Origin: Bradyrhizobium quebecense
Lineage (GTDB): Bacteria > Pseudomonadota > Alphaproteobacteria > Rhizobiales > Xanthobacteraceae
Direction of reading: 5' to 3'
DNA: 64,000 bases
NCBI RefSeq assembly: GCF_013373795.3
Contig: NZ_CP088022.1
Location: forward strand, 2,418,001 to 2,482,000
Below the pieces are notes generated by a model that was not told the DNA's origin, ran no database searches, and was given only the letters and a program-made list of their open reading frames with translations. The position numbers and the translations under genes were made by a program. This document shows, piece by piece, positions 1-64,000 of this stretch. How positions within the stretch are numbered: the stretch's first letter is position 1; each line of letters opens with the position of its first letter.

Positions 1-1136
1 ACTGGAATGCCACAACGCCACTTCGCCAGGAGGCAAAGGCGGCGATGGCTGCTGCATGGGAATTGAGCGGCAATCCGTCCTCGGTGCACAGCGAGGGACG
101 CCGCGCGCGCCGGCTGGTCGAGGATGCCCGCAATGCGGTGGCGAATGCGGTCGGCGGCCGGCCGCAGGACGTCGTGTTTCTCTCCGGCGGGACCGAAGCC
201 AATGCGCTCGCATTGACGCCGGGACTGCGCCGCGGTGCAGGCGCGCCGGTCAGCCGGCTCCTGGTGTCCGCGATCGAGCATGCGTCTGTCCTCGCGGGCG
301 GACGGTTTGCGCGTGAGGCCACCCTCGCGATCAATGTCACGCGCGCCGGGGTGATCGATCTCGATCATCTGCGTGCGCTGCTGGCCGACGGTGCGCCCGC
401 ATTGGTCTCGGTGATGCTGGCGAACAACGAGACCGGCGCCATCCAGCCGGTGGCTGACGTCGCCGAGATCGTCCACGCGGCCGGTGGCCTGGCGCATGTC
501 GATGCGATCCAGGCGTTCGGCAAGATTCCGTTCGATCTCGCCTCGACCCAGGCCGATCTGGTGACGCTGTCGGCGCACAAGATCGGTGGACCGAAGGGCG
601 CAGGCGCACTGGTGCTTGCCGAAGGCGTCGAAGGACTGGAGGCGTTCCTGCGCGGCGGCGGGCAGGAGCTCGGACGACGGGCAGGGACCGAGAACGTCGC
701 AGGGATTGCCGGCTTTGGTGCGGCCGCGAAGGCCGCGATGGTGGCGCTGAAGGCCGACGCCGCCGGCGTCAGGGGACTGCGCGACCGGCTCGAGCACGGG
801 CTGCGGCAGACGCCGGACGTGGTGGTCTTCTCCGATAACGTAGAGCGGTTGCCGAATACCGTTCTGTTCACGGCGCCCGGCATGAAGGCCGAAACGGCGG
901 TCATCGGATTCGACCTGGCGGGGGTAGCGGTGTCTTCCGGTTCCGCTTGCTCGTCGGGCAAGGTCCAGCCGTCCCACGTCCTGGAGGCAATGGGATACCG
1001 TCAAGAGGTGTCCCAGGGAGCGGTGCGGCTCAGTCTTGGCTGGTCTACCACGGAGACAGACGTGGATTTGGCCCTCAAGGCTTGGCGAAAGCTCGCCGAT
1101 ACCTTAGTTAAGGGAGCGCGACGAAACACAGCTTGA
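1..1136 (+). CDS. Cysteine desulfurase (NifS/IscS class), 5' end outside window
   Basis: PLP enzyme that takes sulphur from cysteine for Fe-S cluster assembly. The reading frame is open from base 3, reading WNATTPLRQEAKAAM across the first ATG at 45. WNATTP is the usual N-terminal motif of this family, so the gene starts a few codons left of the window and 377 residues are visible. The PLP lysine lies in SAHKIGGPKG and the catalytic cysteine in SSGSACSSGK. It precedes sufB by 96 bp in the same direction and probably feeds the same pathway. The later gene at 4877 is a second desulfurase of the SufS group, so the operon has two. The function is secure, but the choice between NifS and IscS is not. 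Confidence 0.93.
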   Translation, partial: WNATTPLRQEAKAAMAAAWELSGNPSSVHSEGRRARRLVEDARNAVANAVGGRPQDVVFLSGGTEANALALTPGLRRGAGAPVSRLLVSAIEHASVLAGGRFAREATLAINVTRAGVIDLDHLRALLADGAPALVSVMLANNETGAIQPVADVAEIVHAAGGLAHVDAIQAFGKIPFDLASTQADLVTLSAHKIGGPKGAGALVLAEGVEGLEAFLRGGGQELGRRAGTENVAGIAGFGAAAKAAMVALKADAAGVRGLRDRLEHGLRQTPDVVVFSDNVERLPNTVLFTAPGMKAETAVIGFDLAGVAVSSGSACSSGKVQPSHVLEAMGYRQEVSQGAVRLSLGWSTTETDVDLALKAWRKLADTLVKGARRNTA

Positions 1137-1200
1137 ACAGTTCTAAGCGGGTGATTTCGTCTTCAAAGCATCGTAAGAGACTTCGGAACTTGAGATCCAC

Positions 1201-1219
1201 CGCGGTCCTTGAAACCGCG
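1201..1219 (+). promoter_or_regulatory. Small hairpin directly before the sufB ribosome binding site
   Basis: CGCGGT (1201-1206) and ACCGCG (1214-1219) form a 6-bp stem with a 7-nt loop. It ends one base before the GCGGAGGA binding site (1221-1228) of sufB. In the mRNA it could affect translation or mark a processing site. This is seen in the sequence only, and a regulatory role is a guess. Confidence 0.3.
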
Positions 1220-1232
1220 AGCGGAGGATTGA

Positions 1233-2729
<1,497 letters not shown>

Positions 2730-2787
2730 TCCATCCCGCTAACGGCGCGGCCAACGCGCCTTGCGGATGATGCTCAGGAAAAATCAG

Positions 2788-3540
2788 ATGTCTCTGCTTG
2801 AAGTGAAAGATCTGCAGGTTCGTGTCGAGGAGCGCGAGATCCTCCACGGGCTGTCGCTCACGGTGAACCCGGGCGAGGTGCACGCGATCATGGGGCCGAA
2901 CGGTTCCGGCAAATCGACGCTCTCCCACGTCATCGCCGGCAAGCCCGGCTATGAAGTCACCGGCGGCCAAATCCTGTTCAAGGGCGAAGACCTCCTGGAG
3001 ATGGCGCCCAATGAGCGCGCCGCCAAGGGCGTGTTCCTGGCGTTCCAGTATCCGGTGGAAATCCCCGGCGTGACCACCTGGAATTTCCTCCATGCGGCGC
3101 TCAACGCCCAGCGCAAGGCGCGCGGCGAGGATGAGATTTCGTCGCCGGCCTTCCTCAAGAAGGTCCGCGAAGTGGCGAAGTCGTTGAGCATCCCGCAGGA
3201 CATGCTGAAGCGCGGCGTCAACGTCGGCTTCTCCGGCGGCGAGAAGAAGCGCAACGAGATCTTGCAGATGGCGCTGTTCGAGCCGGCCGTCTGCATCCTC
3301 GACGAAATGGATTCCGGCCTCGACATCGACGCGCTGCGGATCGCCGCCGACGGCGTCAATGCACTGCGCTCGCCGGAGCGCGCGATGGTCGTCATCACCC
3401 ACTATCAGCGGCTGCTCAACTACATCGTGCCCGATTTCGTGCACGTGATGTCGAAGGGCCGGGTGGTGAAGAGCGGCGGCAAGGAACTGGCGCTGGAGCT
3501 GGAAGAGTCCGGCTACGCGCAGTTCGAAGACGCTGCCTGA
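2788..3540 (+). CDS. sufC: SufC, ATPase of the SufBCD complex
   Basis: ABC-type ATPase that powers Fe-S assembly on SufB-SufD; it is cytosolic and not a transporter. It has Walker A GPNGSGKST at residues 36-44, signature FSGGEKKRNEI near residue 148 and Walker B CILDEMDSGLDID near 170. The start is placed at the ATG at 2788, preceded by AGGA eight bases away. An in-frame TTG at 2761 would add nine unlikely residues. This gives 250 residues, the standard SufC length. It lies between sufB and sufD. Confidence 0.97.
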   Translation: MSLLEVKDLQVRVEEREILHGLSLTVNPGEVHAIMGPNGSGKSTLSHVIAGKPGYEVTGGQILFKGEDLLEMAPNERAAKGVFLAFQYPVEIPGVTTWNFLHAALNAQRKARGEDEISSPAFLKKVREVAKSLSIPQDMLKRGVNVGFSGGEKKRNEILQMALFEPAVCILDEMDSGLDIDALRIAADGVNALRSPERAMVVITHYQRLLNYIVPDFVHVMSKGRVVKSGGKELALELEESGYAQFEDAA

Positions 3541-3557
3541 CAAATGCGGGTTCTCAG

Positions 3558-4880
3558 ATGAACGTTGTTGCAAAGACCGAGACCGGGCGCGCGCTGGGCG
3601 ATGCTTTCGCCGTTGCGCGCGACCGTCTGCCGGGCAAGGGCAAGATCGCCGATCAGCGCCGCGAGGCGTTCGAGGCTTATGAGCGCCTTGGTCTGCCGCA
3701 TCGCCGGATCGAGGACTGGAAATATACCGACCTGCGCGCGCTGATGCGCGAGGTGCTGCCGCTGGCCCCTGCGCCGGATGCGGCGGCGCTGGGGCGTGCT
3801 GCTGCTGCGGTCAAGCTGCGGGCGATCGACGGCGTACGCCGCCTGGTGCTGGTCGATGGCGCGTTCGCGCCCGACCTCTCCGACCTCGGTAATCTCGATA
3901 AGGGACTGAGCATCCGCCCGCTGCGCGAGGTGCTCGATGCCGGCGAGGACGCGCTTTCCGCGCAGGCCTTTGCGTCAGACACGTCCAATCCGATGATTGC
4001 GCTGAACGGCGCAATGGCGACCGATGGCGTCGTTATCGACATCGCCAATGGCACGGTGCTGGCCCAGCCGCTGCACATCGTCCACGTTGCATCCGGCGCG
4101 ACGCCGGCTGCGATGTTCACGCGCTCGCTGCTCCGGCTCGGCCGCGATACCGGCGTGACGCTGGTGGAGAGCTATCTCGCCGGCGAGGGCGCCAAGGCTT
4201 ACCAGACCCATGATGGGCTGATTGTCGCGATCGGCGACAATGCGCGGCTCGATCATGTGCGTCTGGTCGAAGACAGCGTCGATGCCTTCAACATTTCCTC
4301 GGCGACGGTGACGCTTGGCGCGCACGCCCATTTCAACACGTTCGGTCTGACCTCGGGCGGTCATGTCAGCCGCTATCAGTTGACGGTCACCTGCGCCGGC
4401 GAAGGCTCCAATGTCGAGACCAACGGCGTCAATCTGATCAACGGCAAGCAGCACGCCGACACCACGCTGTTCGTGGATCATGCGGTGCCGCACTGCGCGA
4501 GCCGCGAGATCTTCCGTGCCGTCGTCGACGACCGTGCCCATTCCGTGTTCCAGGGCCGCATCATCGTCCGTCCCGACGCCCAGAAGACCGACGCCAAGAT
4601 GATGACCCGCGCGCTGCTGCTGTCCGACGACGCGGAAGCCGACAACAAGCCCGAGCTCGAGATCTTCGCCGACGACGTCACCTGCGGCCATGGTGCGACC
4701 ACCGGTGCGCTCGACGAGAGCCTGCTGTTCTACATGCGCGCCCGCGGACTGCCCGAGAAGGAAGCGCAGGCGCTTCTGATCCAGGCCTTTGTCGGCGAGG
4801 CGATCGAGACGATTGCCAGCGACGCGTTGCGCGAGGTCGCAATTGCCACCGCGCAGCGCTGGCTTCAGGCGAGGGCGTGA
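3558..4880 (+). CDS. sufD: SufD, Fe-S cluster assembly partner of SufB
   Basis: Paralogue of SufB that forms the SufBC2D complex. The 440-residue protein has an N-terminal helical part with the family motif RRIEDWKYTDLR near residue 53. The C-terminal beta-helix core includes HGATTGALDESLLFYMRARG. It starts 17 bp after sufC, and its stop overlaps the GTG start of sufS, which points to coupled translation. Length and context fit SufD. Confidence 0.95.
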   Translation: MNVVAKTETGRALGDAFAVARDRLPGKGKIADQRREAFEAYERLGLPHRRIEDWKYTDLRALMREVLPLAPAPDAAALGRAAAAVKLRAIDGVRRLVLVDGAFAPDLSDLGNLDKGLSIRPLREVLDAGEDALSAQAFASDTSNPMIALNGAMATDGVVIDIANGTVLAQPLHIVHVASGATPAAMFTRSLLRLGRDTGVTLVESYLAGEGAKAYQTHDGLIVAIGDNARLDHVRLVEDSVDAFNISSATVTLGAHAHFNTFGLTSGGHVSRYQLTVTCAGEGSNVETNGVNLINGKQHADTTLFVDHAVPHCASREIFRAVVDDRAHSVFQGRIIVRPDAQKTDAKMMTRALLLSDDAEADNKPELEIFADDVTCGHGATTGALDESLLFYMRARGLPEKEAQALLIQAFVGEAIETIASDALREVAIATAQRWLQARA

Positions 4881-6124
4881 GCATGCACAAGGCGGTCGCC
4901 AACGGTTCCTACGACGTCGCCCTGGTGCGGCAGGATTTCCCGGCGCTCGCCATGCAGATCTATGGCAAGCCGCTGGTCTATCTCGACAACGCGGCCTCGG
5001 CGCAGAAGCCGAATGCGGTGCTCGACCGCATGACCGAGGCCTACAAGAGCGAATACGCCAACGTGCATCGCGGCCTGCATTACCTCGCCAATGCCGCGAC
5101 TGAGGCTTATGAGGGCGCCCGCGGCAAGGTCGCGCAGTTCATCAACGCCCGCCGCACTGAAGAGATCGTCTTCACCCGCAACGTCACCGAGGCGATCAAC
5201 CTGGTGGCGTCGTCCTGGGGCGGGGTGAACATCAAGGAGGGCGACGAGATCGTCCTCTCGATCATGGAGCACCACTCCAACATCGTGCCGTGGCACTTCC
5301 TCCGGGAGCGCCATGGTGCCGTGATCAAGTGGGCGCCGGTCGACGACGAGGGCAATTTCCTGATCGAGGAGTTCGAGAAGCTCCTGAGCCCGCGCACCAA
5401 GATCGTCGCGATCACCCAGATGTCGAACGCGCTCGGCACCCTGGTTCCGGTCAAGGAGGTGGTCCGGCTCGCGCACGCCCGCGGCATTCCGGTGCTGGTC
5501 GACGGCGCGCAAGGCGCGGTGCATCTGCCGATCGACGTCCAGGACCTCGATTGCGATTTCTACGCCTTTACCGGCCACAAGGTGTACGGGCCGACCGGCA
5601 TCGGCGCGCTCTACGCCAAGCACGAGCATCTGGTGGCGATGCGGCCGTTCAACGGCGGCGGCGAGATGATCCGTGAAGTGGCCAAGGACTGGGTCACCTA
5701 TGGCGATCCGCCGCACAAGTTCGAGGCGGGGACGCCGCCGATCGTCGAGGCGATCGGGCTGGGTGCTGCGATCGACTACGTCAATTCGATCGGCAAGGAG
5801 CGGATCGCCGCGCATGAGCATGAGCTGCTGACCTATGCGCAAGACCGCTTGCGCGAGATTAACTCGCTGCGCGTGATCGGAACCGCCCGCAACAAGGGGC
5901 CGGTGATCTCCTTCGAGATGAAGGGCGCGCATCCCCACGATGTCGCGACTGTGATCGACCGGCAGGGCATTGCGGTGCGTGCCGGCACCCATTGCGTGAT
6001 GCCGCTTTTAGAGCGGTTCAACGTCACGGCCACCTGCCGCGCATCCTTCGGGATGTATAATACAAGGGAAGAAGTCGACCATCTGGCGCAAGCGCTGATC
6101 AAGGCGCGGGAATTGTTCGCATGA
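4877..6124 (+). CDS. sufS: SufS, group II cysteine desulfurase
   Basis: PLP-dependent cysteine desulfurase that supplies sulphur to SufBCD. The PLP lysine is in TGHKVYGPTGIGALY, and the catalytic cysteine in GTHCVMPLL is residue 373. The usual SufS C-terminal region RASFGMYNTREEVD is present. The GTG at 4877 overlaps the sufD stop, and an ATG at 4883 is an alternative start. No sufE gene is seen next to it. The next gene overlaps by four bases (ATGA). Confidence 0.96.
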   Translation: MSMHKAVANGSYDVALVRQDFPALAMQIYGKPLVYLDNAASAQKPNAVLDRMTEAYKSEYANVHRGLHYLANAATEAYEGARGKVAQFINARRTEEIVFTRNVTEAINLVASSWGGVNIKEGDEIVLSIMEHHSNIVPWHFLRERHGAVIKWAPVDDEGNFLIEEFEKLLSPRTKIVAITQMSNALGTLVPVKEVVRLAHARGIPVLVDGAQGAVHLPIDVQDLDCDFYAFTGHKVYGPTGIGALYAKHEHLVAMRPFNGGGEMIREVAKDWVTYGDPPHKFEAGTPPIVEAIGLGAAIDYVNSIGKERIAAHEHELLTYAQDRLREINSLRVIGTARNKGPVISFEMKGAHPHDVATVIDRQGIAVRAGTHCVMPLLERFNVTATCRASFGMYNTREEVDHLAQALIKARELFA

Positions 6125-6492
6125 CCGATACAGCCGAAGTCAAGACGGCCACCATGGAAACCACCTCGGCGCTGCCGGCGGAGGAGACCGAGCGCATGAG
6201 CGGCGAGATCGTCGCGGCGCTGAAGACGGTGTTCGACCCGGAAATCCCGGCCGACATCTACGAGCTCGGCCTGATCTACAAGGTCGACCTCAAGGATGAC
6301 CGCTCGGTCGACATCCTGATGACGCTGACCACCCCGAACTGCCCGGCAGCCGGCGAGTTGCCGCAGATGGTCGAGAACGCGGTTGCCAGCGTCCCCGGCG
6401 TCGGCGTCGTCAACGTCAATCTGGTGTGGGATCCGGCCTGGACGCCGGACCGGATGTCGGACGAGGCGCGCCTCGTCCTCAATATGTGGTGA
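6121..6492 (+). CDS. sufT: SufT-like DUF59 (MIP18 family) protein
   Basis: Small DUF59 protein of 123 residues, the family that helps Fe-S cluster maturation or delivery. The core LKTVFDPEIPADIYELGLIY and the TTPNCPAAGELP motif with the conserved cysteine are present. It overlaps sufS by the ATGA arrangement and precedes sufA, so it is part of the suf operon. Orthologues in suf operons are called SufT. The biochemical role is inferred from the family. Confidence 0.9.
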   Translation: MTDTAEVKTATMETTSALPAEETERMSGEIVAALKTVFDPEIPADIYELGLIYKVDLKDDRSVDILMTLTTPNCPAAGELPQMVENAVASVPGVGVVNVNLVWDPAWTPDRMSDEARLVLNMW

Positions 6493-6547
6493 TGAGTTAG
6501 GGGATTGAACCTAAGCTCGAGATTGAATTGTCGCTGGGACTGACCAC

Positions 6548-6946
6548 ATGGATGACATGACACAAGCCTCACCGACCCCAGCCAAGCCGAAGCGGCCGCG
6601 CCCGCAGGTCATGAGACTGACCGATGCCGCGGCGGACCGGATCACCGAGCTGACCAAGCGCGCCGATTCCGAGATCGTCGGCCTGCGGGTCGGCATCAAG
6701 AATGGCGGCTGCGCCGGACAATCCTACACCGTCGAATACGCCCATGAGATCCGTCCGACCGACGAAGTGGTCGAGGACAAGGGCGTGAAGATCCTGGTCG
6801 ATCCGAAGGCCGTGCTGTTCCTGCTTGGCACCGAGATGGACTACGTGGCCGACAGGATGCAGGCCCAGTTCGTGTTTAACAACCCGAATCAGGTCTCCGC
6901 CTGCGGTTGCGGCGAGTCGGTGCAGCTCAAGCCGGCGACGGTCTGA
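6548..6946 (+). CDS. sufA: SufA, A-type Fe-S carrier protein
   Basis: HesB/IscA-family carrier that passes Fe-S clusters to target proteins. The 132-residue protein has the three conserved cysteines: Cys55 in GGCAGQSY, and Cys119 and Cys121 in SACGCGES. The N-terminal 20 residues are rich in Pro, Lys and Arg. It follows sufT by 55 bp and appears to be the last gene of the operon. A-type carriers in suf operons are called SufA. Confidence 0.93.
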   Translation: MDDMTQASPTPAKPKRPRPQVMRLTDAAADRITELTKRADSEIVGLRVGIKNGGCAGQSYTVEYAHEIRPTDEVVEDKGVKILVDPKAVLFLLGTEMDYVADRMQAQFVFNNPNQVSACGCGESVQLKPATV

Positions 6947-7096
6947 TCGCCGCTGCGCCCTCGCGAGCGCGCAATCGCGCTCGCGTTTTGGATCCTATAC
7001 CTACCATCGTTGCATGTTGACGCCGTCGTCGACCATACTGCGCTGCCAACAGGCTGCGGCTGGCGCGTTTGGCTGCGCTGGAACAATGGTGGGCAT

Positions 7097-7564
7097 ATGG
7101 ACCGCGAATTCCTGACCGACCTGTTCGCCGATTTCGGCCCGGTCACGCTGCGCCGGATGTTCTCCGGTTACGGCATCTCCGCTGACGGTACTAATTTCGC
7201 GCTCGCGCTGCGCGCCGGGCTCTACTTCCGCGCCGATGAGGAGACCATCCCGCAATTCGAGGCCGAAGGCTGCGGGCCGTTCCAGTACCAGACGCGCGCC
7301 AAGACGGTGACGGTGAACTCGTACTGGCAGCTGCCGGCTCGGTTGTTCGACGATGCCGAGGAGCTCGCGGTCTGGGCACGCTCGGCGCTCGGTGCCGCCC
7401 AGCGCGCCGCGCTGCGCAAGCGGCCGAGGAAACGACCGGCCGCGCCGAAGTCGAAGACGCCGGTGAAGAAGGCCGCGGCGAAGAAGACAGCGGGAACGAA
7501 GATCACCGCAAAGTCGTCCACGGCTCAGAAGAAGCGCGTGCCGAGGAAACGGCCGTCGTCCTGA
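7097..7564 (+). CDS. TfoX N-terminal domain protein with basic tail
   Basis: Residues 1-100 form a TfoX N-terminal domain (MDREFLTDLFADFGPVTLRR, then MFSGYGI). In other bacteria this domain is linked to competence regulation. The last 50 residues are a Lys/Arg/Ala/Pro-rich tail with KKAAAKK-type repeats, probably disordered and able to bind nucleic acid. The start is the ATG at 7097, where domain homology begins and a GGTGGG stretch lies upstream. There are 155 residues. No competence genes are nearby, so the role is unknown. Confidence 0.8.
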   Translation: MDREFLTDLFADFGPVTLRRMFSGYGISADGTNFALALRAGLYFRADEETIPQFEAEGCGPFQYQTRAKTVTVNSYWQLPARLFDDAEELAVWARSALGAAQRAALRKRPRKRPAAPKSKTPVKKAAAKKTAGTKITAKSSTAQKKRVPRKRPSS

Positions 7565-7580
7565 GGGCCAAATGCATCTA

Positions 7581-7698
7581 CGTCATTGCCAGGAGCTCGC
7601 GACAAAATTGTAAGGCAATTTTGCGCTGAAGCGACGAAGCAATCCATCTATTCGCATTTGCGGGCAGATGGATTGCTTCGCTTCGCTCGCAATGACGG
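7581..7698. repeat. Nested extragenic palindromic repeat
   Basis: Three nested or adjacent inverted repeats occupy the gap between two convergent genes. The outer arms are CGTCATTGC (7581-7589) and GCAATGACG (7690-7698). A middle pair is CAAAATTG (7603-7610) and CAATTTTG (7616-7623). The inner arms are CGAAGCAATCCATCT (7635-7649) and AGATGGATTGCTTCG (7666-7680). Elements with these ends are common between genes in Bradyrhizobium and relatives. It may also act as a transcription stop for both flanking genes. Confidence 0.75.
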
Positions 7699-7720
7699 CG
7701 GGGAGAAGAACGCGGACCGG

Positions 7721-8821
7721 TCACGCTACGCGGGTCTGGGTCTCGGCGCTGTATTCCGGGTCGGCTTCGCAGATCACGCGGTTGCGGCCGGCGCGCTTGG
7801 CGGCATAGAGGCAGGCGTCGGCGCGCTCGATCAGGGAATCCGTGTCGTCGACCGGCTTCAGTATGGAGACGCCGACCGAGATCGTGACACGGCCGAGGAT
7901 CTCGCCTGTCGACTTCTTCTTCAGCTCCTTGGCCATCACGGCACGGCGGATGTGGTCGGCGACTGTCAGCGCCTGGCGCAGCGCAGTGTTCGGCAGCACC
8001 ACCGCGAATTCCTCGCCGCCATAGCGGGCGGTGATGTCCTGGCCCTTGATGGTCTGCTTCAGCGTTTGTGCCACCAGCCGCAGCACCTGATCGCCGGTGA
8101 GATGGCCGTAGGAATCGTTGAACGACTTGAAGTGATCGATGTCGAACATCAGCAGCGACAGCGGCTCGCCGCTGGCCAATGCGGCCTGCACAGCCATGTC
8201 GATCGAGCGGTCGAAATATTTCCGGTTGCCGAGGCCGGTGAGCGGATCGGTCAGGCTCTCGGCGCGGATCGCCTCAAGGCTGTGTTGCAGGTCGCTGATC
8301 TCCGACTTCGATAGCGCGAGCCGGTTCTCCAATGCCTGATTGGTCTCGCGCATCTCGCGCGTCGATTTGGCCAGCCCCTCGACGATGCTCTTGATCTGGT
8401 CGCGCGTGGTCGCGGTCGAGAGGCGGTCGCTGGCGCCGACGAGGCTCGCGTCGTAAGTCGCGGACACGCCGAGCGCATCGGTGATCAGCCGCATGACGGC
8501 GTCGATCTCGCCGATGACGCGCGCGCCGACCTTGTCGATGCGGTCCGAGGTCTTGATGTGCGAAAGGTAGGTTTCGTAGATCTGCTCGAGGTCGGATTCA
8601 GAGAGCTTGCCGCTTCGCGCCAGCGTCTCGTTGATGACCTTGTTGAGCGGTGCGTTGTATCCGGTCGCGTAGACGTACCAGATTTCGTAGTTGCGCGGCA
8701 CGGCGGTCTGGCGAAGCGAGCGGATCTGACCAAGCGCAACTTCGGCAAAGGCCAACGTACGTTCGTGTTCGTCCAGTAGCTTGACCACTGTCACGTCCTT
8801 AATACACGCGATGCCGGTCAT
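7721..8821 (-). CDS. Diguanylate cyclase (GGDEF domain)
   Basis: Makes the second messenger cyclic di-GMP. The C-terminal half is a GGDEF domain with intact DPLTGLGNRKYFDRSID entry and an active-site GGEEF in ARYGGEEFAVVLPN. The allosteric inhibitory site, normally RxxD, reads KGQD, so feedback control may be weak. The N-terminal 180 residues are helical with no recognised sensor and no transmembrane segment, so the protein is probably cytosolic. The ATG at 8821 is chosen (366 residues); a TTG four codons upstream is possible. Gene-specific signals are unknown. Confidence 0.9.
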   Translation of the reverse strand: MTGIACIKDVTVVKLLDEHERTLAFAEVALGQIRSLRQTAVPRNYEIWYVYATGYNAPLNKVINETLARSGKLSESDLEQIYETYLSHIKTSDRIDKVGARVIGEIDAVMRLITDALGVSATYDASLVGASDRLSTATTRDQIKSIVEGLAKSTREMRETNQALENRLALSKSEISDLQHSLEAIRAESLTDPLTGLGNRKYFDRSIDMAVQAALASGEPLSLLMFDIDHFKSFNDSYGHLTGDQVLRLVAQTLKQTIKGQDITARYGGEEFAVVLPNTALRQALTVADHIRRAVMAKELKKKSTGEILGRVTISVGVSILKPVDDTDSLIERADACLYAAKRAGRNRVICEADPEYSAETQTRVA

Positions 8822-9068
8822 GCCCGGCAGCAATGACTAAATTATTGGCGCGAAGGTACGGGACGAGAATGAAGGCAAGGTAAACAGTGGAACTACGGGG
8901 ATTTCGCCGCGACTAATGTCATACGAGCTCGATTCCGGCGTGGGTCGGGCTCGGCTTTCGCAAGCTTTTTCGCTTGCTCGCCATTGCGCCGCGAAAACTG
9001 CGCGCATTTGCTTCAAACGCGAGGGATCAGCGTGTGCGTCGGTCGCCCGCGGCGACGCGGCTGCCGGG

Positions 9069-9091
9069 AAAAACCGCCGCTGGCGCGGCGG
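9069..9091 (-). terminator. Intrinsic terminator of the rhlE-type gene
   Basis: On the minus strand a perfect 7-bp stem (CCGCCGC / GCGGCGG, positions 9091-9074) with a 4-nt loop is followed directly by TTTTT. It lies 15 bp after the stop codon of the helicase gene. Confidence 0.85.
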
Positions 9092-9105
9092 CATCGGAGC
9101 CGGCC

Positions 9106-10599
9106 TTAGGCGCGTGCGCGCACAGGCCGCAGCAGGAAAGCGGGCAGGTGCGAATGATCGGCGGGCTCGTGGTCCACCTCGCGCTGCGGCCGCGATGGCT
9201 CGGCACGCCCGATCGACGGCACGTGCGACGGGGTGGCCCGGGGCGAGGTGCCGCGGCCGTGGCGCGGTTCGCGCTCCGGCTTGGCTGCACGCTCCTGGCG
9301 GGGCTCCTGGTCCTGACGCGGCTCGCGTTCACCGTGACGCGCTTCGCGTTCACCGTGACGCGGCTCGCGTTCACGTCGCGGCTTGCGGCCGCCACGGGTA
9401 CCGTCGCGCGAACCTTCGCGGCCGCGCGCGCGGCGCGGCGCGGCGTCGTCGTCCGAGGCTTCGCTGTGAACGGTGAAGTCGCCCTCGGCGCGCGGGATCG
9501 CCTGGCCGATCAGCTTCTCGATCGCCGTCATCGACTTGCTGTCGAGCGATGTGACGATGGAGATCGCGGTACCGGTGCGTCCGGCGCGGCCGGTGCGGCC
9601 GATGCGGTGGACGTAATCATCGGGGTGGTGCGGCACGTCGAAATTGAAGACGTGGCTCACCGCGGGAATATCGAGGCCACGGGCGGCGACGTCGGAGGCG
9701 ACGAGCAACGGAATCTCGCCCTTGCGGAATTGATCCAGCGCCGCGGTGCGGGCGGACTGATCCATATCGCCGTGGAGGGCGCCGACACTGAAGCCGTGCT
9801 TCTGGAGTGACTTGTGAAGGACGGCGACTTCGCGCTTGCGATTGCAGAAGATAATCGCGTTGTTGAGGTCCTTGGCGTCCCGCAGCAGCCGGCGGAGGAT
9901 CTCGCGCTTGTCATGCGCCTCGCGACCGGCCGGGACCTGCAATTGCGTGACGGTGACGGCGGTGGTTGCGGGTTTGGAGACTTCGATCCGCGCAGGATTG
10001 TGCAGGAAGGCCTCGGTGATGCGGCTGATCTCCGGGGGCATCGTCGCGGTGAAGAACAGGGTCTGCCGCGTGAACGGCACGAGCTTGCAGATGCGTTCGA
10101 TGTCGGGAATGAACCCCATGTCGAGCATGCGGTCGGCTTCGTCGATCACCAGCAGCTCGACGCCGGTGAGCAGCAATCCGCCGCGTTCGGTATGGTCGAG
10201 CAGGCGGCCGGGCGTTGCGATCAGGACGTCGACGCCGCGCATCAGCTTGGAGTCCTGGTCGCCGAACGAGACGCCGCCGATCAGCAGCGCCACGTTCAAT
10301 TTCTGGCCGGCGCCGTATTTGTCGAACTGCTCCTTCACCTGCGCGGCAAGCTCGCGGGTCGGCTCGAGGATCAGGGTGCGCGGCATGCGTGCCCGCGCGC
10401 GGCCCTTCTCGAGAAGGGTGAGCATCGGGAGAACGAAGGCAGCGGTCTTGCCGGTGCCTGTCTGGGCAATGCCGAGGACGTCGCGCCGGGCGAGGACGTG
10501 CGGGATTGCCTGTTCCTGGATGGGAGTGGGGGTGGTGTAACCGGTGGCCGCAACTGCGGCGAGGACCTTATCGGACAGGCCTAGATTGGAAAAAGACAT
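9106..10599 (-). CDS. rhlE: DEAD-box RNA helicase, RhlE type
   Basis: ATP-dependent RNA helicase of 497 residues. All core motifs are present: the Q-motif region TPTPIQEQAIP, AQTGTGKTAAF (Walker A), VIDEADRMLDMGF (DEAD), FTATMP and HRIGRTGRAGRTG. After about residue 385 it ends in an Arg/Glu/Gly-rich tail with tandem seven-residue repeats of the HGEREAR type. Such tails bind RNA in this family. It is monocistronic, with a long leader upstream and an intrinsic terminator downstream. RhlE is the best match, but DEAD-box subfamilies are hard to separate by eye. Confidence 0.92.
   Translation of the reverse strand: MSFSNLGLSDKVLAAVAATGYTTPTPIQEQAIPHVLARRDVLGIAQTGTGKTAAFVLPMLTLLEKGRARARMPRTLILEPTRELAAQVKEQFDKYGAGQKLNVALLIGGVSFGDQDSKLMRGVDVLIATPGRLLDHTERGGLLLTGVELLVIDEADRMLDMGFIPDIERICKLVPFTRQTLFFTATMPPEISRITEAFLHNPARIEVSKPATTAVTVTQLQVPAGREAHDKREILRRLLRDAKDLNNAIIFCNRKREVAVLHKSLQKHGFSVGALHGDMDQSARTAALDQFRKGEIPLLVASDVAARGLDIPAVSHVFNFDVPHHPDDYVHRIGRTGRAGRTGTAISIVTSLDSKSMTAIEKLIGQAIPRAEGDFTVHSEASDDDAAPRRARGREGSRDGTRGGRKPRREREPRHGEREARHGEREPRQDQEPRQERAAKPEREPRHGRGTSPRATPSHVPSIGRAEPSRPQREVDHEPADHSHLPAFLLRPVRARA
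9321..9380. repeat. 21-bp tandem repeat inside the helicase tail
   Basis: About three copies of a 21-bp unit (core CGCGTTCACCGTGACGCG) follow head to tail, the last one shortened. They encode the seven-residue repeats RHGERE(A/P) of the helicase C-terminal tail. Such units can expand or shrink by slippage. Confidence 0.8.
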
Positions 10600-11050
10600 T
10601 GAGCCTCTGGTCGAAACCGCCGTTCGGCATCGCAGGTAAAAGGCTGTCGCGTTCGGCCCCGAAACGGCTCGCTTTTCTATAAAGCTCGGGGGCTCTGGCT
10701 AACGCTGACGGACGGCAAACCTGACGAATCGCGTTTCGATCCGAGGGCCGCGTTGCCCGCAACATAGGGGCGAAAGCGGTAAAGTCAATCTTGGAACCAG
10801 CCGATAGCCGAAAAAGCTTAACGTTTTCGCCAAAATAAGCGCCGCTTCCGTCATTTGGCGGTCAAATGAATCACTGGCCCCGTGTCTGATAGCAAGGCCT
10901 CCGAGGAGGCGTCCGCGCTGTTTTCACCCGGTACTCGCCGAGCGTCAGACCCTCGGGCTGGCGCGAATCCGGCTTACGGGATGGCGGCGCCTTAGTAACC
11001 CGCAAGAGCGCGGTTGAGCCGGTCAGCCGGGATTACCGCTCTCCGCGCGC
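10600..11050. other. 451-bp intergenic region, helicase leader
   Basis: No convincing gene is seen. The region is upstream of the rhlE-type gene and downstream of the AraC gene, so it holds the helicase promoter and perhaps a long 5' leader. It has the dyad TCATTTG-N5-CAAATGA at 10851-10869 and a small stem GCCTCC/GGAGGC at 10897-10910. Confidence 0.6.
10851..10869. promoter_or_regulatory. Operator-like dyad TCATTTG-N5-CAAATGA
   Basis: A perfect 7-bp inverted repeat with a 5-bp spacer, about 250 bp upstream of the helicase start codon. Shape and size suit a dimeric regulator. Which protein binds it, and which gene it serves, cannot be told from the sequence. Confidence 0.4.
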
Positions 11051-12004
11051 TCAGGCCGGCCGCGCCCTGTAATCGCCCGGGGTCATCGATTCGGATGCAT
11101 TGAAGAGGCGGTAGAACGTCGCGAGACTCTCGAAGCCGCAGGCAAACGCGACCTCGGCGATCGTCTGCCCGGACTGCTCGCGGAGCAGGCGGCGGCTTTG
11201 CGCGAGCCGAAGCGCGGTGACGGTCTCCGAGAAGCTCATCTCAGTCTCCTCGAACAGGATGTGCAGGTGACGCACCGAGATGCCGAGCAGGCCGGCAATC
11301 AGGGTTGGCGTCAGCGCCGCGTTCGCGAGATGCCGCCGGATCAGGCGGCGAGCCAGCGACAGATGGGCGCTTCGCAGGGCCTGCTGTGCGAGCCGGCTCT
11401 TTGGCCGCATGATGCCGCGCTCGATCAGCGCGATGTGGGCGAGCGCCTGCACCATCGGGGCCGTGTCCGCCGCGGTGGCGTCATGGCCTTCGACGAGGTC
11501 GCGGAAGCAGGATTCCAGCAGGGGCCGCAGCGCGGTCTCATCCTGCATGGGCCTCGGGACCAGTTCGCCGAGCTCGGCACCCGGTGGGACGATGTTCGTC
11601 ACCGGGATCTTGATGATGCGCAGGTGGAAGCCGTCATCGTGCAGCGGAACGGTGCGATAGGGCAGGTCCGAATAGCTGGTCGCGAACATGCCGTCGCGCA
11701 CCGCGAATTCATCGAGCCGCGCGCCGCCGAACCAGCCGCCACCGCCGAGTTGCTGGTAGATGCACAGGCTGTCGCTGCGCGCGTCTGCGATGTCGCCGGC
11801 GCGCCGCTCGACGCGGTAGGGCGAGGCACGCAGCTCGACCAGCCCGGCATCGCCGAGCTGGCGCAGCGAGAATTCGCCGAAGAAGTCGCGGCGTTGCTCG
11901 GGTTCTAGTTCCGCGGTGACGCCGAACAACCCTTTGGCGCGCACCTCGCGCCAATAGTCGAAGCGATCCCGGGGATCGACTTGCTCAGTGGACCATGTGT
12001 ACAC
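11051..12004 (-). CDS. AraC-family transcriptional regulator
   Basis: Two-part regulator. The N-terminal 190 residues form an AraC-binding-like sensor domain (YTWSTEQVDPRDRFDYWREV at the start). The last 100 residues hold two helix-turn-helix motifs, ending in the family signature AEVAFACGFESLATFYRLFN and SMTPGDYRA. The reading frame is open to 12136, but the GTG at 12004 begins at the conserved N-terminus and has AGGGG eight bases upstream, giving 317 residues. It is divergent from the caspase-like gene 249 bp away, which it might control. The ligand is unknown. Confidence 0.87.
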   Translation of the reverse strand: MYTWSTEQVDPRDRFDYWREVRAKGLFGVTAELEPEQRRDFFGEFSLRQLGDAGLVELRASPYRVERRAGDIADARSDSLCIYQQLGGGGWFGGARLDEFAVRDGMFATSYSDLPYRTVPLHDDGFHLRIIKIPVTNIVPPGAELGELVPRPMQDETALRPLLESCFRDLVEGHDATAADTAPMVQALAHIALIERGIMRPKSRLAQQALRSAHLSLARRLIRRHLANAALTPTLIAGLLGISVRHLHILFEETEMSFSETVTALRLAQSRRLLREQSGQTIAEVAFACGFESLATFYRLFNASESMTPGDYRARPA

Positions 12005-12253
12005 GGAAAAGCCCCTGGAATGCCCTTGGGACGTGCGGATAGCTCGCGCCGGATGGAAGCTGGAATCTATCACGCGGGTCGTAAAAAGAAACTTGACCTG
12101 GGACGGACGGGACGCCCCATGGTGGCCGAGAGGCACGCCATGGGGCGGTCACAACGGCCATCCGGCGTCGGCCTTGAACCGGCCAAACGGCTGATCCGAC
12201 TATTAGGCGGCGGTCGCACGAGCGGCGCACTTGTCGTGCAGGCGGGAATTGGG

Positions 12254-13750
12254 ATGAAGAGCTGGCTTTCGAGACTTTCAGCGGCCCTGTTGGCGGTCGC
12301 ATTTATCGCGTCGGCGGCGCCCGCCCAGGCTGAAAGGCGCGTCGCGCTGGTGATCGGCAACAATGATTACAGGAACGTGCCCAAACTGCAGAAGGCGGTC
12401 AACGACGCCCGCACCATGGGCGACACGCTGAAGCAGCTCGGTTTCAACGTCATGGTGGCGGAGAATTTGAACCGGCAGGCGTTCTCCGAGACGCTGCTCG
12501 CTTTCGACCGCGCCGTAGAACCCGGCGACACCGCGTTCTTCTTCTATGCCGGTCACGGCTTTGAGATCGCGGGTCAGAATTTCCTGCTGCCGACCGACGT
12601 GCCGGCCGCCACCGAGGGGCAGGAGGAGCTGGTGCGCGACGCTTCGGTTCTCGCCGACCGCATCATCGAGCGGTTGCAGAACAAGAAGGCGCGGACCTCG
12701 ATCCTGGTGTTCGACGCCTGCCGCAACAATCCGTTCGAGCGCGCCGGCACGCGCGCCGTTGCCGGCGGCGGTGGCCTCGCGCCGATGACGCAGCTGCCCG
12801 AAGGCGTGTTCTCGGTGTTTTCGGCGGGGCCGCGTCAGACCGCGCTCGACCGGCTCTCGAACGACGACGCCAATCCCAATTCGGTGTTCACGCGAACCTT
12901 TGCCAGGGAGCTGCTGCAGCCCGGTGAAAATCTGGTGCAGGTTGCCCAGCGTACGCGGCGCCTGGTCAGCGAGATGGCCGAGACCGTGAAGCACAAGCAG
13001 ATCCCGGTCTATTTCGACCAGATGGTGGACGACGTCTTCCTGAACGGGATCGCCAAGGGGCAGGCCGAGGCGGCCAAGCCGTCGGCTCCGCCGCAGCAGG
13101 TGGCCGCGCTGCCGCCGGTCTCGGTACCGAAGCTGCCGAAGGAGGACTCGATCAACGCGCCGATCGCGAGCTTCTCGCGGCACAATGGCGGCTGGACCGT
13201 CGTGTTCTCGATCGCCGATCCGACGCTCGGCATCTCCTGGCGGATCGGCGACAGCGGCGATTTCCGCGAAACCGGCTTCATGGACACGCTCGATCCGCGT
13301 ACGCGCAAGCGGGTGCCCAATCCATCGATCGAGCTGCCGGCCGATGCGCCGGCGGCCACGATCGAGCTTCGCTATGTCGATACGCAGGGCGAGATGCAGG
13401 GGCCATTCCCGATCAAGTTCGATCCCGACGCCGCGCTGATCCGCGACCAGCGCAAGATCCTCGACATGACCGCGACGAGCTGGCTGTCGTTCCGCGAGTT
13501 CAACGGGCTGCTCGTCTACTATACGCACCTGATGTCGTATCGCTGTGCGATCCGCGAGGTGCGGATCGGCATCGACACTGCGGTGCCGGACAAGGTGTTG
13601 AAGATGCCGCCCTGCAATCAGCGCGATCCGAGCGCGATCCCGTCCGACGCTCAGCCCTATCTGAAGCTCGCGCCGCAGACCAAATCGGTCTCGGTGGAGC
13701 TGACCTATCGCGACGGCAGCGTGTCGGAAATCAAGACGTTCAGGCGATAG
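12254..13750 (+). CDS. Secreted caspase-family (C14) protein
   Basis: Residues 1-26 are a signal peptide (cleavage after APAQA), so the protein is exported. Residues 28-250 form a peptidase C14 caspase-like domain that begins RVALVIGNNDYRNVPKL. The catalytic dyad is His101 in YAGHGFE and Cys156 in DACRNNPF. The C-terminal 220 residues are a beta-rich region of unknown function. The ATG at 12254 is chosen because the signal peptide starts there. Rhizobia carry many such metacaspase-like proteins; substrates are not known. Confidence 0.87.
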   Translation: MKSWLSRLSAALLAVAFIASAAPAQAERRVALVIGNNDYRNVPKLQKAVNDARTMGDTLKQLGFNVMVAENLNRQAFSETLLAFDRAVEPGDTAFFFYAGHGFEIAGQNFLLPTDVPAATEGQEELVRDASVLADRIIERLQNKKARTSILVFDACRNNPFERAGTRAVAGGGGLAPMTQLPEGVFSVFSAGPRQTALDRLSNDDANPNSVFTRTFARELLQPGENLVQVAQRTRRLVSEMAETVKHKQIPVYFDQMVDDVFLNGIAKGQAEAAKPSAPPQQVAALPPVSVPKLPKEDSINAPIASFSRHNGGWTVVFSIADPTLGISWRIGDSGDFRETGFMDTLDPRTRKRVPNPSIELPADAPAATIELRYVDTQGEMQGPFPIKFDPDAALIRDQRKILDMTATSWLSFREFNGLLVYYTHLMSYRCAIREVRIGIDTAVPDKVLKMPPCNQRDPSAIPSDAQPYLKLAPQTKSVSVELTYRDGSVSEIKTFRR

Positions 13751-13811
13751 CACAGCATCCTTGTCATCCGGTCTGCGTTACAGTCGGCGAGGCAGCGATA
13801 AGGACGGCATC

Positions 13812-15056
13812 ATGGATGCAGGCAATCCGGCAACGGCGAAGACGCGTCGGATGAAGGTGCGCTGCTGCGTCGTCGGCGGCGGGCCGGCCGGCATGATGCT
13901 CGGCTATCTGCTCGGACGCGCCGGGATCGATGTCGTGGTGCTGGAGAAGCACGCCGATTTCTTCCGCGACTTCCGCGGCGATACGGTGCATCCGTCGACC
14001 CTGCAGGTGATGGACGAGCTCGGCCTGATCGACGGCTTCCTGAAGCTGCCGCACCAGGACATCCAGAAGCTCGAGGGGATGTTCGGCGGCACCTCGGTGC
14101 GGATCGCCGACCTCAGCCGCCTCAGCGTCAAATATCCTTTCATCGCGATGATGCCGCAGTGGGACTTCCTCAGCTTTCTGCGCGAGAGCGGCAAGCGTTT
14201 CCCCTCGCTGCAGGTTTTGATGAGCGCCGAGGCAACCGACCTGATCCGGCGCGGCGACGCTGTTGCAGGCGTCCGCGTGAAAACGCCTGATGGCCCCATC
14301 GAGATCGAGGCTGATCTCACGATCGGCTGCGACGGCCGCCATTCGATCGTGCGCGAGCATGCCGGCCTCGACGTCGAGGAGATCGGCGCGCCGATGGACG
14401 TGCTGTGGTTTCGCGTCGGGCGGCGTCGGGACGAGACCGAGAATCTGTTCGCCCGCATCGACGACGGCAAGATGATGGTGACGTTTGATCGCGGCGACTA
14501 TTGGCAATGCGCCTATGTGATCGCCAAGGGACAATACGAGGCCGTGAAGGCGAGGGGATTGCCGGCGCTGCTCGACGATGTGCTGCGGCTCGCGCCGATC
14601 CTCAAGGCCGGCATTGCCGACGTGAAGAGTTTTGACGACGTCAAGCTGCTTACGGTTGCGATCAATCGCCTGACGCGCTGGACCCGTCCTGGCCTGCTCT
14701 GTATCGGCGACGCCGCGCACGCGATGTCGCCGATCGGCGGCGTCGGCGTCAACCTCGCGGTACAGGACGCAGTCGCGACCGCCAACATCCTGGCGGCGAA
14801 GCTCGTACAAGGCTGTCCGTCGGAGGACGAACTCGATGCGGTGCGGCGTCGCCGCGAATTCCCGGTGCGGGTGACGCAACGCATGCAGGTAATCGCGCAG
14901 AACAACATCATCAGCACCGCGCTGAAGGGTGGCGATCAGCCGGTGCCGCTCGCGTTGCGGTTGATCACCGCGATGCCCTGGCTACAAGGGCTGACGGCGC
15001 GTCTTGTCGCGATCGGGGTGCGGCCGGAGCACGTGCACTCGCCGGCGGCGGGCTGA
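13812..15056 (+). CDS. FAD-dependent monooxygenase (PHBH/UbiH fold)
   Basis: Flavoprotein hydroxylase of 414 residues. The FAD-binding CCVVGGGPAGMMLGYLLGRAG lies near the N-terminus, the DG motif in TIGCDGRHSIVREHAG, and the GD motif in CIGDAAHAMSPIGGVGVNLA. The start is the ATG at 13812; a longer frame exists, but this ATG precedes the conserved nucleotide-binding strand by 20 residues. It probably hydroxylates an aromatic substrate using NAD(P)H and oxygen. No pathway partner lies beside it, so the substrate is unknown. Confidence 0.88.
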   Translation: MDAGNPATAKTRRMKVRCCVVGGGPAGMMLGYLLGRAGIDVVVLEKHADFFRDFRGDTVHPSTLQVMDELGLIDGFLKLPHQDIQKLEGMFGGTSVRIADLSRLSVKYPFIAMMPQWDFLSFLRESGKRFPSLQVLMSAEATDLIRRGDAVAGVRVKTPDGPIEIEADLTIGCDGRHSIVREHAGLDVEEIGAPMDVLWFRVGRRRDETENLFARIDDGKMMVTFDRGDYWQCAYVIAKGQYEAVKARGLPALLDDVLRLAPILKAGIADVKSFDDVKLLTVAINRLTRWTRPGLLCIGDAAHAMSPIGGVGVNLAVQDAVATANILAAKLVQGCPSEDELDAVRRRREFPVRVTQRMQVIAQNNIISTALKGGDQPVPLALRLITAMPWLQGLTARLVAIGVRPEHVHSPAAG

Positions 15057-15095
15057 CAGGCGTCGCGCGCAGGAAGGGAATTTTCAAGGATAACA

Positions 15096-15110
15096 GCTCC
15101 TTAAAGGAGC
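15096..15110. promoter_or_regulatory. Short palindrome in the omp leader
   Basis: GCTCCTT-A-AAGGAGC is a perfect 7-bp dyad about 145 bp before the start of the outer-membrane protein gene and 40 bp after the monooxygenase stop. It could be an operator or a weak stem-loop. Only the symmetry is observed. Confidence 0.3.
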
Positions 15111-15254
15111 CGTTAGAAGTTGCGTGATTGCAACAGACAGACATGATTCGCAACCGGCGCACATGGATTCTGCGCGCCCGGTTCCCGCGGTTTGCTTTTG
15201 GTAAGGGTCTCTCTGGGAAAGCTCGTCTCCATCAGACAATTTGGGGATGCCACC

Positions 15255-16031
15255 ATGTCTCATGCCAAATTCATTGCCGCGCTGACCGTGACCACGGCGC
15301 TCGGCGTCGGTGGTGCGTCGGCCGCCGACCTTGCCGCCCGTCCGTACACCAAGGCGCCGGCCTATGTGGAAACGGTCTACAACTGGTCCGGCTTCTACAT
15401 TGGCGGCCATCTCGGCGGCGCCTGGACCAACGAGCAGTGGGTCAACAGCGCGAACACGACGGCGTTCGGCGATCTCGCGCCCGGCCAGGGCTTTCGGCAG
15501 CGTGGCTCGGGCTTCATGGGTGGCGGTCAGATCGGCTACAACTGGCAGGCCAACAACTTCGTGTTCGGCGTCGAGGGCACGATCACCGGGCTCGACAATT
15601 CCGGCCGCGTCACCAACACGGTGTTCGGCGTCGGCCGCGACGATCAATTCAGTTGGCGGTCGAACGCCATGGCAACGATCGTCGGTCGTGCCGGCTACGC
15701 GATCCAGAACAACCTGCTCTATTTCAAGGGCGGCTATGCTGGCGTGAACAACCGCCTGTCCGTCGTCGACAACCTTCCGCCGTCAACCGGCTCCGGCAGC
15801 CAGACCCATTGGGCCAGCGGCTGGACGGTCGGCGCCGGCTGGGAATACGGCATCACCCGCAACTGGACCATCGGCGTCGAATACAACTACGCGGCCTTCG
15901 AGCGTCAGACCTATCAGCTCGCCGGCACCGCCGCGGGCACCTACACGTTCGACGCCAAGCCGCGCGACATCCAATGGGCGGTGGTGCGGATGAACTACAA
16001 GTTCGACGCGCCGGTCATCGCGCGCTACTGA
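15255..16031 (+). CDS. Omp31-like outer-membrane beta-barrel protein
   Basis: Residues 1-23 are a signal peptide and the mature protein begins ADLAARPYTKAP, the standard start of rhizobial Omp31/Omp25-like barrels. Then come WSGFYIGGHLGGAW and repeated amphipathic strands, ending in an aromatic-rich last strand (VRMNYKFDAPVIARY). The ATG at 15255 follows TTGGGGATG and begins the signal peptide. There are 258 residues. A strong terminator follows. A paralogue with the same mature start lies inverted at 17076. Confidence 0.9.
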   Translation: MSHAKFIAALTVTTALGVGGASAADLAARPYTKAPAYVETVYNWSGFYIGGHLGGAWTNEQWVNSANTTAFGDLAPGQGFRQRGSGFMGGGQIGYNWQANNFVFGVEGTITGLDNSGRVTNTVFGVGRDDQFSWRSNAMATIVGRAGYAIQNNLLYFKGGYAGVNNRLSVVDNLPPSTGSGSQTHWASGWTVGAGWEYGITRNWTIGVEYNYAAFERQTYQLAGTAAGTYTFDAKPRDIQWAVVRMNYKFDAPVIARY

Positions 16032-16054
16032 ACGACACTGAGGCGAACAGGATG

Positions 16055-16084
16055 CAGGAGCCCCGGCAAATGCCGGGGCTCCTG
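16055..16084 (+). terminator. Terminator after the first omp gene
   Basis: A 14-bp perfect stem (CAGGAGCCCCGGCA at 16055-16068 with its complement at 16071-16084) has a tiny loop and is followed by TGTTTC. It lies 24 bp after the omp stop and 22 bp before the end of the opposing SDR gene, so it may serve both. Confidence 0.85.
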
Positions 16085-16105
16085 TGTTTCATGGATCCTG
16101 TGTTT

Positions 16106-16876
16106 TCAGGCCATCACCGAATAGCCGCCGTCGACGGGGATCGCGGTGCCGGTGATGAAGTCCGACGCCGGCGAGGCCAGGAACACGGCGATGCCCGCGA
16201 AGTCGTCGATGGCTCCCCAGCGGGCCGCCGGCGTGCGTGCGAGCACGCGTTCATGCAGCCCGGCGACCTGCTCGCGCGCGCCCTTCGTCAGATCGGTGTC
16301 GATCCAGCCGGGAAGGATGGCGTTGACCTGGATGTTGTCGGGGGCCCAGGCGTTGGCGCAGGCGCGGGTGTACTGCACGATGCCGCCCTTGCTTGCAGCA
16401 TAGGCCGCAGCGAAGCTCGCGCCGAAGATCGACATCATCGAGCCGATATTGATGATCTTGCCGTGGCCCGAGGCCTTGAGCGACGGATAGGCCGCCTTCG
16501 AGCACAGGAAGGCGCTGGTGAGGTTGGTGTCGATCACCTTGCTCCACTCGTCGAGCTCGAGCTCGTGCGGCGGCTTGCGGATGCTCATGCCGGCGTTGTT
16601 GACGAGGATGTCGATCCGGCCGAGCTCGCCGGTGACCCGCTCGACCATCGCGGTGACCGCGGCCTTGTCGGTGACGTCGGTTGCCACCGCGATCGCCTTG
16701 ACGCCGCGCTTGCCGAGATCCTCGACGGCGGCTTTCGATTTCGCCTCGTTGCGGCCGACCACGGCAACCGCCGCGCCGGCATCCGCCAGGCCGCGCGCCA
16801 TCCCGAGCCCGATGCCGCCATTGCCGCCGGTGACGATCGCGACCCGGCCAGAGAGATCAAACTGTCCGTTTTTCAT
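16106..16876 (-). CDS. Short-chain dehydrogenase/reductase
   Basis: NAD(P)-dependent oxidoreductase of 256 residues. The cofactor motif GGNGGIGLGMARGLADAG is near the N-terminus, NNAG follows in ILVNNAGMSIRK, and the active site is Ser in IINIGSMMS with YAASK (Tyr-x-x-x-Lys) downstream. The C-terminus ends in GTAIPVDGGYSVMA as in FabG-like enzymes. The ATG at 16876 is used because upstream codons lack homology. It lies alone between the two omp genes. The substrate is unknown. Confidence 0.88.
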   Translation of the reverse strand: MKNGQFDLSGRVAIVTGGNGGIGLGMARGLADAGAAVAVVGRNEAKSKAAVEDLGKRGVKAIAVATDVTDKAAVTAMVERVTGELGRIDILVNNAGMSIRKPPHELELDEWSKVIDTNLTSAFLCSKAAYPSLKASGHGKIINIGSMMSIFGASFAAAYAASKGGIVQYTRACANAWAPDNIQVNAILPGWIDTDLTKGAREQVAGLHERVLARTPAARWGAIDDFAGIAVFLASPASDFITGTAIPVDGGYSVMA

Positions 16877-17012
16877 TGTTGTTGTCCGCTGTGGTTTGAA
16901 TCCGGTCGCGAGAGTGCCCGATCGCCACGGCGCTGACCAGATCGGGCGCGGCCGGTCGGCCCTGCACCGCGAGGCGTTCGCGCGAGATTGTTCTTGAAGG
17001 TGTTCAGGCAAC

Positions 17013-17042
17013 AAAAAAGCCCCGGACAATGCCGGGGCTTTT
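17013..17042 (-). terminator. Intrinsic terminator of the second omp gene
   Basis: An 11-bp stem (17015-17025 with 17032-17042, core AGCCCCGG) has a 6-nt loop, and on the minus strand runs into a T tract. It follows the omp stop by 33 bp. Its core is nearly the same as the terminator at 16055. Confidence 0.88.
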
Positions 17043-17075
17043 CGTCTGCTATGTCAGCAGGGATCAGTACTCAGC

Positions 17076-17867
17076 TCAGTACTTGGCGACGACCGGACCG
17101 GTCCAGTTGAAGCGGTAGACCAGCGAGGTGCTGATGGTCTGGACGAGCGGCTTGAAGGTGATGTCGCGGCCGTTCGAGATGTTGGTGACGTCGGCGAGTT
17201 CCGAGATGTTCTTGCTGTCGTAGTAGGCAGCACGGTACTCGGTCTTCATGAACCAGCCCGGCGCGGTGATGCCGAAGATGTTCAGGTTGTTCTCGACACC
17301 GCCGCCGACGAACCAGCCGCTGCGATCGAAGCCGTCGGTGTGTCCACCCACCGGGAGAGCAGTGGCGGTGTTGAACAGCGTGGTGCCCTTCCAGTGCGAG
17401 TTGGAATAGCCGGCGTTGACGTAGGACAGAACGTTCGGAGCGACCAGATAACCGAGGCGCGCACCGGCGGCCCAGCTGTAGTCGTTCTTGATGTTGCCGG
17501 CGATTCCGAGGCCCTGATCCTGGATCGTGCCCTTCAGGCTGCCGAACTGGCCGTCGGCGAACACGCCGATCACCCAGCTGTTGGCGGTCTGCCAGTCATA
17601 GCCGGCACCGACGGTGCCGTACCAGCCGTCGCCACCCTGGCGCTGGTTGAAGCCGAGGATCGGTGCGCCCGTGACGGTCGACTGAACGCCGGTGTCAGCG
17701 TCCCAGACGCCGCCGCCGCCGCCGCCGAAGATGTAGAAGCCGGTCCAGCTCGGCGCCACTGCGATCGGGGCCGGAGCCTTGGTGTAGGGGCGGGCGGCCA
17801 AGTCAGCAGCCGACGCGGTACCCGTCATCGCAGCAACCGCGGTCAGAGCGAGCAAAATCTTCTTCAT
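17076..17867 (-). CDS. Omp31-like outer-membrane beta-barrel protein
   Basis: Signal peptide of about 21 residues, then ADLAARPYTKAPAPIAVAPS and WTGFYIFGGGGGG, followed by alternating strands and the final strand LVYRFNWTGPVVAKY. Length is 263 residues. The start is ATG 17867 with GAGGA seven bases upstream; a TTG two codons earlier is less likely. It is a paralogue of the gene at 15255, in the opposite direction, with the SDR gene between. It is probably a monocistronic, abundant surface protein. Confidence 0.9.
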   Translation of the reverse strand: MKKILLALTAVAAMTGTASAADLAARPYTKAPAPIAVAPSWTGFYIFGGGGGGVWDADTGVQSTVTGAPILGFNQRQGGDGWYGTVGAGYDWQTANSWVIGVFADGQFGSLKGTIQDQGLGIAGNIKNDYSWAAGARLGYLVAPNVLSYVNAGYSNSHWKGTTLFNTATALPVGGHTDGFDRSGWFVGGGVENNLNIFGITAPGWFMKTEYRAAYYDSKNISELADVTNISNGRDITFKPLVQTISTSLVYRFNWTGPVVAKY

Positions 17868-18094
17868 ATCCAAATCCTCGACTTTAGCGTTCGATCGGGT
17901 CGCTGACGGGAGCGCGATCGCACCGATTCCCGAAACTCATGTCTGGACTATACGTGGTTCCGCCGGAAATGCTGTTGCGGGTGAGACACAACCGCCCGAA
18001 AACGAAACCGCAGGCACTCTCCGAAAGGGCGAATGAAAACGCCGCCCCAATCTGAGGGCGACCGGAAAACCATTTCAAATCAGTTGGTTGGACC

Positions 18095-20155
18095 CTAAAC
18101 GTCGAGCAGATCGTCGCTCGCGAATTCGGCCTTGTCGGAGATGAAGGCGAAGCGGGCTTCCGCCTTGGTGCCCATCAGCCGCTCGACCGAGTCGGCAGTG
18201 CCCTCGCGATCGTCGGCAAGCAGCACCACGCGAAGCAGCGTGCGCTTGGCCGGATCCATCGTGGTCTCCTTCAGCTGCGCCGGCATCATCTCGCCGAGGC
18301 CCTTGAAGCGATTCACCTCGACCTTGGCATTGGCGTTGAATTCGCTCTTGAGCAACTCTTCCTTGTGGGCGTCGTCGCGGGCGTAAACCGACTTGGTGCC
18401 GTGCTTCAATTTGTAGAGCGGCGGCACCGCCAGATAGAGGTGCCCCTCGTCGATCAGCCGCGGCATCTGCCGGTAGAAGAAGGTGATCAGGAGCGATGCG
18501 ATGTGCGCGCCGTCGACGTCAGCGTCGGTCATGATGATGATGCGCTGATAGCGCAAGTCCTCTTCGCGGTAGTGCGCGAGCGTGCCGCTGCCGATCGCCT
18601 GCACGAGATCGGAGAGCTGCGCGTTGGCGGTCAGCTTGTCCTTGCCGGCAGAGGCGACGTTGAGGATCTTGCCACGCAGCGGCAGCACGGCCTGCGTCTT
18701 GCGATCGCGTGCCTGCTTGGCGCTGCCGCCGGCCGAGTCGCCTTCGACGATGAAGAGTTCGGAGCCTTCGGTGCCGGCATCGGAGCAATCCGCAAGCTTG
18801 CCGGGAAGACGCAGCTTCTTGCCGGCGGTCTTGCGCGCGGTTTCCTTTTCCTGGCGGCGGCGCAGCCGTTCCTCGGCGCGATCGATCACGAAGTCGAGCA
18901 GCCGGTTGGCCTGGTTCGGATTGCCTGACAGCCAGTGGTCGAACGGGTCCTTCATCGCCTGTTCGACGATGCGCTGCGCTTCGGCGGTGGCGAGGCGGTC
19001 CTTGGTTTGGCCCTGGAATTCAGGCTCGCGCACGAACACCGAGAGCATCACGGCCGCGCCCACCATCACATCTTCCGAAGTGATGGAGGCCGCGCGCTTG
19101 CCCTGACCGGCGCGCTCGGCGTGGTCCTTCAGGCCGCGCAGCAGCGCGCTGCGCAGGCCGGATTCATGCGTGCCGCCATCGGGCGTCGGCACCGTGTTGG
19201 TGTAGGACGACAGGAAGCCGTCGGCATCGGCCGTCCAGGCCACCGCCCATTCGCAGGCGCCATGCGCGCCGCTGCGGCCGGACTTGCCGGAGAAGATATC
19301 CTGATGCACCAGCGTGTCGGCATGGATCGCCGCCGCCAGATAGTCCTTCAGGCCGCCAGGGAAGTGAAACTTGGCTTCCGCCGGGACGTCTTCAACGCCT
19401 TTCAGCAGCTCCTGGTCGCAGCGCCAGCGGATTTCGACGCCGCCGAACAGATACGCCTTCGAGCGCGTCATCTTGAACAGACGCTGCGGCTTGAAGGCCG
19501 CCTTGGCGCCGAAAATATCGGTGTCCGGTTTGAAGCGGATGCGCGTGCCGCGGCGGTTGTTGATCTTGCCGAGGTCTTCGAGTTTGCCCTTGGGATGGCC
19601 GCGCTCGAAGGTCATGCGGTGCAGCTGCCCGCTGCGCGCGACCTCGACCTCGAGCCGTGAGGAGAGGGCATTGACCACGGAGACGCCGACACCGTGCAGA
19701 CCGCCCGAGGTCTCGTAGACCTTGGAGTCGAACTTGCCGCCCGAATGCAGCGTGCACATGATGACTTCGAGCGCCGACTTCTTCGGGAATTTCGGATGCG
19801 GATCGACCGGAATGCCGCGGCCATTGTCGGTCACGGTCAGGAAGCCGTCGGTGGTCAACTCCACGTCGATGAAGGTGGCGTGGCCGGCGAGGGCCTCGTC
19901 CATGCAGTTGTCGATCACCTCGGCGAACAGGTGGTGCAGCGCCTTTTCGTCGGTGCCGCCGATATACATGCCGGGCCGCCGGCGGACCGGTTCCAGCCCT
20001 TCCAGCACCTCGATATCAGCCGCCGTATAGCCGGCTTCGGCGCTTCCTGTGGGCCGGGAAGCAGCCTTCGCCGGGGCGCGACCCTTCGGCTCCGGAACGC
20101 CGAACAGATCGTCGGCAGATTTACTTTTGGCGTTCGATTTCAGTGGTTTGGACAT
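18095..20155 (-). CDS. parE: DNA topoisomerase IV subunit B
   Basis: ATPase subunit that with ParC separates daughter chromosomes. The 686-residue protein has the GHKL ATPase domain (VTDNGRGIPVDPHPKFPKKS and GGLHGVGVSVVNALS) and the Toprim domain (ELFIVEGDSAGGSAKQARDR, then DADVDGAHIASLL). The short length and lack of the long GyrB insertion favour ParE. The first 45 residues are a Lys/Ala/Pro-rich extension. ParC is not in the window. Confidence 0.93.
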   Translation of the reverse strand: MSKPLKSNAKSKSADDLFGVPEPKGRAPAKAASRPTGSAEAGYTAADIEVLEGLEPVRRRPGMYIGGTDEKALHHLFAEVIDNCMDEALAGHATFIDVELTTDGFLTVTDNGRGIPVDPHPKFPKKSALEVIMCTLHSGGKFDSKVYETSGGLHGVGVSVVNALSSRLEVEVARSGQLHRMTFERGHPKGKLEDLGKINNRRGTRIRFKPDTDIFGAKAAFKPQRLFKMTRSKAYLFGGVEIRWRCDQELLKGVEDVPAEAKFHFPGGLKDYLAAAIHADTLVHQDIFSGKSGRSGAHGACEWAVAWTADADGFLSSYTNTVPTPDGGTHESGLRSALLRGLKDHAERAGQGKRAASITSEDVMVGAAVMLSVFVREPEFQGQTKDRLATAEAQRIVEQAMKDPFDHWLSGNPNQANRLLDFVIDRAEERLRRRQEKETARKTAGKKLRLPGKLADCSDAGTEGSELFIVEGDSAGGSAKQARDRKTQAVLPLRGKILNVASAGKDKLTANAQLSDLVQAIGSGTLAHYREEDLRYQRIIIMTDADVDGAHIASLLITFFYRQMPRLIDEGHLYLAVPPLYKLKHGTKSVYARDDAHKEELLKSEFNANAKVEVNRFKGLGEMMPAQLKETTMDPAKRTLLRVVLLADDREGTADSVERLMGTKAEARFAFISDKAEFASDDLLDV

Positions 20156-20283
20156 GGTTCTTCAAGTGGCGCGGCGGTCTGGGCGCAGCGAATCGGTTGC
20201 TCTGACTATGCCACGGATGGGCTGCCAAATGGGGGCGGCCGCACCGTTAGGGCCCGGCCGCCTGTGTAGATAGGAGCCTGCGA

Positions 20284-20652
20284 TTACGCCCGCGAGGTGC
20301 GGAATACAACGACCGTGAACAGGGCCATGGCGGCGACCACCATCAGCGATCCCACGATCGGCGCCGCCTCGAACGCGGGACCCTTCAGCAACACCGCGGC
20401 CACGCCGGCCGGAAACAGGATGCCGCCGACGATATGCAGCCAGCCCTGGATCCTGGCGAGCAACATGGTTCCTGCCGCCGGCACCAGCCGGTAGTACAGG
20501 CCGAACAGGAACAGCAGCACGCCGCCGACGAGATTGAGATGGGCATGCGCCGGCCCCAACGTGAAGTCGTGCTGGATACCCATAACGATGCCCGCGAGCA
20601 TTCCGAACAACAAGACGAGAACGCCGACGCACATCATCAGTGACCCGATCAT
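20284..20652 (-). CDS. Small four-helix membrane protein, haem-copper oxidase subunit I-like
   Basis: A protein of 122 residues with four hydrophobic segments. The histidine-rich string GPAHAHLNLVGGV (His36, His38) and WLHIVGG (His73) resemble parts of cbb3-type oxidase subunit I, but the protein is far too short to be a full subunit. AAGGAA lies just upstream of the ATG at 20652. It may bind haem or a metal in the inner membrane. No oxidase genes are beside it, and its role is unknown. Confidence 0.7.
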   Translation of the reverse strand: MIGSLMMCVGVLVLLFGMLAGIVMGIQHDFTLGPAHAHLNLVGGVLLFLFGLYYRLVPAAGTMLLARIQGWLHIVGGILFPAGVAAVLLKGPAFEAAPIVGSLMVVAAMALFTVVVFRTSRA

Positions 20653-20840
20653 CCAGTGATTCCTTTTTCTTATGAGGGAGGTGCCAGCCAGCCCGGACCG
20701 CAGGGGCCTTACCGGAAATCACGTTTGATCCCCGCCTTTGTGACTTGATGTCACGCAATGGGCTGGCTTACCTGTTCTTAGGCTGTGTGCCGCTACAAAG
20801 GTTCATTCAGTTTTCAACGCAGCGGAGGGCACTCGACGAG

Positions 20841-21371
20841 ATGGAAGACTTTGCGCGGGCCCTGGCCGAATTCGTCCGCCATCACCAGGCTTGGGCCGCT
20901 CCGATCGTCATGCTGCTGGCGTTCGCTGAATCGCTCGCCTTCATCTCGTTGCTGGTGCCCGCCTGGGGTGCGCTGGTCGCGATCGGCGCCCTGATCGGCG
21001 TCAGCGGGATCAGTTTCTGGCCGATCTGGATCGCGGGCGGCATCGGGGCCGCACTCGGCGACTGGGTCTCCTACTGGTTCGGCTATCGCTACAAGGAGCA
21101 CGTCGCCCAGATGTGGCCGCTGTCGCGCTATCCAGAGATTCTGCCGCGCGGCGAGGCCTTCGTGAAATCCTGGGGCGTGCCCAGCATCTTCATCGGCCGC
21201 TTCTTCGGCCCGCTGCGGGCCTCGGTGCCGCTTGCCGCCGGCATTTTCGAGATGTCGTACTGGCAATTCCAGATCGCCAATTTCGTCTCCGCCCTGGTCT
21301 GGTCGGCAGCGCTGCTGCTGTTCGGCGACGTTATCGGCCAGGTCGTCGAGTGGATGTGGCGGGCGGTGTAA
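20841..21371 (+). CDS. DedA/SNARE-associated family membrane protein
   Basis: Inner-membrane protein of 176 residues in the DedA family, now linked to lipid (undecaprenyl phosphate) flipping. The family motif GxxxGxxxGYWxGxxxG is partly kept as GGIGAALGDWVSYWFGYRY. The phosphate-site region FIGRFFGPLRASVPLAAG is clear. The start is ATG 20841, because upstream codons read as non-homologous. DedA homology is good, but function in this organism is inferred. Confidence 0.85.
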   Translation: MEDFARALAEFVRHHQAWAAPIVMLLAFAESLAFISLLVPAWGALVAIGALIGVSGISFWPIWIAGGIGAALGDWVSYWFGYRYKEHVAQMWPLSRYPEILPRGEAFVKSWGVPSIFIGRFFGPLRASVPLAAGIFEMSYWQFQIANFVSALVWSAALLLFGDVIGQVVEWMWRAV

Positions 21372-21524
21372 CGACTTCAGGAATATCGCCGCGATGCAGG
21401 GGTTAGGCGGAAGAACAATTGCTTGCACAACCGTCTTCGCACGACTGTCAAAACGCTGAGCAAAACTCACCGCGGCAGACGTGGCTCCGCCGGGCGCATC
21501 AACGTTTCATTGGGAGGACATCAG

Positions 21525-22514
21525 ATGGACTTGACACGACGTCACGCTCTCGCAGGCGCTGCCGGCATCGCCGCCGCACCGTTGTTGCCTGCTGTTCCCG
21601 CGGTAGCCGCCGCGCCCGCCGCCGACAAGCAGGCGCCGGGCTTCTATCGCTACAAGGTCGGCGACATCCTGGTCACCGCGGTGTCCGACGGCAAGAATGT
21701 CTTCAAGCTGGAAGATTCCTTCATCCCGAACGCGAAGCGGGACGATGTCAACGCGGCCCTGGAGAAGGCCTTCATGCCGCGCGACTTGGTGTCGATCTGG
21801 TACGCGCCGCTCGTGCTCAACACCGGCGGCAAGCTGGTCGTGATCGACACCGGCAATGGCGCGCTGGCGAAAGCCAGCACAAAGGGCGCCAGTGGCCAGT
21901 TCGCCGACAATTTCGTCGCGGCCGGCTTCGACCCGAAGAATGTCGACATGGTCGTGATCTCGCACTTCCATACCGACCACGTGAACGGCCTGCTGACGGC
22001 CGAAGGCACGCCGGCGTTCCCGAATGCCGAAGTGCTGGTGCCGGCGACCGAATGGAAGTTCTGGATGGACGACGGCGAGATGAGCCGGGCGCCGGCCGGC
22101 CGCATGCAGGGCCTGTTCAAGAACAACCGCAATATCTTCGAGGCCGGCCTGAAGAAGAAGGTCACGCCCTACGAGTGGGGCAAGGAGATCGCGCCGGGGC
22201 TGACCTCGGTCGAGACCGTCGGCCACACGCCGGGCCACACTTCCTACGTGCTGGCTTCGGGGGCGGACAAGGTCTTCATCCAGTCCGACGTCACCAACAA
22301 TCCCAACCTGTTCGCGGCCAATCCCGGCTGGCATGCGTTCTTCGACCAGGACGGCGACGTCGCGGAGAAGACCCGCCGCCGCATCTACGACATGGTGGTT
22401 GCAGAGCGGCTCCAGGTGCAGGGTTATCACTATCCGTTCCCGGGCCTCGGCAACGTGGTCAAGGACGGCAACGGCTACCGCGTCGTGCCGGCGCCGTGGA
22501 ATCCGGCGATCTGA
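21525..22514 (+). CDS. Tat-exported metallo-beta-lactamase fold hydrolase
   Basis: The N-terminus LTRRHALAG followed by an Ala-rich stretch is a twin-arginine signal, so the folded enzyme is sent to the periplasm. The zinc-binding motif is H147-F-H-T-D-H152, and a further ligand lies in TVGHTPGHTSY. There are 329 residues, with the start at ATG 21525 after TGGGAGGA. The family includes lactonases and other hydrolases; the substrate is unknown. A stem-loop follows the gene. Confidence 0.88.
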   Translation: MDLTRRHALAGAAGIAAAPLLPAVPAVAAAPAADKQAPGFYRYKVGDILVTAVSDGKNVFKLEDSFIPNAKRDDVNAALEKAFMPRDLVSIWYAPLVLNTGGKLVVIDTGNGALAKASTKGASGQFADNFVAAGFDPKNVDMVVISHFHTDHVNGLLTAEGTPAFPNAEVLVPATEWKFWMDDGEMSRAPAGRMQGLFKNNRNIFEAGLKKKVTPYEWGKEIAPGLTSVETVGHTPGHTSYVLASGADKVFIQSDVTNNPNLFAANPGWHAFFDQDGDVAEKTRRRIYDMVVAERLQVQGYHYPFPGLGNVVKDGNGYRVVPAPWNPAI

Positions 22515-22536
22515 ACGGTTTTCCTTGACGCAAAAC

Positions 22537-22560
22537 GGGCGCGGCCTTATAGCCGCGCCC
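22537..22560. terminator. Stem-loop after the metallo-hydrolase gene
   Basis: GGGCGCGGC (22537-22545) and GCCGCGCCC (22552-22560) form a perfect 9-bp stem with a 6-nt loop, 23 bp after the stop. There is no T tract on the plus strand, but four As precede it, so it looks better as a terminator on the minus strand or as a 3'-end stabiliser. Confidence 0.6.
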
Positions 22561-22735
22561 ATGATTAACGCCGCGACCATCATCATCGCCCGCCGCCGCC
22601 GCATTCTCGCGGTATGGGCGGTCGCTCGCGTTTAAGACCATCGCCTCTGCCGCCGGATCTCCTCCCGCGGCGCTCTCCTGAAAAAAGACACGCGGTTCGA
22701 TCTGGCGGCTCCTTCGTCACGCAGGAGTTTCGACC

Positions 22736-23416
22736 ATGTATACGCCACCGCCCTTCAAGCCTGACCGCGCCGCGAGCCTCGGCTTTGCGGAAGCGCGCGG
22801 TTTCGGCATCGCTTGCGCGTGGGACGGCGGCAAGCCGATCGCCTCCGCGCTGCCGTTCTATTTGAGCTACGCCGCCGACGGCACGCCGCGGGCGCTGCTT
22901 CATGTTGCCCGTCACAATCCGCTGGTAAAGCTGGCACACGGGGGCCCTTGGCTGCTGGCCGTGACCGGCGCGGATGCCTATGTGTCGCCGGACTGGTATG
23001 TGTCGCCCGATCAGGTGCCGACCTGGCTCTATCAGGCCGTGCATCTGACCGGGCCGGTGCGGGCGCTGACGGGCGAGGAACTCGCCGTTCAGATCGACAC
23101 GCTGAGCGCCAAGTTCGAGGATCGGCTGTCGCCGAAGAAGCCCGGGACTTCAAGTAACTGGACGTCAGGCAAGATGACAGCCGCGCGGCTCGATGCCATG
23201 AAGAAGGCGATCGTGGGCCTTGAGATGACGGTGGAAGAGGTGGAGGGCAGCTTCAAGCTGAACCAGCACAAATCCGAGACCGACTACGCGGCGGTCGCAG
23301 GTCACCTTGCCGCGCAGGCGGATGCCGGCGCGCAACAGATCGCGCATCTGATGCGGCAGGCGCGGCCGGATGTCTTTGCTATCGAAACGAACGAGCTCGA
23401 AAGGAGCATGCCATGA
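22736..23416 (+). CDS. PaiB-like FMN-binding regulator family protein
   Basis: A 226-residue protein of the PaiB family (FMN-binding negative regulators in Bacillus, many of unknown role elsewhere). It begins MYTPPPFKPDRAASLGF and has the family C-terminal string GSFKLNQHKSETD. AGGAG lies eight bases before the ATG. It overlaps argC by four bases (ATGA), so the two are probably one transcript. A link between it and arginine synthesis is not established. Confidence 0.82.
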   Translation: MYTPPPFKPDRAASLGFAEARGFGIACAWDGGKPIASALPFYLSYAADGTPRALLHVARHNPLVKLAHGGPWLLAVTGADAYVSPDWYVSPDQVPTWLYQAVHLTGPVRALTGEELAVQIDTLSAKFEDRLSPKKPGTSSNWTSGKMTAARLDAMKKAIVGLEMTVEEVEGSFKLNQHKSETDYAAVAGHLAAQADAGAQQIAHLMRQARPDVFAIETNELERSMP

Positions 23417-24393
23417 CCGTCACGGACACCAATCAGCCGAAAACCAAGAGCGGTGCGACCAAGGCCACCGTGTTCGTCGACGGGGCGTCCGGCACCACCG
23501 GCCTCGGCATCCAGGAGCGGCTGCACGCGATCGGCGACGTCGCGGTGAAGCACATCGCCGACGACAAGCGGAAGGATGCAGGCGCCAAGCGTGCGCTGAT
23601 GGAGGAGGTGGATCTCGTGATCCTCTGCCTGCCTGACGATGCCGCCAAGGAAACGGTTGCGCTGATCGACACGATGGGCAATTCGGCGCCGAAGGTGCTC
23701 GATGCGTCGACCGCCTATCGCGTCGCGCCCGACTGGGCCTACGGTTTCGCGGAGCTCGCGCCCGACCAGGCCGACAAGATTAGCAACGCGCAGAAGGTCT
23801 CCAATCCGGGCTGCTATCCGACCGGTGCGATCGCGCTGCTGCGGCCGATCGTCGATGCCGGCCTGCTGCCGGCGGATTATCCCGTCACCGTCAACGCGGT
23901 GAGCGGCTATTCGGGCGGCGGCAAGTCGATGATCGCAAGCTTCGAGGACGGCTCCGCGCCGGCCTTCGAGCTCTATGGCCTCGGCTTCGAGCACAAGCAC
24001 CTGCCGGAGATGCAGCTTTACTCGCATCTGACGCGGCGGCCGATCTTCATCCCGTCGGTCGGCAACTACCGGCAGGGCATGCTGGTCTCGGTGCCGCTGC
24101 AGCTCGACACGCTGCCGGGCAAGCCGACCGGCGCTGACCTGCAGGCCGTACTGGCGAAGTGGTACGCCGGCAGCAAATACGTCTCGGCGATGCCGCTGCA
24201 GAACGAGGCCGCCAAGGGCGGGCGGATCGAGCCGGAGGCACTCAACGAGACCAACCAGCTCGAGCTCTATGTGTTCGCCAGCGACAAGCACCATCAGGCG
24301 GTGCTGGTTGCCCGGCTCGACAATCTGGGCAAGGGCGCCTCGGGTGCCGCGGTGCAGAACATGCGGCTGATGCTCGGGCTTCCCGACAGCTGA
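23413..24393 (+). CDS. argC: N-acetyl-gamma-glutamyl-phosphate reductase, type 2 (short)
   Basis: NADPH-dependent enzyme of arginine synthesis that reduces N-acetylglutamyl phosphate to the semialdehyde. The active-site cysteine is in VSNPGCYPTGAIALLRP, and the N-terminal nucleotide fold is VFVDGASGTTGLGIQERL. FEHKHLPEM carries the conserved histidine region. The length of 326 and the GASGTTGL string fit the shorter type 2 group. A second ArgC of type 1 is encoded 645 bp downstream. The gene overlaps the PaiB-like gene by four bases. Confidence 0.9.
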   Translation: MTVTDTNQPKTKSGATKATVFVDGASGTTGLGIQERLHAIGDVAVKHIADDKRKDAGAKRALMEEVDLVILCLPDDAAKETVALIDTMGNSAPKVLDASTAYRVAPDWAYGFAELAPDQADKISNAQKVSNPGCYPTGAIALLRPIVDAGLLPADYPVTVNAVSGYSGGGKSMIASFEDGSAPAFELYGLGFEHKHLPEMQLYSHLTRRPIFIPSVGNYRQGMLVSVPLQLDTLPGKPTGADLQAVLAKWYAGSKYVSAMPLQNEAAKGGRIEPEALNETNQLELYVFASDKHHQAVLVARLDNLGKGASGAAVQNMRLMLGLPDS

Positions 24394-24400
24394 CGGCGAG

Positions 24401-25003
24401 GTGCGCATCGTGGATGACGCCACGCTGCAATTCTATCGGCGCAATGCCGAGGCCTATGCCGGGTGGGCGAAAGCGCCGTCCACCCGGCTGATCGGCTTCC
24501 TCAAGCTGCTGCCTCCGGGCGGCGCGATTCTCGAGCTCGGCTGCGGTGCCGGCAATCATGCCGCTGTCATGCTCGCCGAAGGCTTCGTGCTGCGTGCGAC
24601 CGACGGTTCACCGGAAATGGCTGAAGTCGCCGCGCGGCGCATCAACCATCCCGTCGAGGCGATGCTGTTCGACGAACTCGAGGATCTCGACACCTATGAC
24701 GGCGTCTGGGCCAGTGCGTGCCTGCTGCATGTGCCGCGCGACGAATTGGCCGGCATCCTCGGCCGCATCCATCGTGCGCTGAAACCCGGCGGCATCTTCT
24801 ACGCGAGCTACAAGATCGGCCATGGCGATGGCCGCGACAGCATCGGCCGCTACTACAACTACCCCTCGCCGGAATGGCTGCAGGCGACATACGCGTCCGC
24901 CGGGCGATGGACGGAGCTGTCGTCCGACACCAGCGAGATCAAGAGCTTTGATGAAGCGCCCGCTACGATGCTGCATGTCGTCGCGCGCAAGGGCCAAGAC
25001 TAA
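24401..25003 (+). CDS. Class I SAM-dependent methyltransferase
   Basis: A 200-residue methyltransferase with the SAM-binding motif ILELGCGAGNHAAVMLAEGF near residue 47, followed by ATDGSPEMAEVA and the post-I acidic region. GTG 24401 is the likely start, only 7 bp after argC, so it is probably co-transcribed with it. Substrate and product are unknown. It splits the two argC-type genes. Confidence 0.85.
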   Translation: MRIVDDATLQFYRRNAEAYAGWAKAPSTRLIGFLKLLPPGGAILELGCGAGNHAAVMLAEGFVLRATDGSPEMAEVAARRINHPVEAMLFDELEDLDTYDGVWASACLLHVPRDELAGILGRIHRALKPGGIFYASYKIGHGDGRDSIGRYYNYPSPEWLQATYASAGRWTELSSDTSEIKSFDEAPATMLHVVARKGQD

Positions 25004-25037
25004 ACCTGTTCGCTCACTCCGGCAGTAGGACACCACC

Positions 25038-26015
25038 ATGAGCATTCGCGTCGGCATTGTCGGGATCAGCGGTTTTGGCGGCGGCGAGGCAATGCGCCTG
25101 GTCGCGAGCCACCCGTCTTTCGAGCTCATCTACGCCGCGGGCGAGGGCAGCGCCGGCAGCCGATTGGTGGACCGCTTCCCCGGTGTGCCGGCGAAGCTCT
25201 CCGAGCTGGTGATCGAGAAGTGGGACCCTGTGACCCTGCCGAAGCTCGACGTGCTGTTCGCCTCGCTGCCCACGGGCGCCTCGGGTGAGGCGCTGGCGCG
25301 CGTCCCCAAGGACGTGAAGATCGTCGACATCGGCGGCGACCACCGCTACGTCGAGGGTTGGGCGTACGGCTTGGCCGACGTCTGGCCGGCCGAGATCGAG
25401 GGGCAGACCCGCGTTGCCAACCCCGGCTGCTTCCCCGCGGCGACGCTGAACGCGCTGGCGCCGCTATTGGTCAACAAGCTGATCGAGCCTGGCAACATCG
25501 TGATCGACGTCAAGACCGGCATCTCCGGCGCCGGCCGGGGCGGTGCCGACAGCAAGTTCGGCTACGCCGAGAGCAACGAGAACTTGCTGCCCTACGGTCT
25601 GCTCAAGCACGTCCACATGCCCGAGATAGCCAAGACGATCGAACGGCTGAGTGGCGGTAGCGCGGCCGGGCTCGTGTTCACGCCGCACTTGGTGCCGATG
25701 ACCCGCGGCGTACTTGCCACCATTTATTGCCGTGGCCGCGTCACCACGGGCCAGTGCCTGGACGCCGCCCGGCGCTTCTACGCAGGGCGGGCGTTCGTCC
25801 GCGTGACCGACAAGCCGCCGCAGACCAAATGGGCTACCGGCTCGAACCTCGCGTTCGTTAGTTTTGCGGCCGATCCAGAGCGCAACTTGGTGATCGCGAT
25901 GGGCGTGGTCGACAATCTCGGCAAGGGAGCGGCCGGCCAAGCCGTGCAGAATGCGAACCTGATCTGCGGCCTGCCAGAAACCGCAGGACTGGACGGCGTA
26001 CCCGTTTGGCCGTGA
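25038..26015 (+). CDS. argC: N-acetyl-gamma-glutamyl-phosphate reductase, type 1
   Basis: A second ArgC family enzyme of 325 residues. The N-terminus MSIRVGIVGISGFGGGEAMRL gives the NADP-binding site, with the active-site cysteine in VANPGCFPAATLNALAPL and the conserved HVHMPEIAKTIE and VFTPHLVPMTRG strings. These are type 1 features, unlike the gene at 23413. It lies 34 bp after the methyltransferase. Either may be the main arginine enzyme. The second could act on a related N-acyl amino acid phosphate. Confidence 0.88.
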   Translation: MSIRVGIVGISGFGGGEAMRLVASHPSFELIYAAGEGSAGSRLVDRFPGVPAKLSELVIEKWDPVTLPKLDVLFASLPTGASGEALARVPKDVKIVDIGGDHRYVEGWAYGLADVWPAEIEGQTRVANPGCFPAATLNALAPLLVNKLIEPGNIVIDVKTGISGAGRGGADSKFGYAESNENLLPYGLLKHVHMPEIAKTIERLSGGSAAGLVFTPHLVPMTRGVLATIYCRGRVTTGQCLDAARRFYAGRAFVRVTDKPPQTKWATGSNLAFVSFAADPERNLVIAMGVVDNLGKGAAGQAVQNANLICGLPETAGLDGVPVWP

Positions 26016-26127
26016 GATCGTTTGCGAGTCCGTGCTGTCCCGTCGTTTGCCTTCTATCTCAAAGAAATGAGTTCCGACCCTAGCTTCCGCCGGCGCGGCT
26101 GTGCCGCGACCGGCGGGAATTTGCGGT

Positions 26128-26526
26128 TCAGAGAGCCTTGAAGATCGCGAGCGCCAGCACCGCCTGCGCGAGGAAGCCGACCGTGAAGGCCAACGTGCGG
26201 AACACCGGCAGGCCGAGCGTGTAGACGATCAGATGCGCGACGCGGGCCCAGAAATAGACGGCGCAGGCCAGCACGGTCCATTTGGTGGAATAGTCGGCCG
26301 CGTTGAGGATCAAGACCAGCGGCGCGAAGATCACGAGATTTTCGACCGCGTTGTCATGGGCGAACATCAGCCGGTTGGCCCATTCCGCGTGCGGCTTGTC
26401 GTTGCGCGATGGGTTGGCCATGGCGCCGGAGAGGCCGCGCACCTGGCAGCGGTTGATGATGTAGGGAATCCACAGCAGCCCGGTCAGGATCACCGTCAGC
26501 GACAGCCAGAACAGTTCGCGCGTCAT
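26128..26526 (-). CDS. MAPEG family membrane protein
   Basis: A 132-residue protein with four predicted transmembrane helices. It matches the MAPEG family (glutathione-linked eicosanoid enzymes in eukaryotes, mostly uncharacterised in bacteria) through NRLMFAHDNAVENLVIFAPL and FWARVAHLIVYTLGLPVFRT. The ATG at 26526 starts the first helix. It sits in the inner membrane and its substrate is unknown. It lies downstream of phaC on the same strand, 91 bp away. Confidence 0.85.
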   Translation of the reverse strand: MTRELFWLSLTVILTGLLWIPYIINRCQVRGLSGAMANPSRNDKPHAEWANRLMFAHDNAVENLVIFAPLVLILNAADYSTKWTVLACAVYFWARVAHLIVYTLGLPVFRTLAFTVGFLAQAVLALAIFKAL

Positions 26527-26617
26527 CGTCTCCCCCTCACGTGAATTCGATTCCCGACCGTCGGGACCATCTGTTTATAGCTGAGCGGAAGACCTGGCGC
26601 TACGCGAAGACTTGGCG

Positions 26618-28426
26618 CTACGCGCGGACGCGGACATAGCTGCCCGGAGCGTCCTCGAGCACGGACACCCCGTTCGAGCCCACAATGCGCGCCGGCACCG
26701 TCTCCGGATCATGGCTTTCCAGCCAGTCGCGCCAGTCGGGCCACCACGATCCCTTGTGTTCCTCGGCGCCCTTCAGCCAGTCGGCGAGCTTCATGTCCTT
26801 GATGTTGTCGTTGGTCCAGTACTGGTACTTCTTCGAGGCGGGCGGATTGACAACGCCGGCGATGTGGCCGGAGCCGGACAGCACGTATCTCACCGGGCCG
26901 CCGAAGAACTGCGAACCGTAGAGCACCGATTCCGCCGGCGCGATGTGATCCTCGCGTGCGGCGAGGTTGTAGACCGGCACCTTCACCTTCGACAGATCGA
27001 GCAGCGTGTTGTCGAGCACCATCGTGCCGGTCGACAGCCGGTTCTCCAGATAGCAGTTGCGCAGATAGTAGGAATGGTTCGACGACGGCATCCTCGTCGC
27101 GTCCGAATTCCAGTGCAGCAGGTCGAACGAGGAGGGCGGCTGGCCCTTCAGATAATTGTTCACGACATACGACCAGATCAGGTCGTTCGAGCGCAGCATG
27201 TTGAAGGCCATCGCCATCTTGCTGCCCTCGAGCACGCCGGATTCCTGCATGTCGCGTTCCAGCGCCGAGATCTGGTCCTCGTCGACGAACACCAGCAGGT
27301 CGCCGGCGTGGGTGAAGTCGACCTGCGCGGCAAAGAACGTCGCCGACGTCACGCGCTGGCGGCGCTTCTCGGCAAGGTAGGCCAGTGTCGAGGCGAGCAT
27401 GGTGCCGCCGACGCAATAGCCGGCAGTGTGCACCTTCATCTCGCCGGTGACCTTCTCGATCACGTCCATCGCCGTGAGCGGGCCTTCGGCCATATAATCG
27501 GCCCAGGTCTTCTTGCCGAGCTCCTTGTCCGGATTGACCCAGGAGATCACGAACACCGTGATGCCCTGGTCGACGCACCATTTGACGTAGGATTTCTCGG
27601 GGCGCAGATCGAGGATGTAGAACTTGTTGATCCATGGCGGCACGATCAGGAGTGGCGTGCGCAGCACGTTCTCCGTCGCCGGCGAATACTGGATCAGCTG
27701 CATCAGCTCGTTCTGGTAGATCACCTTGCCTGGCGTCGTCGCCATGTTGACGCCGACCTCGAGGTTGCTCGAATCGGACTGGCGGATCCGCAGCGTGCCG
27801 TGGCCGGCCTCGATATCCTCGGCCAGCATCTTCATGCCTCGGACCAGATTGTCGCCATTGGTCTCGACCGTGGCGCGCAGCACTTCCGGGTTGGTCAGCA
27901 CGAAATTCGACGGCGCCAGCGCGTTGGTGATCTGCTGGACGTAGAATTCGGCCTTCTTGCGGGTATGCGGATCGATTCCGTCGGCGTCGTGGACCAGCTG
28001 CTGCGCCCACTTCGCGGTCAGCAGATAAAGCTGGAGGATGAAGTCGAAGAACTGATTCGACTTCCACTCCGGATCCTGGAAGCGCTTGTCGCGCGGGGCC
28101 GGCGCGATCGCCGGCTTGGCGTCGGCTTCGCCGGCCATGCGGCGCACGGCCGATCCCCAGAGATCGAGGTAGTCCTTGCCGAGCTGCATCTGCAGCGAGG
28201 AGGCGCGCTCCTTGTCGGCCAGCCAGTATTCGGCGATCACGCTGAAGGTCTTGATGACCTCGCCGAGCTCGTTCGGCGGCTTGTCGCGGACTTCCCCGGT
28301 CTGGCGCGGCTTGAGATAGGCTGCCAGCGCTTGGCCGCTGCTCTCCATCGCTCGCGCGATGTTCATGGCGAAGGCTTCGGCGTTGAATTTCGGGGCGGCT
28401 TGGGTGTCGGTACTGACGTTGCTCAT
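26618..28426 (-). CDS. phaC: Class I poly(3-hydroxyalkanoate) synthase
   Basis: Polymerises 3-hydroxyacyl-CoA into polyhydroxyalkanoate storage granules. The lipase-like box GYCVGG carries the catalytic cysteine near residue 338. The N-terminal PhaC domain and the C-terminal alpha/beta hydrolase part are complete, including the conserved GSGHIAGVVNPP with the catalytic histidine. The start is placed at ATG 28426 (602 residues); an ATG four codons upstream is also possible. The length fits class I enzymes. No phaA or phaB is in the window. Confidence 0.94.
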   Translation of the reverse strand: MSNVSTDTQAAPKFNAEAFAMNIARAMESSGQALAAYLKPRQTGEVRDKPPNELGEVIKTFSVIAEYWLADKERASSLQMQLGKDYLDLWGSAVRRMAGEADAKPAIAPAPRDKRFQDPEWKSNQFFDFILQLYLLTAKWAQQLVHDADGIDPHTRKKAEFYVQQITNALAPSNFVLTNPEVLRATVETNGDNLVRGMKMLAEDIEAGHGTLRIRQSDSSNLEVGVNMATTPGKVIYQNELMQLIQYSPATENVLRTPLLIVPPWINKFYILDLRPEKSYVKWCVDQGITVFVISWVNPDKELGKKTWADYMAEGPLTAMDVIEKVTGEMKVHTAGYCVGGTMLASTLAYLAEKRRQRVTSATFFAAQVDFTHAGDLLVFVDEDQISALERDMQESGVLEGSKMAMAFNMLRSNDLIWSYVVNNYLKGQPPSSFDLLHWNSDATRMPSSNHSYYLRNCYLENRLSTGTMVLDNTLLDLSKVKVPVYNLAAREDHIAPAESVLYGSQFFGGPVRYVLSGSGHIAGVVNPPASKKYQYWTNDNIKDMKLADWLKGAEEHKGSWWPDWRDWLESHDPETVPARIVGSNGVSVLEDAPGSYVRVRA

Positions 28427-28718
28427 CTGAGGCACCATATAGCGTCGTTTGGAGGGCGTCATCGCGCGGTGCGGCAACGAGAATCAGTCAAAAGCCGATG
28501 TTTCGCTCTGTTGCGGTGCGATAAAAAATCTCTGTTCCGTCATATTGAAGCCTCAGGGGTCGCATTTGTTGTTCACGCTTTACGCGTTTCGGGCGACAAT
28601 GGTTTGAAACGGCTAAAGCCAGGATTAATGCAGCAGGGACGCTGCAAGGCTCGTACCAGTACGACCCGGGTCGGCAATGTGCGACGTGCGCGCTAGCTTG
28701 TTGGGGACAATTCGGCGC

Positions 28719-29006
28719 ATGCCGATCGATCGAATGAACAGGGGGCTCGCGGCCGCAGCGCTGCTCGCGTCGATGCTGGCGCTGAGCGGGTGCTCGAGCA
28801 CGATCGCCGATATGGCTATGCCGGCCGATGCGCCGGCGCGGCAAAAGGATGCCAACGGCTACCTCCCGGTGCACGATATTCCGCCCGATCGCGCCGATCC
28901 GACGATCAAGCCGGCGGATCAGGCCAAGATCGAGCAGGAGCTGGTTGCCGCGCGTGATCGCCAGGCACAGGCTCAGGCCGCGACGGCAGCCCAAAGCGGG
29001 AAGTGA
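28719..29006 (+). CDS. Small lipoprotein
   Basis: A 95-residue protein with a hydrophobic signal and a lipobox ending at Cys25 (LALSGC), so it is probably lipidated and anchored in the cell envelope. The mature part is charged and ends in an Ala/Gln-rich helix. The start is ATG 28719 or ATG 28734, and GGGGA lies upstream of the first. It is divergent from phaC. I do not recognise a more specific family. Confidence 0.8.
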   Translation: MPIDRMNRGLAAAALLASMLALSGCSSTIADMAMPADAPARQKDANGYLPVHDIPPDRADPTIKPADQAKIEQELVAARDRQAQAQAATAAQSGK

Positions 29007-29221
29007 GCGCGCGAGATTGGCCGATCAGCGCTGGCGCCGCCCGGCGTCCGTGCTAAAAGAAACCCAATTCAACCGCAGATCCGGCCGCTGTCCCCAGACC
29101 GTGCGCCTGAATTCGCTCTAAATCATTGATTCAGTGCGATTTCTGTAAGAGGCCGAGCCGGCTTCCGCAAGTCAACCAAGGGGGACGATTCTGGCATTGC
29201 GGTTGTCGGAGCAAGGGTCCC

Positions 29222-30442
29222 ATGGAAGATTTTTACCGCATTCGCCGTCTGCCGCCTTACGTCTTTGAAAAGGTCAACCAGGCCAAGGCGGCCGCGCGCA
29301 ATGCCGGGGCCGACATCATCGACATGGGCATGGGGAACCCGGATCTGCCGACCCCGCCCCACGTCATCGAGAAGCTCAAGGAGACGCTGGGCAAGCCGCG
29401 GACCGACCGCTACTCGGCCTCCCGTGGCATCAACGGCCTGCGCAAGGCCCAGGCCGCCTATTATGGGCGCCGCTTCGGCGTCAAGCTGAACCCCGATACC
29501 CAGGTGGTTGCGACGCTCGGCTCGAAGGAGGGGTTTGCCAACGTTGCGCAGGCGATCACCGCGCCCGGCGATGTCGTGCTGTGCCCGAACCCGAGCTACC
29601 CGATCCATGCGTTCGGCTTCCTGATGGCGGGCGGCGTGATTCGCTCGGTGCCGTCGGAGCCGACGCCGCAGTTCTTCGAGGCGGTCGAACGGGCGATCCA
29701 GCATTCGATTCCGAAGCCGATCGCGCTGATCGTCTGCTATCCGTCGAACCCGACCGCCTATGTCGCGGACCTCGACTTCTACAAGGATCTGGTCGCGTTC
29801 GCGAAGAAGCACGACATCTTCATCCTGTCCGATCTGGCCTACGCGGAAGTCTATTTCGACGAGAACAATCCGCCGCCGTCGGTGCTGCAAGTCCCCGGTG
29901 CGCTCGACGTCACCGTCGAATTCACCTCGATGTCGAAGACGTTCTCGATGGCCGGCTGGCGCATGGGCTTCGCAGTCGGCAATGAGCGCATCATCGCGGC
30001 ACTGGCGCGGGTCAAATCCTATCTCGATTACGGCGCCTTCACGCCGGTCCAGGTGGCGGCCACCGCCGCGCTGAACGGCCCCGACGACTGCATCCGCGAG
30101 ATGCGCGACACTTACCGCAAGCGCCGCGACGCGCTGGTTGAGTCATTTGGCCGCGCCGGCTGGGACATTCCGCCGCCGCAGGCCTCGATGTTCGCCTGGG
30201 CGCCGCTGCCCAAGGCGTTCGAGGCGGTCGGCAGCATGCAGTTCGCGACCCTGATGGTGGAGAAATCCGGCGTCGTGGTGTCGCCGGGCGTCGCGTTCGG
30301 CGAGCATGGCGAAGGCTATGTCCGTATCGCGATGGTGGAGAACGAGCAGCGCATCCGGCAAGCCGCGCGCGGCGTACGCCGCTTCCTTGAAAGCGGCATC
30401 GAAACGTTGCACAACGTCGTTCCTCTCGCCAACCGGCGCTAA
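29222..30442 (+). CDS. alaC: Alanine transaminase, AlaC-like class I aminotransferase
   Basis: PLP aminotransferase of 406 residues. The N-terminus MEDFYRIRRLPPYVFEKVNQ and DMGMGNPDLPTPPHVIEKL match the AlaC group (often also annotated LL-diaminopimelate aminotransferase). The PLP lysine is in FTSMSKTFSMAGWRMGF. The reading frame is open to 29126, but the ATG at 29222 starts at the conserved region. It is 38 bp upstream of hom in the same direction, so probably co-transcribed. AlaC is favoured over a DapL role. Confidence 0.85.
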   Translation: MEDFYRIRRLPPYVFEKVNQAKAAARNAGADIIDMGMGNPDLPTPPHVIEKLKETLGKPRTDRYSASRGINGLRKAQAAYYGRRFGVKLNPDTQVVATLGSKEGFANVAQAITAPGDVVLCPNPSYPIHAFGFLMAGGVIRSVPSEPTPQFFEAVERAIQHSIPKPIALIVCYPSNPTAYVADLDFYKDLVAFAKKHDIFILSDLAYAEVYFDENNPPPSVLQVPGALDVTVEFTSMSKTFSMAGWRMGFAVGNERIIAALARVKSYLDYGAFTPVQVAATAALNGPDDCIREMRDTYRKRRDALVESFGRAGWDIPPPQASMFAWAPLPKAFEAVGSMQFATLMVEKSGVVVSPGVAFGEHGEGYVRIAMVENEQRIRQAARGVRRFLESGIETLHNVVPLANRR

Positions 30443-30480
30443 TCCTTCCAGGTTGCTTAATCTCCAGGTCCCTTAAATCC

Positions 30481-31800
30481 ATGGTCGCACCCCTGAACGT
30501 GGGCATAGCGGGGCTCGGCACCGTCGGTGCCGATGTCGTCCGCCTCATCGAAACGCAAGGACGGGCGCTGGCCGAGCGCAGCGGCCGTGGCATCCGCGTC
30601 GTCGCCGTCACCGCGCGCTCGAAAGTCAAGAAGCGCGGCCTCGACCTGCGCGGCATCGCCTGGGCGAAGAGCCCGCAGGCACTGGCCGAAGATCCCAATA
30701 TCGACTGCTTCGTCGAGTTGATGGGCGGCGCCGGCGATCCCGCTCTCTCCGCGATCGAGACCGCGCTGAAGGCCGGCAAGTCGGTCGTGACAGCCAACAA
30801 GGCGCTGATCGCCAAGCACGGGCTGCGGCTTGCCGCTGCCGCCGAGAAGCACGGCGGCGCGCTGAATTTCGAGGCGGCGGTCGGTGCGGCGATCCCGGTC
30901 ATCAAGACGCTGCGCGAGGGCCTCGCCGGCACCAGCATCAACCGCGTCTACGGCATCCTCAACGGCACCTGCAACTACATCCTGACCCGGATGGAGCAGG
31001 AGGGTTTGTCGTTCGAGGAATGCCTGAAGGACGCCCAGCGGCTCGGCTATGCGGAAGCCAACCCGTCATTCGACGTCGATGGTCACGACACCGCGCAGAA
31101 GCTTGCGATCCTGGCGAGCCTCGCCTTCGGAACCAAGGTCGCCGAAAGCGCGGTCTATGTCGAAGGCATTTCCTCGATCACGCCGGAAGATCTCAAGGCC
31201 GCCGCGGAACTCGGCTACCGCGTCAAGCTGCTCGGCGTCGCCGTGCGCACGGCAAAGGGCATTGAGCAGCGCGTGCACCCGACCATGGTGCCGAAATCAT
31301 CGTCGATCGCGCAGGTGATGGGCGTCACCAACGCGGTGGCGATCGACGGCGAGGGGATTCCGCCGATCACGCTGGTCGGGCCCGGCGCCGGCGGCGGCGC
31401 GACCGCCTCGGCCGTGGTCGCCGACATCGCCGACGTCGCCCGCGGCATTCGTGCCAAGCCGTTCGGGCGTCCGGTGGAGCGGTTGCGCGACACCACCAAG
31501 GCGCCGATGGAACGTCACGAGGGTGGCTACTATATCCGCCTGATGGCGCGCGATCTTGCAGGCACTGCCGCAACAATCGCCACCCGGCTCGCGGAACAGA
31601 AGATATCTCTGGAGTCCATCGTGCAACGGCATCCGGATGGCGTCGATGTGAACGGTGCGGCCAAAAAACCTTCACCGGTCCCGGTCATTCTGATTACCTA
31701 CGCGACCAGCGAGGATGCGGTGCATCGTGCGCTGGCCGCAGTGCAGCGCGATAAGGTCATCAGCGGCCGGCCGCAGGTGATCCGGATCGAGAAAAACTAA
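30481..31800 (+). CDS. hom: Homoserine dehydrogenase with ACT domain
   Basis: Converts aspartate semialdehyde to homoserine for threonine and methionine synthesis. The 439-residue protein has the NAD(P) site VGIAGLGTVGADVVRLIE, the catalytic region GILNGTCNYILTRME and GYAEANPSFDVDGHDTAQKL, and a C-terminal ACT domain from about residue 350 that usually binds threonine for feedback control. It is followed by glpX, HAD and recJ in one direction, an order seen in Bradyrhizobium. Confidence 0.96.
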   Translation: MVAPLNVGIAGLGTVGADVVRLIETQGRALAERSGRGIRVVAVTARSKVKKRGLDLRGIAWAKSPQALAEDPNIDCFVELMGGAGDPALSAIETALKAGKSVVTANKALIAKHGLRLAAAAEKHGGALNFEAAVGAAIPVIKTLREGLAGTSINRVYGILNGTCNYILTRMEQEGLSFEECLKDAQRLGYAEANPSFDVDGHDTAQKLAILASLAFGTKVAESAVYVEGISSITPEDLKAAAELGYRVKLLGVAVRTAKGIEQRVHPTMVPKSSSIAQVMGVTNAVAIDGEGIPPITLVGPGAGGGATASAVVADIADVARGIRAKPFGRPVERLRDTTKAPMERHEGGYYIRLMARDLAGTAATIATRLAEQKISLESIVQRHPDGVDVNGAAKKPSPVPVILITYATSEDAVHRALAAVQRDKVISGRPQVIRIEKN

Positions 31801-31880
31801 CGCATGACCTGAACGGGTCGGGCGTGAGACGATTGATGCGGGCAGGCTGGCCTGTCCCCGAGGCTTTAAGGAGTACGCCG

Positions 31881-32879
31881 ATGTCGACCCATATTTCCGT
31901 TCCGCCGCAGATGCTGCTCGAGCGCATCCTGACGCTCGAAATCGTGCGCGTGACGGAGCGCGCGGCGGTGTCGGCCGCGCGGCTGCGCGGCCACGGCCAG
32001 GAAAAGGCCGCAGACAAGGCTGCGGTCGACGCGATGCGGCGCGAGCTCAACAAGCTGCCGATCGAGGGCACCATCGTGATCGGCGAGGGCGAGCGCGACG
32101 AGGCGCCGATGCTGTTCATCGGCGAGAAGGTTGGGCTCAACGCCGGCCCGAAAGTCGATATCGCCGTCGACCCGCTCGAAGGCACCACGCTGTGCGCCAA
32201 GAACATGCCGGGCTCGATCGCCACCATGGCGATGGCCGACGGCGGAACGCTGCTGCACGCACCCGACGTCTACATGCAGAAGATCGCGATCGGCCCGGGC
32301 TACGCCAAGAACGTGATCGAGCTCGACGCGCCGCCGGCCGACAACGTCCGCCGGCTCGCCAAAGCCAAGGGCGTCGATCCCAGCGCCATCAACGTGCTGG
32401 TGCTCGACCGTCCGCGCCATGCCGACATCATCAACGGCGTGCGCTCGACCGGCGCTGCCGTGCAGCTGATCACCGACGGTGACGTCGCCGGCGTCATCCA
32501 CTGCGCCAAGCCCGATGAGACCGGCGTCGACATGTATATCGGCACCGGCGGCGCGCCCGAGGGCGTGCTGGCAGCGGTCGCGCTGCGCTGCATCGGCGGC
32601 CAGATGCAGTGCCGCCTGATCCTCGACACCGAGGAGAAGCGCGAGCGCGCGCACAAGATGGGCGTCACCGATCCGAAGATGATCTACGGCATCGAGGATC
32701 TGGCGAGGGGCGACTGCCTGTTCGCCGCCACCGGCGTCACCACCGGCTCGCTGCTCTCAGGCGTGAAGTTCAAGAAGGACGTGATCGAGACCGAGACCGT
32801 TGTGATGCGCTCGGTCACCGGCACCGTGCGCTACATCAAGGCCGAGCACCGGCAGTTGGAGAAGTTCCACCTGGACTGA
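31881..32879 (+). CDS. glpX: Class II fructose-1,6-bisphosphatase
   Basis: Metal-dependent phosphatase of gluconeogenesis and the Calvin cycle, 332 residues. Key strings are IVIGEGERDEAPMLFIGEKV, DIAVDPLEGTTLCA (metal site) and GTGGAPEGVLAAVALRCIGG. The start is ATG 31881 with AAGGAG nine bases upstream; the frame is open further left without homology. It lies 80 bp after hom. Confidence 0.95.
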   Translation: MSTHISVPPQMLLERILTLEIVRVTERAAVSAARLRGHGQEKAADKAAVDAMRRELNKLPIEGTIVIGEGERDEAPMLFIGEKVGLNAGPKVDIAVDPLEGTTLCAKNMPGSIATMAMADGGTLLHAPDVYMQKIAIGPGYAKNVIELDAPPADNVRRLAKAKGVDPSAINVLVLDRPRHADIINGVRSTGAAVQLITDGDVAGVIHCAKPDETGVDMYIGTGGAPEGVLAAVALRCIGGQMQCRLILDTEEKRERAHKMGVTDPKMIYGIEDLARGDCLFAATGVTTGSLLSGVKFKKDVIETETVVMRSVTGTVRYIKAEHRQLEKFHLD

Positions 32880-32898
32880 GAACGAGCCCAACAGTGGT

Positions 32899-32978
32899 CG
32901 TCATTCCGGGGCGCGCGAAGCGCGAGCCCGGAATCTCGAGGTTCCGGGTGTGGTGCTTCGCACCATCCCGGAACGACG
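32899..32978. repeat. Palindromic repeat with CGTCATTCCGGG ends
   Basis: The element starts with CGTCATTCCGGG (32899-32910) and ends with the near-complement CCCGGAACGACG (32967-32978). Inside are the stems CCGGAA/TTCCGG and TGGTGC-TTC-GCACCA. It fills the gap between glpX and the HAD gene. Repeats with these ends are frequent between rhizobial genes, and this copy differs from the one at 7581. Confidence 0.75.
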
Positions 32979-33012
32979 GGATAAACAACAACAAGAAAAA
33001 GGGGAGGCACCC

Positions 33013-33732
33013 ATGTCCGATCTTTCCGGAGTCAAGGCACTGGTGTTCGACGTGTTCGGGACCGTGGTCGACTGGCGCACCAGCCTGATCAACGACTTCA
33101 CCAAATGGGCTGAGACGCGCGGCATCAAGGCCGACTGGACTGCGCTGGTCGACGGCTGGCGCGCGGTCTATGCGGCCTCGATGGACGAGGTGCGCAAGAA
33201 TCCGCAGAACGGCTACGTTATCCTCGACGTGCTGCACCGCCGCTCGCTGGAGAAGCTGGTCGCGCAATTCGACATCAAGGGTCTCACCGAGGCCGACCTG
33301 CAGCACCTGACGCTGGGCTGGCATCGCCTGCACGGGTGGCCCGACAGCGTCGCCGGCCTGACCCGGCTGAAGACCAAATACATCATCTCGCCGCTGTCGA
33401 ACGGCAACGTCGCGCTGCTGACCAACATGGCGAAGTTCGCAGGCCTGCCCTGGGACCTCGTGATGTCGGCGGAACTGTTCGAGCACTACAAGCCGGACCC
33501 GGAAACCTATCTCGGCGCGGCAAAGCTGCTCTGCCTGCCGCCGGAGCAGGTGATGATGGTTGCCGCGCATAATTACGATCTCAAGCACGCGCAAAAGCAC
33601 GGCCTGAAGACGGCGTTCGTCGCGCGGCCGACCGAATACGGCCCGCTGCAGAAAGTCGATTTCGAGGCCACCGGCGCGTGGGACATTGTGGCCAAGGATT
33701 TCGGGGAAATCGCCACCCGGATGGGCTGCTAG
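33013..33732 (+). CDS. Type II haloacid dehalogenase-like hydrolase
   Basis: HAD-superfamily enzyme of 239 residues. The nucleophile is Asp13 in ALVFDVFGTVVDW, the second motif is SPLSNGNVAL, and later motifs are FEHYKPDPETYL (Lys) and MMVAAHNYDLKHAQKHGLKT. This matches L-2-haloacid dehalogenases, which release halide from 2-haloacids, but related phosphatases exist. ATG 33013 follows GGGGAGG. It is in line with glpX and recJ. Confidence 0.87.
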   Translation: MSDLSGVKALVFDVFGTVVDWRTSLINDFTKWAETRGIKADWTALVDGWRAVYAASMDEVRKNPQNGYVILDVLHRRSLEKLVAQFDIKGLTEADLQHLTLGWHRLHGWPDSVAGLTRLKTKYIISPLSNGNVALLTNMAKFAGLPWDLVMSAELFEHYKPDPETYLGAAKLLCLPPEQVMMVAAHNYDLKHAQKHGLKTAFVARPTEYGPLQKVDFEATGAWDIVAKDFGEIATRMGC

Positions 33733-33886
33733 AACTGGTCTGCTATTCATTGAAGCGCTACGATTCCTGCCCGAAGCGTCGGTTCTGATTGGGTCAGAGC
33801 CGACGCCCTAGATTTGTTTTGACGTGTTGCCGTCACGCGAACCGCTGCCCACTTCGCTCGAAAACGCTCTGGCTCCAGAAGGGATC

Positions 33887-35728
33887 ATGACGCTCCACGC
33901 ATCCGCACTGCCCGTCGAGGCGCCACAGGCGTTCCTCGGCGTGGCGCGGTCGCTGACCGGAAAACTCTGGCGCGACCGGCTGGACGCGCGCGGGGCGGCG
34001 CGGGCGCTCGCGATCGTGCAGCGGCACAATCTGCCGGAAATGCTGGCGCGTGTGCTGGCCGGGCGCGGCGTCGCGATCGACGAGGTTGCCGACTTCCTCG
34101 ACCCGACCATTCGCAAGCTGATGCCTGATCCCCACACGGTCACGGAGATGGAGACCGCTGCCAAGCGGATCGCGGATGCCGCTGCGCGCGGCGAGAAGGT
34201 CGCGATCTTTGGCGACTACGACGTCGACGGCGCGACCTCGGCGGCGCTGCTGACCTGGCATCTGCGCCATTGCGGGCTGGATCCGCTGATCCACATTCCC
34301 GACCGCATTTTCGAGGGCTACGGGCCAAACGTCGACGCCGTCCGCGCCCTCGCGGCAAAGGGTGCGACGCTGCTCGTCACGGTCGATTGCGGCACCACCA
34401 GCATCGAGCCGCTGGCGGAAGCCAAGCAGCTCGGCATGTCGGTCGTGGTGATCGATCATCACCAGACCGGCGATGAGTTGCCCGAGGTCGACGCGCTGGT
34501 GAATCCGAACCGGCCCGACGATCTCTCGGGGCTCGGCCATCTCGCGGCCGTCGGCCTGGTGTTCGTCACATTGGTCGCCGTGAACCGCGAGCTGCGCCAG
34601 CGCGGCTTCTGGACCCGCGAGATGCCGGAGCCCGACCTGCTCAGCGTGCTGCATCACGTCGCGCTCGGCACCGTTGCCGACGTCGCGCCGCTGATCGGGC
34701 TGAACCGGGCCTTTGTCGCCAAGGGCCTGATCGCGATGCGCCGCCGCGACCATGTCGGCCACACCGCGCTGATGGATGTGGCGCGGCTCAATGGCCCGCC
34801 GGAGGCCTGGCATCTCGGCTTCATGCTGGGCCCCCGCATCAATGCCGGAGGCCGCATCGGGCGTGCCGATCTCGGCGTGCGGCTGCTGCTCGAAGGCGAT
34901 GTCTCGGAGGCCGCGCGGATCGCGGCCGAGCTCGATCGCCTCAATGCCGAACGGCGGGTGATCGAGCAGGCGGCCGAGGCGCAGGCCGAAGCCGAAGCGC
35001 TGGCCTCGCTCGGGCTCGAGGACAAGGGCGCGGTGATCGTCACCGCGGCGGAAGGCTGGCATCCCGGCGTGGTCGGGCTGGTCGCAGCGCGTCTGAAGGA
35101 GAAGTTCGCGCGGCCGGCCTTTGCGATCGCGCTCGAGCCGGGCGGCATCGGCACCGGATCGGGCCGCTCGATCGGCGGCGTCGATATCGGCAAGGCCGTG
35201 CGGCAGGCGGTGCATGACGGCCTGTTGATGAAAGGCGGCGGGCACGCAATGGCAGCCGGCGTCACGCTGCGCAAGGAGAAGCTCGCCGAATTCCGCGCCT
35301 ACATGGAGAGCGCGCTGGCGGCCGACGTCGCCAACTCGCGTCACGAGAACGAGCTGTTCATCGATGGCGCCGTCACTGCGCGCGCGGTGACGCCGGAATT
35401 CGCCGCGACGCTCAATCGCGCAGGTCCGTTCGGTGCCGCCAATCCCGAGCCGGTGATCGCGCTGCCGTCGCATCAGCTAGTCTATGCCGACGAGGTCGGG
35501 CAGGCGCATCTGCGGCTGCGCTTCAAGTCCGGCGACGGTTCCATCGTCAACGGTATCGCATTCCGCTCGGTCGGACAGAAGCTCGGCAGCGCCTTGACGC
35601 AAAATCGCGGCCAGCAATTGCACGTGGCGGGCTCTCTTGCAGTCGACCGTTGGCAAGGCACCGAACGTGTGCAATTCCGTGTGCTCGACGTCGCGGTACC
35701 GGATCAGGGCCCGACGGTGATCAAATAA
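33887..35728 (+). CDS. recJ: Single-strand DNA exonuclease RecJ
   Basis: 5'-3' single-strand DNA exonuclease used in repair and recombination, 613 residues. The DHH domain motifs are complete: VAIFGDYDVDGATSAALLTW, LLVTVDCGT and VVVIDHHQTGDELP. The DHHA1 region has GRSIGGVDIGKAV and KGGGHAMAAGVTL. ATG 33887 follows AGAAGGG. An in-frame GTG region to 33824 is unlikely coding. Confidence 0.95.
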   Translation: MTLHASALPVEAPQAFLGVARSLTGKLWRDRLDARGAARALAIVQRHNLPEMLARVLAGRGVAIDEVADFLDPTIRKLMPDPHTVTEMETAAKRIADAAARGEKVAIFGDYDVDGATSAALLTWHLRHCGLDPLIHIPDRIFEGYGPNVDAVRALAAKGATLLVTVDCGTTSIEPLAEAKQLGMSVVVIDHHQTGDELPEVDALVNPNRPDDLSGLGHLAAVGLVFVTLVAVNRELRQRGFWTREMPEPDLLSVLHHVALGTVADVAPLIGLNRAFVAKGLIAMRRRDHVGHTALMDVARLNGPPEAWHLGFMLGPRINAGGRIGRADLGVRLLLEGDVSEAARIAAELDRLNAERRVIEQAAEAQAEAEALASLGLEDKGAVIVTAAEGWHPGVVGLVAARLKEKFARPAFAIALEPGGIGTGSGRSIGGVDIGKAVRQAVHDGLLMKGGGHAMAAGVTLRKEKLAEFRAYMESALAADVANSRHENELFIDGAVTARAVTPEFAATLNRAGPFGAANPEPVIALPSHQLVYADEVGQAHLRLRFKSGDGSIVNGIAFRSVGQKLGSALTQNRGQQLHVAGSLAVDRWQGTERVQFRVLDVAVPDQGPTVIK

Positions 35729-35746
35729 GAAACGTTGGGAGTGGAC

Positions 35747-36556
35747 ATGGCAGGACAGGTTGAAGGCAAGGTCGCGTTGGTGACCGGCGGCGCGTCGGGT
35801 ATCGGCGAGGCGATCGTCGAATTGTTCGCGCAGGAAGGCGCGACGGTTGTTGCGACCGACATCGACGAGTTGAGGGGACCCGAGCTCGCCGCGCGGCTCA
35901 AGAAGGCTGGTCGCGAGGTGATCTTCCTGCCGCAGGATGTCACCAGCGAGGAGCGCTGGATCGAGGTCCTCGCCGATATCGGCAAGCGCTATGGCCGCCT
36001 CGATATCATGGTCTCCAACGCCGGCATCGGCATCGGGGCGCCCTCGATTGTCGAGATGTCGCTCGCGGACTGGCGCCGGCAGACCGCCATCAATATCGAT
36101 GGCGTATTCCTGTCGGTGAAGCATTCCCTGCCGCTGATGCGCAGGCATGGCGGCGGCTCGATCATCATGATGTCGTCGCTGGCAGGCCTGCGCGGTGCGG
36201 CGACGCTCTCCGGCTACAGCGCGACCAAGGGCGCGGTGCGGCTGTTCGCCAAGTCGATCGCGATGGAATGCGCGCAGGTGAACGACGGCATCCGCGTCAA
36301 CTCCGTGCATCCCGGCATCATCGACACGCCGATCTGGGGCAAGATCCCGACCGGCGCGACGGGCGCCGGCCAGAACGCGCCGATCGATCCGGAGGAGCGC
36401 GCAAGGTTCGCCACGCCGCTCGGCCGCGCCGGCCAGGCGATCGAGATCGCGCAGGGCGTGCTCTACCTCGCTTCGGACGCATCGCGCTACGTCACCGGCT
36501 CCGAGCTTGTCATCGACGGCGGCATGAATGCCGGCGGCGTGGTGCGGACGGCGTAG
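35747..36556 (+). CDS. Short-chain dehydrogenase/reductase
   Basis: NAD(P)-linked oxidoreductase of 269 residues. The cofactor motif is TGGASGIGEAIVELFAQEG, with SNAG in MVSNAGIGIG. Catalysis uses Ser in IIMMSSLAG and YSATK (Tyr-x-x-x-Lys). The C-terminus GSELVIDGGMNAGG is standard. It begins 18 bp after recJ with TTGGGAG upstream, so it may be on the same transcript. The substrate is unknown; 3-alpha-hydroxysteroid or cyclohexanol-type dehydrogenases are close in pattern. Confidence 0.86.
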   Translation: MAGQVEGKVALVTGGASGIGEAIVELFAQEGATVVATDIDELRGPELAARLKKAGREVIFLPQDVTSEERWIEVLADIGKRYGRLDIMVSNAGIGIGAPSIVEMSLADWRRQTAINIDGVFLSVKHSLPLMRRHGGGSIIMMSSLAGLRGAATLSGYSATKGAVRLFAKSIAMECAQVNDGIRVNSVHPGIIDTPIWGKIPTGATGAGQNAPIDPEERARFATPLGRAGQAIEIAQGVLYLASDASRYVTGSELVIDGGMNAGGVVRTA

Positions 36557-36578
36557 ACCATCCAACTCGGAGGGGGCC

Positions 36579-37070
36579 ATGACCGACGGCGTGGAGTTCC
36601 TGCGTGCCATCGAGATGGCCTTCCCCGTGGAGCCGTTGCCCAATCGTTTCTTTTGGGCGAGCGGAGAAGTCTCACTTGGTTACGACATTCCACAGGAGCT
36701 CGAGAACAGAATATCGGGTCGCCGGTGGACAGACGTGACGCTCATGGACTGGAGAATGACGGGAGCGTCGCCTGCCGTCAGCAGAAGTTATCTCGAACCG
36801 ACGACCTTCATGTATTATTTGCCTTCGATAATCGTGGGAGGATTTCGAGAGCCTGAATTTATCGAGTTCGCGCTAGGGGCGATGATTCCCCACAATAAAA
36901 GTCACGTCCCGCGAGGACCTTGGTGGTCTGAGTTCTCGGCAGGTGCTTCATCGCCTCAGCGGGCAGCACTTTCGACATTTCTTGCGTCCGTCCGGCATTC
37001 GCTTTGGGACGAGGTGGGCTCCGCAAATCAGCATCTATTGGAGTACGCCGAGAAAGTTTGGTCCGGCTAG
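36579..37070 (+). CDS. Hypothetical protein
   Basis: A 163-residue soluble protein, rich in aromatic residues (YLEPTTFMYYLPSIIVGG). ATG 36579 follows GGAGGGGG, a good site. I do not recognise a family with confidence; the WRMTG and FMYYLP region resembles short uncharacterised proteins found across bacteria. Base use is visibly less GC-rich than that of its neighbours, with many codons ending in A or T, which may reflect recent acquisition. Confidence 0.65.
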   Translation: MTDGVEFLRAIEMAFPVEPLPNRFFWASGEVSLGYDIPQELENRISGRRWTDVTLMDWRMTGASPAVSRSYLEPTTFMYYLPSIIVGGFREPEFIEFALGAMIPHNKSHVPRGPWWSEFSAGASSPQRAALSTFLASVRHSLWDEVGSANQHLLEYAEKVWSG

Positions 37071-37123
37071 GGTGACGGTGCCCACATGCGACGTTTGTCC
37101 CGACGATGCCGTCGTTGCTTGAA

Positions 37124-38359
37124 CTACCCGCCTTGCCTTAGCCGCGCCAGCACCTTGAGCCCGCCGTAACCGTCGGCGGGCAACAGGCCGGTCTTGGTCT
37201 GGAAATCCTTGATCGCCTGCATGGTGTCGTTGCCGACGCGGCCGTCGGTGCCGCCGGTGTCGAAGCCGGCCTTGGTCAGTCGCGTCTGCATCTCCTGCAC
37301 CTCGGCGAGCGTCAGCGCGCGCTCCGACCCCGGGAACGGCTGGATGAAGGGCGGTCCGCCGAGACAGCGGTCGCCGAGATGGCAGATCGCCAGCGCGTAG
37401 TTCATCGACGGATTGTAGCTCTTCACCGAATTGAAGTTCGGGCCGAGCAGCAAGGCCGGGCCGCCCGCGACCGGGATCCAGAGCTGCGCCGACGCGTTCG
37501 GCTGCGGAAACGGCTGGCCGTCGGCCCTGACGACGCCGGCGCCGGCCCAGGCCGCGTAGGTGCGGCTGCCGCCGGCGCCGCCGCCCGGTGCGCGAACCTC
37601 GTAGCCCCAGTGCTCGCCGCGACGCCACTTGCCCCGATTGACGAGATATTTCGCGGTCGAGCCGAGCGCGTCGTCGGGGCGGCCGAACGGCGAGACCTTG
37701 CCGTCACCGTCATAGTCGAAGCCGACATTGAGCCAGACTTCCGGCATCCACTGCGAATGGCCCATCGCGCCGGCCCAAGAGCCGTTCATCTCCTCCGGCG
37801 TGCTCCAGCCGCGCTGCACGATCTTCATCGCGTTGATCAGCTCGGTTTCCCAATAGGCCTTGCGGCGCGGCTCGTTCCAGGCGAGCGCGGCGAGCGAGGG
37901 AAACACCGGCGTCATATGGTTCTGCTGCACCAGCGGATCGCCATAGGCCGATTCAACGCCCCACAGTGCGAGCAGCGTGCCGCGTTCGACGCCGAAGTCG
38001 CGCTCGATCCGGGCGAACAGCGCCTCGTTCTTCTTCAGCGCCTCGCGGCCGTGGATGACGCGCCAGTCCGAGACGCGGCGGTTGATGTACTGCCAGATCT
38101 GCTCGTGGAATTCAGGCTGGTTGCGCATCTGCCTGAACACGCTCATGTCGGGCTCGACCCGACCCATGCAGCGATTCCAGGTCGCCTCCGAAATGCCTTT
38201 TGCCAACGCGCGGGCACGAAAATTGTCGCGCCATTGGTCGAAGCCCGGAGGGGACGCCGCCAGTGCGTCGAGCGGAGTGCCGAGTGTTACGCCTGCCGCG
38301 AGCGCCGCCTTCAGGACGGCGCGGCGGGCAGGGGATTTCAAAGAATCAGGCTGTTTCAT
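37124..38359 (-). CDS. Lytic murein transglycosylase (MltB family) with peptidoglycan-binding domain
   Basis: Cell wall enzyme of 411 residues. An N-terminal export signal follows RRAVLKAALAAG, so it is periplasmic. The catalytic glutamate is in LLALWGVESAYGDPL. WAGAMGHSQWMPEVW and the DYDGDGK loop are typical of the MltB group. Residues from about 350 form a peptidoglycan-binding domain (LTKAGFDTGGTDGRVGNDTMQ). The start is ATG 38359. Confidence 0.9.
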   Translation of the reverse strand: MKQPDSLKSPARRAVLKAALAAGVTLGTPLDALAASPPGFDQWRDNFRARALAKGISEATWNRCMGRVEPDMSVFRQMRNQPEFHEQIWQYINRRVSDWRVIHGREALKKNEALFARIERDFGVERGTLLALWGVESAYGDPLVQQNHMTPVFPSLAALAWNEPRRKAYWETELINAMKIVQRGWSTPEEMNGSWAGAMGHSQWMPEVWLNVGFDYDGDGKVSPFGRPDDALGSTAKYLVNRGKWRRGEHWGYEVRAPGGGAGGSRTYAAWAGAGVVRADGQPFPQPNASAQLWIPVAGGPALLLGPNFNSVKSYNPSMNYALAICHLGDRCLGGPPFIQPFPGSERALTLAEVQEMQTRLTKAGFDTGGTDGRVGNDTMQAIKDFQTKTGLLPADGYGGLKVLARLRQGG

Positions 38360-38422
38360 AGGGCCACTGTAGCGGCGCCGATCGGGTGAGCCAAAAGCCA
38401 CGCCGCCGCAGGAGCATTATTT

Positions 38423-38471
38423 GAGCATGCCCTTTTTGGAAAACCGGTTCCCACTTTTCCGGGGCATGCTC
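38423..38471. repeat. Palindromic repeat GAGCATGCCC...GGGGCATGCTC
   Basis: Arms GAGCATGCCC (38423-38432) and GGGGCATGCTC (38461-38471) enclose an inner near-palindrome around AACCGGTT. It lies at the 3' end of the MarR gene, between two minus-strand genes. This matches a well-known intergenic repeat pattern of Bradyrhizobium-type genomes and could also act as a terminator. Confidence 0.75.
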
Positions 38472-39043
38472 TAGGTATCCTGCAAATCTGTGGCGATTTT
38501 TGACAGCCATTGCCGGACAATTTGCTCTGACTTGCCATCGAGGCTGGCGGCGAGCCGGCGCTCCTGGGCCTGTGCGATATGGCGGCATTTCTCCAGCAGC
38601 GCGGTTCCATGGCTGGTCAGCGTCCATTGCAGCACCCGGCCGTGGACGGGGTGCGGCGTTTTGCGGATCGCGCCGTCGCGCTCGAGGTTGCGGATGATTA
38701 CGCTGACGGTCTGCGGCGTCAGCAATGCCACCCGCGCCAGATCGGCGCCCGAGAGGCCCGGATAGGCCTTCAGCATGGTGAGCACCACGAATTGCGGCGA
38801 GGTGACGCCGAGCTGCGCGAGCGCGCGCTCCATCGACAGCCGCGAGGCCGCATGCGCCTGGCGCAGCAGATAGGCGAGATAGCCCCGTTCGCCGCGCTTG
38901 CCTTCGCCGGGCGGCGGGATCGGGGAGGCGAGTACGGTGTCTGCGGCCGATCCCGGCCCGATCGCAACCTTGCCAGTCGCCCGTTTCCCCGTCGGCCGCC
39001 GCTCGGCGGCAGCTGATTTCCCGCGTTTCTGCATTCCCGCCAT
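38471..39043 (-). CDS. MarR-family transcriptional regulator
   Basis: Winged-helix repressor of 190 residues. The first 50 residues are a Lys/Arg/Pro-rich extension. The MarR core follows, with YLLRQAHAASRLSMERAL, a recognition helix in LLTPQTVSVIIRNLERDGAI, and wing region PVHGRVLQWTLT. ATG 39043 is the first of two in-frame starts (the other is at 39034). It faces an AhpD-like gene with two dyads in the gap, so it probably represses both. No ligand is known. Confidence 0.87.
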   Translation of the reverse strand: MAGMQKRGKSAAAERRPTGKRATGKVAIGPGSAADTVLASPIPPPGEGKRGERGYLAYLLRQAHAASRLSMERALAQLGVTSPQFVVLTMLKAYPGLSGADLARVALLTPQTVSVIIRNLERDGAIRKTPHPVHGRVLQWTLTSHGTALLEKCRHIAQAQERRLAASLDGKSEQIVRQWLSKIATDLQDT

Positions 39044-39075
39044 GTTGCCGCCGCCAATGTCCGCGTCTTGTCCAA

Positions 39076-39108
39076 TATCAGAGCTCTGATAATATGTCAG
39101 TACACTGA
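39076..39108. promoter_or_regulatory. Two dyads, likely MarR operators
   Basis: A perfect 16-bp palindrome TATCAGAGCTCTGATA lies at 39076-39091. A second, related dyad TCAGT-AC-ACTGA lies at 39097-39108. Both share the half-site TCAG/CTGA and sit between the divergent MarR and AhpD genes, which is where a MarR protein would bind. Binding itself is inferred. Confidence 0.7.
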
Positions 39109-39126
39109 TAACATGAGGCCAGGCCA

Positions 39127-39606
39127 ATGTCACATGCCCGTAAGGAATACACCGACTTCGAGAAGCTCGCCCCTGACGTGTTCGCCGCCGTCCGCGCGCT
39201 CGGGCAGTTTGCCGCCAAGGCTGGCCTCGACAAGCAGCTGCTGGAGCTCGTCAAGCTGCGCGCCTCGCAGATCAACGGCTGCGCCTTCTGCGTGCAGTAT
39301 CACATCCTGCAAGGCGAGAGCCTCGGCGTGCCCACAGACAAGCTGAACCTCGTCGTGGTGTGGCGCGAGGCGCCGCAGTTCTCGGCGCGCGAGCGCGCGG
39401 CGCTGGCCTGGACCGAAGCGCTGACGACCATGCCGAACGGCGTCAGCGACGAAATCTATGCCGCGGTCACCGCTGAATTCTCCGAGCAGGAGCTGACCTA
39501 TCTGACTTCGGCGATCGCATCGATCAATGTCTGGAACCGGTTCGGCGCCGCCTATCGCTGGACCCCGCCGCCGCGTCGGCAGAAGGCGGACGCAGCGGCT
39601 TCGTAA
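39127..39606 (+). CDS. AhpD-like (carboxymuconolactone decarboxylase family) protein
   Basis: A 159-residue helical protein. The redox motif is Cys52-A-F-Cys55 with His59 (INGCAFCVQYH), as in alkylhydroperoxidase AhpD-like proteins that reduce peroxides. The rest follows the family pattern, ending NVWNRFGAAYRW. It is divergent from the MarR gene and probably induced when that repressor is released. The electron donor is unknown. Confidence 0.88.
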   Translation: MSHARKEYTDFEKLAPDVFAAVRALGQFAAKAGLDKQLLELVKLRASQINGCAFCVQYHILQGESLGVPTDKLNLVVVWREAPQFSARERAALAWTEALTTMPNGVSDEIYAAVTAEFSEQELTYLTSAIASINVWNRFGAAYRWTPPPRRQKADAAAS

Positions 39607-39649
39607 CGCCGAGACCGAAGAAACGGCAACTGACCAGGGGAGACGAACG

Positions 39650-40114
39650 ATGAGCTCGATGACGATGACACCCTCTCTTCCATTCGCGCGGCCGCCGCGG
39701 CCGGTTTCGCTGGCCGTGGTCGCGGGACTGGCCTGCGCCTTCGTGATCGGCAAGGCGCTGCCGACCCCGATGGATGCGATCTCCGCGGTGATCGCGCCGC
39801 TCTGCGCGCGCGCCAATGCGGCATCGCCGCTCGACAAGGTCGAAATCATCACCTCGCATGCGTTGCCCAACGTGCCAGGCAAGCGCGTCACGGTGGTGCG
39901 CGTATTCTACGGGCCCGGCGGCTTCACGCCGCCGCATCGCCATTCCGGCTCGGTGACGGCCTACATCACCAAGGGCGAGATCCGCTCCCAGCTCGGCGGC
40001 GGACCGGTCGAGACCCACATGGTCTCGGCCAATGCCAGCACCACGGAGCCGGCGGAACTGATCGCGGTGTTCGTCGCGGACGAAGGCGCGCAGCTGACCA
40101 CGATGCTGGAATAG
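39650..40114 (+). CDS. Cupin domain protein with N-terminal membrane segment
   Basis: A 154-residue protein. Residues 20-38 are hydrophobic (VSLAVVAGLACAFVIGKAL), a signal anchor or uncleaved signal. The cupin motif GGFTPPHRHSGSVTAYITKGE carries the metal-binding histidines, so it is probably a periplasmic metal-binding protein. It starts 44 bp after the AhpD-like gene with GGGGAGA upstream and probably shares its promoter and MarR control. The activity is unknown. Confidence 0.82.
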   Translation: MSSMTMTPSLPFARPPRPVSLAVVAGLACAFVIGKALPTPMDAISAVIAPLCARANAASPLDKVEIITSHALPNVPGKRVTVVRVFYGPGGFTPPHRHSGSVTAYITKGEIRSQLGGGPVETHMVSANASTTEPAELIAVFVADEGAQLTTMLE

Positions 40115-40139
40115 CCGCCGGCAATTCCGATCGACGCCG

Positions 40140-40230
40140 GCCCAATTCCGCAGGTCGCGCGCGTCCTCAAGCATTGGACCAGTTTGCTGTGAAGTCCGCA
40201 GCAAACTGGACCTTGCAAGCGGAATTGGGC
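40140..40230. repeat. Nested inverted repeat between cupin and DapA-like genes
   Basis: Outer arms GCCCAATTCCGC (40140-40151) and GCGGAATTGGGC (40219-40230) are perfect over 12 bp. Inside, CCAGTTTGCTG (40179-40189) and CAGCAAACTGG (40199-40209) are perfect over 11 bp. The shape is a stem with an inner hairpin. It has no coding content and does not resemble the other repeat families in this window. Confidence 0.7.
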
Positions 40231-40309
40231 GCGGTGATTGATGGCGCGGCGGTGACGACCGCAATGCGATTTCCCCGCTCGCGCGGCGGTCACCGAACAG
40301 GAGCAACCG

Positions 40310-41203
40310 ATGGTCAATCTCAATGGGCTTTCCGCCTTCCCGATCACGCCCTCGAATCGAGATGGGGAGGTCGATGCGGGAGCGCTTCGCGCATTGCTGG
40401 AGCCCTTAATTGCGGCGAAGGTGGATTCGATCGGGCTGCTCGGAAGCACCGGCTCATATCCGTATTTCAGCCGCGATGAGCGGCGGCGTGCCGTGCAGGT
40501 GGCTGCCGCCCTGGCAGGTGGCAAGACGCCGATCCTGGTCGGTGTCGGCGCGCTGCGCACCGATGATGCGGTGAAGCTTGCGCAGGATGCGCGGGATGCT
40601 GGCGCGGCGGCAGGCCTGCTGGCGCCGGTGTCCTATACGCCGCTGACCGATGATGAGGTCTTCGAGCACTTTCAAACGGTGGCGCGTGAAAGTGGATTGC
40701 CGATCTGCATCTACGACAATCCGGGCACGACGCATTTTCGATTCACGCCGGCCCTGGTCGGTCGCCTCAGTTGCCTGGAAGGGATCATCGCCGTGAAAAG
40801 CCCGGCGTTGGATGCTTCGACGGTGCCGGGCCACATTGCCGAATTGCGGGCTGTCGTGCCGAGCGTCTTCTCGTTGGGTTACAGCGCCGACTGGAACTGC
40901 ACCGAAGCGCTGCTCGCGGGTGGCGAGACCTGGTACAGCGTTCTCGCGGGAATTCTCCCCAAGGTCTGCGTTGACATCGTCCGTGCCGTGGAAAGTGGAG
41001 ATGCGGCCCGGGCACGGCAGCTTGATGCGCGTCTGCAACCGGTCTGGCAGCTGTTCAAGACATTTTCGAGCCTGCGGGTCGCCTACGCGATCGCCAACCT
41101 CAGGGGGACCTGCGCGGCCGAGCCTCCGCGTCCGATCCTGCCATTGCCCCCGGACGCCCAGAAGAAGGTCAGTGAGGTGTTGGCTGGAATGGAGATCGGT
41201 TGA
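40310..41203 (+). CDS. DapA-family aldolase/lyase
   Basis: A 297-residue TIM-barrel of the dihydrodipicolinate synthase/N-acetylneuraminate lyase family. It begins LNGLSAFPITPSNRDGEVD. GLLGSTGSYPYFSRDER replaces the usual GTTGE string, YDNPGTTHF carries the conserved tyrosine, and IIAVKSPAL carries the Schiff-base lysine. The altered GSTGS substrate loop argues against it being the lysine-pathway DapA. It probably splits or joins another 2-oxo acid. ATG 40310 follows ACAGGAG. Confidence 0.86.
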   Translation: MVNLNGLSAFPITPSNRDGEVDAGALRALLEPLIAAKVDSIGLLGSTGSYPYFSRDERRRAVQVAAALAGGKTPILVGVGALRTDDAVKLAQDARDAGAAAGLLAPVSYTPLTDDEVFEHFQTVARESGLPICIYDNPGTTHFRFTPALVGRLSCLEGIIAVKSPALDASTVPGHIAELRAVVPSVFSLGYSADWNCTEALLAGGETWYSVLAGILPKVCVDIVRAVESGDAARARQLDARLQPVWQLFKTFSSLRVAYAIANLRGTCAAEPPRPILPLPPDAQKKVSEVLAGMEIG

Positions 41204-41316
41204 TCGCATCAATCAGGTTCGCGATGGAATTCGGTTCCATCGCCATCCTGGCTTCCATCCGCGCGTAAAATCAGCTTAACAATCGCCCGTGGTGCTCGCT
41301 GACTGGGAGCCGTTCG

Positions 41317-41739
41317 ATGCGATTGCCGGTGGTTCTGTTGACGCTTCTGGTTCCTGCGGTGGCGTGGGCAGAGGAGCCTGTGACCAATGCGCCGGCGTTG
41401 TGGGGCAGTCCCACCGTCGACCACGGCGCCTGCTGCAAGACGCTTGGCGAGGTGCGCAGCAATATCGACCGGCTCGACCGCGAGATCGTGCGCCTGATGG
41501 CCGAGCGCGGCCGCTACGTCCATGAGGCCGCCCGCTTCAAGGCCAACCCCGCGCAGGTCGAAGCGCCGGAACGCGCCGAGGCGGTGGTGAAGAAGGCGAT
41601 GGCGCTTGCGGAAGCGGACAGACTGTCGCCCAAGGTTGCGGAAGCCGCCTATCGCGCAATGGTCCGCGCTTTCATCGACTACGAGCAGGGCATCTTCGCG
41701 GATGCCGCCGCACGCGGCGATGCGCCCTGGAAGAAATAG
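41317..41739 (+). CDS. Exported chorismate mutase (AroQ type)
   Basis: Converts chorismate to prephenate. Residues 1-18 are a signal peptide (AVAWA then EE), so the enzyme is sent to the periplasm or outside. Arg47, Arg64 and Lys75 keep exactly the 17- and 11-residue spacing of the catalytic Arg11, Arg28 and Lys39 of the E. coli AroQ domain (VRSNIDRLDREIVRLMAERG). A Cys39-Cys40 pair lies before the first helix. There are 140 residues. Exported mutases are known from some pathogens; the role here is unknown. Confidence 0.85.
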   Translation: MRLPVVLLTLLVPAVAWAEEPVTNAPALWGSPTVDHGACCKTLGEVRSNIDRLDREIVRLMAERGRYVHEAARFKANPAQVEAPERAEAVVKKAMALAEADRLSPKVAEAAYRAMVRAFIDYEQGIFADAAARGDAPWKK

Positions 41740-41982
41740 GCGGCCTATCGGAACACGGTGCAGCTTCCCAATCCGCGCAATGACGCGACCGATGTGGCAC
41801 GGAGCGCCATGGCCCCAAGGGCGAACGGCGTTTGCACGATTTCGGAATAATGGAATAATGCCGCTGATTTGCCCGACGTGTCAAGTTGTCGTGCCTGATG
41901 ACGGCAGCCGCCGGCTACTTTGCATGGGGTTGTTTTCGATATTTTGGCCGTGCGCCTCGAACCGGTGTCCGCGTCGCTCGCC

Positions 41983-43569
41983 CTAATTGCCGCCGCCTTC
42001 CTGGGTGTCGATGCGATGCACGACGTCGTCGGGCAGTGCGTGCGCCACCGCGGCCGCAGGTCCGGGCTCCGGTCCGATCTCGCGGCCGCGACCGCGGATC
42101 AGCCGCTCATAGGCCGACACCAGCGTGGTGTAGGGATTGACCCAGAGCCAGCCGTCGCGCGTGAACAACTGCACGTCGAAATGCAGATGCCGTGACGTGC
42201 CGTTGGGATGGTCGAGATAGTTCGAGACCACGCCGATCTTCTCGCCCTCGCTGAGGCGGCGTCCGTTGAGCAGGCCGTCGGCATCCATCACGGACGGGTT
42301 CATGTGCATGTAGCGGAAACGGACGTGCTCGGTGCTTGTGTTGACCTGCAATGTCGCGGCCTGCTGCTGCGTCGAGCGGATCACGATACTGTCGCGCACC
42401 GCGACGACCGCCTGCTGTCTGGGATCGCAACCGTCCTTGCTGTCGGCCGGACACGCGCCCGGCCTGATATCCTGGCCCTGATGGCCGTAGCCGCTGGCGC
42501 ATTGGCCGACCTCGAAGCTGCGCGCCTCGCAGAAATTGTCCTGCCAGGGATACTCGTCGACGGTCGCGCCCGCCTTGCGCCTTGCGAAGGATTGCGAGTG
42601 CGCGAAGGCCGGCGCTTTCTCAAGCGGAAAGCGGATCTGCGAGTAGACCGTGAAGTCGGCGTGGCCGCCCTGCTGCTTGCGTCTGCCGCTGCCCGGGACG
42701 ATGTCGCCGCTCGGGCGGTAGGTGAAGTCCGCCGATTGCGCGATCGGCCGCTCGGCGAGGTCGGAGGCGATGTCGCTGCGCGGTCGCGACGGTTGCCCGC
42801 CGGCGATGCGCAACGCCTTCAGGAACCGCTCGGCCACCGGATAGGCCTCGCGGCAGGCGAGCCGCTTCGGCCGCGGCGCGCTGTCGAGGCACTGGATCGA
42901 GACGACATAGGGAATCCCGAAGCGGGTGAAAGCGTAGCGCAAGTAGCCTTCGCGGATGAAGCGGCGCAGGTCCGGAAACTGCGCGGCCAGCGTCTTGACC
43001 GGCTCGCCCTTGCCGCCGAGCCGGTCGGCGAGGTCGTAGACCAGGATCGAGCCCGAGATCTGGACCTCGACCGGTTTGGCAAAGGTCCGCGGCGGCATGC
43101 CGTCGCCGGCGCCCGGGTCGAGCGAGAACACCGCGTCATAGCCGGACGCGCCGGCATGGAAGACATCGGCCGCGCGGAAGTCGGCCTGGTAGCGTGCGAC
43201 CGGCAGGCTGTCCGGTGCGCCGCTCTGTCGTGCGTCGAGATAGCTTGCGGGGTCGAAAGGCAGCAGCACCGGGATCGGACTGCGCGCAATGCCGGGGAAG
43301 AGCGGCGATGTCGCTGCGTTCAGCTGCACCAGCGCGGGCGTCGCGCGCGGATCGGTGGCGGGAACGCGGCGCTGTCCGGCGAATGTGAAGCTGGCGGCGA
43401 TGGCCGGGCGGGTGGTGATCTCTTGCCGGAGCTGGTCGAGCGCCGAGCGCCATTCGACCCGCATGGCCGAGATCGAAGGCGTCCGGAATTCGTCGGCATG
43501 AGCGCCGGGAGGAGGCAAGAGCAGGGCTGCCAGCCAGCAACTGAAGAAGCTGACGACCTTCCTGTTCAC
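41983..43569 (-). CDS. Secreted M23-family peptidase
   Basis: A 528-residue protein with an N-terminal signal (cleaved after AHA). A C-terminal LytM/M23 domain cuts peptidoglycan cross-links. The zinc ligands are in GYGHQGQDIRPG (His, Asp) and HLHFDVQLF (His-x-His). The long middle part, residues 30-330, is of unknown fold. GTG 43569 is the start. It is exported and may work in cell division or wall remodelling. Confidence 0.85.
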   Translation of the reverse strand: MNRKVVSFFSCWLAALLLPPPGAHADEFRTPSISAMRVEWRSALDQLRQEITTRPAIAASFTFAGQRRVPATDPRATPALVQLNAATSPLFPGIARSPIPVLLPFDPASYLDARQSGAPDSLPVARYQADFRAADVFHAGASGYDAVFSLDPGAGDGMPPRTFAKPVEVQISGSILVYDLADRLGGKGEPVKTLAAQFPDLRRFIREGYLRYAFTRFGIPYVVSIQCLDSAPRPKRLACREAYPVAERFLKALRIAGGQPSRPRSDIASDLAERPIAQSADFTYRPSGDIVPGSGRRKQQGGHADFTVYSQIRFPLEKAPAFAHSQSFARRKAGATVDEYPWQDNFCEARSFEVGQCASGYGHQGQDIRPGACPADSKDGCDPRQQAVVAVRDSIVIRSTQQQAATLQVNTSTEHVRFRYMHMNPSVMDADGLLNGRRLSEGEKIGVVSNYLDHPNGTSRHLHFDVQLFTRDGWLWVNPYTTLVSAYERLIRGRGREIGPEPGPAAAVAHALPDDVVHRIDTQEGGGN

Positions 43570-43612
43570 TGCACTCCCCGGGTCATGTCTGATCGCGAGA
43601 GATTAGAGCAAG

Positions 43613-43643
43613 TTCCGGAAAAGTGTGTAGCAGTTTTCCGGAA
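43613..43643. repeat. Palindrome TTCCGGAAAA-N11-TTTTCCGGAA
   Basis: Perfect 10-bp arms at 43613-43622 and 43634-43643 with an 11-nt loop, just right of AGAGCAAG. The pattern matches another common Bradyrhizobium intergenic repeat, related in core (TCCGGAAAA) to the one at 38423. It lies between the M23 peptidase start and the efp stop. Confidence 0.7.
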
Positions 43644-43726
43644 AGTTTGAGGTTAAACAACAACCTGATGCGCGATGATGCTTTATTGCAACCGTCACCG
43701 CGCCTGGCCCCTCAATCCTTGGCCGC

Positions 43727-44293
43727 TCAATCCTTGGCGCGTTCAACGTAGGAGCCGTCCTCGGTCATCACGACGATGCGCGTGCCGGTGGAAACGTGCG
43801 GCGGCACGCCAGTGCGGATGCCGTTGGACAGCATCGCGGGCTTGTACGACGACGAGGCGGTCTGGCCCTTGGTGACGGGCTCGGTCTCGACCACTTCGAG
43901 CGTCACGCGCTGGGGCAGCTGGATCGCGACTGGATTGCCCTCGTGCATCGACAGCTTCACGGTCATGTTCTCCTGCAAATACGGCGCAGACGAACCGACG
44001 ATCTCCTTGGAGACCTGGACCTGATCGTAGTTGTCGTTGTTCATGAAGTGGAAGCCGTCGGCGTCCTCATAGAGGTAGTTGTAGTTATGATCCTCGACGG
44101 TGGCCTTCTCGACCTGGTCGGTGGTCTTGTAGCGCTCCGACACCTTCACGCCGTCGCCGATGCGGCGCATTTCGATCTGGCTGACGGGGGTGCCCTTGCC
44201 GGGATGAATGTTTTCGGCGGAGAGGACCACATAGAGCTTGCCATCCTGCTCGATGATGTTGCCCTTGCGGATGGAACTGGCGATGACTTTCAA
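43727..44293 (-). CDS. efp: Elongation factor P
   Basis: Ribosome factor that relieves stalling at proline runs. The start is taken as TTG 44293 ([20 protein letters not shown] follows), with AGGA seven bases upstream, giving 188 residues, the normal EF-P length. No ATG exists at this position. The modified lysine is Lys33 in HPGKGTP. The later YVERAKD end is standard. The prophage integrase begins 181 bp upstream, so the efp promoter region now borders the element. Confidence 0.95.
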
Positions 44294-44434
44294 AGGTGTT
44301 TTCCTGAATTTGAGAAGCGGGGGCGCAAACCGGACCGGCAGCCCCTCGGCCGTGGCGGCGATTTCGGGCTGCAACATACTGATTTGGACGGGGTTGTCCA
44401 ATTCCCGTTACATCGCAAGCCCTTAGATTTCCAC

Positions 44435-44459
44435 GGGTAAACCTATGGTAAGTCTACCC
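44435..44459. other. Imperfect dyad, candidate attachment or operator site
   Basis: GGGTAAAC (44435-44442) and GTCTACCC (44452-44459) form a 7-of-8 inverted repeat. The same stretch also reads as two similar 11-bp direct units starting GGTAA. It lies between efp and the 3' end of the integrase, where the left attachment site should be. The right end of the prophage is outside the window, so a repeated core cannot be confirmed. Confidence 0.3.
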
Positions 44460-44474
44460 GGTTTTTGGCCGCCT

Positions 44475-45497
44475 TCACTTAGCTTCTGCAGCGTCGGATT
44501 GCCAGTCCGGATGGTGGTGCCCATAGGTCGTTTGGAGCATTTCAAGGCTCATTCCAAGGGATCGGGCGGCCTGCCACGGGTCGACGCGCTGGCGCATCAT
44601 GTGGGTGGCCCGGGAGTGCCGCAAGGTGTGCGGGGTGACGTCCTTCGATAGCCCGGCCAGTTTGCGAGCGGCGCGCCAGCCTTCGCCGTGGTCGAGGACC
44701 GGCCGGCCGCCGTATTCCATGATGTACTTTGCCTTGGGCCCATCGAGCCGGCGCCAGCGGCGCAGGTGCGATAAAAGCCGCCGACCGGCCCGTACTGGCG
44801 GCGTCCGCTTCTTCGTCTCCGCGAGGCCGTCAGGGCGCCTCTGCATGATGCCGGTTTCCAGGTCCGCCATCTTCCAGGACGTGCGGCCTATGGCCGTGTG
44901 GCGGGTTCCTGTGTACCACCCGATGATGAAAAACCGGAACAGGCGCTTGCGCTGTCCGGGATTGAGCCGCCGGACGCCATGCCAGAGGAATTGGGCGGCC
45001 TCCGACCTGGTGAGCCAGCGCGTTCGCTTCTGTGGCGTCGGCGGCTTCGCAACGATCGGGAGCGCTCGGAGCGGGCCCTTGCCGCTCTTCTTGTGCCAAT
45101 AGATCGCCGCTGCGTGCAGCATCCCGATTTCCCGCCGGCATATGGTCGGTGCGCTGCGGTGTGCAATGTAGAGCTTGCAGTTCTCCGGGGTGATGGCGCT
45201 CGCTGGCTTGCCGCCCCACCATTCCTCAAGGTTGACCATATCGGCCGCCACGGACGCGGCGGACGGTTTGCCGGTCAACCACTCGTCGGAATAGACCTTG
45301 AGCATGTCCGCAATGAGCGGATCGCTGCCGGCGGCTATGCTGTGGTTAGCTGCGAGGTACGCCGCGAGGAAGTCTTGAGCTGCTTGAAGCTCGCTCTTGC
45401 CGCAGCCCGTGCGGACTGTTTTTCGGCCGTCGATGACGGTGAAGGTTTCGCGCTCGGGGTCGAGCCAGAGGCGAGGGCCGGACTTTGGGCGCGGCAT
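44475..45497 (-). CDS. int: Phage integrase, tyrosine recombinase
   Basis: Site-specific recombinase of 340 residues that inserts and excises the prophage. The catalytic residues are Arg199 (YTGTRHTAI), Lys229 or Lys230, His290 and Arg293 (TPHTLRHSRATHMM), and the nucleophile Tyr325 (LQTTYGHHHPD). Where most relatives have Gly-His before the tyrosine, this protein has Gly-Met (SLGMSLEM). It is the gene closest to efp, as expected near the attachment site. Confidence 0.93.
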   Translation of the reverse strand: MPRPKSGPRLWLDPERETFTVIDGRKTVRTGCGKSELQAAQDFLAAYLAANHSIAAGSDPLIADMLKVYSDEWLTGKPSAASVAADMVNLEEWWGGKPASAITPENCKLYIAHRSAPTICRREIGMLHAAAIYWHKKSGKGPLRALPIVAKPPTPQKRTRWLTRSEAAQFLWHGVRRLNPGQRKRLFRFFIIGWYTGTRHTAIGRTSWKMADLETGIMQRRPDGLAETKKRTPPVRAGRRLLSHLRRWRRLDGPKAKYIMEYGGRPVLDHGEGWRAARKLAGLSKDVTPHTLRHSRATHMMRQRVDPWQAARSLGMSLEMLQTTYGHHHPDWQSDAAEAK

Positions 45498-45694
45498 TTT
45501 CTTTCCTGCATTTCCCGGACAAAACGGAGGGTAGTAAAGTCTTGCTTGCCAACCCGGAAGATTTCAAGCATCCCGCGGGCGTGCTCGGCGCGCAAGCTGG
45601 CCTCTGTTATGATGCCACGGAAAGCCAGTTCGCAGGCTTCCCGCAGCGTGATCGGGGTCTCGTCGCCGATCTCGGCCGGCGCAACGCGCTTCAT
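45335..45694 (-). CDS. Excisionase-like small DNA-binding protein
   Basis: A 119-residue protein. Residues 12-60 (ITLREACELAFRGIITEASL, then LEIFRVGKQDFTT) form a helix-turn-helix with a small wing as in MerR/excisionase-type proteins of rhizobial phages. The rest is a Ser/Ala/Thr-rich tail. Its last 163 bp overlap the integrase in another frame. The ATG overlaps the stop of the upstream gene. Excisionase function is inferred from fold and position. Confidence 0.72.
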   Translation of the reverse strand: MKRVAPAEIGDETPITLREACELAFRGIITEASLRAEHARGMLEIFRVGKQDFTTLRFVREMQERKCRAQSPALASGSTPSAKPSPSSTAEKQSARAAARASFKQLKTSSRRTSQLTTA

Positions 45695-45990
45695 ACTGCC
45701 ACCTCGGGCCAGAAACGAGCGGCAACCGCCGGGTACTTCTCCACCAAAAAGGCCTTGTCCTCGTCGGCGTACTCGGCGAGGCAATATCCCTCGTCCGGAT
45801 AGAGGTCCGCGAGCTTGTGCAGCTCCTGCGAGGCGGCGTCGCAATCCTCATGTGCTCGATAGGTGCAAAGCCCATCGAATGTGTGGACCTGGCGCCGGTA
45901 GCGCTCGCCGATCTTGATTTGACGGTGGCACTGATCGCACGGGCAAGCCTTGCGCGCTGTCCTTATGCTGTCGCTGAGGATGTCGCCCAT
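45691..45990 (-). CDS. Hypothetical phage protein with zinc-binding pattern
   Basis: A 99-residue protein with Cys-rich start ACPCDQCHRQIKIGERYRRQ and a later HEDC, a spacing that suits a treble-clef or zinc-ribbon site (CxxCH...H..C). The C-terminal half is acidic. It overlaps the next gene by ATGA, so it is in the leftward operon. I do not recognise a named family. Confidence 0.75.
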   Translation of the reverse strand: MGDILSDSIRTARKACPCDQCHRQIKIGERYRRQVHTFDGLCTYRAHEDCDAASQELHKLADLYPDEGYCLAEYADEDKAFLVEKYPAVAARFWPEVAV

Positions 45991-45993
45991 ACT

Positions 45994-46386
45994 CTAGAAA
46001 CCCCTCCATTTTTCGATTGGTGATGATGCCGTGCACTTGGCCGGCGCCTTCGCGAAACCGCGGCTCTGGATCTTCTGGCGCGACGGCGGCAGCGCGCCGA
46101 CGTGCTTTGCGCGCTTCCGGTAATTCCGGGATTTCTCGGCGACGTCCTGGGCCGTTTTCTCCTTGTGCGGCTTCCCGCGCAGGATCGGCGCCATATTGCT
46201 TTCGCGGTTCTCGCCACCATTGATGAGCGCCTTAACGTGGTCGACGTCCCAATGGTCGCCCGGCATGATGCGGCGGTCTGAAAAGTGGCAGCGGCCGCCG
46301 TGGCGCTCGAAAATGCGCAGTCGGACATGCGGCGGCGGCCGGCTGTCGTCGGTCTTTCCGATCCACTCGGCGACTGTGCGGCTCAT
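45994..46386 (-). CDS. HNH endonuclease
   Basis: A 130-residue nuclease of the HNH family. The core reads GRCHFSDRRIMPGDHWDVDH, followed by KALINGGENRESNMAPIL and a basic tail, with Cys and His metal and catalytic residues. The ATG at 46386 is used because it overlaps the upstream stop (ATGA) and precedes the conserved part. In phages such enzymes aid packaging or recombination, or act as homing nucleases. Here it is in the recombination operon. Confidence 0.82.
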   Translation of the reverse strand: MSRTVAEWIGKTDDSRPPPHVRLRIFERHGGRCHFSDRRIMPGDHWDVDHVKALINGGENRESNMAPILRGKPHKEKTAQDVAEKSRNYRKRAKHVGALPPSRQKIQSRGFAKAPAKCTASSPIEKWRGF

Positions 46387-46655
46387 TCGCTCGCGGCCTC
46401 CCAGCGGCGACAAGCCGGCGCCTTCACCAAAATGTCGGTGCCGCGGCCCCGGGTCCAGCGACCGCGCGAAAGCTCGCATTTGGCGAAATGGCGGCTCTTG
46501 GTGATGTGCTCGCAGGTGCCGCACGTCTCGCCGGCCGGGCCGGTGCCTGGCCGCTGGATATAGCCACGCGGCTGGATGTAGTGCTTGCCGCGCTTCTTCA
46601 CGGTGACGGTTTCGCCGCCCAGCGTCGTGAACGTCAGTTGCCCGGTGTCGGTCAA
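46383..46655 (-). CDS. Small cysteine-containing phage protein
   Basis: A 90-residue protein with a basic N-terminal half (VKKRGKHYIQPRGYIQRP) and four cysteines in CGTCEHITKS, FAKCELS and ACRRW, likely a single zinc site. It starts with TTG 46655, which overlaps the stop of the ninB gene (TTGA). Its family is not recognised. Confidence 0.75.
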   Translation of the reverse strand: MTDTGQLTFTTLGGETVTVKKRGKHYIQPRGYIQRPGTGPAGETCGTCEHITKSRHFAKCELSRGRWTRGRGTDILVKAPACRRWEAASE

Positions 46656-47056
46656 GCGGCGTTCTCCTGCAATTTCGGATCGCTCCAGCGAACGCCGTTC
46701 TCGGCGCCGTAGGCGAACATGCTTTCGATGAGGTCGGACATTTCCTTGACGCCGAGGTCAGAGCTGGACTGCCCGTAGGGAATGAAGCTGCCCGTCAGCG
46801 ACGGGATGAATTGCGCTTCGCGGCCCAGCTCATGCAGGAAAATCACCTTCCACTGATCAGTCGACCAGCGGCGGCCGTTGAGGGTGCATTGGCGGGCGAT
46901 GTCGGTCAGCATCGCCCACATGCGGTCGTTCTGCTCAAGCGTGCGCTGCGGCTCCTTGAACTCGACGCGCGTTCCCGGGGGAAGGCGCATGATCCAGTCA
47001 ATGGCCTTCTCCCGGATCTGGCGGGACGAGAGGACAAGAAGGGCGCGGCCGCTCAT
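46652..47056 (-). CDS. NinB-like recombination protein
   Basis: A 134-residue protein of the NinB family. In lambda, NinB acts with recombination functions of the ORF family, binding single-strand DNA at forks. Matching features are QRTLEQNDRMWAMLTDIARQ and the WSTDQWKVIFLHELGRE block. It overlaps both neighbours by four bases. Together with the exonuclease and ERF genes upstream it forms a phage recombination set. Confidence 0.85.
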   Translation of the reverse strand: MSGRALLVLSSRQIREKAIDWIMRLPPGTRVEFKEPQRTLEQNDRMWAMLTDIARQCTLNGRRWSTDQWKVIFLHELGREAQFIPSLTGSFIPYGQSSSDLGVKEMSDLIESMFAYGAENGVRWSDPKLQENAA

Positions 47057-47661
47057 GCTGCGACGGCCTCGCCATGCCGGCGGATCTGCGCCACCACCGC
47101 GTCAAGCTCGGCGTTGAACCGGTCGACTTCGGTTGCGAGGCTCTGGATGTATTTTTCGTCCCGGAACGCGCGCTTCCGGAACAGCGGCATGCCCTTGTAG
47201 CCTACGGCGATGTCCCACCATTGGCGGCCGGTGACCCAGAGCGTTCCCTGCACCTGGGCCTTGTGCTCGGGCGGGAATTCGTCCTTGAGGATCGTTTCAA
47301 TCAACAGGTGCGGGGACTGGCTCTTAATCTCCAAGCCGCCATCGGGGCCGATCAGGCTATCCGGCGAGCAACCGACGCGGCCGTTTCGGATGAACCCGAC
47401 GCGCTCGAGCTGCGCGCCGGTCTCAAAGCAATAGAGGTCGCGCAAGATCGGCTCGAATTCGTGCCCGCGCTCGGTGTAGTCGTTGGAGAAGCTCTCCATC
47501 TTCTCGCCGCTGATGATCTCGCCGGCGAGTTTCAGCATGTAGCTGCGGCGGGTCTTGCCTTCGCCCTTGGCAAGGATCGACTTGAATTGCGAGGCGGTCG
47601 GGATGCCGCGGCGCGTTTCGAACCACTCGGGGGAATTCTGCTCGACGTTGATAATCTGCAC
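47053..47661 (-). CDS. YqaJ-family viral recombinase (exonuclease)
   Basis: A lambda-exonuclease-fold nuclease of 202 residues. NSPEWFETRRGIPTASQFKS is the family N-terminal motif. GCSPDSLIGPDGGLEIKSQS holds the catalytic Asp, Glu and Lys residues of the PD-(D/E)XK core. It starts with GTG 47661. It makes single-strand tails that the ERF protein (48772) can anneal, so the two probably act as a pair. Confidence 0.9.
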   Translation of the reverse strand: MQIINVEQNSPEWFETRRGIPTASQFKSILAKGEGKTRRSYMLKLAGEIISGEKMESFSNDYTERGHEFEPILRDLYCFETGAQLERVGFIRNGRVGCSPDSLIGPDGGLEIKSQSPHLLIETILKDEFPPEHKAQVQGTLWVTGRQWWDIAVGYKGMPLFRKRAFRDEKYIQSLATEVDRFNAELDAVVAQIRRHGEAVAA

Positions 47662-47670
47662 GGGGCGGCC

Positions 47671-48768
47671 TCAGTAGGTGATTGAGAGATTGCGGATTTT
47701 GCCGCGGGTGATGAGGTCAATCAGGATGTCGGCGACTTCCTGGGTGACGGGGTTCATCGGGTGCGCGTTGCCCATGAAGTCGGCCGCGATCTGCGCGTGG
47801 ACCTTGTTCCGGTGCCGGGTGTTTTCCTGGCGCCTGCGCTCGGCGGCTTCCTCGGCGGCCTTCTTCGCTGCGGCGGCTGCGACTTCCTGCTCTTGCCGGC
47901 GGTGCAAGGCCTCGATCGCCTCGGCCTTCTCGCGCTCGGCGCGCTGCTCGGCCTCGATGCGGGCCCTTTCGGCGCGCTCGCGCTCCTGCTCGACGGCGCG
48001 GGCAACGGCGGCCTCCTGGTCGCGCTTCGCCTGCTCGGCGCGGGCCTTCTCGCGTTCGATCGCGGCTGCGGCCTCTCGCTCGGCCGCGGCACGCTGCTCG
48101 ACAAGGCGGCGTTCCTCGGCCTCGGCAACCTCGCGGGCGGCCTTCTCGGCGCGCAGGGCTTCGGCCTCGGCGCGCAGCGCTTCCAGTTCGGCGCGCTCGG
48201 CCTCCACCTTCGCAGCGGCGGCGAGCGCCTGGTTGAGCGTCGCCAGCGCCTCGGCAATGGCCGCGTCCGCACGTTCCTTGAATTCCTGCCAGTCGCGCGC
48301 GGAGTAGCCTTCAACGATCACAACCAGTTCACGGATGAGGCTTGCCGGCTTGCCGGACGCCTGACGCGCGGCCTCGATCACGGCGACAATCGCGCTTTCG
48401 TGGCCGTTGGTGCGGTTCGCCTCGGCTTCCTCCCAATCGGTGACCGGCTTGCGCACTTCCTCCTTGAGGGCGTCGAGCCGATCGCGAAGCGTCTTGCGCT
48501 CCTTGTCGATGGCGGCGGACTGCGCCTTGATCTCGGCAACGTGCTCCTTGCCGATCTCGTCCAGCGTCGTTTTTGACCGGGCAATCTTGTACGCAACCGA
48601 CTTGATGCGCTCGCGGCCTTCCGGCGTGGCGATGTCGTAGGCCTCGGCGCGTACCTGGCTCTCGATCGCCGAAACGATGGTTTCAATCTGCCCGGTGCCG
48701 AACAGGGCGGCGGGGGTGATGGCCTGTGACGGCTCCAAAATGCTGTCGAGGGTTACGATCGCGTTCAT
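47671..48768 (-). CDS. Long coiled-coil phage protein
   Basis: A 365-residue protein. Residues 30-160 are mixed and helical (KIARSKTTLDEIGKEHVAEI). Residues 165-320 are an uninterrupted Glu/Ala/Arg/Lys-rich coiled coil with many RAE and AEREA repeats. The last 40 residues are globular (FMGNAHPMNPVTQEVADILI). It lies between the exonuclease and ERF genes, so it probably works with them. I know no specific family; TolA-like annotations reflect the repeats only. Confidence 0.75.
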   Translation of the reverse strand: MNAIVTLDSILEPSQAITPAALFGTGQIETIVSAIESQVRAEAYDIATPEGRERIKSVAYKIARSKTTLDEIGKEHVAEIKAQSAAIDKERKTLRDRLDALKEEVRKPVTDWEEAEANRTNGHESAIVAVIEAARQASGKPASLIRELVVIVEGYSARDWQEFKERADAAIAEALATLNQALAAAAKVEAERAELEALRAEAEALRAEKAAREVAEAEERRLVEQRAAAEREAAAAIEREKARAEQAKRDQEAAVARAVEQERERAERARIEAEQRAEREKAEAIEALHRRQEQEVAAAAAKKAAEEAAERRRQENTRHRNKVHAQIAADFMGNAHPMNPVTQEVADILIDLITRGKIRNLSITY

Positions 48769-48771
48769 GGG

Positions 48772-49587
48772 TCAGGCCTTCTTGAAATTCGCAATGGCGT
48801 TGATGCAGGCGGGATAGCTGGCGGCGGGCAGTTCCTCGATTTTCCGCTGACGGCCGTTCAAATGGCCCTTGCTCGCGGCCCATCCGAGAAACGCCGTTAC
48901 GCTCGCGCCCTTCTCTTCCAGCGCTTCGCGGATGTAGTCCGCCTGGTCCTGGGTGATCGATCCGGCCGGCGGCGTGTATGCGGCTTCCTCGGCCGGCCGG
49001 TCGCTGGCGTGGCCGTCGTCATCCTCGGCGGCCGCGAGGCCAAGCGCGGCCTTGAGCGTGTAGCGCTGCAAATAAGTGACGGTCGAGCCGACGCCCTGGA
49101 TGTGGTTCTTGTTGCCGCTCTCATCGCGGCCGGCGTGCAGCGTCGTTTCCTCAAAATGCCCATCACGGTGCGATAGGACGCATGTCACCGAAACCGGCTC
49201 GTTGAGCTTGGACGAAACGCGGAAGCGATACGAGAGGCCGAACCGGCCCAAGATCGGGTCGACGGTGCGGGCGATCTCGGCAAGATCCTCATGCGCGTAG
49301 TCGGTGCGCGCGGCGCCGGCCTTGCGGCTCTCGAACCCAACCCGGCGGTTCTTCCTGATAACCGGGATTTCGGCCTTCGCCTCGGCCATTGCCACGTCAA
49401 ACGCCTTGCGGGCGGCGAGAGCATCCATTTCCTTCGCGAGCGCGACGGCCTCGCGGTACATTTCGACGTTGCCGGTCTCCAGCGCGGCGCGAACAATGTC
49501 CATAGGCTGGGTGACGGTCGCCACGGCGCGCGGGCGGCGCGTCGCAAGCGGCTTGATGTTGTCGGCGGGGAGCGGTTCGGCAGACAT
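48772..49587 (-). CDS. erf: ERF-family single-strand DNA annealing protein
   Basis: A 271-residue recombinase that anneals complementary strands, as Erf of P22 does. The ERF domain at about residues 45-185 has TDYAHEDLAEIARTVDPILG and GVGSTVTYLQRYTLKAALGL. The tail after residue 195 is linker plus a small helical C-terminal domain. It overlaps the next gene's stop by TAATG. With the YqaJ exonuclease it should give the phage its own recombination system. Confidence 0.9.
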   Translation of the reverse strand: MSAEPLPADNIKPLATRRPRAVATVTQPMDIVRAALETGNVEMYREAVALAKEMDALAARKAFDVAMAEAKAEIPVIRKNRRVGFESRKAGAARTDYAHEDLAEIARTVDPILGRFGLSYRFRVSSKLNEPVSVTCVLSHRDGHFEETTLHAGRDESGNKNHIQGVGSTVTYLQRYTLKAALGLAAAEDDDGHASDRPAEEAAYTPPAGSITQDQADYIREALEEKGASVTAFLGWAASKGHLNGRQRKIEELPAASYPACINAIANFKKA

Positions 49588-49904
49588 TATGCGGCCTCCT
49601 GGCTGTGGGCTTCTTTGTCCCTCGCAATGGCGAGGTCGATCTTCGACAAGGCGAGCGCAACAGCGGCGCGGGCCTCGGCGAGAATGGCGGTCGAGTGCTG
49701 GCAGGGCGCGGCGTCGCGCGGCGCGACGGCGCTAATCAGGCCGTCCACGTCGTCGGCGAGCCATGAGGCGTAACCTTCAATCCGCTTGTTGCGGGCGGCG
49801 TTGGCCTCGGCGGCGTGCCGAGCGTCGTCAATCTCCCGCTCTTGCTCCGGGGTGATGTCGTGGTAACCCGCGTCAATGAGGCGGTCGCCAAACGTGATTG
49901 CCAT
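49587..49904 (-). CDS. Hypothetical phage protein
   Basis: A 105-residue protein, mostly helical and acidic. It begins MAITFGDRLIDAGYHDITPE and contains REIDDARHAAEANAARNKRI. It overlaps genes on both sides by the TAATG arrangement, so it is part of the leftward operon. Family not recognised. Confidence 0.72.
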   Translation of the reverse strand: MAITFGDRLIDAGYHDITPEQEREIDDARHAAEANAARNKRIEGYASWLADDVDGLISAVAPRDAAPCQHSTAILAEARAAVALALSKIDLAIARDKEAHSQEAA

Positions 49905-50164
49905 TACGGAAGCTCACCTTTCAAAATCGGGTAATCGGGCCCCCACGTCGCGGCGCGCTCTGAAGCGGATGCCACCTTGTCGACGGCCTGAATTTTCACG
50001 GCGAGGCCGCGGGCACTGATCTTTCCGGCCGTCCAGTCGGACAGCCATTCGCCAAGCGCCCAATCGAACCGGGCGCCGGCGATTGCTCGCCTGGCCGGCG
50101 TGGGCAAGCGATCGAACATCGCGAGCGTGCCGACCTCGAGGGCGTGGCCTTGAGAGTTGTTCAC
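49904..50164 (-). CDS. Hypothetical phage protein
   Basis: An 86-residue protein from GTG 50164, whose start overlaps the stop of the small gene upstream (GTGA). It contains FDWALGEWLSDWTAGKISAR and is likely helical. The frame stays open to 50194, but the coupled GTG is the better start. Family not recognised. Confidence 0.65.
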   Translation of the reverse strand: MNNSQGHALEVGTLAMFDRLPTPARRAIAGARFDWALGEWLSDWTAGKISARGLAVKIQAVDKVASASERAATWGPDYPILKGELP

Positions 50165-50277
50165 GCGCCGGCTCCGATCGCAGCCCAAACGCACAGGGCG
50201 CCGATGAAAGCGGCGATCACGAACAAGTCGCGGATATCGGATGCGTCGCAGCCGTGACGGCGAAGAAACTGGATCAT
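50161..50277 (-). CDS. 38-residue membrane peptide
   Basis: A short frame of 38 codons from ATG 50277. A polar head (MIQFLRRHGCDASDIRD) is followed by one hydrophobic helix (LFVIAAFIGALCVWAAIGAG). It starts one base after the stop of the upstream gene and its stop overlaps the next GTG. This tight fit in the operon, rather than homology, supports it as real. It is probably a small inner-membrane peptide. Confidence 0.6.
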   Translation of the reverse strand: MIQFLRRHGCDASDIRDLFVIAAFIGALCVWAAIGAGA

Positions 50278-50278
50278 G

Positions 50279-50620
50279 TCAGCCCCGCGCGTCCTCGATG
50301 ACGGCCACAAGATCGTCAATTGCATCCTGCGCGGTGCGGCCGAAACCCTGGAACATGTGCCCGTTGTCGTCGGGCTCGTCGCTGTCGCGCGTCGCGCACC
50401 AATCGTAACGGCGATCCGGGATCGGCGGGAAAACGTGGGTGCATACGATCTTGTCGCCTACCTTCTTCTCGGCGGCTTCGCGGTGCAGGCGTTCGCAGCC
50501 GGCACCCTCGCATTCTTCGCAACGGCCGATGTCGCGCTCGAAATCGGGATCATCGTGTTGCGCGATGTGCTGGAAAAGCCGACCGTCGATGCAGCGGACG
50601 TCAAAACGAAAGTGTTTCAT
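50279..50620 (-). CDS. Hypothetical phage protein with cysteine cluster
   Basis: A 113-residue protein. Cys-rich RCEECEGAGCERLHREAAEK in the first half and a later CTHVFPPIPDRRYDWCA suggest metal binding. The C-terminal part GFGRTAQDAIDDLVAVIED is helical. It starts at ATG 50620, five bases after the upstream stop. Family not recognised. Confidence 0.72.
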   Translation of the reverse strand: MKHFRFDVRCIDGRLFQHIAQHDDPDFERDIGRCEECEGAGCERLHREAAEKKVGDKIVCTHVFPPIPDRRYDWCATRDSDEPDDNGHMFQGFGRTAQDAIDDLVAVIEDARG

Positions 50621-50625
50621 GAGGG

Positions 50626-50979
50626 TTACTCCGCGGCCTGTGCCATTGCGCCGGCAACCGCCAGCTCATCCCAGCGATAGGAGAGGGCTTCCGAAACCTC
50701 GCCGGTCTCCATCAGCTCGCGCACGGTCTCGGCGCATAGCGCGGAAGCGCCGGCGGTGGTTTCGGTGAATTCCTTCTGGGCGGCTTCGCGCTCGCGCTCC
50801 CAGCGCGGCGAGCCCCTGTAGGCAAATGCGGCGGACATGCGGTCCGTGAAACGGGCCTGCTGCTGCTTGGTCGCGGAATTGAAATACCAACCGGCTTCGG
50901 CCTCGACGCGCTCGAGCTTTTCGCGATCGGCGCTGAAATCGTCGGGCGCAAAGTGTGGGTTCGGTGAGTAGTAGGACAT
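50626..50979 (-). CDS. Hypothetical phage protein, first gene of leftward operon
   Basis: A 117-residue, mostly helical protein (MSYYSPNPHFAPDDFSADRE at the start). It is the first gene after the leftward early promoter and its operators (51007-51058), so it should be made early and silenced in the lysogen. Family not recognised. Confidence 0.7.
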   Translation of the reverse strand: MSYYSPNPHFAPDDFSADREKLERVEAEAGWYFNSATKQQQARFTDRMSAAFAYRGSPRWEREREAAQKEFTETTAGASALCAETVRELMETGEVSEALSYRWDELAVAGAMAQAAE

Positions 50980-51006
50980 CGGCGTTTCCCCGTGCTGATG
51001 GGAAAC

Positions 51007-51058
51007 AAGATAGTGGAAGAAATCCCACTATATAATAGGAAAGTGGAAAAAAGCCCCC
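51007..51058 (-). promoter_or_regulatory. Leftward early promoter with repressor operators
   Basis: On the minus strand, TTATAT (51035-51030) and TATCTT (51012-51007) are spaced 17 bp as -35 and -10. The spacer holds the dyad GTGGAAGAAATCCCAC (51013-51028). A weaker copy, GTGGAAAAAAGCCCCC, lies at 51043-51058. The layout copies the rightward promoter at 53397-53425, so the repressor probably shuts both. A plus-strand TATAAT at 51031 may serve the gene at 51130. Confidence 0.7.
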
Positions 51059-51129
51059 TCTAGAAGTTCTTGATTTGTTCTTATCGACGGGGCACGATCT
51101 TCCAAACCAAAAAGGGGAGTGCAGTCGTT

Positions 51130-51368
51130 ATGAGTACAACGACGTATTACGTAGCTCAGCCGTTTGAGCTGACAAAGGGTGGCCATCTTGTCGCCGGCCT
51201 GCCGCAGCAGGCCCAGAGCGAATTGGCTGCGATCCGCCGGCCGAAAGCTTGGCAAGGAGGGGCGGGGCCATTGCGTTCAGTCGAACGGGTGACCTGTCAA
51301 CCGGCGACTTCGAAGACGCGAAGATCATTCGTATCTTTGGTCAGGTGCCAGACGATCTATTCGGGTGA
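51130..51368 (+). pseudogene. Frameshifted small hypothetical gene
   Basis: From ATG 51130 (GGGGAG upstream) the frame reads MSTTTYYVAQPFELTKGGHL and continues to about 51240. Homology to a common small Bradyrhizobium/phage protein then continues in another frame: AESLARRGGAIAFSRTGDLS and EDAKIIRIFGQVPDDLFG, stopping at 51366-51368. One lost base near 51238-51241 explains the break; the joined product would be 79 residues. A sequencing error or programmed shift is possible. Its end overlaps the convergent toxin gene by 12 bp. Confidence 0.7.
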
Positions 51369-51863
51369 AGCGGGCGCGTGCGGTGATAGATCAAGTTCAT
51401 CCTGTGTCATCTTGGCGATGTCGGGAGGCGCCGGAGTGTCATCAACGCGGGGATCCTTAATACCGACCATCTTCGAATGCTCGATCGCCGTCCAATTCAT
51501 TGGGAGGCGCCAACGATCACCTGATTGAGACAGCTTCAGCTTTTCGATGATAGCCGGCCACCAGCGGATCAGGAAGGCAGCGCGACCGAAACCTTTCAGG
51601 TGTTCGTACTCTTTCGGCGGAAAAAATGAGACCAGGCCGGATTCAGTGTACGCAACCAAGTTCGGCCAATGCTGCAGGATATTGTGATCGCCCGAAACTA
51701 TCGCAGTACCGCCGTCCTCCGCAAACTTACGAATCCAATCAGGATCAGGCGAGCCATCTCCGTGCCTGATATAAGAGACCTCGTATCCCTCTCGATTGCC
51801 GGTGAAGGCAATTATCGCTTGAGCGACACGGTTAGCGATGCACTCATCCAGTTTTATTTTCAA
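51357..51863 (-). CDS. PIN-like toxin (DUF5615/VapC45-type)
   Basis: Likely RNase toxin of a toxin-antitoxin pair, 168 residues. The PIN-like acidic set is Asp6-Glu7 (IKLDECIA), Asp40/Asp42 (GSPDPDWIRKF) and Asp59 (AIVSGDHNIL), the pattern of DUF5615 proteins. A C-terminal extension after residue 130 is polar. It overlaps its antitoxin by 20 bp. It lies between the repressor and the leftward promoter, in DNA that is less GC-rich than the phage core, which fits an acquired lysogeny cassette. Toxicity is inferred. Confidence 0.75.
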   Translation of the reverse strand: MKIKLDECIANRVAQAIIAFTGNREGYEVSYIRHGDGSPDPDWIRKFAEDGGTAIVSGDHNILQHWPNLVAYTESGLVSFFPPKEYEHLKGFGRAAFLIRWWPAIIEKLKLSQSGDRWRLPMNWTAIEHSKMVGIKDPRVDDTPAPPDIAKMTQDELDLSPHAPASPE

Positions 51864-52563
51864 TTGGCGGTGAAGCGGCTAAGCTCCCCTCATAGGCAAC
51901 GGCTTCAAGAACGTCTTCCTCGGCAATCTCGAAATCCTCCGCAACGGCAGCACTCTCACCCTCAGCGCTGTAAGCTGCCATCAGTGTGTCGGTCGGGATC
52001 CAGATGCCTTCCAGCACGGGACGCCCGAAAGCGAAGTTGGGATCGAGCACGACACGCGGATGTTGAACTGGGCTCGGGTGCCAGCGATAGGCGAGATCAT
52101 CGGCATAAAGAATGCTGTCGAAAAGTGAGGGCTCAACAACGGCTTCCATTTCGAAGTTGTCGTTGAGCAGGTTCAAAATCTTCTTTTCTTCTTCCTCGGC
52201 GATTTCCATCAAGATCGTTTTGCCATCCGTCCGAAAAGCCTTGTTGGTCGCGAAAGGGTGGTCCGTGTCGTGCCTCTCGCGCAGCCGCTCCGCGATTTTC
52301 CGGATCGTCTGCGAGGAAAGTCTGAGATCCTTGAAGTGCTTTATGAATCGCGCTTCGATTAAATCGAGGAAGCCGAGCACCGTCTTGCCGCCAATCATAG
52401 GCAATTGACGGTGAATGATAGGCGGAGCATCGCTGTTCCCGACGCCGTTGATCCAAGATCGAATGCGGCCCCCTTCTTCATGGAGAATGCGCGCCGCCAT
52501 AGGGACGGTGTACAGGCCGATGTCACCTGCTTTCCGCCAGTCCAGGTTCACATGCATGGTCAT
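51844..52563 (-). CDS. DUF433-domain antitoxin with N-terminal helix-turn-helix
   Basis: A 239-residue protein. The N-terminal part (IGLYTVPMAARILHEEGGRI, then RSWING) is a MerR-like DNA-binding fold. The C-terminal DUF433 domain reads VVLDPNFAFGRPVLEGIWIP and DFEIAEEDVLEAVAYEG. This pairing with a PIN-like toxin is a known toxin-antitoxin design (VapB45-like). It overlaps the toxin start. It should repress its own promoter and block the toxin. Confidence 0.78.
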   Translation of the reverse strand: MTMHVNLDWRKAGDIGLYTVPMAARILHEEGGRIRSWINGVGNSDAPPIIHRQLPMIGGKTVLGFLDLIEARFIKHFKDLRLSSQTIRKIAERLRERHDTDHPFATNKAFRTDGKTILMEIAEEEEKKILNLLNDNFEMEAVVEPSLFDSILYADDLAYRWHPSPVQHPRVVLDPNFAFGRPVLEGIWIPTDTLMAAYSAEGESAAVAEDFEIAEEDVLEAVAYEGSLAASPPIENKTG

Positions 52564-52628
52564 GATCGAAGGGTACTCGCCAACCTCTAATCAGACACTA
52601 TCGCAAAAAACGTTGTCACGGGTATGGC

Positions 52629-53336
52629 CTAGCGTCGCCCCTTATACATCCCCACCACCTGATGGCAGATCGGCCAATCCGCACGATGTTCCGAGAACGT
52701 CTTGGCCGGATTGTATTGCTCGAGTTTAAGGCTGCGATCATTGAACCCTACAAGACGCTTGATCATCGATTTTGCGTCGCCGGTGCGTGGATCGTGATCG
52801 TACAGGATAACGTCTGTGTCCCGCTCGGGTGGTCGGCGAGGGTGCACTAGCGCCATATCGCCGGGCCGATAGGCCGGTACCATAGATTCGCCCACAACAA
52901 GAACGCCGTAGCTATCCGGAACGCCCTCCAGGATCACCGGCCGCTTTACCCATTCCATCACGTCGGTATGAACAATCATGAAGCCTTCGCCACCGTGTGC
53001 GGCGGCGTAGATCGGGAAATCGCGAACCCCAACGAGCTGATTGCCGGGAACAAAGGTGCTCGGGGACGGCTCGGCGAAGGCGGCCGTAAACCCTGGCGTG
53101 ACCTTGATTGGCGAAGTTCCCGCGCCCAAAAGGTCCGCGACCGTCCAATCAAGGGCGCGGGCAACTTGCTCGTGCTTATCCGAGCGAATGGATGCCTTTT
53201 TCCCGTTGATGAAGTCGCGAATGTAGGTGCGTTCGAGCCCAACATTTGCCGCGGCCGTGATCGGCGAACGGTCCAGCTCGGCGAGCCTAGCTGCCATCCG
53301 CGCACGCATATCAGGTTTTAAGTCCTTGTCCTTCAT
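52629..53336 (-). CDS. Prophage repressor, XRE plus S24 peptidase-like domain
   Basis: CI-type repressor of 235 residues. The helix-turn-helix is at residues 20-65 (ITAAANVGLERTYIRDFING). The C-terminal S24 domain has Ser151 (VVGESMVPAYRPGD) and Lys193 (SMIKRLVG), the LexA-like dyad. No Ala-Gly cleavage pair is seen at the usual distance; the nearest is AAAHGG at 111-116, so SOS cleavage is uncertain. ATG 53336 touches an operator, and a -10 box lies only 6 bases before it. Confidence 0.9.
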   Translation of the reverse strand: MKDKDLKPDMRARMAARLAELDRSPITAAANVGLERTYIRDFINGKKASIRSDKHEQVARALDWTVADLLGAGTSPIKVTPGFTAAFAEPSPSTFVPGNQLVGVRDFPIYAAAHGGEGFMIVHTDVMEWVKRPVILEGVPDSYGVLVVGESMVPAYRPGDMALVHPRRPPERDTDVILYDHDPRTGDAKSMIKRLVGFNDRSLKLEQYNPAKTFSEHRADWPICHQVVGMYKGRR

Positions 53337-53425
53337 GTGGAAATTATCCCACTTAGGGTAGGATTTTCCAAATGGAAACAATCCCACTAAATCCCCTTGT
53401 AGAGTAGGATTTATTCCACTATCCT
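53337..53425. promoter_or_regulatory. Right operator region with back-to-back promoters
   Basis: Three dyads match GTGGAA-N3-ATCCCAC: 53337-53352 (perfect), 53372-53387 (first base A) and, inverted, 53404-53419 (one mismatch). The rightward promoter has TTGTAG (53397-53402), a 17-bp spacer that contains the third dyad, then TATCCT (53420-53425). The repressor's own promoter has minus-strand TTGGAA (53371-53366), 17 bp, and GATAAT (53348-53343) inside the first dyad. This is a lambda-like switch with autoregulation. Confidence 0.8.
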
Positions 53426-53434
53426 GTTTGGGTG

Positions 53435-53707
53435 ATGCAGCAATCATTCGAACAAGTTTGCAAAAAAAAGCTGTTGGCGTGTGCCGATGCATACGCGAGG
53501 CAGCGAAATATCAAGCTTACGACCCTGGGCCGGATTGTCGTCAATGACAGCCGGTTCTTCTCGCAGATGCACGATAGCGGTCGCAGCTTCACCGTCCGCA
53601 AGTACGACGAAATCTTGCACTGGTTCTCGCGGAATTGGGCGCCTGGCGTTGCTTGGCCCGATTTGGTTGAGCGGCCCGCCGTTCCCGTAGCGCGGGACGC
53701 CGCCTGA
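53435..53707 (+). CDS. Cro-position early protein, likely DNA-binding
   Basis: A 90-residue protein directly under the rightward promoter. RNIKLTTLGRIVVNDSRFFS and SFTVRKYDEILHWFSRNW form a compact helical fold like a helix-turn-helix. The start codon (ATG 53435, or GTG 53432) lies only about 10 bases after the -10 box, so the mRNA may be leaderless. Its place opposite the repressor suggests a Cro-like role. Function is inferred. Confidence 0.75.
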   Translation: MQQSFEQVCKKKLLACADAYARQRNIKLTTLGRIVVNDSRFFSQMHDSGRSFTVRKYDEILHWFSRNWAPGVAWPDLVERPAVPVARDAA

Positions 53708-53880
53708 TGCGCAACGTTTCACCAACGTTTCAACCCACGAGCGCGTCGTTCAAACGCGGCAATGCGGCGCAAGCTCTGATCGACGTGGGCGCGGTGCTGT
53801 TCGGCCTTCTGTTCGTCGGGACGTGGCTCGCTTCGATCGCGCTCAACGTCGTCGCTCTGCTTTTGGTTCTGGGGAGCTAG
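53707..53880 (+). CDS. 57-residue membrane protein
   Basis: A short frame starting at ATG 53707, which overlaps the upstream stop (TGATG). After a polar head, residues 23-57 are strongly hydrophobic (ALIDVGAVLFGLLFVGTWLA, then SIALNVVALLLVLGS), enough for one or two membrane helices. The coupled start supports it. A possible role in the membrane in early infection is a guess. Confidence 0.6.
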   Translation: MRNVSPTFQPTSASFKRGNAAQALIDVGAVLFGLLFVGTWLASIALNVVALLLVLGS

Positions 53881-54009
53881 CACGCGCGCGGCGAAAACCG
53901 CGAGCTGCTGGAAGGGGAAGGGGTCGTTCTCGTTGTCCGGGTTCGTCATGCCGGAAGTGCAACATGACGCCTTTTGCAAGTGTGCAAATTGTTTTGGAGG
54001 CGAAAGCAA

Positions 54010-54348
54010 ATGCCGCGGTCTGCGTATCTGGATGAAGCGGTCAAGTGGTCGAGAGACCTTACGAAAATGCGTGTTCGAGGTCCTGGAGACACCGAGCGCG
54101 CGATGCGTTCGATAGAGCGTGAGTACGGGGTGGAATACGGGGTTCTGTGGCGGCTTCGCTATCGGCGATCTCAGCTCAAGGACATCGGCGTTACCGCGTA
54201 CATGCGCCTCAAGGCGGCCTACCAGGCCGAGTGCCAACGTCAATTGAGGATGCTCAAGCATGAAATTGCGATCACCGAGGCGGCGTGCGGCGCTGCATCG
54301 GATCCTGTGGTGCAGGCTAAGGCTTTGGTTCGCCAGAACGGGGGCTAA
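54010..54348 (+). CDS. Hypothetical phage protein
   Basis: A 112-residue basic, helical protein (YLDEAVKWSRDLTKMRVRGP, then RSIEREYGVEYGVLWRLRYR). GGAGG lies 9 bases before ATG 54010. It abuts the DnaA-like gene with no gap, so it may act in replication. Similar genes seem common in rhizobial phages. No named family is recognised. Confidence 0.75.
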   Translation: MPRSAYLDEAVKWSRDLTKMRVRGPGDTERAMRSIEREYGVEYGVLWRLRYRRSQLKDIGVTAYMRLKAAYQAECQRQLRMLKHEIAITEAACGAASDPVVQAKALVRQNGG

Positions 54349-54933
54349 ATGAGCGCAGCCGCCCCGGCTTACCAACCAACTGAAACGGCATTGCGCGCCC
54401 ATCGTCGGCGCGCAGCGTTTCGGGCTTCGATCGAGACAAGGGCCGCTGAACTCGCGGCATCCAAGCTCCGGGCAGCTCTCGAGGCGGCGCGCCCGAGGCC
54501 TGCACCGGTCAAGCCCGCGCCGATCCACGCTGCGCCGGTGGCCGCGGCTGCGCCGCTGAACTTCCCGCCGATGAAAGAGCCCTGGTTTTCCATCGAGGGC
54601 GCGACGTTGGTCAAGCCGCTGACTATCCGGGATATCCAGGTTGCTGTCTGCGATCGCGTCGGGATGACGCTGGCGGAATTCCTCGGCGAGCGCCGCAACG
54701 CTCCATTGGTCCACGCTCGGCAAGTCGCGATGTATCTCGCGAAGGTGTTGACCGGTCGGAGCACGCCGGAAATCGGGCGTCGGTTCGGGGGCAAGGATCA
54801 CACAACGGTCTTGCATGCGGTCTGGAAAATTCGGCGCCTGCTCGGCGAGGATCCGAAGCACCCGAACTGCTTTGACGTCGAAACTGCCGATCTCGTGCGG
54901 TCGCTCCGCGAAGAGCTGGAGTATTGCAATTGA
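54349..54933 (+). CDS. Protein with DnaA domain IV only
   Basis: A 194-residue protein. Residues 1-75 are an Ala/Pro/Arg-rich linker. Residues 90-165 match the DnaA C-terminal DNA-binding domain, including the signature GGKDHTTVLHA at 147-157 and RQVAMYLAKVLTGRSTPEIG. The AAA+ ATPase part is absent. It may bind DnaA boxes at the phage origin or compete with host DnaA. Its place at the head of the replication genes fits. Confidence 0.87.
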   Translation: MSAAAPAYQPTETALRAHRRRAAFRASIETRAAELAASKLRAALEAARPRPAPVKPAPIHAAPVAAAAPLNFPPMKEPWFSIEGATLVKPLTIRDIQVAVCDRVGMTLAEFLGERRNAPLVHARQVAMYLAKVLTGRSTPEIGRRFGGKDHTTVLHAVWKIRRLLGEDPKHPNCFDVETADLVRSLREELEYCN

Positions 54934-55157
54934 GACCGCAGCTTACCCACTCCCAACGCGAAGCGCTCCGCTGGCTCTCCGAACGCAACGGGGATGGCTG
55001 CTTTGACCGAAACGGCGTGCTGCTCGCCGCCGGCGAGCTTGCGCCGTTCATGCGATCGACCTGGAACGCGCTCGCCGCTGTCGGTCTGGTCGAGTTCTAC
55101 AATCCCGCCGGCAAGGGCCGCGGCCGGCTGCGTCTGACGCGGGGGCCTGCCGCTTGA
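54930..55157 (+). CDS. Small winged-helix-like protein
   Basis: A 75-residue protein that starts with TTG 54930, overlapping the upstream stop (TTGA). THSQREALRWLSERNGDGCF, a middle helix TWNALAAVGLVEFYNP and the basic hairpin GKGRGRLRLT give the pattern of a winged helix. It is in the rightward operon; its function is unknown. Confidence 0.65.
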   Translation: MRPQLTHSQREALRWLSERNGDGCFDRNGVLLAAGELAPFMRSTWNALAAVGLVEFYNPAGKGRGRLRLTRGPAA

Positions 55158-55450
55158 GTGATGAGCCCTTACTCGAGCTGATGGCGCGTTCACCGTTCTA
55201 TCCGGAAGGCGTGCCACTCGACGTCTGCACCCAATTCGAGCGCCTGGCGCTCGAGGTCCGCAACGTTGGCTATGACCGATATTCGGCGGACGCGATCCTG
55301 CATCGGATCCGCTGGCATGAACGGATTGAGCGCGGCAATCGCGCTTTCCGCTGCAACGATCATTGGACTGCGCCGCTTGCGCGCTGGTTCCTCCAAATCC
55401 ATCCGGAAGCCAAGGGCTTCTTTGAACTGCGCGAAAGGCTAGACGAGTGA
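55154..55450 (+). CDS. Hypothetical phage protein
   Basis: A 98-residue protein from TTG 55154, which overlaps the upstream stop. The C-terminal part IRWHERIERGNRAFRCNDHW and TAPLARWFLQIHPEAKGFFE is a pattern shared with many proteobacterial phage proteins of unknown role. It is rich in Trp, His and Arg and probably soluble. Confidence 0.75.
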   Translation: MSDEPLLELMARSPFYPEGVPLDVCTQFERLALEVRNVGYDRYSADAILHRIRWHERIERGNRAFRCNDHWTAPLARWFLQIHPEAKGFFELRERLDE

Positions 55451-55626
55451 CCATTGTCAAAAACAGACTGTTTGCGCCTGCTGACGTGGTCGCGGCGCTC
55501 GATGATCGCATTCTGTCGATGTGGGCGCAGAAGCAATTCGACACGGCGCACATCGCCCGATCGGTCGACAAGCCCGAAAGCTACGTGGCGAACCGACTCG
55601 CGGCCCTGCGCGACGCGGGGCGCTGA
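55447..55626 (+). CDS. 59-residue helix-turn-helix-like protein
   Basis: A short frame from GTG 55447, overlapping the upstream stop (GTGA), with its own stop overlapping the next ATG (TGATG). The sequence MWAQKQFDTAHIARSVDKPE followed by SYVANRLAALRDAGR fits a small helix-turn-helix. The double overlap and this pattern support it. Its target is unknown. Confidence 0.7.
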   Translation: MTIVKNRLFAPADVVAALDDRILSMWAQKQFDTAHIARSVDKPESYVANRLAALRDAGR

Positions 55627-55823
55627 TGACCGCGGCTGCGCCTGAAACTGTCTGGGTCAACGTCTATCGGCCGCTGATGGGTGCGTGCGGCACTGTCTGG
55701 GCCTCGCGCGAGCTTGCCGACCAGATGGCGGCTCGAAATCGAATTGCATGCGTGCCGGTCAGGGTCGGGGAAAGCCTCGGCTGCACGCTGTTCAACATGA
55801 CACGGGAAGGGGCGGCCGGGTGA
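55626..55823 (+). CDS. Small hypothetical phage protein
   Basis: A 65-residue protein (PETVWVNVYRPLMGACGTVW, then ASRELADQMAARNRIACVPV). A beta-alpha pattern is likely. It overlaps both neighbours by start/stop fusion, which supports it. Not recognised. Confidence 0.7.
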   Translation: MTAAAPETVWVNVYRPLMGACGTVWASRELADQMAARNRIACVPVRVGESLGCTLFNMTREGAAG

Positions 55824-56794
55824 GCAATCCTTGGTTTCGGATGTATGGGGACGTCATCAACGATCCCAAGGTGATGCGGCTTCCGGAGGCGATGCGCTGG
55901 CGCTGGGTGGCGTTCCTATGCCTGGCTTCACGGAACAAGGGCAGGTTGCCGCCGGTCGCTGATATCGCGTTCGCGCTGCGCATGTCGGACGATGATGCCG
56001 GGGCGTCGGTGCGCCAGCTGTGCGCCGCCGGCTTGCTCGATGAGACAGAGCCCGGCGCCTATGCTCCACACAATTGGGAGGGTCGGCAGTACAAGTCCGA
56101 TAGCTCGACGGTCCGCGTTCGCGAGCATCGCGAAAGGCTAAAACGAGAGGCGGAAGAGGCCGCGGCATTCGATGCGCCGGGGAACGTTGCCGGAAACGTT
56201 TCAGGTAACGGCGGTGGAAACGTTTCTGTAACGCCCCAGAACAGAACAGAGCAGAGCAGAACAGAACAAAGCTCTCGGTCTGTCGACCGCTCGGCGAGCG
56301 AGCCAAAGCAAATCGACCTTGAGGAAGCGATAGCGGCCAAGCGCAGCTCTGAGCCCTCGCGCTTCGATGAGTTCTGGCAGGCCTATCCTCGCCGGGATGG
56401 TCCGAACCCGCGCAAGCCGGCGGAAACCCGGTTCAACTCGCTGGTGAAAACCGGGCTAGACCCGGCGATGCTAATCGCTGCGGCCCGCAAGCTGGCAAAC
56501 GATGAGCAGGCGCGCGGCAACGTCGGAACGCGGTTCATTCCGCAAGCCTGCACCTGGCTCAATCAACAGCGCTGGTCGGATCATGCAGCGGTCTTTGCGC
56601 TCCAAACGATCGGCGGCGAGGCCGCGCATGAAATGCCGATCGAGGACGCCGTGAGGATGTTCGCCAAAAATGGGTTCTGGTCGCGCCACGCTGGACCGTC
56701 GCCGGATCTCCCGGGCTGTCGTGCATCCGCCGAACTGCTCGCGAAGTACGGGTTAGCGCCAGATGGTCGCCGGCTCGAGGTAGTCGCAGCGTGA
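55820..56794 (+). CDS. Phage replication protein with N-terminal winged helix
   Basis: A 324-residue protein starting with GTG 55820 (GTGA overlap). WFRMYGDVINDPKVMRLPEA and the following 90 residues form a winged-helix domain typical of phage replication initiators and replisome organisers. A low-complexity Gly/Asn/Thr linker follows (residues 130-175). The C-terminal part FDEFWQAYPRRDGPNPRKPA and FIPQACTWLNQQRW recurs in many phage replication proteins. It probably helps load the replication machinery. Confidence 0.8.
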   Translation: MSNPWFRMYGDVINDPKVMRLPEAMRWRWVAFLCLASRNKGRLPPVADIAFALRMSDDDAGASVRQLCAAGLLDETEPGAYAPHNWEGRQYKSDSSTVRVREHRERLKREAEEAAAFDAPGNVAGNVSGNGGGNVSVTPQNRTEQSRTEQSSRSVDRSASEPKQIDLEEAIAAKRSSEPSRFDEFWQAYPRRDGPNPRKPAETRFNSLVKTGLDPAMLIAAARKLANDEQARGNVGTRFIPQACTWLNQQRWSDHAAVFALQTIGGEAAHEMPIEDAVRMFAKNGFWSRHAGPSPDLPGCRASAELLAKYGLAPDGRRLEVVAA

Positions 56795-56867
56795 GTTATC
56801 CCGAGAAATCTTAAAACCGTTTGCTTTTCGCTAGGCGCATTAACGCAGCCGGGAGATTGCTAGAGAC

Positions 56868-57350
56868 ATGAGCATCGCTGATTTGAAGGTCCGCATGTCG
56901 GACATTCCTGGCATCGAGACGCTGACAATGCGGCTTGAGGCCGGTCGCATCCTGCTTTCGTGGGGTGCCTATACCGCGGCGGTCGACGCCTCGGCCTCGG
57001 ACAACGAAATAGAGGCCGCGATCCGAAACGCGATCAAGCTGCCGCCGGTCTCGCTGATCCCCGACAAACCCGCGCCGGTAGCTTCGCCGGCCGCACCACA
57101 GGAACAAGCCGCCATGAGCGCGAGCAATCCCGCATCCGTAGGCCAAACCGTCAAAGCCATGATGGACGAGCACGTCAAATTGATGGGCCAGATCCACGCG
57201 GCGCAGCTCGAAATCCTGCGCTCGAACCTGGCGGACCAACGTCAGACCGTTGCAACGGGTGTCGGAGCGGTAGCCAACACGATCGCGGCTCAAACCGATG
57301 AGTTCAAATCCATCATGGGCCAGTACGCCAACAACCTTGGGGGCGAGTAA
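56868..57350 (+). CDS. Hypothetical phage protein
   Basis: A 160-residue protein. An N-terminal domain (MSIADLKVRMSDIPGIETLT, then ILLSWGAYTAAVDASASDNE) is followed by an Ala/Pro linker and a helical C-terminus. It lies 73 bp after the replication gene and seven bp before the small terminase, so it belongs to the start of the packaging region. Not recognised. Confidence 0.7.
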   Translation: MSIADLKVRMSDIPGIETLTMRLEAGRILLSWGAYTAAVDASASDNEIEAAIRNAIKLPPVSLIPDKPAPVASPAAPQEQAAMSASNPASVGQTVKAMMDEHVKLMGQIHAAQLEILRSNLADQRQTVATGVGAVANTIAAQTDEFKSIMGQYANNLGGE

Positions 57351-57356
57351 GACCCT

Positions 57357-57821
57357 ATGGGACGTCCTACTGACTTCAATCCGGAACTGGCCACTCTGAT
57401 CTGTGCTCGCATGGCTGAGGGCGAAAGTCTGCGCTCGATCTGCCGGGATGAGGAAATGCCCGGCCTCTCTACCGTTTTCCTCTGGCTTTCCAAGGACAAG
57501 GCCTTTGTGGAGCAATACGCGCGCGCGATAGACGCTCGTTCGACGGTCATGGAGGAAGAAATCCTTCAAATCTCGGACGATGCCAGCGGTGATGTGATCG
57601 AGGGCGAGGACGGGTCCGTCAAGGTCAACGCTGAATTCGTCGCCCGGTCTCGGCTCAAGGTCGATACCCGAAAATGGCTGATGGCTCGCATGTCTCCGAA
57701 GAAGTACGGCGACAAGCTGACCACGGAAGTCACCGGCGCGGATGGCGGACCGATTAAGCAGGAAATCAGCCGCATTGAGCTGGTCGCGGCGCCGTTCCCC
57801 TCGAACATAGGGGAAGGCTGA
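57357..57821 (+). CDS. terS: Terminase small subunit
   Basis: DNA-recognition subunit of the packaging motor, 154 residues. The helix-turn-helix part is GRPTDFNPELATLICARMAE and GESLRSICRDEEMPGLSTVF. It then has the family strings FVARSRLKVDTRKWLMARMS and PKKYGDKL, as in Sf6-type small terminases. It directly precedes a tiny gene and then the large subunit. Confidence 0.9.
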   Translation: MGRPTDFNPELATLICARMAEGESLRSICRDEEMPGLSTVFLWLSKDKAFVEQYARAIDARSTVMEEEILQISDDASGDVIEGEDGSVKVNAEFVARSRLKVDTRKWLMARMSPKKYGDKLTTEVTGADGGPIKQEISRIELVAAPFPSNIGEG

Positions 57822-57913
57822 TGAACGTTGGGCCTCATGCCGGCGGGTGCCTTATCTGGGCTTACCTGATCCTGATCGGTGCCGCTGTGGCGGCCATCTA
57901 CTTTTTTGGGTGA
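57821..57913 (+). CDS. 30-residue membrane peptide
   Basis: A short frame from ATG 57821 overlapping the terS stop (TGATG). After a short head it has one hydrophobic helix (CLIWAYLILIGAAVAAIYFF). A translationally coupled start is the main support. The function is unknown. Confidence 0.5.
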   Translation: MNVGPHAGGCLIWAYLILIGAAVAAIYFFG

Positions 57914-57957
57914 CGCTGAGCCGGCAGTTTCCGGCGGACTGACATAAGGGGGATGAT

Positions 57958-58431
57958 TTGAGTTCTACCGAACAACAGTTGCAGGATCGCGTACAAGAGC
58001 TTGAGGCGCTGCTAGGCGTCGGCAACGACGACGTTTCGCGGCTGTTGACGGTGCTCGATGCCACACCGCAGCAATGCGAAATGGTCGGCTTCATGCTCAA
58101 GCGTGCCGTTGCCGGCCGCGAGGCGATGTTCACGGTGCTCTTTGGCGCTCGGCCTGAGTGCGACAAGCCGGAAATGAAGCTGATCGACGTGCAGATGGTG
58201 AAAGTGCGCGCCGCGCTCGAGAAAGTCGGGATCGTGGTCCACACCGAATGGGGCGCCGGGGGCTGGTCTCTCGCCCGTGCCGACAAGGCGAGGCTCCGCG
58301 CGATGATGGAAGGCCGCGAGCCGCCGCCCGCAGCAGCGCCGATCGCGGCGCCGTCTCCGTCTCCGATGCCGACGCCTGGCGCGCGGGAAGAGATCCGCGA
58401 GCGCCGCGTGGCGTTCCTGGAGGGCGCGTGA
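57958..58431 (+). CDS. OmpR-type winged-helix protein without receiver domain
   Basis: A 157-residue protein from TTG 57958, with AAGGGGGA upstream. After a short helix, residues 25-115 follow the OmpR/PhoB DNA-binding pattern: LDATPQQCEMVGFMLKRAVA, then a winged part DVQMVKVRAALEKVGIVVHT and EWGAGGWSL. A Pro/Ala-rich tail ends the protein. It has no receiver domain. It is inside the packaging cluster and may control late genes, but that is inferred. Confidence 0.72.
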   Translation: MSSTEQQLQDRVQELEALLGVGNDDVSRLLTVLDATPQQCEMVGFMLKRAVAGREAMFTVLFGARPECDKPEMKLIDVQMVKVRAALEKVGIVVHTEWGAGGWSLARADKARLRAMMEGREPPPAAAPIAAPSPSPMPTPGAREEIRERRVAFLEGA

Positions 58432-58517
58432 TGCTGTTTATGGCGTTGTTGTGCTTCCTCAACGAGTGCCCGGGGCTGGCGTTCATCGCGCTTTGCCTCT
58501 GGGTTCTGTCGGACTGA
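58431..58517 (+). CDS. 28-residue hydrophobic peptide
   Basis: A short frame from ATG 58431 that overlaps the upstream stop (TGATG). It is mostly hydrophobic with three cysteines (LFMALLCFLNECPGLAFIAL). It lies 33 bp before the large terminase. Only its coupled start and hydrophobic character support it. Confidence 0.45.
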   Translation: MLFMALLCFLNECPGLAFIALCLWVLSD

Positions 58518-58550
58518 AACGTTTCCTCTGACGTTTCATAAACGTTTCGC

Positions 58551-59876
58551 ATGACCGCGGCTCAAATCCTCCTGCCTCCCAAGCTCGTTCCTGTATTCAC
58601 CGGCGAGGCCATGTACCGCGGCGCCTATGGTGGCCGCGGCTCGGCGAAAACGCGCTCGTTTGCAAAGATGGCGGCCGTGCGCGCGATGATGTGGGCAACG
58701 GAAGGCCGCGAAGGCATCATTCTTTGCGGTCGCGAGTTCATGAATTCGCTGGCTGACAGCTCGTTCGCGGAGGTGAAGGCCGCGATCGCTTCTGAGCCGT
58801 TCCTTGCTGCCTTCTTCGATGTCGGTGAGACCTACATCCGGACCAAATGTCGGCGGATTTATTTCGTGTTCGCCGGCCTTCGGCACAATCTGGACAGCAT
58901 CAAGTCCAAAGCGAAGATCCTGCTGCTTTGGGTCGATGAGGCCGAACCGGTCTCGGACAACGCTTGGACCGTCACCATTCCGACCGTGCGCGAAGAGGGC
59001 GCCGAAATCTGGGTCACCTGGAATCCCGATCGCAAGAAGAGCGCGACGCACAAGCGTTTCCGCGAAAACCCGCCTGATGGCTCGAAAATCATTGAGTTGA
59101 ACTGGCGGGATAACCCGTTCTTCCCGAAGATCCTCAACACCACGCGGCTTGATGACCAGAAAAACCGGCCCGATCAATACGATTGGGTCTGGAACGGTGG
59201 TTTCCGGACTGTGGTCGAGGGCGCGTACTACGCCAAAGGGCTGCTCGAGGCGAAAGAGCAGGGCCGGATTACGTTCGTCCCGCGCGACCCGCTCATGCAG
59301 ACGCGGGCCTATTTCGACATCGGCGGGACCGGCGCGCGCGCCGACGCTGTGGCGATCTGGATTGCTCAATTCGTCGGGCAGAAAATCAACGTCCTGGACT
59401 ACTACGAGGCGCAGGGCCAGCCGTTATCGGTCCATATCGACTGGATGCGCTCCCGCGGGTACGGCAACGCCTGGGTGATCTTGCCGCACGACGGCGCGCA
59501 TGGGGACAAGGTTTTCGCGACGTCCTATGAAAGCGCGATCCGGGAAGCCGGGTTTGACGTGCTGGTGATCCCGAACCAGGGCGCCGGCGCGGCCTCGGCG
59601 CGCATTGAGACCGGCCGGCGGCTTTTCCCGCGGTTATTCTTCAATGCTGACACCACTGAGCCGGGCCGCGACGCGCTCGGCTGGTACCATGAGAAGAAAT
59701 CAAACGATGAGCGTAACATCGGGCTCGGGCCAAATCACGATTGGAGTTCGCACGGCGCTGATGGCTTTGGGCTAATGTGCATTCATTACGATCAGCCGGC
59801 CGGCGCAGCGTCGCCGCGCGAACGTTACCGTGATCGGGGCCGTAGCTCGGGTGGCGGGTCATGGCAGAGTGTCTAG
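58551..59876 (+). CDS. terL: Terminase large subunit
   Basis: ATPase and nuclease that packages phage DNA, 441 residues, Terminase_3/PBSX type. Walker A is YGGRGSAKT (residues 26-34), Walker B LLLWVDEAE (124-132), and the nuclease domain opens with AYFDIGGTGARADA (Asp256). The protein ends in a Gly/Ser/Arg tail (SSGGGSWQSV). A second, broken copy of the last 100 bp of this gene lies at 61009, behind the AbiTii gene. Confidence 0.94.
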   Translation: MTAAQILLPPKLVPVFTGEAMYRGAYGGRGSAKTRSFAKMAAVRAMMWATEGREGIILCGREFMNSLADSSFAEVKAAIASEPFLAAFFDVGETYIRTKCRRIYFVFAGLRHNLDSIKSKAKILLLWVDEAEPVSDNAWTVTIPTVREEGAEIWVTWNPDRKKSATHKRFRENPPDGSKIIELNWRDNPFFPKILNTTRLDDQKNRPDQYDWVWNGGFRTVVEGAYYAKGLLEAKEQGRITFVPRDPLMQTRAYFDIGGTGARADAVAIWIAQFVGQKINVLDYYEAQGQPLSVHIDWMRSRGYGNAWVILPHDGAHGDKVFATSYESAIREAGFDVLVIPNQGAGAASARIETGRRLFPRLFFNADTTEPGRDALGWYHEKKSNDERNIGLGPNHDWSSHGADGFGLMCIHYDQPAGAASPRERYRDRGRSSGGGSWQSV

Positions 59877-60007
59877 AGCATATCTTCTAGACCGGAACGG
59901 CCTCGGCCTAGTTGTGTACGATCTAGGGTTGGGCACTGCAAGGTCTTGCAGTCCAGGCGTGAACTGATTACTTGGCAAGATTCCCGTTCCGATCCGCGAG
60001 ACATATT

Positions 60008-61000
60008 ATGTCAGATAAATTGGCCGAGTTGAAACGTGTCGCCTCGACACTGCTTGACGACTTGGAAGGCGGAACGGGAGAGGTAGAGGGCACGCTTATG
60101 AAAGCTAAGCGCCTGGCTCGCCTCATGCGGGATGCCGATGCCCAGCGATGGCTGGAATTTGAAATGACAGGATATCCCTCTGGGTTCGTCTTTTCTAGCC
60201 TCGGTACCTGTGAGAAGTACGTGCGAGGTGGGGGCCGAATTACCTCGGACGACAAATATTACACCACGAGCCTACCGGAGATGGACGCTCGCTGCCGAAC
60301 CGGCGATGCTCGGCTGCGCACCATGGGCAGTCTCATGCAAAGTAATCAGCCTATGGAAAACTACCTGGTCGCCCGGGCCACCGGAGACTTTCTGGCTGGA
60401 CAACGTAAAATCGAGCAGTCCCTGATAAACGGATATCGCCATGACAGAGCTCTTTTGAGCTCAGTTAAATCTTCGATTCATAGCTACGCCACCGATGCGT
60501 TCCTGGCCATAGAATTGGGAGATGTCGCGCAAGACATATTCGAGACGGCGCGGCGCGACGTCGACAATTTCGTGCGGGCGTACTGTCCTAAGGCGGCTGA
60601 ACAGCTGATTGCAATCAACGAACGGATGGCCGACAACTCTACGGAGTCTCGCACGGCCGCTCTCACGACCTGTCGGCGTCTGCTGATGACGGTGGCCGAC
60701 TCGCTCTATCCAGCTACGACGGAGGATTGGAAGGACGCGAGCGGAAAGGCTCGCAAAGTGGGGCAGGAGCAATACAAGAACCGCCTATTGGCGTATTTGG
60801 CCGACCTTACGCATCGAGATAGTTCGCAAGCAGTCGTAACCGCAGGCCTAGAGCATCTGGCGGCCCGGTTGGACGCGATCTACGACAAGACGTGCAAAGG
60901 TGTGCATGTTGATGTATCCGAGCAAGAAGCTCGGCTTGCAGTGATCCATACTTACCTTTTTATCGGCGAGATCGCATCTGCGACGACCGCAGCCGGTTAG
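60008..61000 (+). CDS. AbiTii-domain protein, candidate abortive-infection gene
   Basis: A 330-residue protein. Residues 1-70 match the AbiTii N-terminal domain (SDKLAELKRVASTLLDDLEG; LMKAKRLARLMRDADAQRWL; EFEMTGYPSG). Residues 215-325 are a helical domain with TCRRLLMTVADSLYP and KGVHVDVSEQEARLAVIHTY, as seen in Abi/HEPN-like proteins; no clear RNase motif is found. ATG 60008 is preferred over TTG 59972. Base use is less GC-rich than in the terminase. It is cargo between terL and portal, probably acting against other phages. Confidence 0.75.
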   Translation: MSDKLAELKRVASTLLDDLEGGTGEVEGTLMKAKRLARLMRDADAQRWLEFEMTGYPSGFVFSSLGTCEKYVRGGGRITSDDKYYTTSLPEMDARCRTGDARLRTMGSLMQSNQPMENYLVARATGDFLAGQRKIEQSLINGYRHDRALLSSVKSSIHSYATDAFLAIELGDVAQDIFETARRDVDNFVRAYCPKAAEQLIAINERMADNSTESRTAALTTCRRLLMTVADSLYPATTEDWKDASGKARKVGQEQYKNRLLAYLADLTHRDSSQAVVTAGLEHLAARLDAIYDKTCKGVHVDVSEQEARLAVIHTYLFIGEIASATTAAG

Positions 61001-61008
61001 TGCCGCTG

Positions 61009-61111
61009 ATGCGCATTCGCTTCGATCGGCCGGCCGGCCGGCGCGCCGCCTCCGCGGGAGCGCTACGGGCGCCGCTCCAGCTCGGGCGGTGGCTCTTGGC
61101 AAAGTGTCTAA
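61009..61111 (+). pseudogene. Decayed second copy of the terminase 3' end
   Basis: About 100 bp repeat the last codons of terL (59775-59876). ATGCGCATTCGCTTCGATCG matches ATGTGCATTCATTACGATCA, and after one extra base the frame reads APPPRERYGRRSSSGGGSWQ and SV, ending at the same SWQSV-stop. It has no start and the added base breaks the frame, so it is a relic. It begins just after the AbiTii stop and marks a recombination joint. Confidence 0.82.
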
Positions 61112-61112
61112 C

Positions 61113-61850
61113 CTAGCCGTTCGCCAACTTACCGACTTTGGTTAAGGCGTCATCGACCATAGAGACGGCTCGATCCAGAGTCTCTACTACAGCCGCGTTC
61201 GGCACCGACGTCCCGGGTCCGAATTTTGTGTCCACAATTGCACTGCAGTCGGAGCTATATTCAATGTGAGAGAGTGACCTGACTAGTCTAATTGGAGACG
61301 CGGCGTTCCCTTCCACACTGCAATTCTTGAGTGTGTTGGTGCCCTGCTTAATGTTGATATTTTTCACCATCACCATCGCGACGGTTGGGATGAAATCGGA
61401 ATGCTTGTTATCGTTGTTGGCTTTGCCGAGAAGATCCCATAGCGGCTCGTTCGCGCCACCTTCTGGCCTTATCTCCCCTAAAAGCAAATCTTTGAAGCCG
61501 GACAGTTTCGCGTCTATCGGCGCTATGCTGGTGTGGCTAGCAAGGTCTTTTCGAGGGGCGACCGGGAAATAAACTTTCGTACCGGGCTCGACAATGCGAA
61601 CCGCCGCGAAGTCGAGGGCGCTCCGAAGATTTCCTAGTGCGTCGCCGACGATGCTCGCGAGCCTTTCGGAAATGGCCTCTTTGGGCTGATAGTTCAGGTC
61701 GATTGTCCGCGTGTTGATCGATGTCCACATCTCGATAGTCAAGATCTCATAAAATTCCTTGGAGAGCGGATTCGTCTTTTCCTTAAAGCGAGCGATATTG
61801 TCGCGTGCCGCACTAATTTTGATGCGAGATGGGCCGAGGTCGAGCGGCAT
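61113..61850 (-). CDS. Hypothetical protein, opposing strand cargo gene
   Basis: A 245-residue protein on the minus strand, against all nearby phage genes. The string SIVGDALGNLRSALDFAAVR is typical of a widespread family of unknown function with an NLRxALD motif. The GC content is lower than in flanking phage genes. ATG 61850 is the start. Opposite direction and base use suggest a moron expressed in the lysogen. A defence role is possible but unproven. Confidence 0.7.
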   Translation of the reverse strand: MPLDLGPSRIKISAARDNIARFKEKTNPLSKEFYEILTIEMWTSINTRTIDLNYQPKEAISERLASIVGDALGNLRSALDFAAVRIVEPGTKVYFPVAPRKDLASHTSIAPIDAKLSGFKDLLLGEIRPEGGANEPLWDLLGKANNDNKHSDFIPTVAMVMVKNINIKQGTNTLKNCSVEGNAASPIRLVRSLSHIEYSSDCSAIVDTKFGPGTSVPNAAVVETLDRAVSMVDDALTKVGKLANG

Positions 61851-61981
61851 TAATGTACCCTTGCAATTGTTCGAAGAACGATCGTATCAGCACAATTCTA
61901 GCGGGAGCAGGCCCAGGGACAAGACAAAACATTTCCGAGCGCGTGGTACCACCAAAATTCAATCCGGACGGATGAACTTTG

Positions 61982-64000
61982 ATGCTGAACGACGCGGGCG
62001 GCTACGGGCCGGGCGAAAAGGACGAGCGGGAGGCGCCGACCGATGCTGACGGCATCTTCTCCAAGCTCCAAAAGTGGTGCAAAACCGACTTCAACAGCAA
62101 GGGCCAAACGGCCTGGCGCACGGCGGCCCGCGAGGATTTCGACTTTGAGGCCGGCGAGCAGCTAACGGAAGATGACAAGGCGATTCTGCAGGATGCAAAG
62201 CGCCCGATCGTCATTTTCAACCGCGTTGGGCCCGTGGTCGATAGCGTCGCCGGCCAAGAGGTCGGCAACAGGCAGGAAGTCCAGTTCCTGCCGCGCACCG
62301 AGGGTGATGTACAGGTCAACGAGCTGCTGACGTCGGCGGCGAAGTGGTTCCGGCAACAGTGCGACGCTGAGGACGAGGAAAGCGACGCCTTCCGCGACAT
62401 GGTTGTTTGCGGCATGGGCTGGACCGAAACCCTCCTCGACTATGAGGACAATCCCGAGGGCGATCCCAAGATTGAGCGGCGCGACCCGCTCGAAATGGTG
62501 TGGGATAGCGGCGCGTCCAAGCGAAACCTGCGCGACATGCGTCGGGTTTTCCACATCCGCCGCGGTGTGCCGCTGGATGAGGCGAGGGCGCTTTGCCCGG
62601 GCGATCCCGATCGGCCGTTCGAGGACGCGGATTACAACGCTTCATGGATCGATGACGTCGGCGCCAAGGACGAGGGCAAGCCGCACGAAAACGACAATCG
62701 GTTCTATAACAAGGACAGCACCGGCGACGGCGAGGATAGCGGCGACGGCGTGACGATGGTGCGCGCGCAGTGGTGGGAGCGCGTCCCGGTCTATCTGGTG
62801 TTGGATCCGACCGACCCGACCGGCGAGAAGATCCTGACGCTGGATAAGGACGAGTTTGAGGATTTGAGCGCCAAGGCGAAGCTCGCCGGCGGCTCGCTGC
62901 GCTTCACCAAGTCGACGCGGAAGGTCTACCGGCAGGCCTATCTTGGCTCGGTGCTGCTCGAGATCGGCGACGCGCCCTGCGAAGGCCATTTCTCGTTCCA
63001 GTGCATGACCGGCAAGCGGGACCGAAACAAAAACACGTTCTTCGGCCTGGTCCGCGCCATGAAGGATCCGGCGCGCTGGTCGAACAAGTGGATGTCGCAG
63101 ACCATGCACATCATGAATACGACCGCAAAGGGCGGCGTGGCGGTCGAGCGCGGCCAGTTCTTCGACAACGACGCGGACGGTGAGGCGTCCTGGGCGAAAC
63201 AGGACACGGTGACGTTCCTCAAGCCTGGCGCGCTCGGATCGAGCCCGAAATTCGTTCAAAAACCGACGTCTCAGTTCCCGCAATCGTCGTTCGAACTGAT
63301 GCAGTATGCCGTCACCTCGCTCCGCGACGTCTCGGGCGTCAACGTCGAAATTCTCGGCATGCAGAGCGCTGCCGGGCAGGCGGCCAGTCTCGATCTCCAG
63401 CGCAAGCAATCCGCACTGACCATCTTGCAACCGCTGTTTGACAGCCTGCGCCGGTACCGCAAGTCACAGGGCCGGCTGATGCTGTACCTGATCGAGCATT
63501 ACCTTTCGGACGGCCGCCTTATCAAGATCGAGGGCGAGGAAAACGCGCAATATGTGCCGCTCGTCAAGCAACAGGCGACTACCGGCGCGTCGCAGTATGA
63601 CGTCATCGTTGACGAAAGCCCGACGTCGGCGAACCAGAAAGAGGCGACCTGGTCGATGCTGCAACAGCTGTTGCCCGTCATCGGCAAGATGCTGCCGCCG
63701 GCAACCTGGCTCGCGCTGCTCAAGTATTCGCCGCTGCCGACCTCGGCGCAAAAGGCGATCTCGGACAGCATCCAGCAGTCCCAGCAGCAGCCCGATCCGG
63801 AGCAACAGAAGCGCGACGCGGAATTGAAGCTTGAGAACGACAAGGCGCAGGCGAAAATCGCCAACGACAAGGCCGCCTCGGACGCCAAAGTCCAGACCAT
63901 GCAGCAGGAAAGCGCGGCAAAGATGCAGCTCGCCGCGCAGGAGGCGCAGCATAGCGCCATGCTCAAGGCTTTGACCGCGCCTCCCACGGTCGACCCAGCG
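61982..64000 (+). CDS. Portal protein, P22-like, 3' end outside window
   Basis: Forms the channel through which DNA enters the head. The frame runs from ATG 61982 with no stop to the window's right edge, giving 673 residues so far. Portal features include RPIVIFNRVGPVVDSVAGQE near residue 75, MQYAVTSLRDVSGVNVEILG, and AAGQAASLDLQRKQ. The visible C-terminal part is Gln/Lys/Ala-rich and coiled (QQSQQQPDPEQQKRDAELKL), like the barrel region of P22 portals. A GGACGGA site lies upstream. Confidence 0.9.
   Translation, partial: MLNDAGGYGPGEKDEREAPTDADGIFSKLQKWCKTDFNSKGQTAWRTAAREDFDFEAGEQLTEDDKAILQDAKRPIVIFNRVGPVVDSVAGQEVGNRQEVQFLPRTEGDVQVNELLTSAAKWFRQQCDAEDEESDAFRDMVVCGMGWTETLLDYEDNPEGDPKIERRDPLEMVWDSGASKRNLRDMRRVFHIRRGVPLDEARALCPGDPDRPFEDADYNASWIDDVGAKDEGKPHENDNRFYNKDSTGDGEDSGDGVTMVRAQWWERVPVYLVLDPTDPTGEKILTLDKDEFEDLSAKAKLAGGSLRFTKSTRKVYRQAYLGSVLLEIGDAPCEGHFSFQCMTGKRDRNKNTFFGLVRAMKDPARWSNKWMSQTMHIMNTTAKGGVAVERGQFFDNDADGEASWAKQDTVTFLKPGALGSSPKFVQKPTSQFPQSSFELMQYAVTSLRDVSGVNVEILGMQSAAGQAASLDLQRKQSALTILQPLFDSLRRYRKSQGRLMLYLIEHYLSDGRLIKIEGEENAQYVPLVKQQATTGASQYDVIVDESPTSANQKEATWSMLQQLLPVIGKMLPPATWLALLKYSPLPTSAQKAISDSIQQSQQQPDPEQQKRDAELKLENDKAQAKIANDKAASDAKVQTMQQESAAKMQLAAQEAQHSAMLKALTAPPTVDPA

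Follow-up and report, generated by a model that had tools for sequence, protein, structure and literature searches.

Introduction

P2-like phages carry a defence hotspot between gpA and the portal gene gpQ (the old/tin locus, beside cos), as set out in the portions drawn on here of Rousset et al. 2022 (PMC9122126). The terL–portal junction described below, in a prophage of Bradyrhizobium quebecense and its relatives, resembles that hotspot in being a small, high-turnover locus between conserved phage genes that adjoins the portal gene and holds a putative anti-phage gene; recombination on co-infection or co-induction was suggested for the P2-like case too. It differs in belonging to another phage family, in lying between terL and the portal gene, and in that a displaced terL tail marks one exchange.

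A second precedent concerns the way in which such loci are shuffled. According to the part used here of De Paepe et al. 2014 (PMC3945230), Rad52-like phage recombinases act by relaxed recombination, with mosaic joints in diverged phage genes, and DNA of 78% identity is accepted as a substrate by phage D3's Erf recombinase. The Bradyrhizobium prophage likewise has a gene for an Erf-like protein, and its terL is mosaic; unlike the described joints, however, one joint here appears illegitimate and a gene stub was left, and Erf would be the agent by analogy.

The third precedent is the cargo gene itself. Lactococcal AbiTii belongs to a system of two genes and, in the excerpts consulted of two papers (PMC3985639, PMC3710099), is described without a HEPN domain. 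Fusions of AbiTii to c2405-type HEPN domains are on record in Anantharaman et al. 2013 (PMC3710099), where a table lists the c2405 group with a conserved histidine and with the arginine of the Rx4-6H motif missing. In the literature searched, which was mostly outside subscription journals and seen partly in excerpt, we found no functional test of the AbiTii-HEPN architecture.

Both the exchange mechanism and the kind of locus are thus already known, and what we describe is an example, of an ordinary kind, of how phages trade extra genes. It offers a fossil in which one cargo-gene exchange within a phage packaging module can still be read, and it draws attention to a minable cargo site of rhizobial prophages. 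A tractable AbiTii-HEPN candidate would be added as well, should the AbiTii gene prove functional.

Organization of the terL–portal region

The window, that is, the whole stretch of 64,000 nucleotides analysed, is part of the 9.17-Mb genome of B. quebecense. It includes a temperate prophage's packaging module, in which terS is of the Sf6 type and the portal of the P22 type. The features are as follows (window coordinates; strand where assigned).

44475–45497: integrase-like gene
48772–49587, minus: Erf-like single-strand annealing protein of the same prophage (phrog_155, 4.6e-28)
52629–53492: repressor-like gene
57357–57821: terS
58551–59876, plus: terL, terminase large subunit, open frame (PF04466, 5.4e-27)
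59771–59876, plus: tail 1, the last ~105 nt of terL
59877–60007: spacer of 131 nt, 53% GC, leader of the AbiTii gene
60008–61000, plus: AbiTii-domain gene, 330 aa, 56% GC (PF18864; PADLOC AbiTii)
61005–61111, plus: tail 2, probably a displaced second terL 3′ end, with a GGCC insertion that disrupts the frame
61113–61850, minus: opposing orphan gene, the second cargo gene, 245 aa, 53% GC, without known family
61926–61981, plus: portal leader with the CATTTCC element, right edge of the insert (kept in G515, pachyrhizi, L034 and L258)
from 61979/61982 past the window end (64000), plus: P22-type portal gene (PF16510, 3.3e-107; 733 aa when whole)

The portal gene starts 2103 nt beyond the end of terL, and the two genes that the original prediction placed in between, one with an AbiTii domain (60008) and one opposing and of unknown function (61113), are both present. 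Their GC content is 53–56%, vs 61–63% in terS–terL and the portal gene. The spacer at 59877–60007 was compared by blastn with eight loci, none of which gave a convincing match. By its sequence the opposing gene is an orphan: no match was obtained in Pfam, PHROGs, PADLOC or NCBIfam, and the fold of its protein, confidently predicted, has no clear match among solved structures.

A second terL 3′ end between the cargo genes

It had been claimed that the end of terL recurs, frameshifted, between the AbiTii gene and the opposing gene. This recurrence is real, and the coordinates given for it are off by no more than a few bases. When the terL tail was aligned locally to the gap, 82 of 113 columns matched and the score was 65, as compared with maxima of 29 in 100 dinucleotide shuffles of the gap and of 30 among 30 further 2-kb segments of the window. 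Identity between the two tails is 72.8% over ungapped columns. Tail 2 cannot be read as a continuous terL protein; a 4-nt GGCC insertion splits its frame, such that LMRIRFDRPAG is read in one frame and RPAGAPPPRERYGRRSSSGGGSWQSV-stop in another. By blastn, tail 2 aligns with the 3′ end of terL in the pachyrhizi phage (80.0% over 105 nt) and in L034 (77.9% over 104 nt), and no other full-length copy of it was found in the host genome, where the next best match spans 26 nt of tail 2.

Tail 2 begins 4 nt past the AbiTii stop codon (60998–61000) and ends one base short of the opposing gene's stop codon (61113–61115). It therefore fills the space between two convergent stop codons nearly exactly and, with a GC content of 73%, might owe its retention to a separate role, such as that of a terminator. 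We consider this extremely unlikely, given that a search of tail 2 gave no terminator-like site and that the promoter and terminator counts of the region (1 and 1) do not exceed those of shuffled sequences.

The manner in which the two tails differ speaks to their ancestry. Mismatches between tail 1 and tail 2 fall at codon positions 1, 2 and 3 in a ratio of 6/5/17, with 17 of 28 at the third position (p=0.0034); for tail 2 against the pachyrhizi terL tail the ratio is 3/5/12 (p=0.015). This third-position excess suggests that tail 2 diverged under coding constraint inside the working terL of another lineage. Furthermore, tail 1 and the G515 tail have in common an extra codon that is absent from tail 2 and from the six other tails of the alignment. 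Tail 2 is also closer to four of the seven relatives' tails (pachyrhizi, 80.6%; L034, 79.6%; retamae, 75.7%; hereditatis, 73.7%) than to tail 1 (72.8%). On these sequence comparisons, tail 2 is probably not a decayed local copy of tail 1.

The same three observations weigh against a local tandem duplication, whereby unequal exchange would have doubled the terL 3′ end, the AbiTii gene would then have been inserted and the spare copy would have decayed; neutral decay would spread mismatches over all codon positions. The shared strand and end point of the two tails favour such a duplication, and part of the third-position excess may come from tail 1's side, since tail 1 is itself constrained and the tails are short. 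On balance we regard a tandem origin as unlikely.

The terL gene itself is mosaic. Its 5′ end is G515-like (94%) and its middle L034-like (up to 92%). Likeness to the pachyrhizi terL amounts to 412 of 450 sites at 59250–59699, 57 of 71 at 59700–59770 and 80 of 103 in tail 1, a drop from ~92% to ~80% near 59,700. As an observation in its own right, the closest relative of the window terL is first G515, then L034 and finally pachyrhizi as one moves from 5′ to 3′.

The terL–portal junction in related prophages

In ten close loci, window included, terL was at least 69% identical and the portal gene was located. Their terL–portal gaps are as follows.

Window: 2103 nt
G515: 1518 nt
L258: 548 nt (partial terL)
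L032: 427 nt
hereditatis: 656 nt
L034: 1819 nt
G254: 2230 nt
L037: 182 nt
B. pachyrhizi: 111 nt
B. retamae: about 69–78 nt

Inserts of at least 400 nt, differing in content, are thus present in 7 of the 10 loci (window included) and the gap is below 200 nt in the other three. The cargo-free relatives on which an insertion account depends do exist: only about 69–78 nt in B. retamae, and 111 nt in B. pachyrhizi, separate terL from the portal start. Long inserts together with cargo-free relatives make the junction a variable cargo ('moron') site. Its borders are sharp, as homology of G515, pachyrhizi and L034 to the window breaks off at the terL end, to within 2 nt, and restarts at 61926–61930. 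In an eleventh locus, L033, no portal gene was found within 2861 nt.

Among the 110 loci whose portal gene was located, the gap is zero or negative in 75, many of these being from Bartonella; it is 1–120 nt in 7, 121–300 nt in 10, 301–800 nt in 12 and above 800 nt in 6. On inspection by eye, several Bartonella gaps contain no convincing gene.

The original prediction had looked to relatives for different cargo between the same two tails. Other cargo does occur at this junction, but a second terL tail was found in only one of the 32 gaps of at least 60 nt, the window's own, and was absent from all 31 others. It follows that the second tail is not part of a gene in those relatives; its belonging to a functional gene in most of them had been named as fatal to the insertion account.

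The scarcity of second tails also bears on a reading in which the tails are working recombination sites (att-like sites or homology arms) of a mobile cassette that restores the terL 3′ end, as integrative elements do. The arrangement is indeed one that restores a 3′ end, and in L034 the portal leader element, CATTTCC...TGGTAGCACCGA, occurs on both sides of the cargo, at positions 7 and 1771 after the terL stop. Nevertheless, the 31 single-tailed gaps, the want of a recombinase match in the window's two cargo genes and the mere 73% identity of the tails make this reading very unlikely. The double portal leader of L034 is a trace comparable to the double terL tail of the window. Similar leader elements precede the cargo gene in L032 and hereditatis, and two are found in the L033 gap.

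A proposed course of the exchange

Most simply, tail 2 would be the remnant of one recombination that brought in cargo, a reading to which we assign a probability of roughly 0.7. A resident phage would have had terL, the opposing gene and the portal gene in this order, and an incoming related phage terL followed by the AbiTii gene. The left joint would be homeologous and lie in the 3′ part of terL (~59,700); the right joint would be illegitimate, immediately 3′ of the AbiTii stop codon on one side and, on the other, within the resident terL some 105 nt short of its end. Thus, terL would have been kept whole with the newcomer's tail, whereas the resident tail would have been left as a non-coding scar that received the GGCC insertion. 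The order of events and the direction of transfer are those that we infer from the present layout.

The left joint was probably made by the phage's own annealing protein. A likely agent is the Erf-like protein encoded in this prophage, since the 78% identity tolerated by D3 Erf (PMC3945230, in the part used) is close to the divergence of these terL genes.

The original prediction had read the locus as a foreign terL 3′ end that entered with the AbiTii gene and left the old tail as a scar. The duplication, the cargo-free relatives, the other cargo at the junction and the mosaic terL largely support this, and the entry of a foreign end that pushed the old tail aside fits both the mosaicism and the nearness of tail 2 to the pachyrhizi tail. 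That nearness, however, is not significant by itself: tail 2 sides with pachyrhizi rather than with tail 1 at 14 vs 6 sites (p=0.12), and with L034 rather than with tail 1 at 10 vs 3 sites, also not significant. Moreover, the highest identity of tail 2, 80.6% to pachyrhizi, implies that it has either decayed or come from another parent, which counts against the scar account.

A broader proposal would take the junction of Bradyrhizobium P22/Sf6-type prophages as a cargo-exchange port, with the terL 3′ end and the portal leader as homology arms for Erf, the window and L034 as cases in which the boundaries were not cleaned up, and a working AbiTii-HEPN gene that protects the lysogen. We put this forward tentatively and think it doubtful as a whole.

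The AbiTii-domain protein

The protein encoded at 60008–61000 matches PF18864 with 34.7 bits (gathering cut-off 27.6) over 46 residues (13–58) near the N-terminus, and the PADLOC AbiTii model with 41.4 bits; coverage of the profiles is partial (positions 4–49 of 189 in Pfam and 4–50 of 185 in PADLOC). In an alignment of the window protein with 56 homologues, 57 columns are invariant and are distributed along the protein; an 89% homologue is present in B. embrapense. Its model has a pLDDT of 86, and HEPN chains occupy ranks 1–3 and 5 of the structural match list (VIA) for the C-terminal helical domain. His300 is found in all 57 sequences, and an R-x4-6-H string somewhere in the C-terminal part in 42 of 57 (R309-x4-H314 in the window). 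The predicted fold suggests a C-terminal domain that may be HEPN-like and, by prediction, RNA-directed.

The N-terminal AbiTii domain and the helical C-terminal domain, with its invariant histidine and best structural matches to HEPN proteins, recall the AbiTii fusions to c2405-family HEPN domains of PMC3710099; a c2405 assignment of the window protein is putative, by architecture and the conserved histidine. As to the lactococcal AbiT system (abiTi/abiTii), the N-terminal AbiTii domain is common to both, but the window protein has a HEPN-like domain and its gene has no recognisable AbiTi-like partner beside it. Indeed, an abiTi operon partner is absent, the neighbours being the terL stub and the opposing gene, the latter with no Pfam, PADLOC or PHROG match.

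Conservation over the length of the protein and the HEPN-like C-terminus make a working abortive-infection gene plausible, at about even odds. A defence role is suggested by domain, conservation and neighbourhood, the last in that a chromosomal AbiTii homologue in G334 lies near genes with TIR, EVE-HNH and FRG domains. The protein would then probably defend the lysogen from other phages by way of abortive infection, through its predicted RNA-directed HEPN domain. Somewhat less probable, though to be taken seriously, is that the gene is a neutral or host-directed passenger with no part in defence here. The shortness of the AbiTii match, the incomplete occurrence of the R-x4-6-H string in the family and the lack of a test of this architecture in the consulted portions of papers that name AbiTii are in keeping with a passenger, whereas the conservation in 57 sequences and the neighbourhood of the G334 homologue argue against one.

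Cargo content of the junction

The locus had also been called a defence hotspot inside the packaging module, a claim for which the relatives gave no support. None of 24 cargo proteins from 17 relatives' loci (chosen as plausible ORFs, not all) matched PADLOC, whose scope is the systems described up to 2023; the only match among the 26 cargo proteins scanned was the window's own AbiTii. Set beside hotspots of the P2/P4 type, the junction has the high turnover between two conserved genes but lacks the pool of several anti-phage systems, the scanned cargo of the relatives being without PADLOC match. It is better described as a variable cargo site with one recognisable defence gene.

The cargo of relatives includes a GDSL-type hydrolase in L034 (PF13472; phrog_8480), proteins matching phrog_16653 'hydrolase' in G254 and L063, and in L082 a protein matching phrog_10057 'DNA methyltransferase', with no Pfam or PADLOC support for the latter. 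Proteins of unknown function and tRNA-like genes are also among it. By eye, the phrog_10057-matching protein of the L082 gap and a cargo protein of the L092 gap are alike.

Antisense tRNA-like genes were seen in two gaps, L111 (7332–7433, minus) and L258 (3234–3327, plus in the raw locus). They score 46.4 and 42.7 bits, respectively, with the Rfam tRNA model and have a longer insert in the anticodon arm; ARAGORN did not call the one in L111. The gap of L232 (G515) is largely filled by a minus-strand ORF of 303–309 aa, with no family match, which we take to have the look of a tyrosine recombinase. In L033, a metagenome phage contig, three genes lie 3′ of terL (3305–4114, 4175–4468 and 4846–5418): a histidine-kinase-like gene (best NCBIfam match PhyK, far below cut-off) and one for a phrog_14602 protein, with one for a phrog_2293 protein between them.
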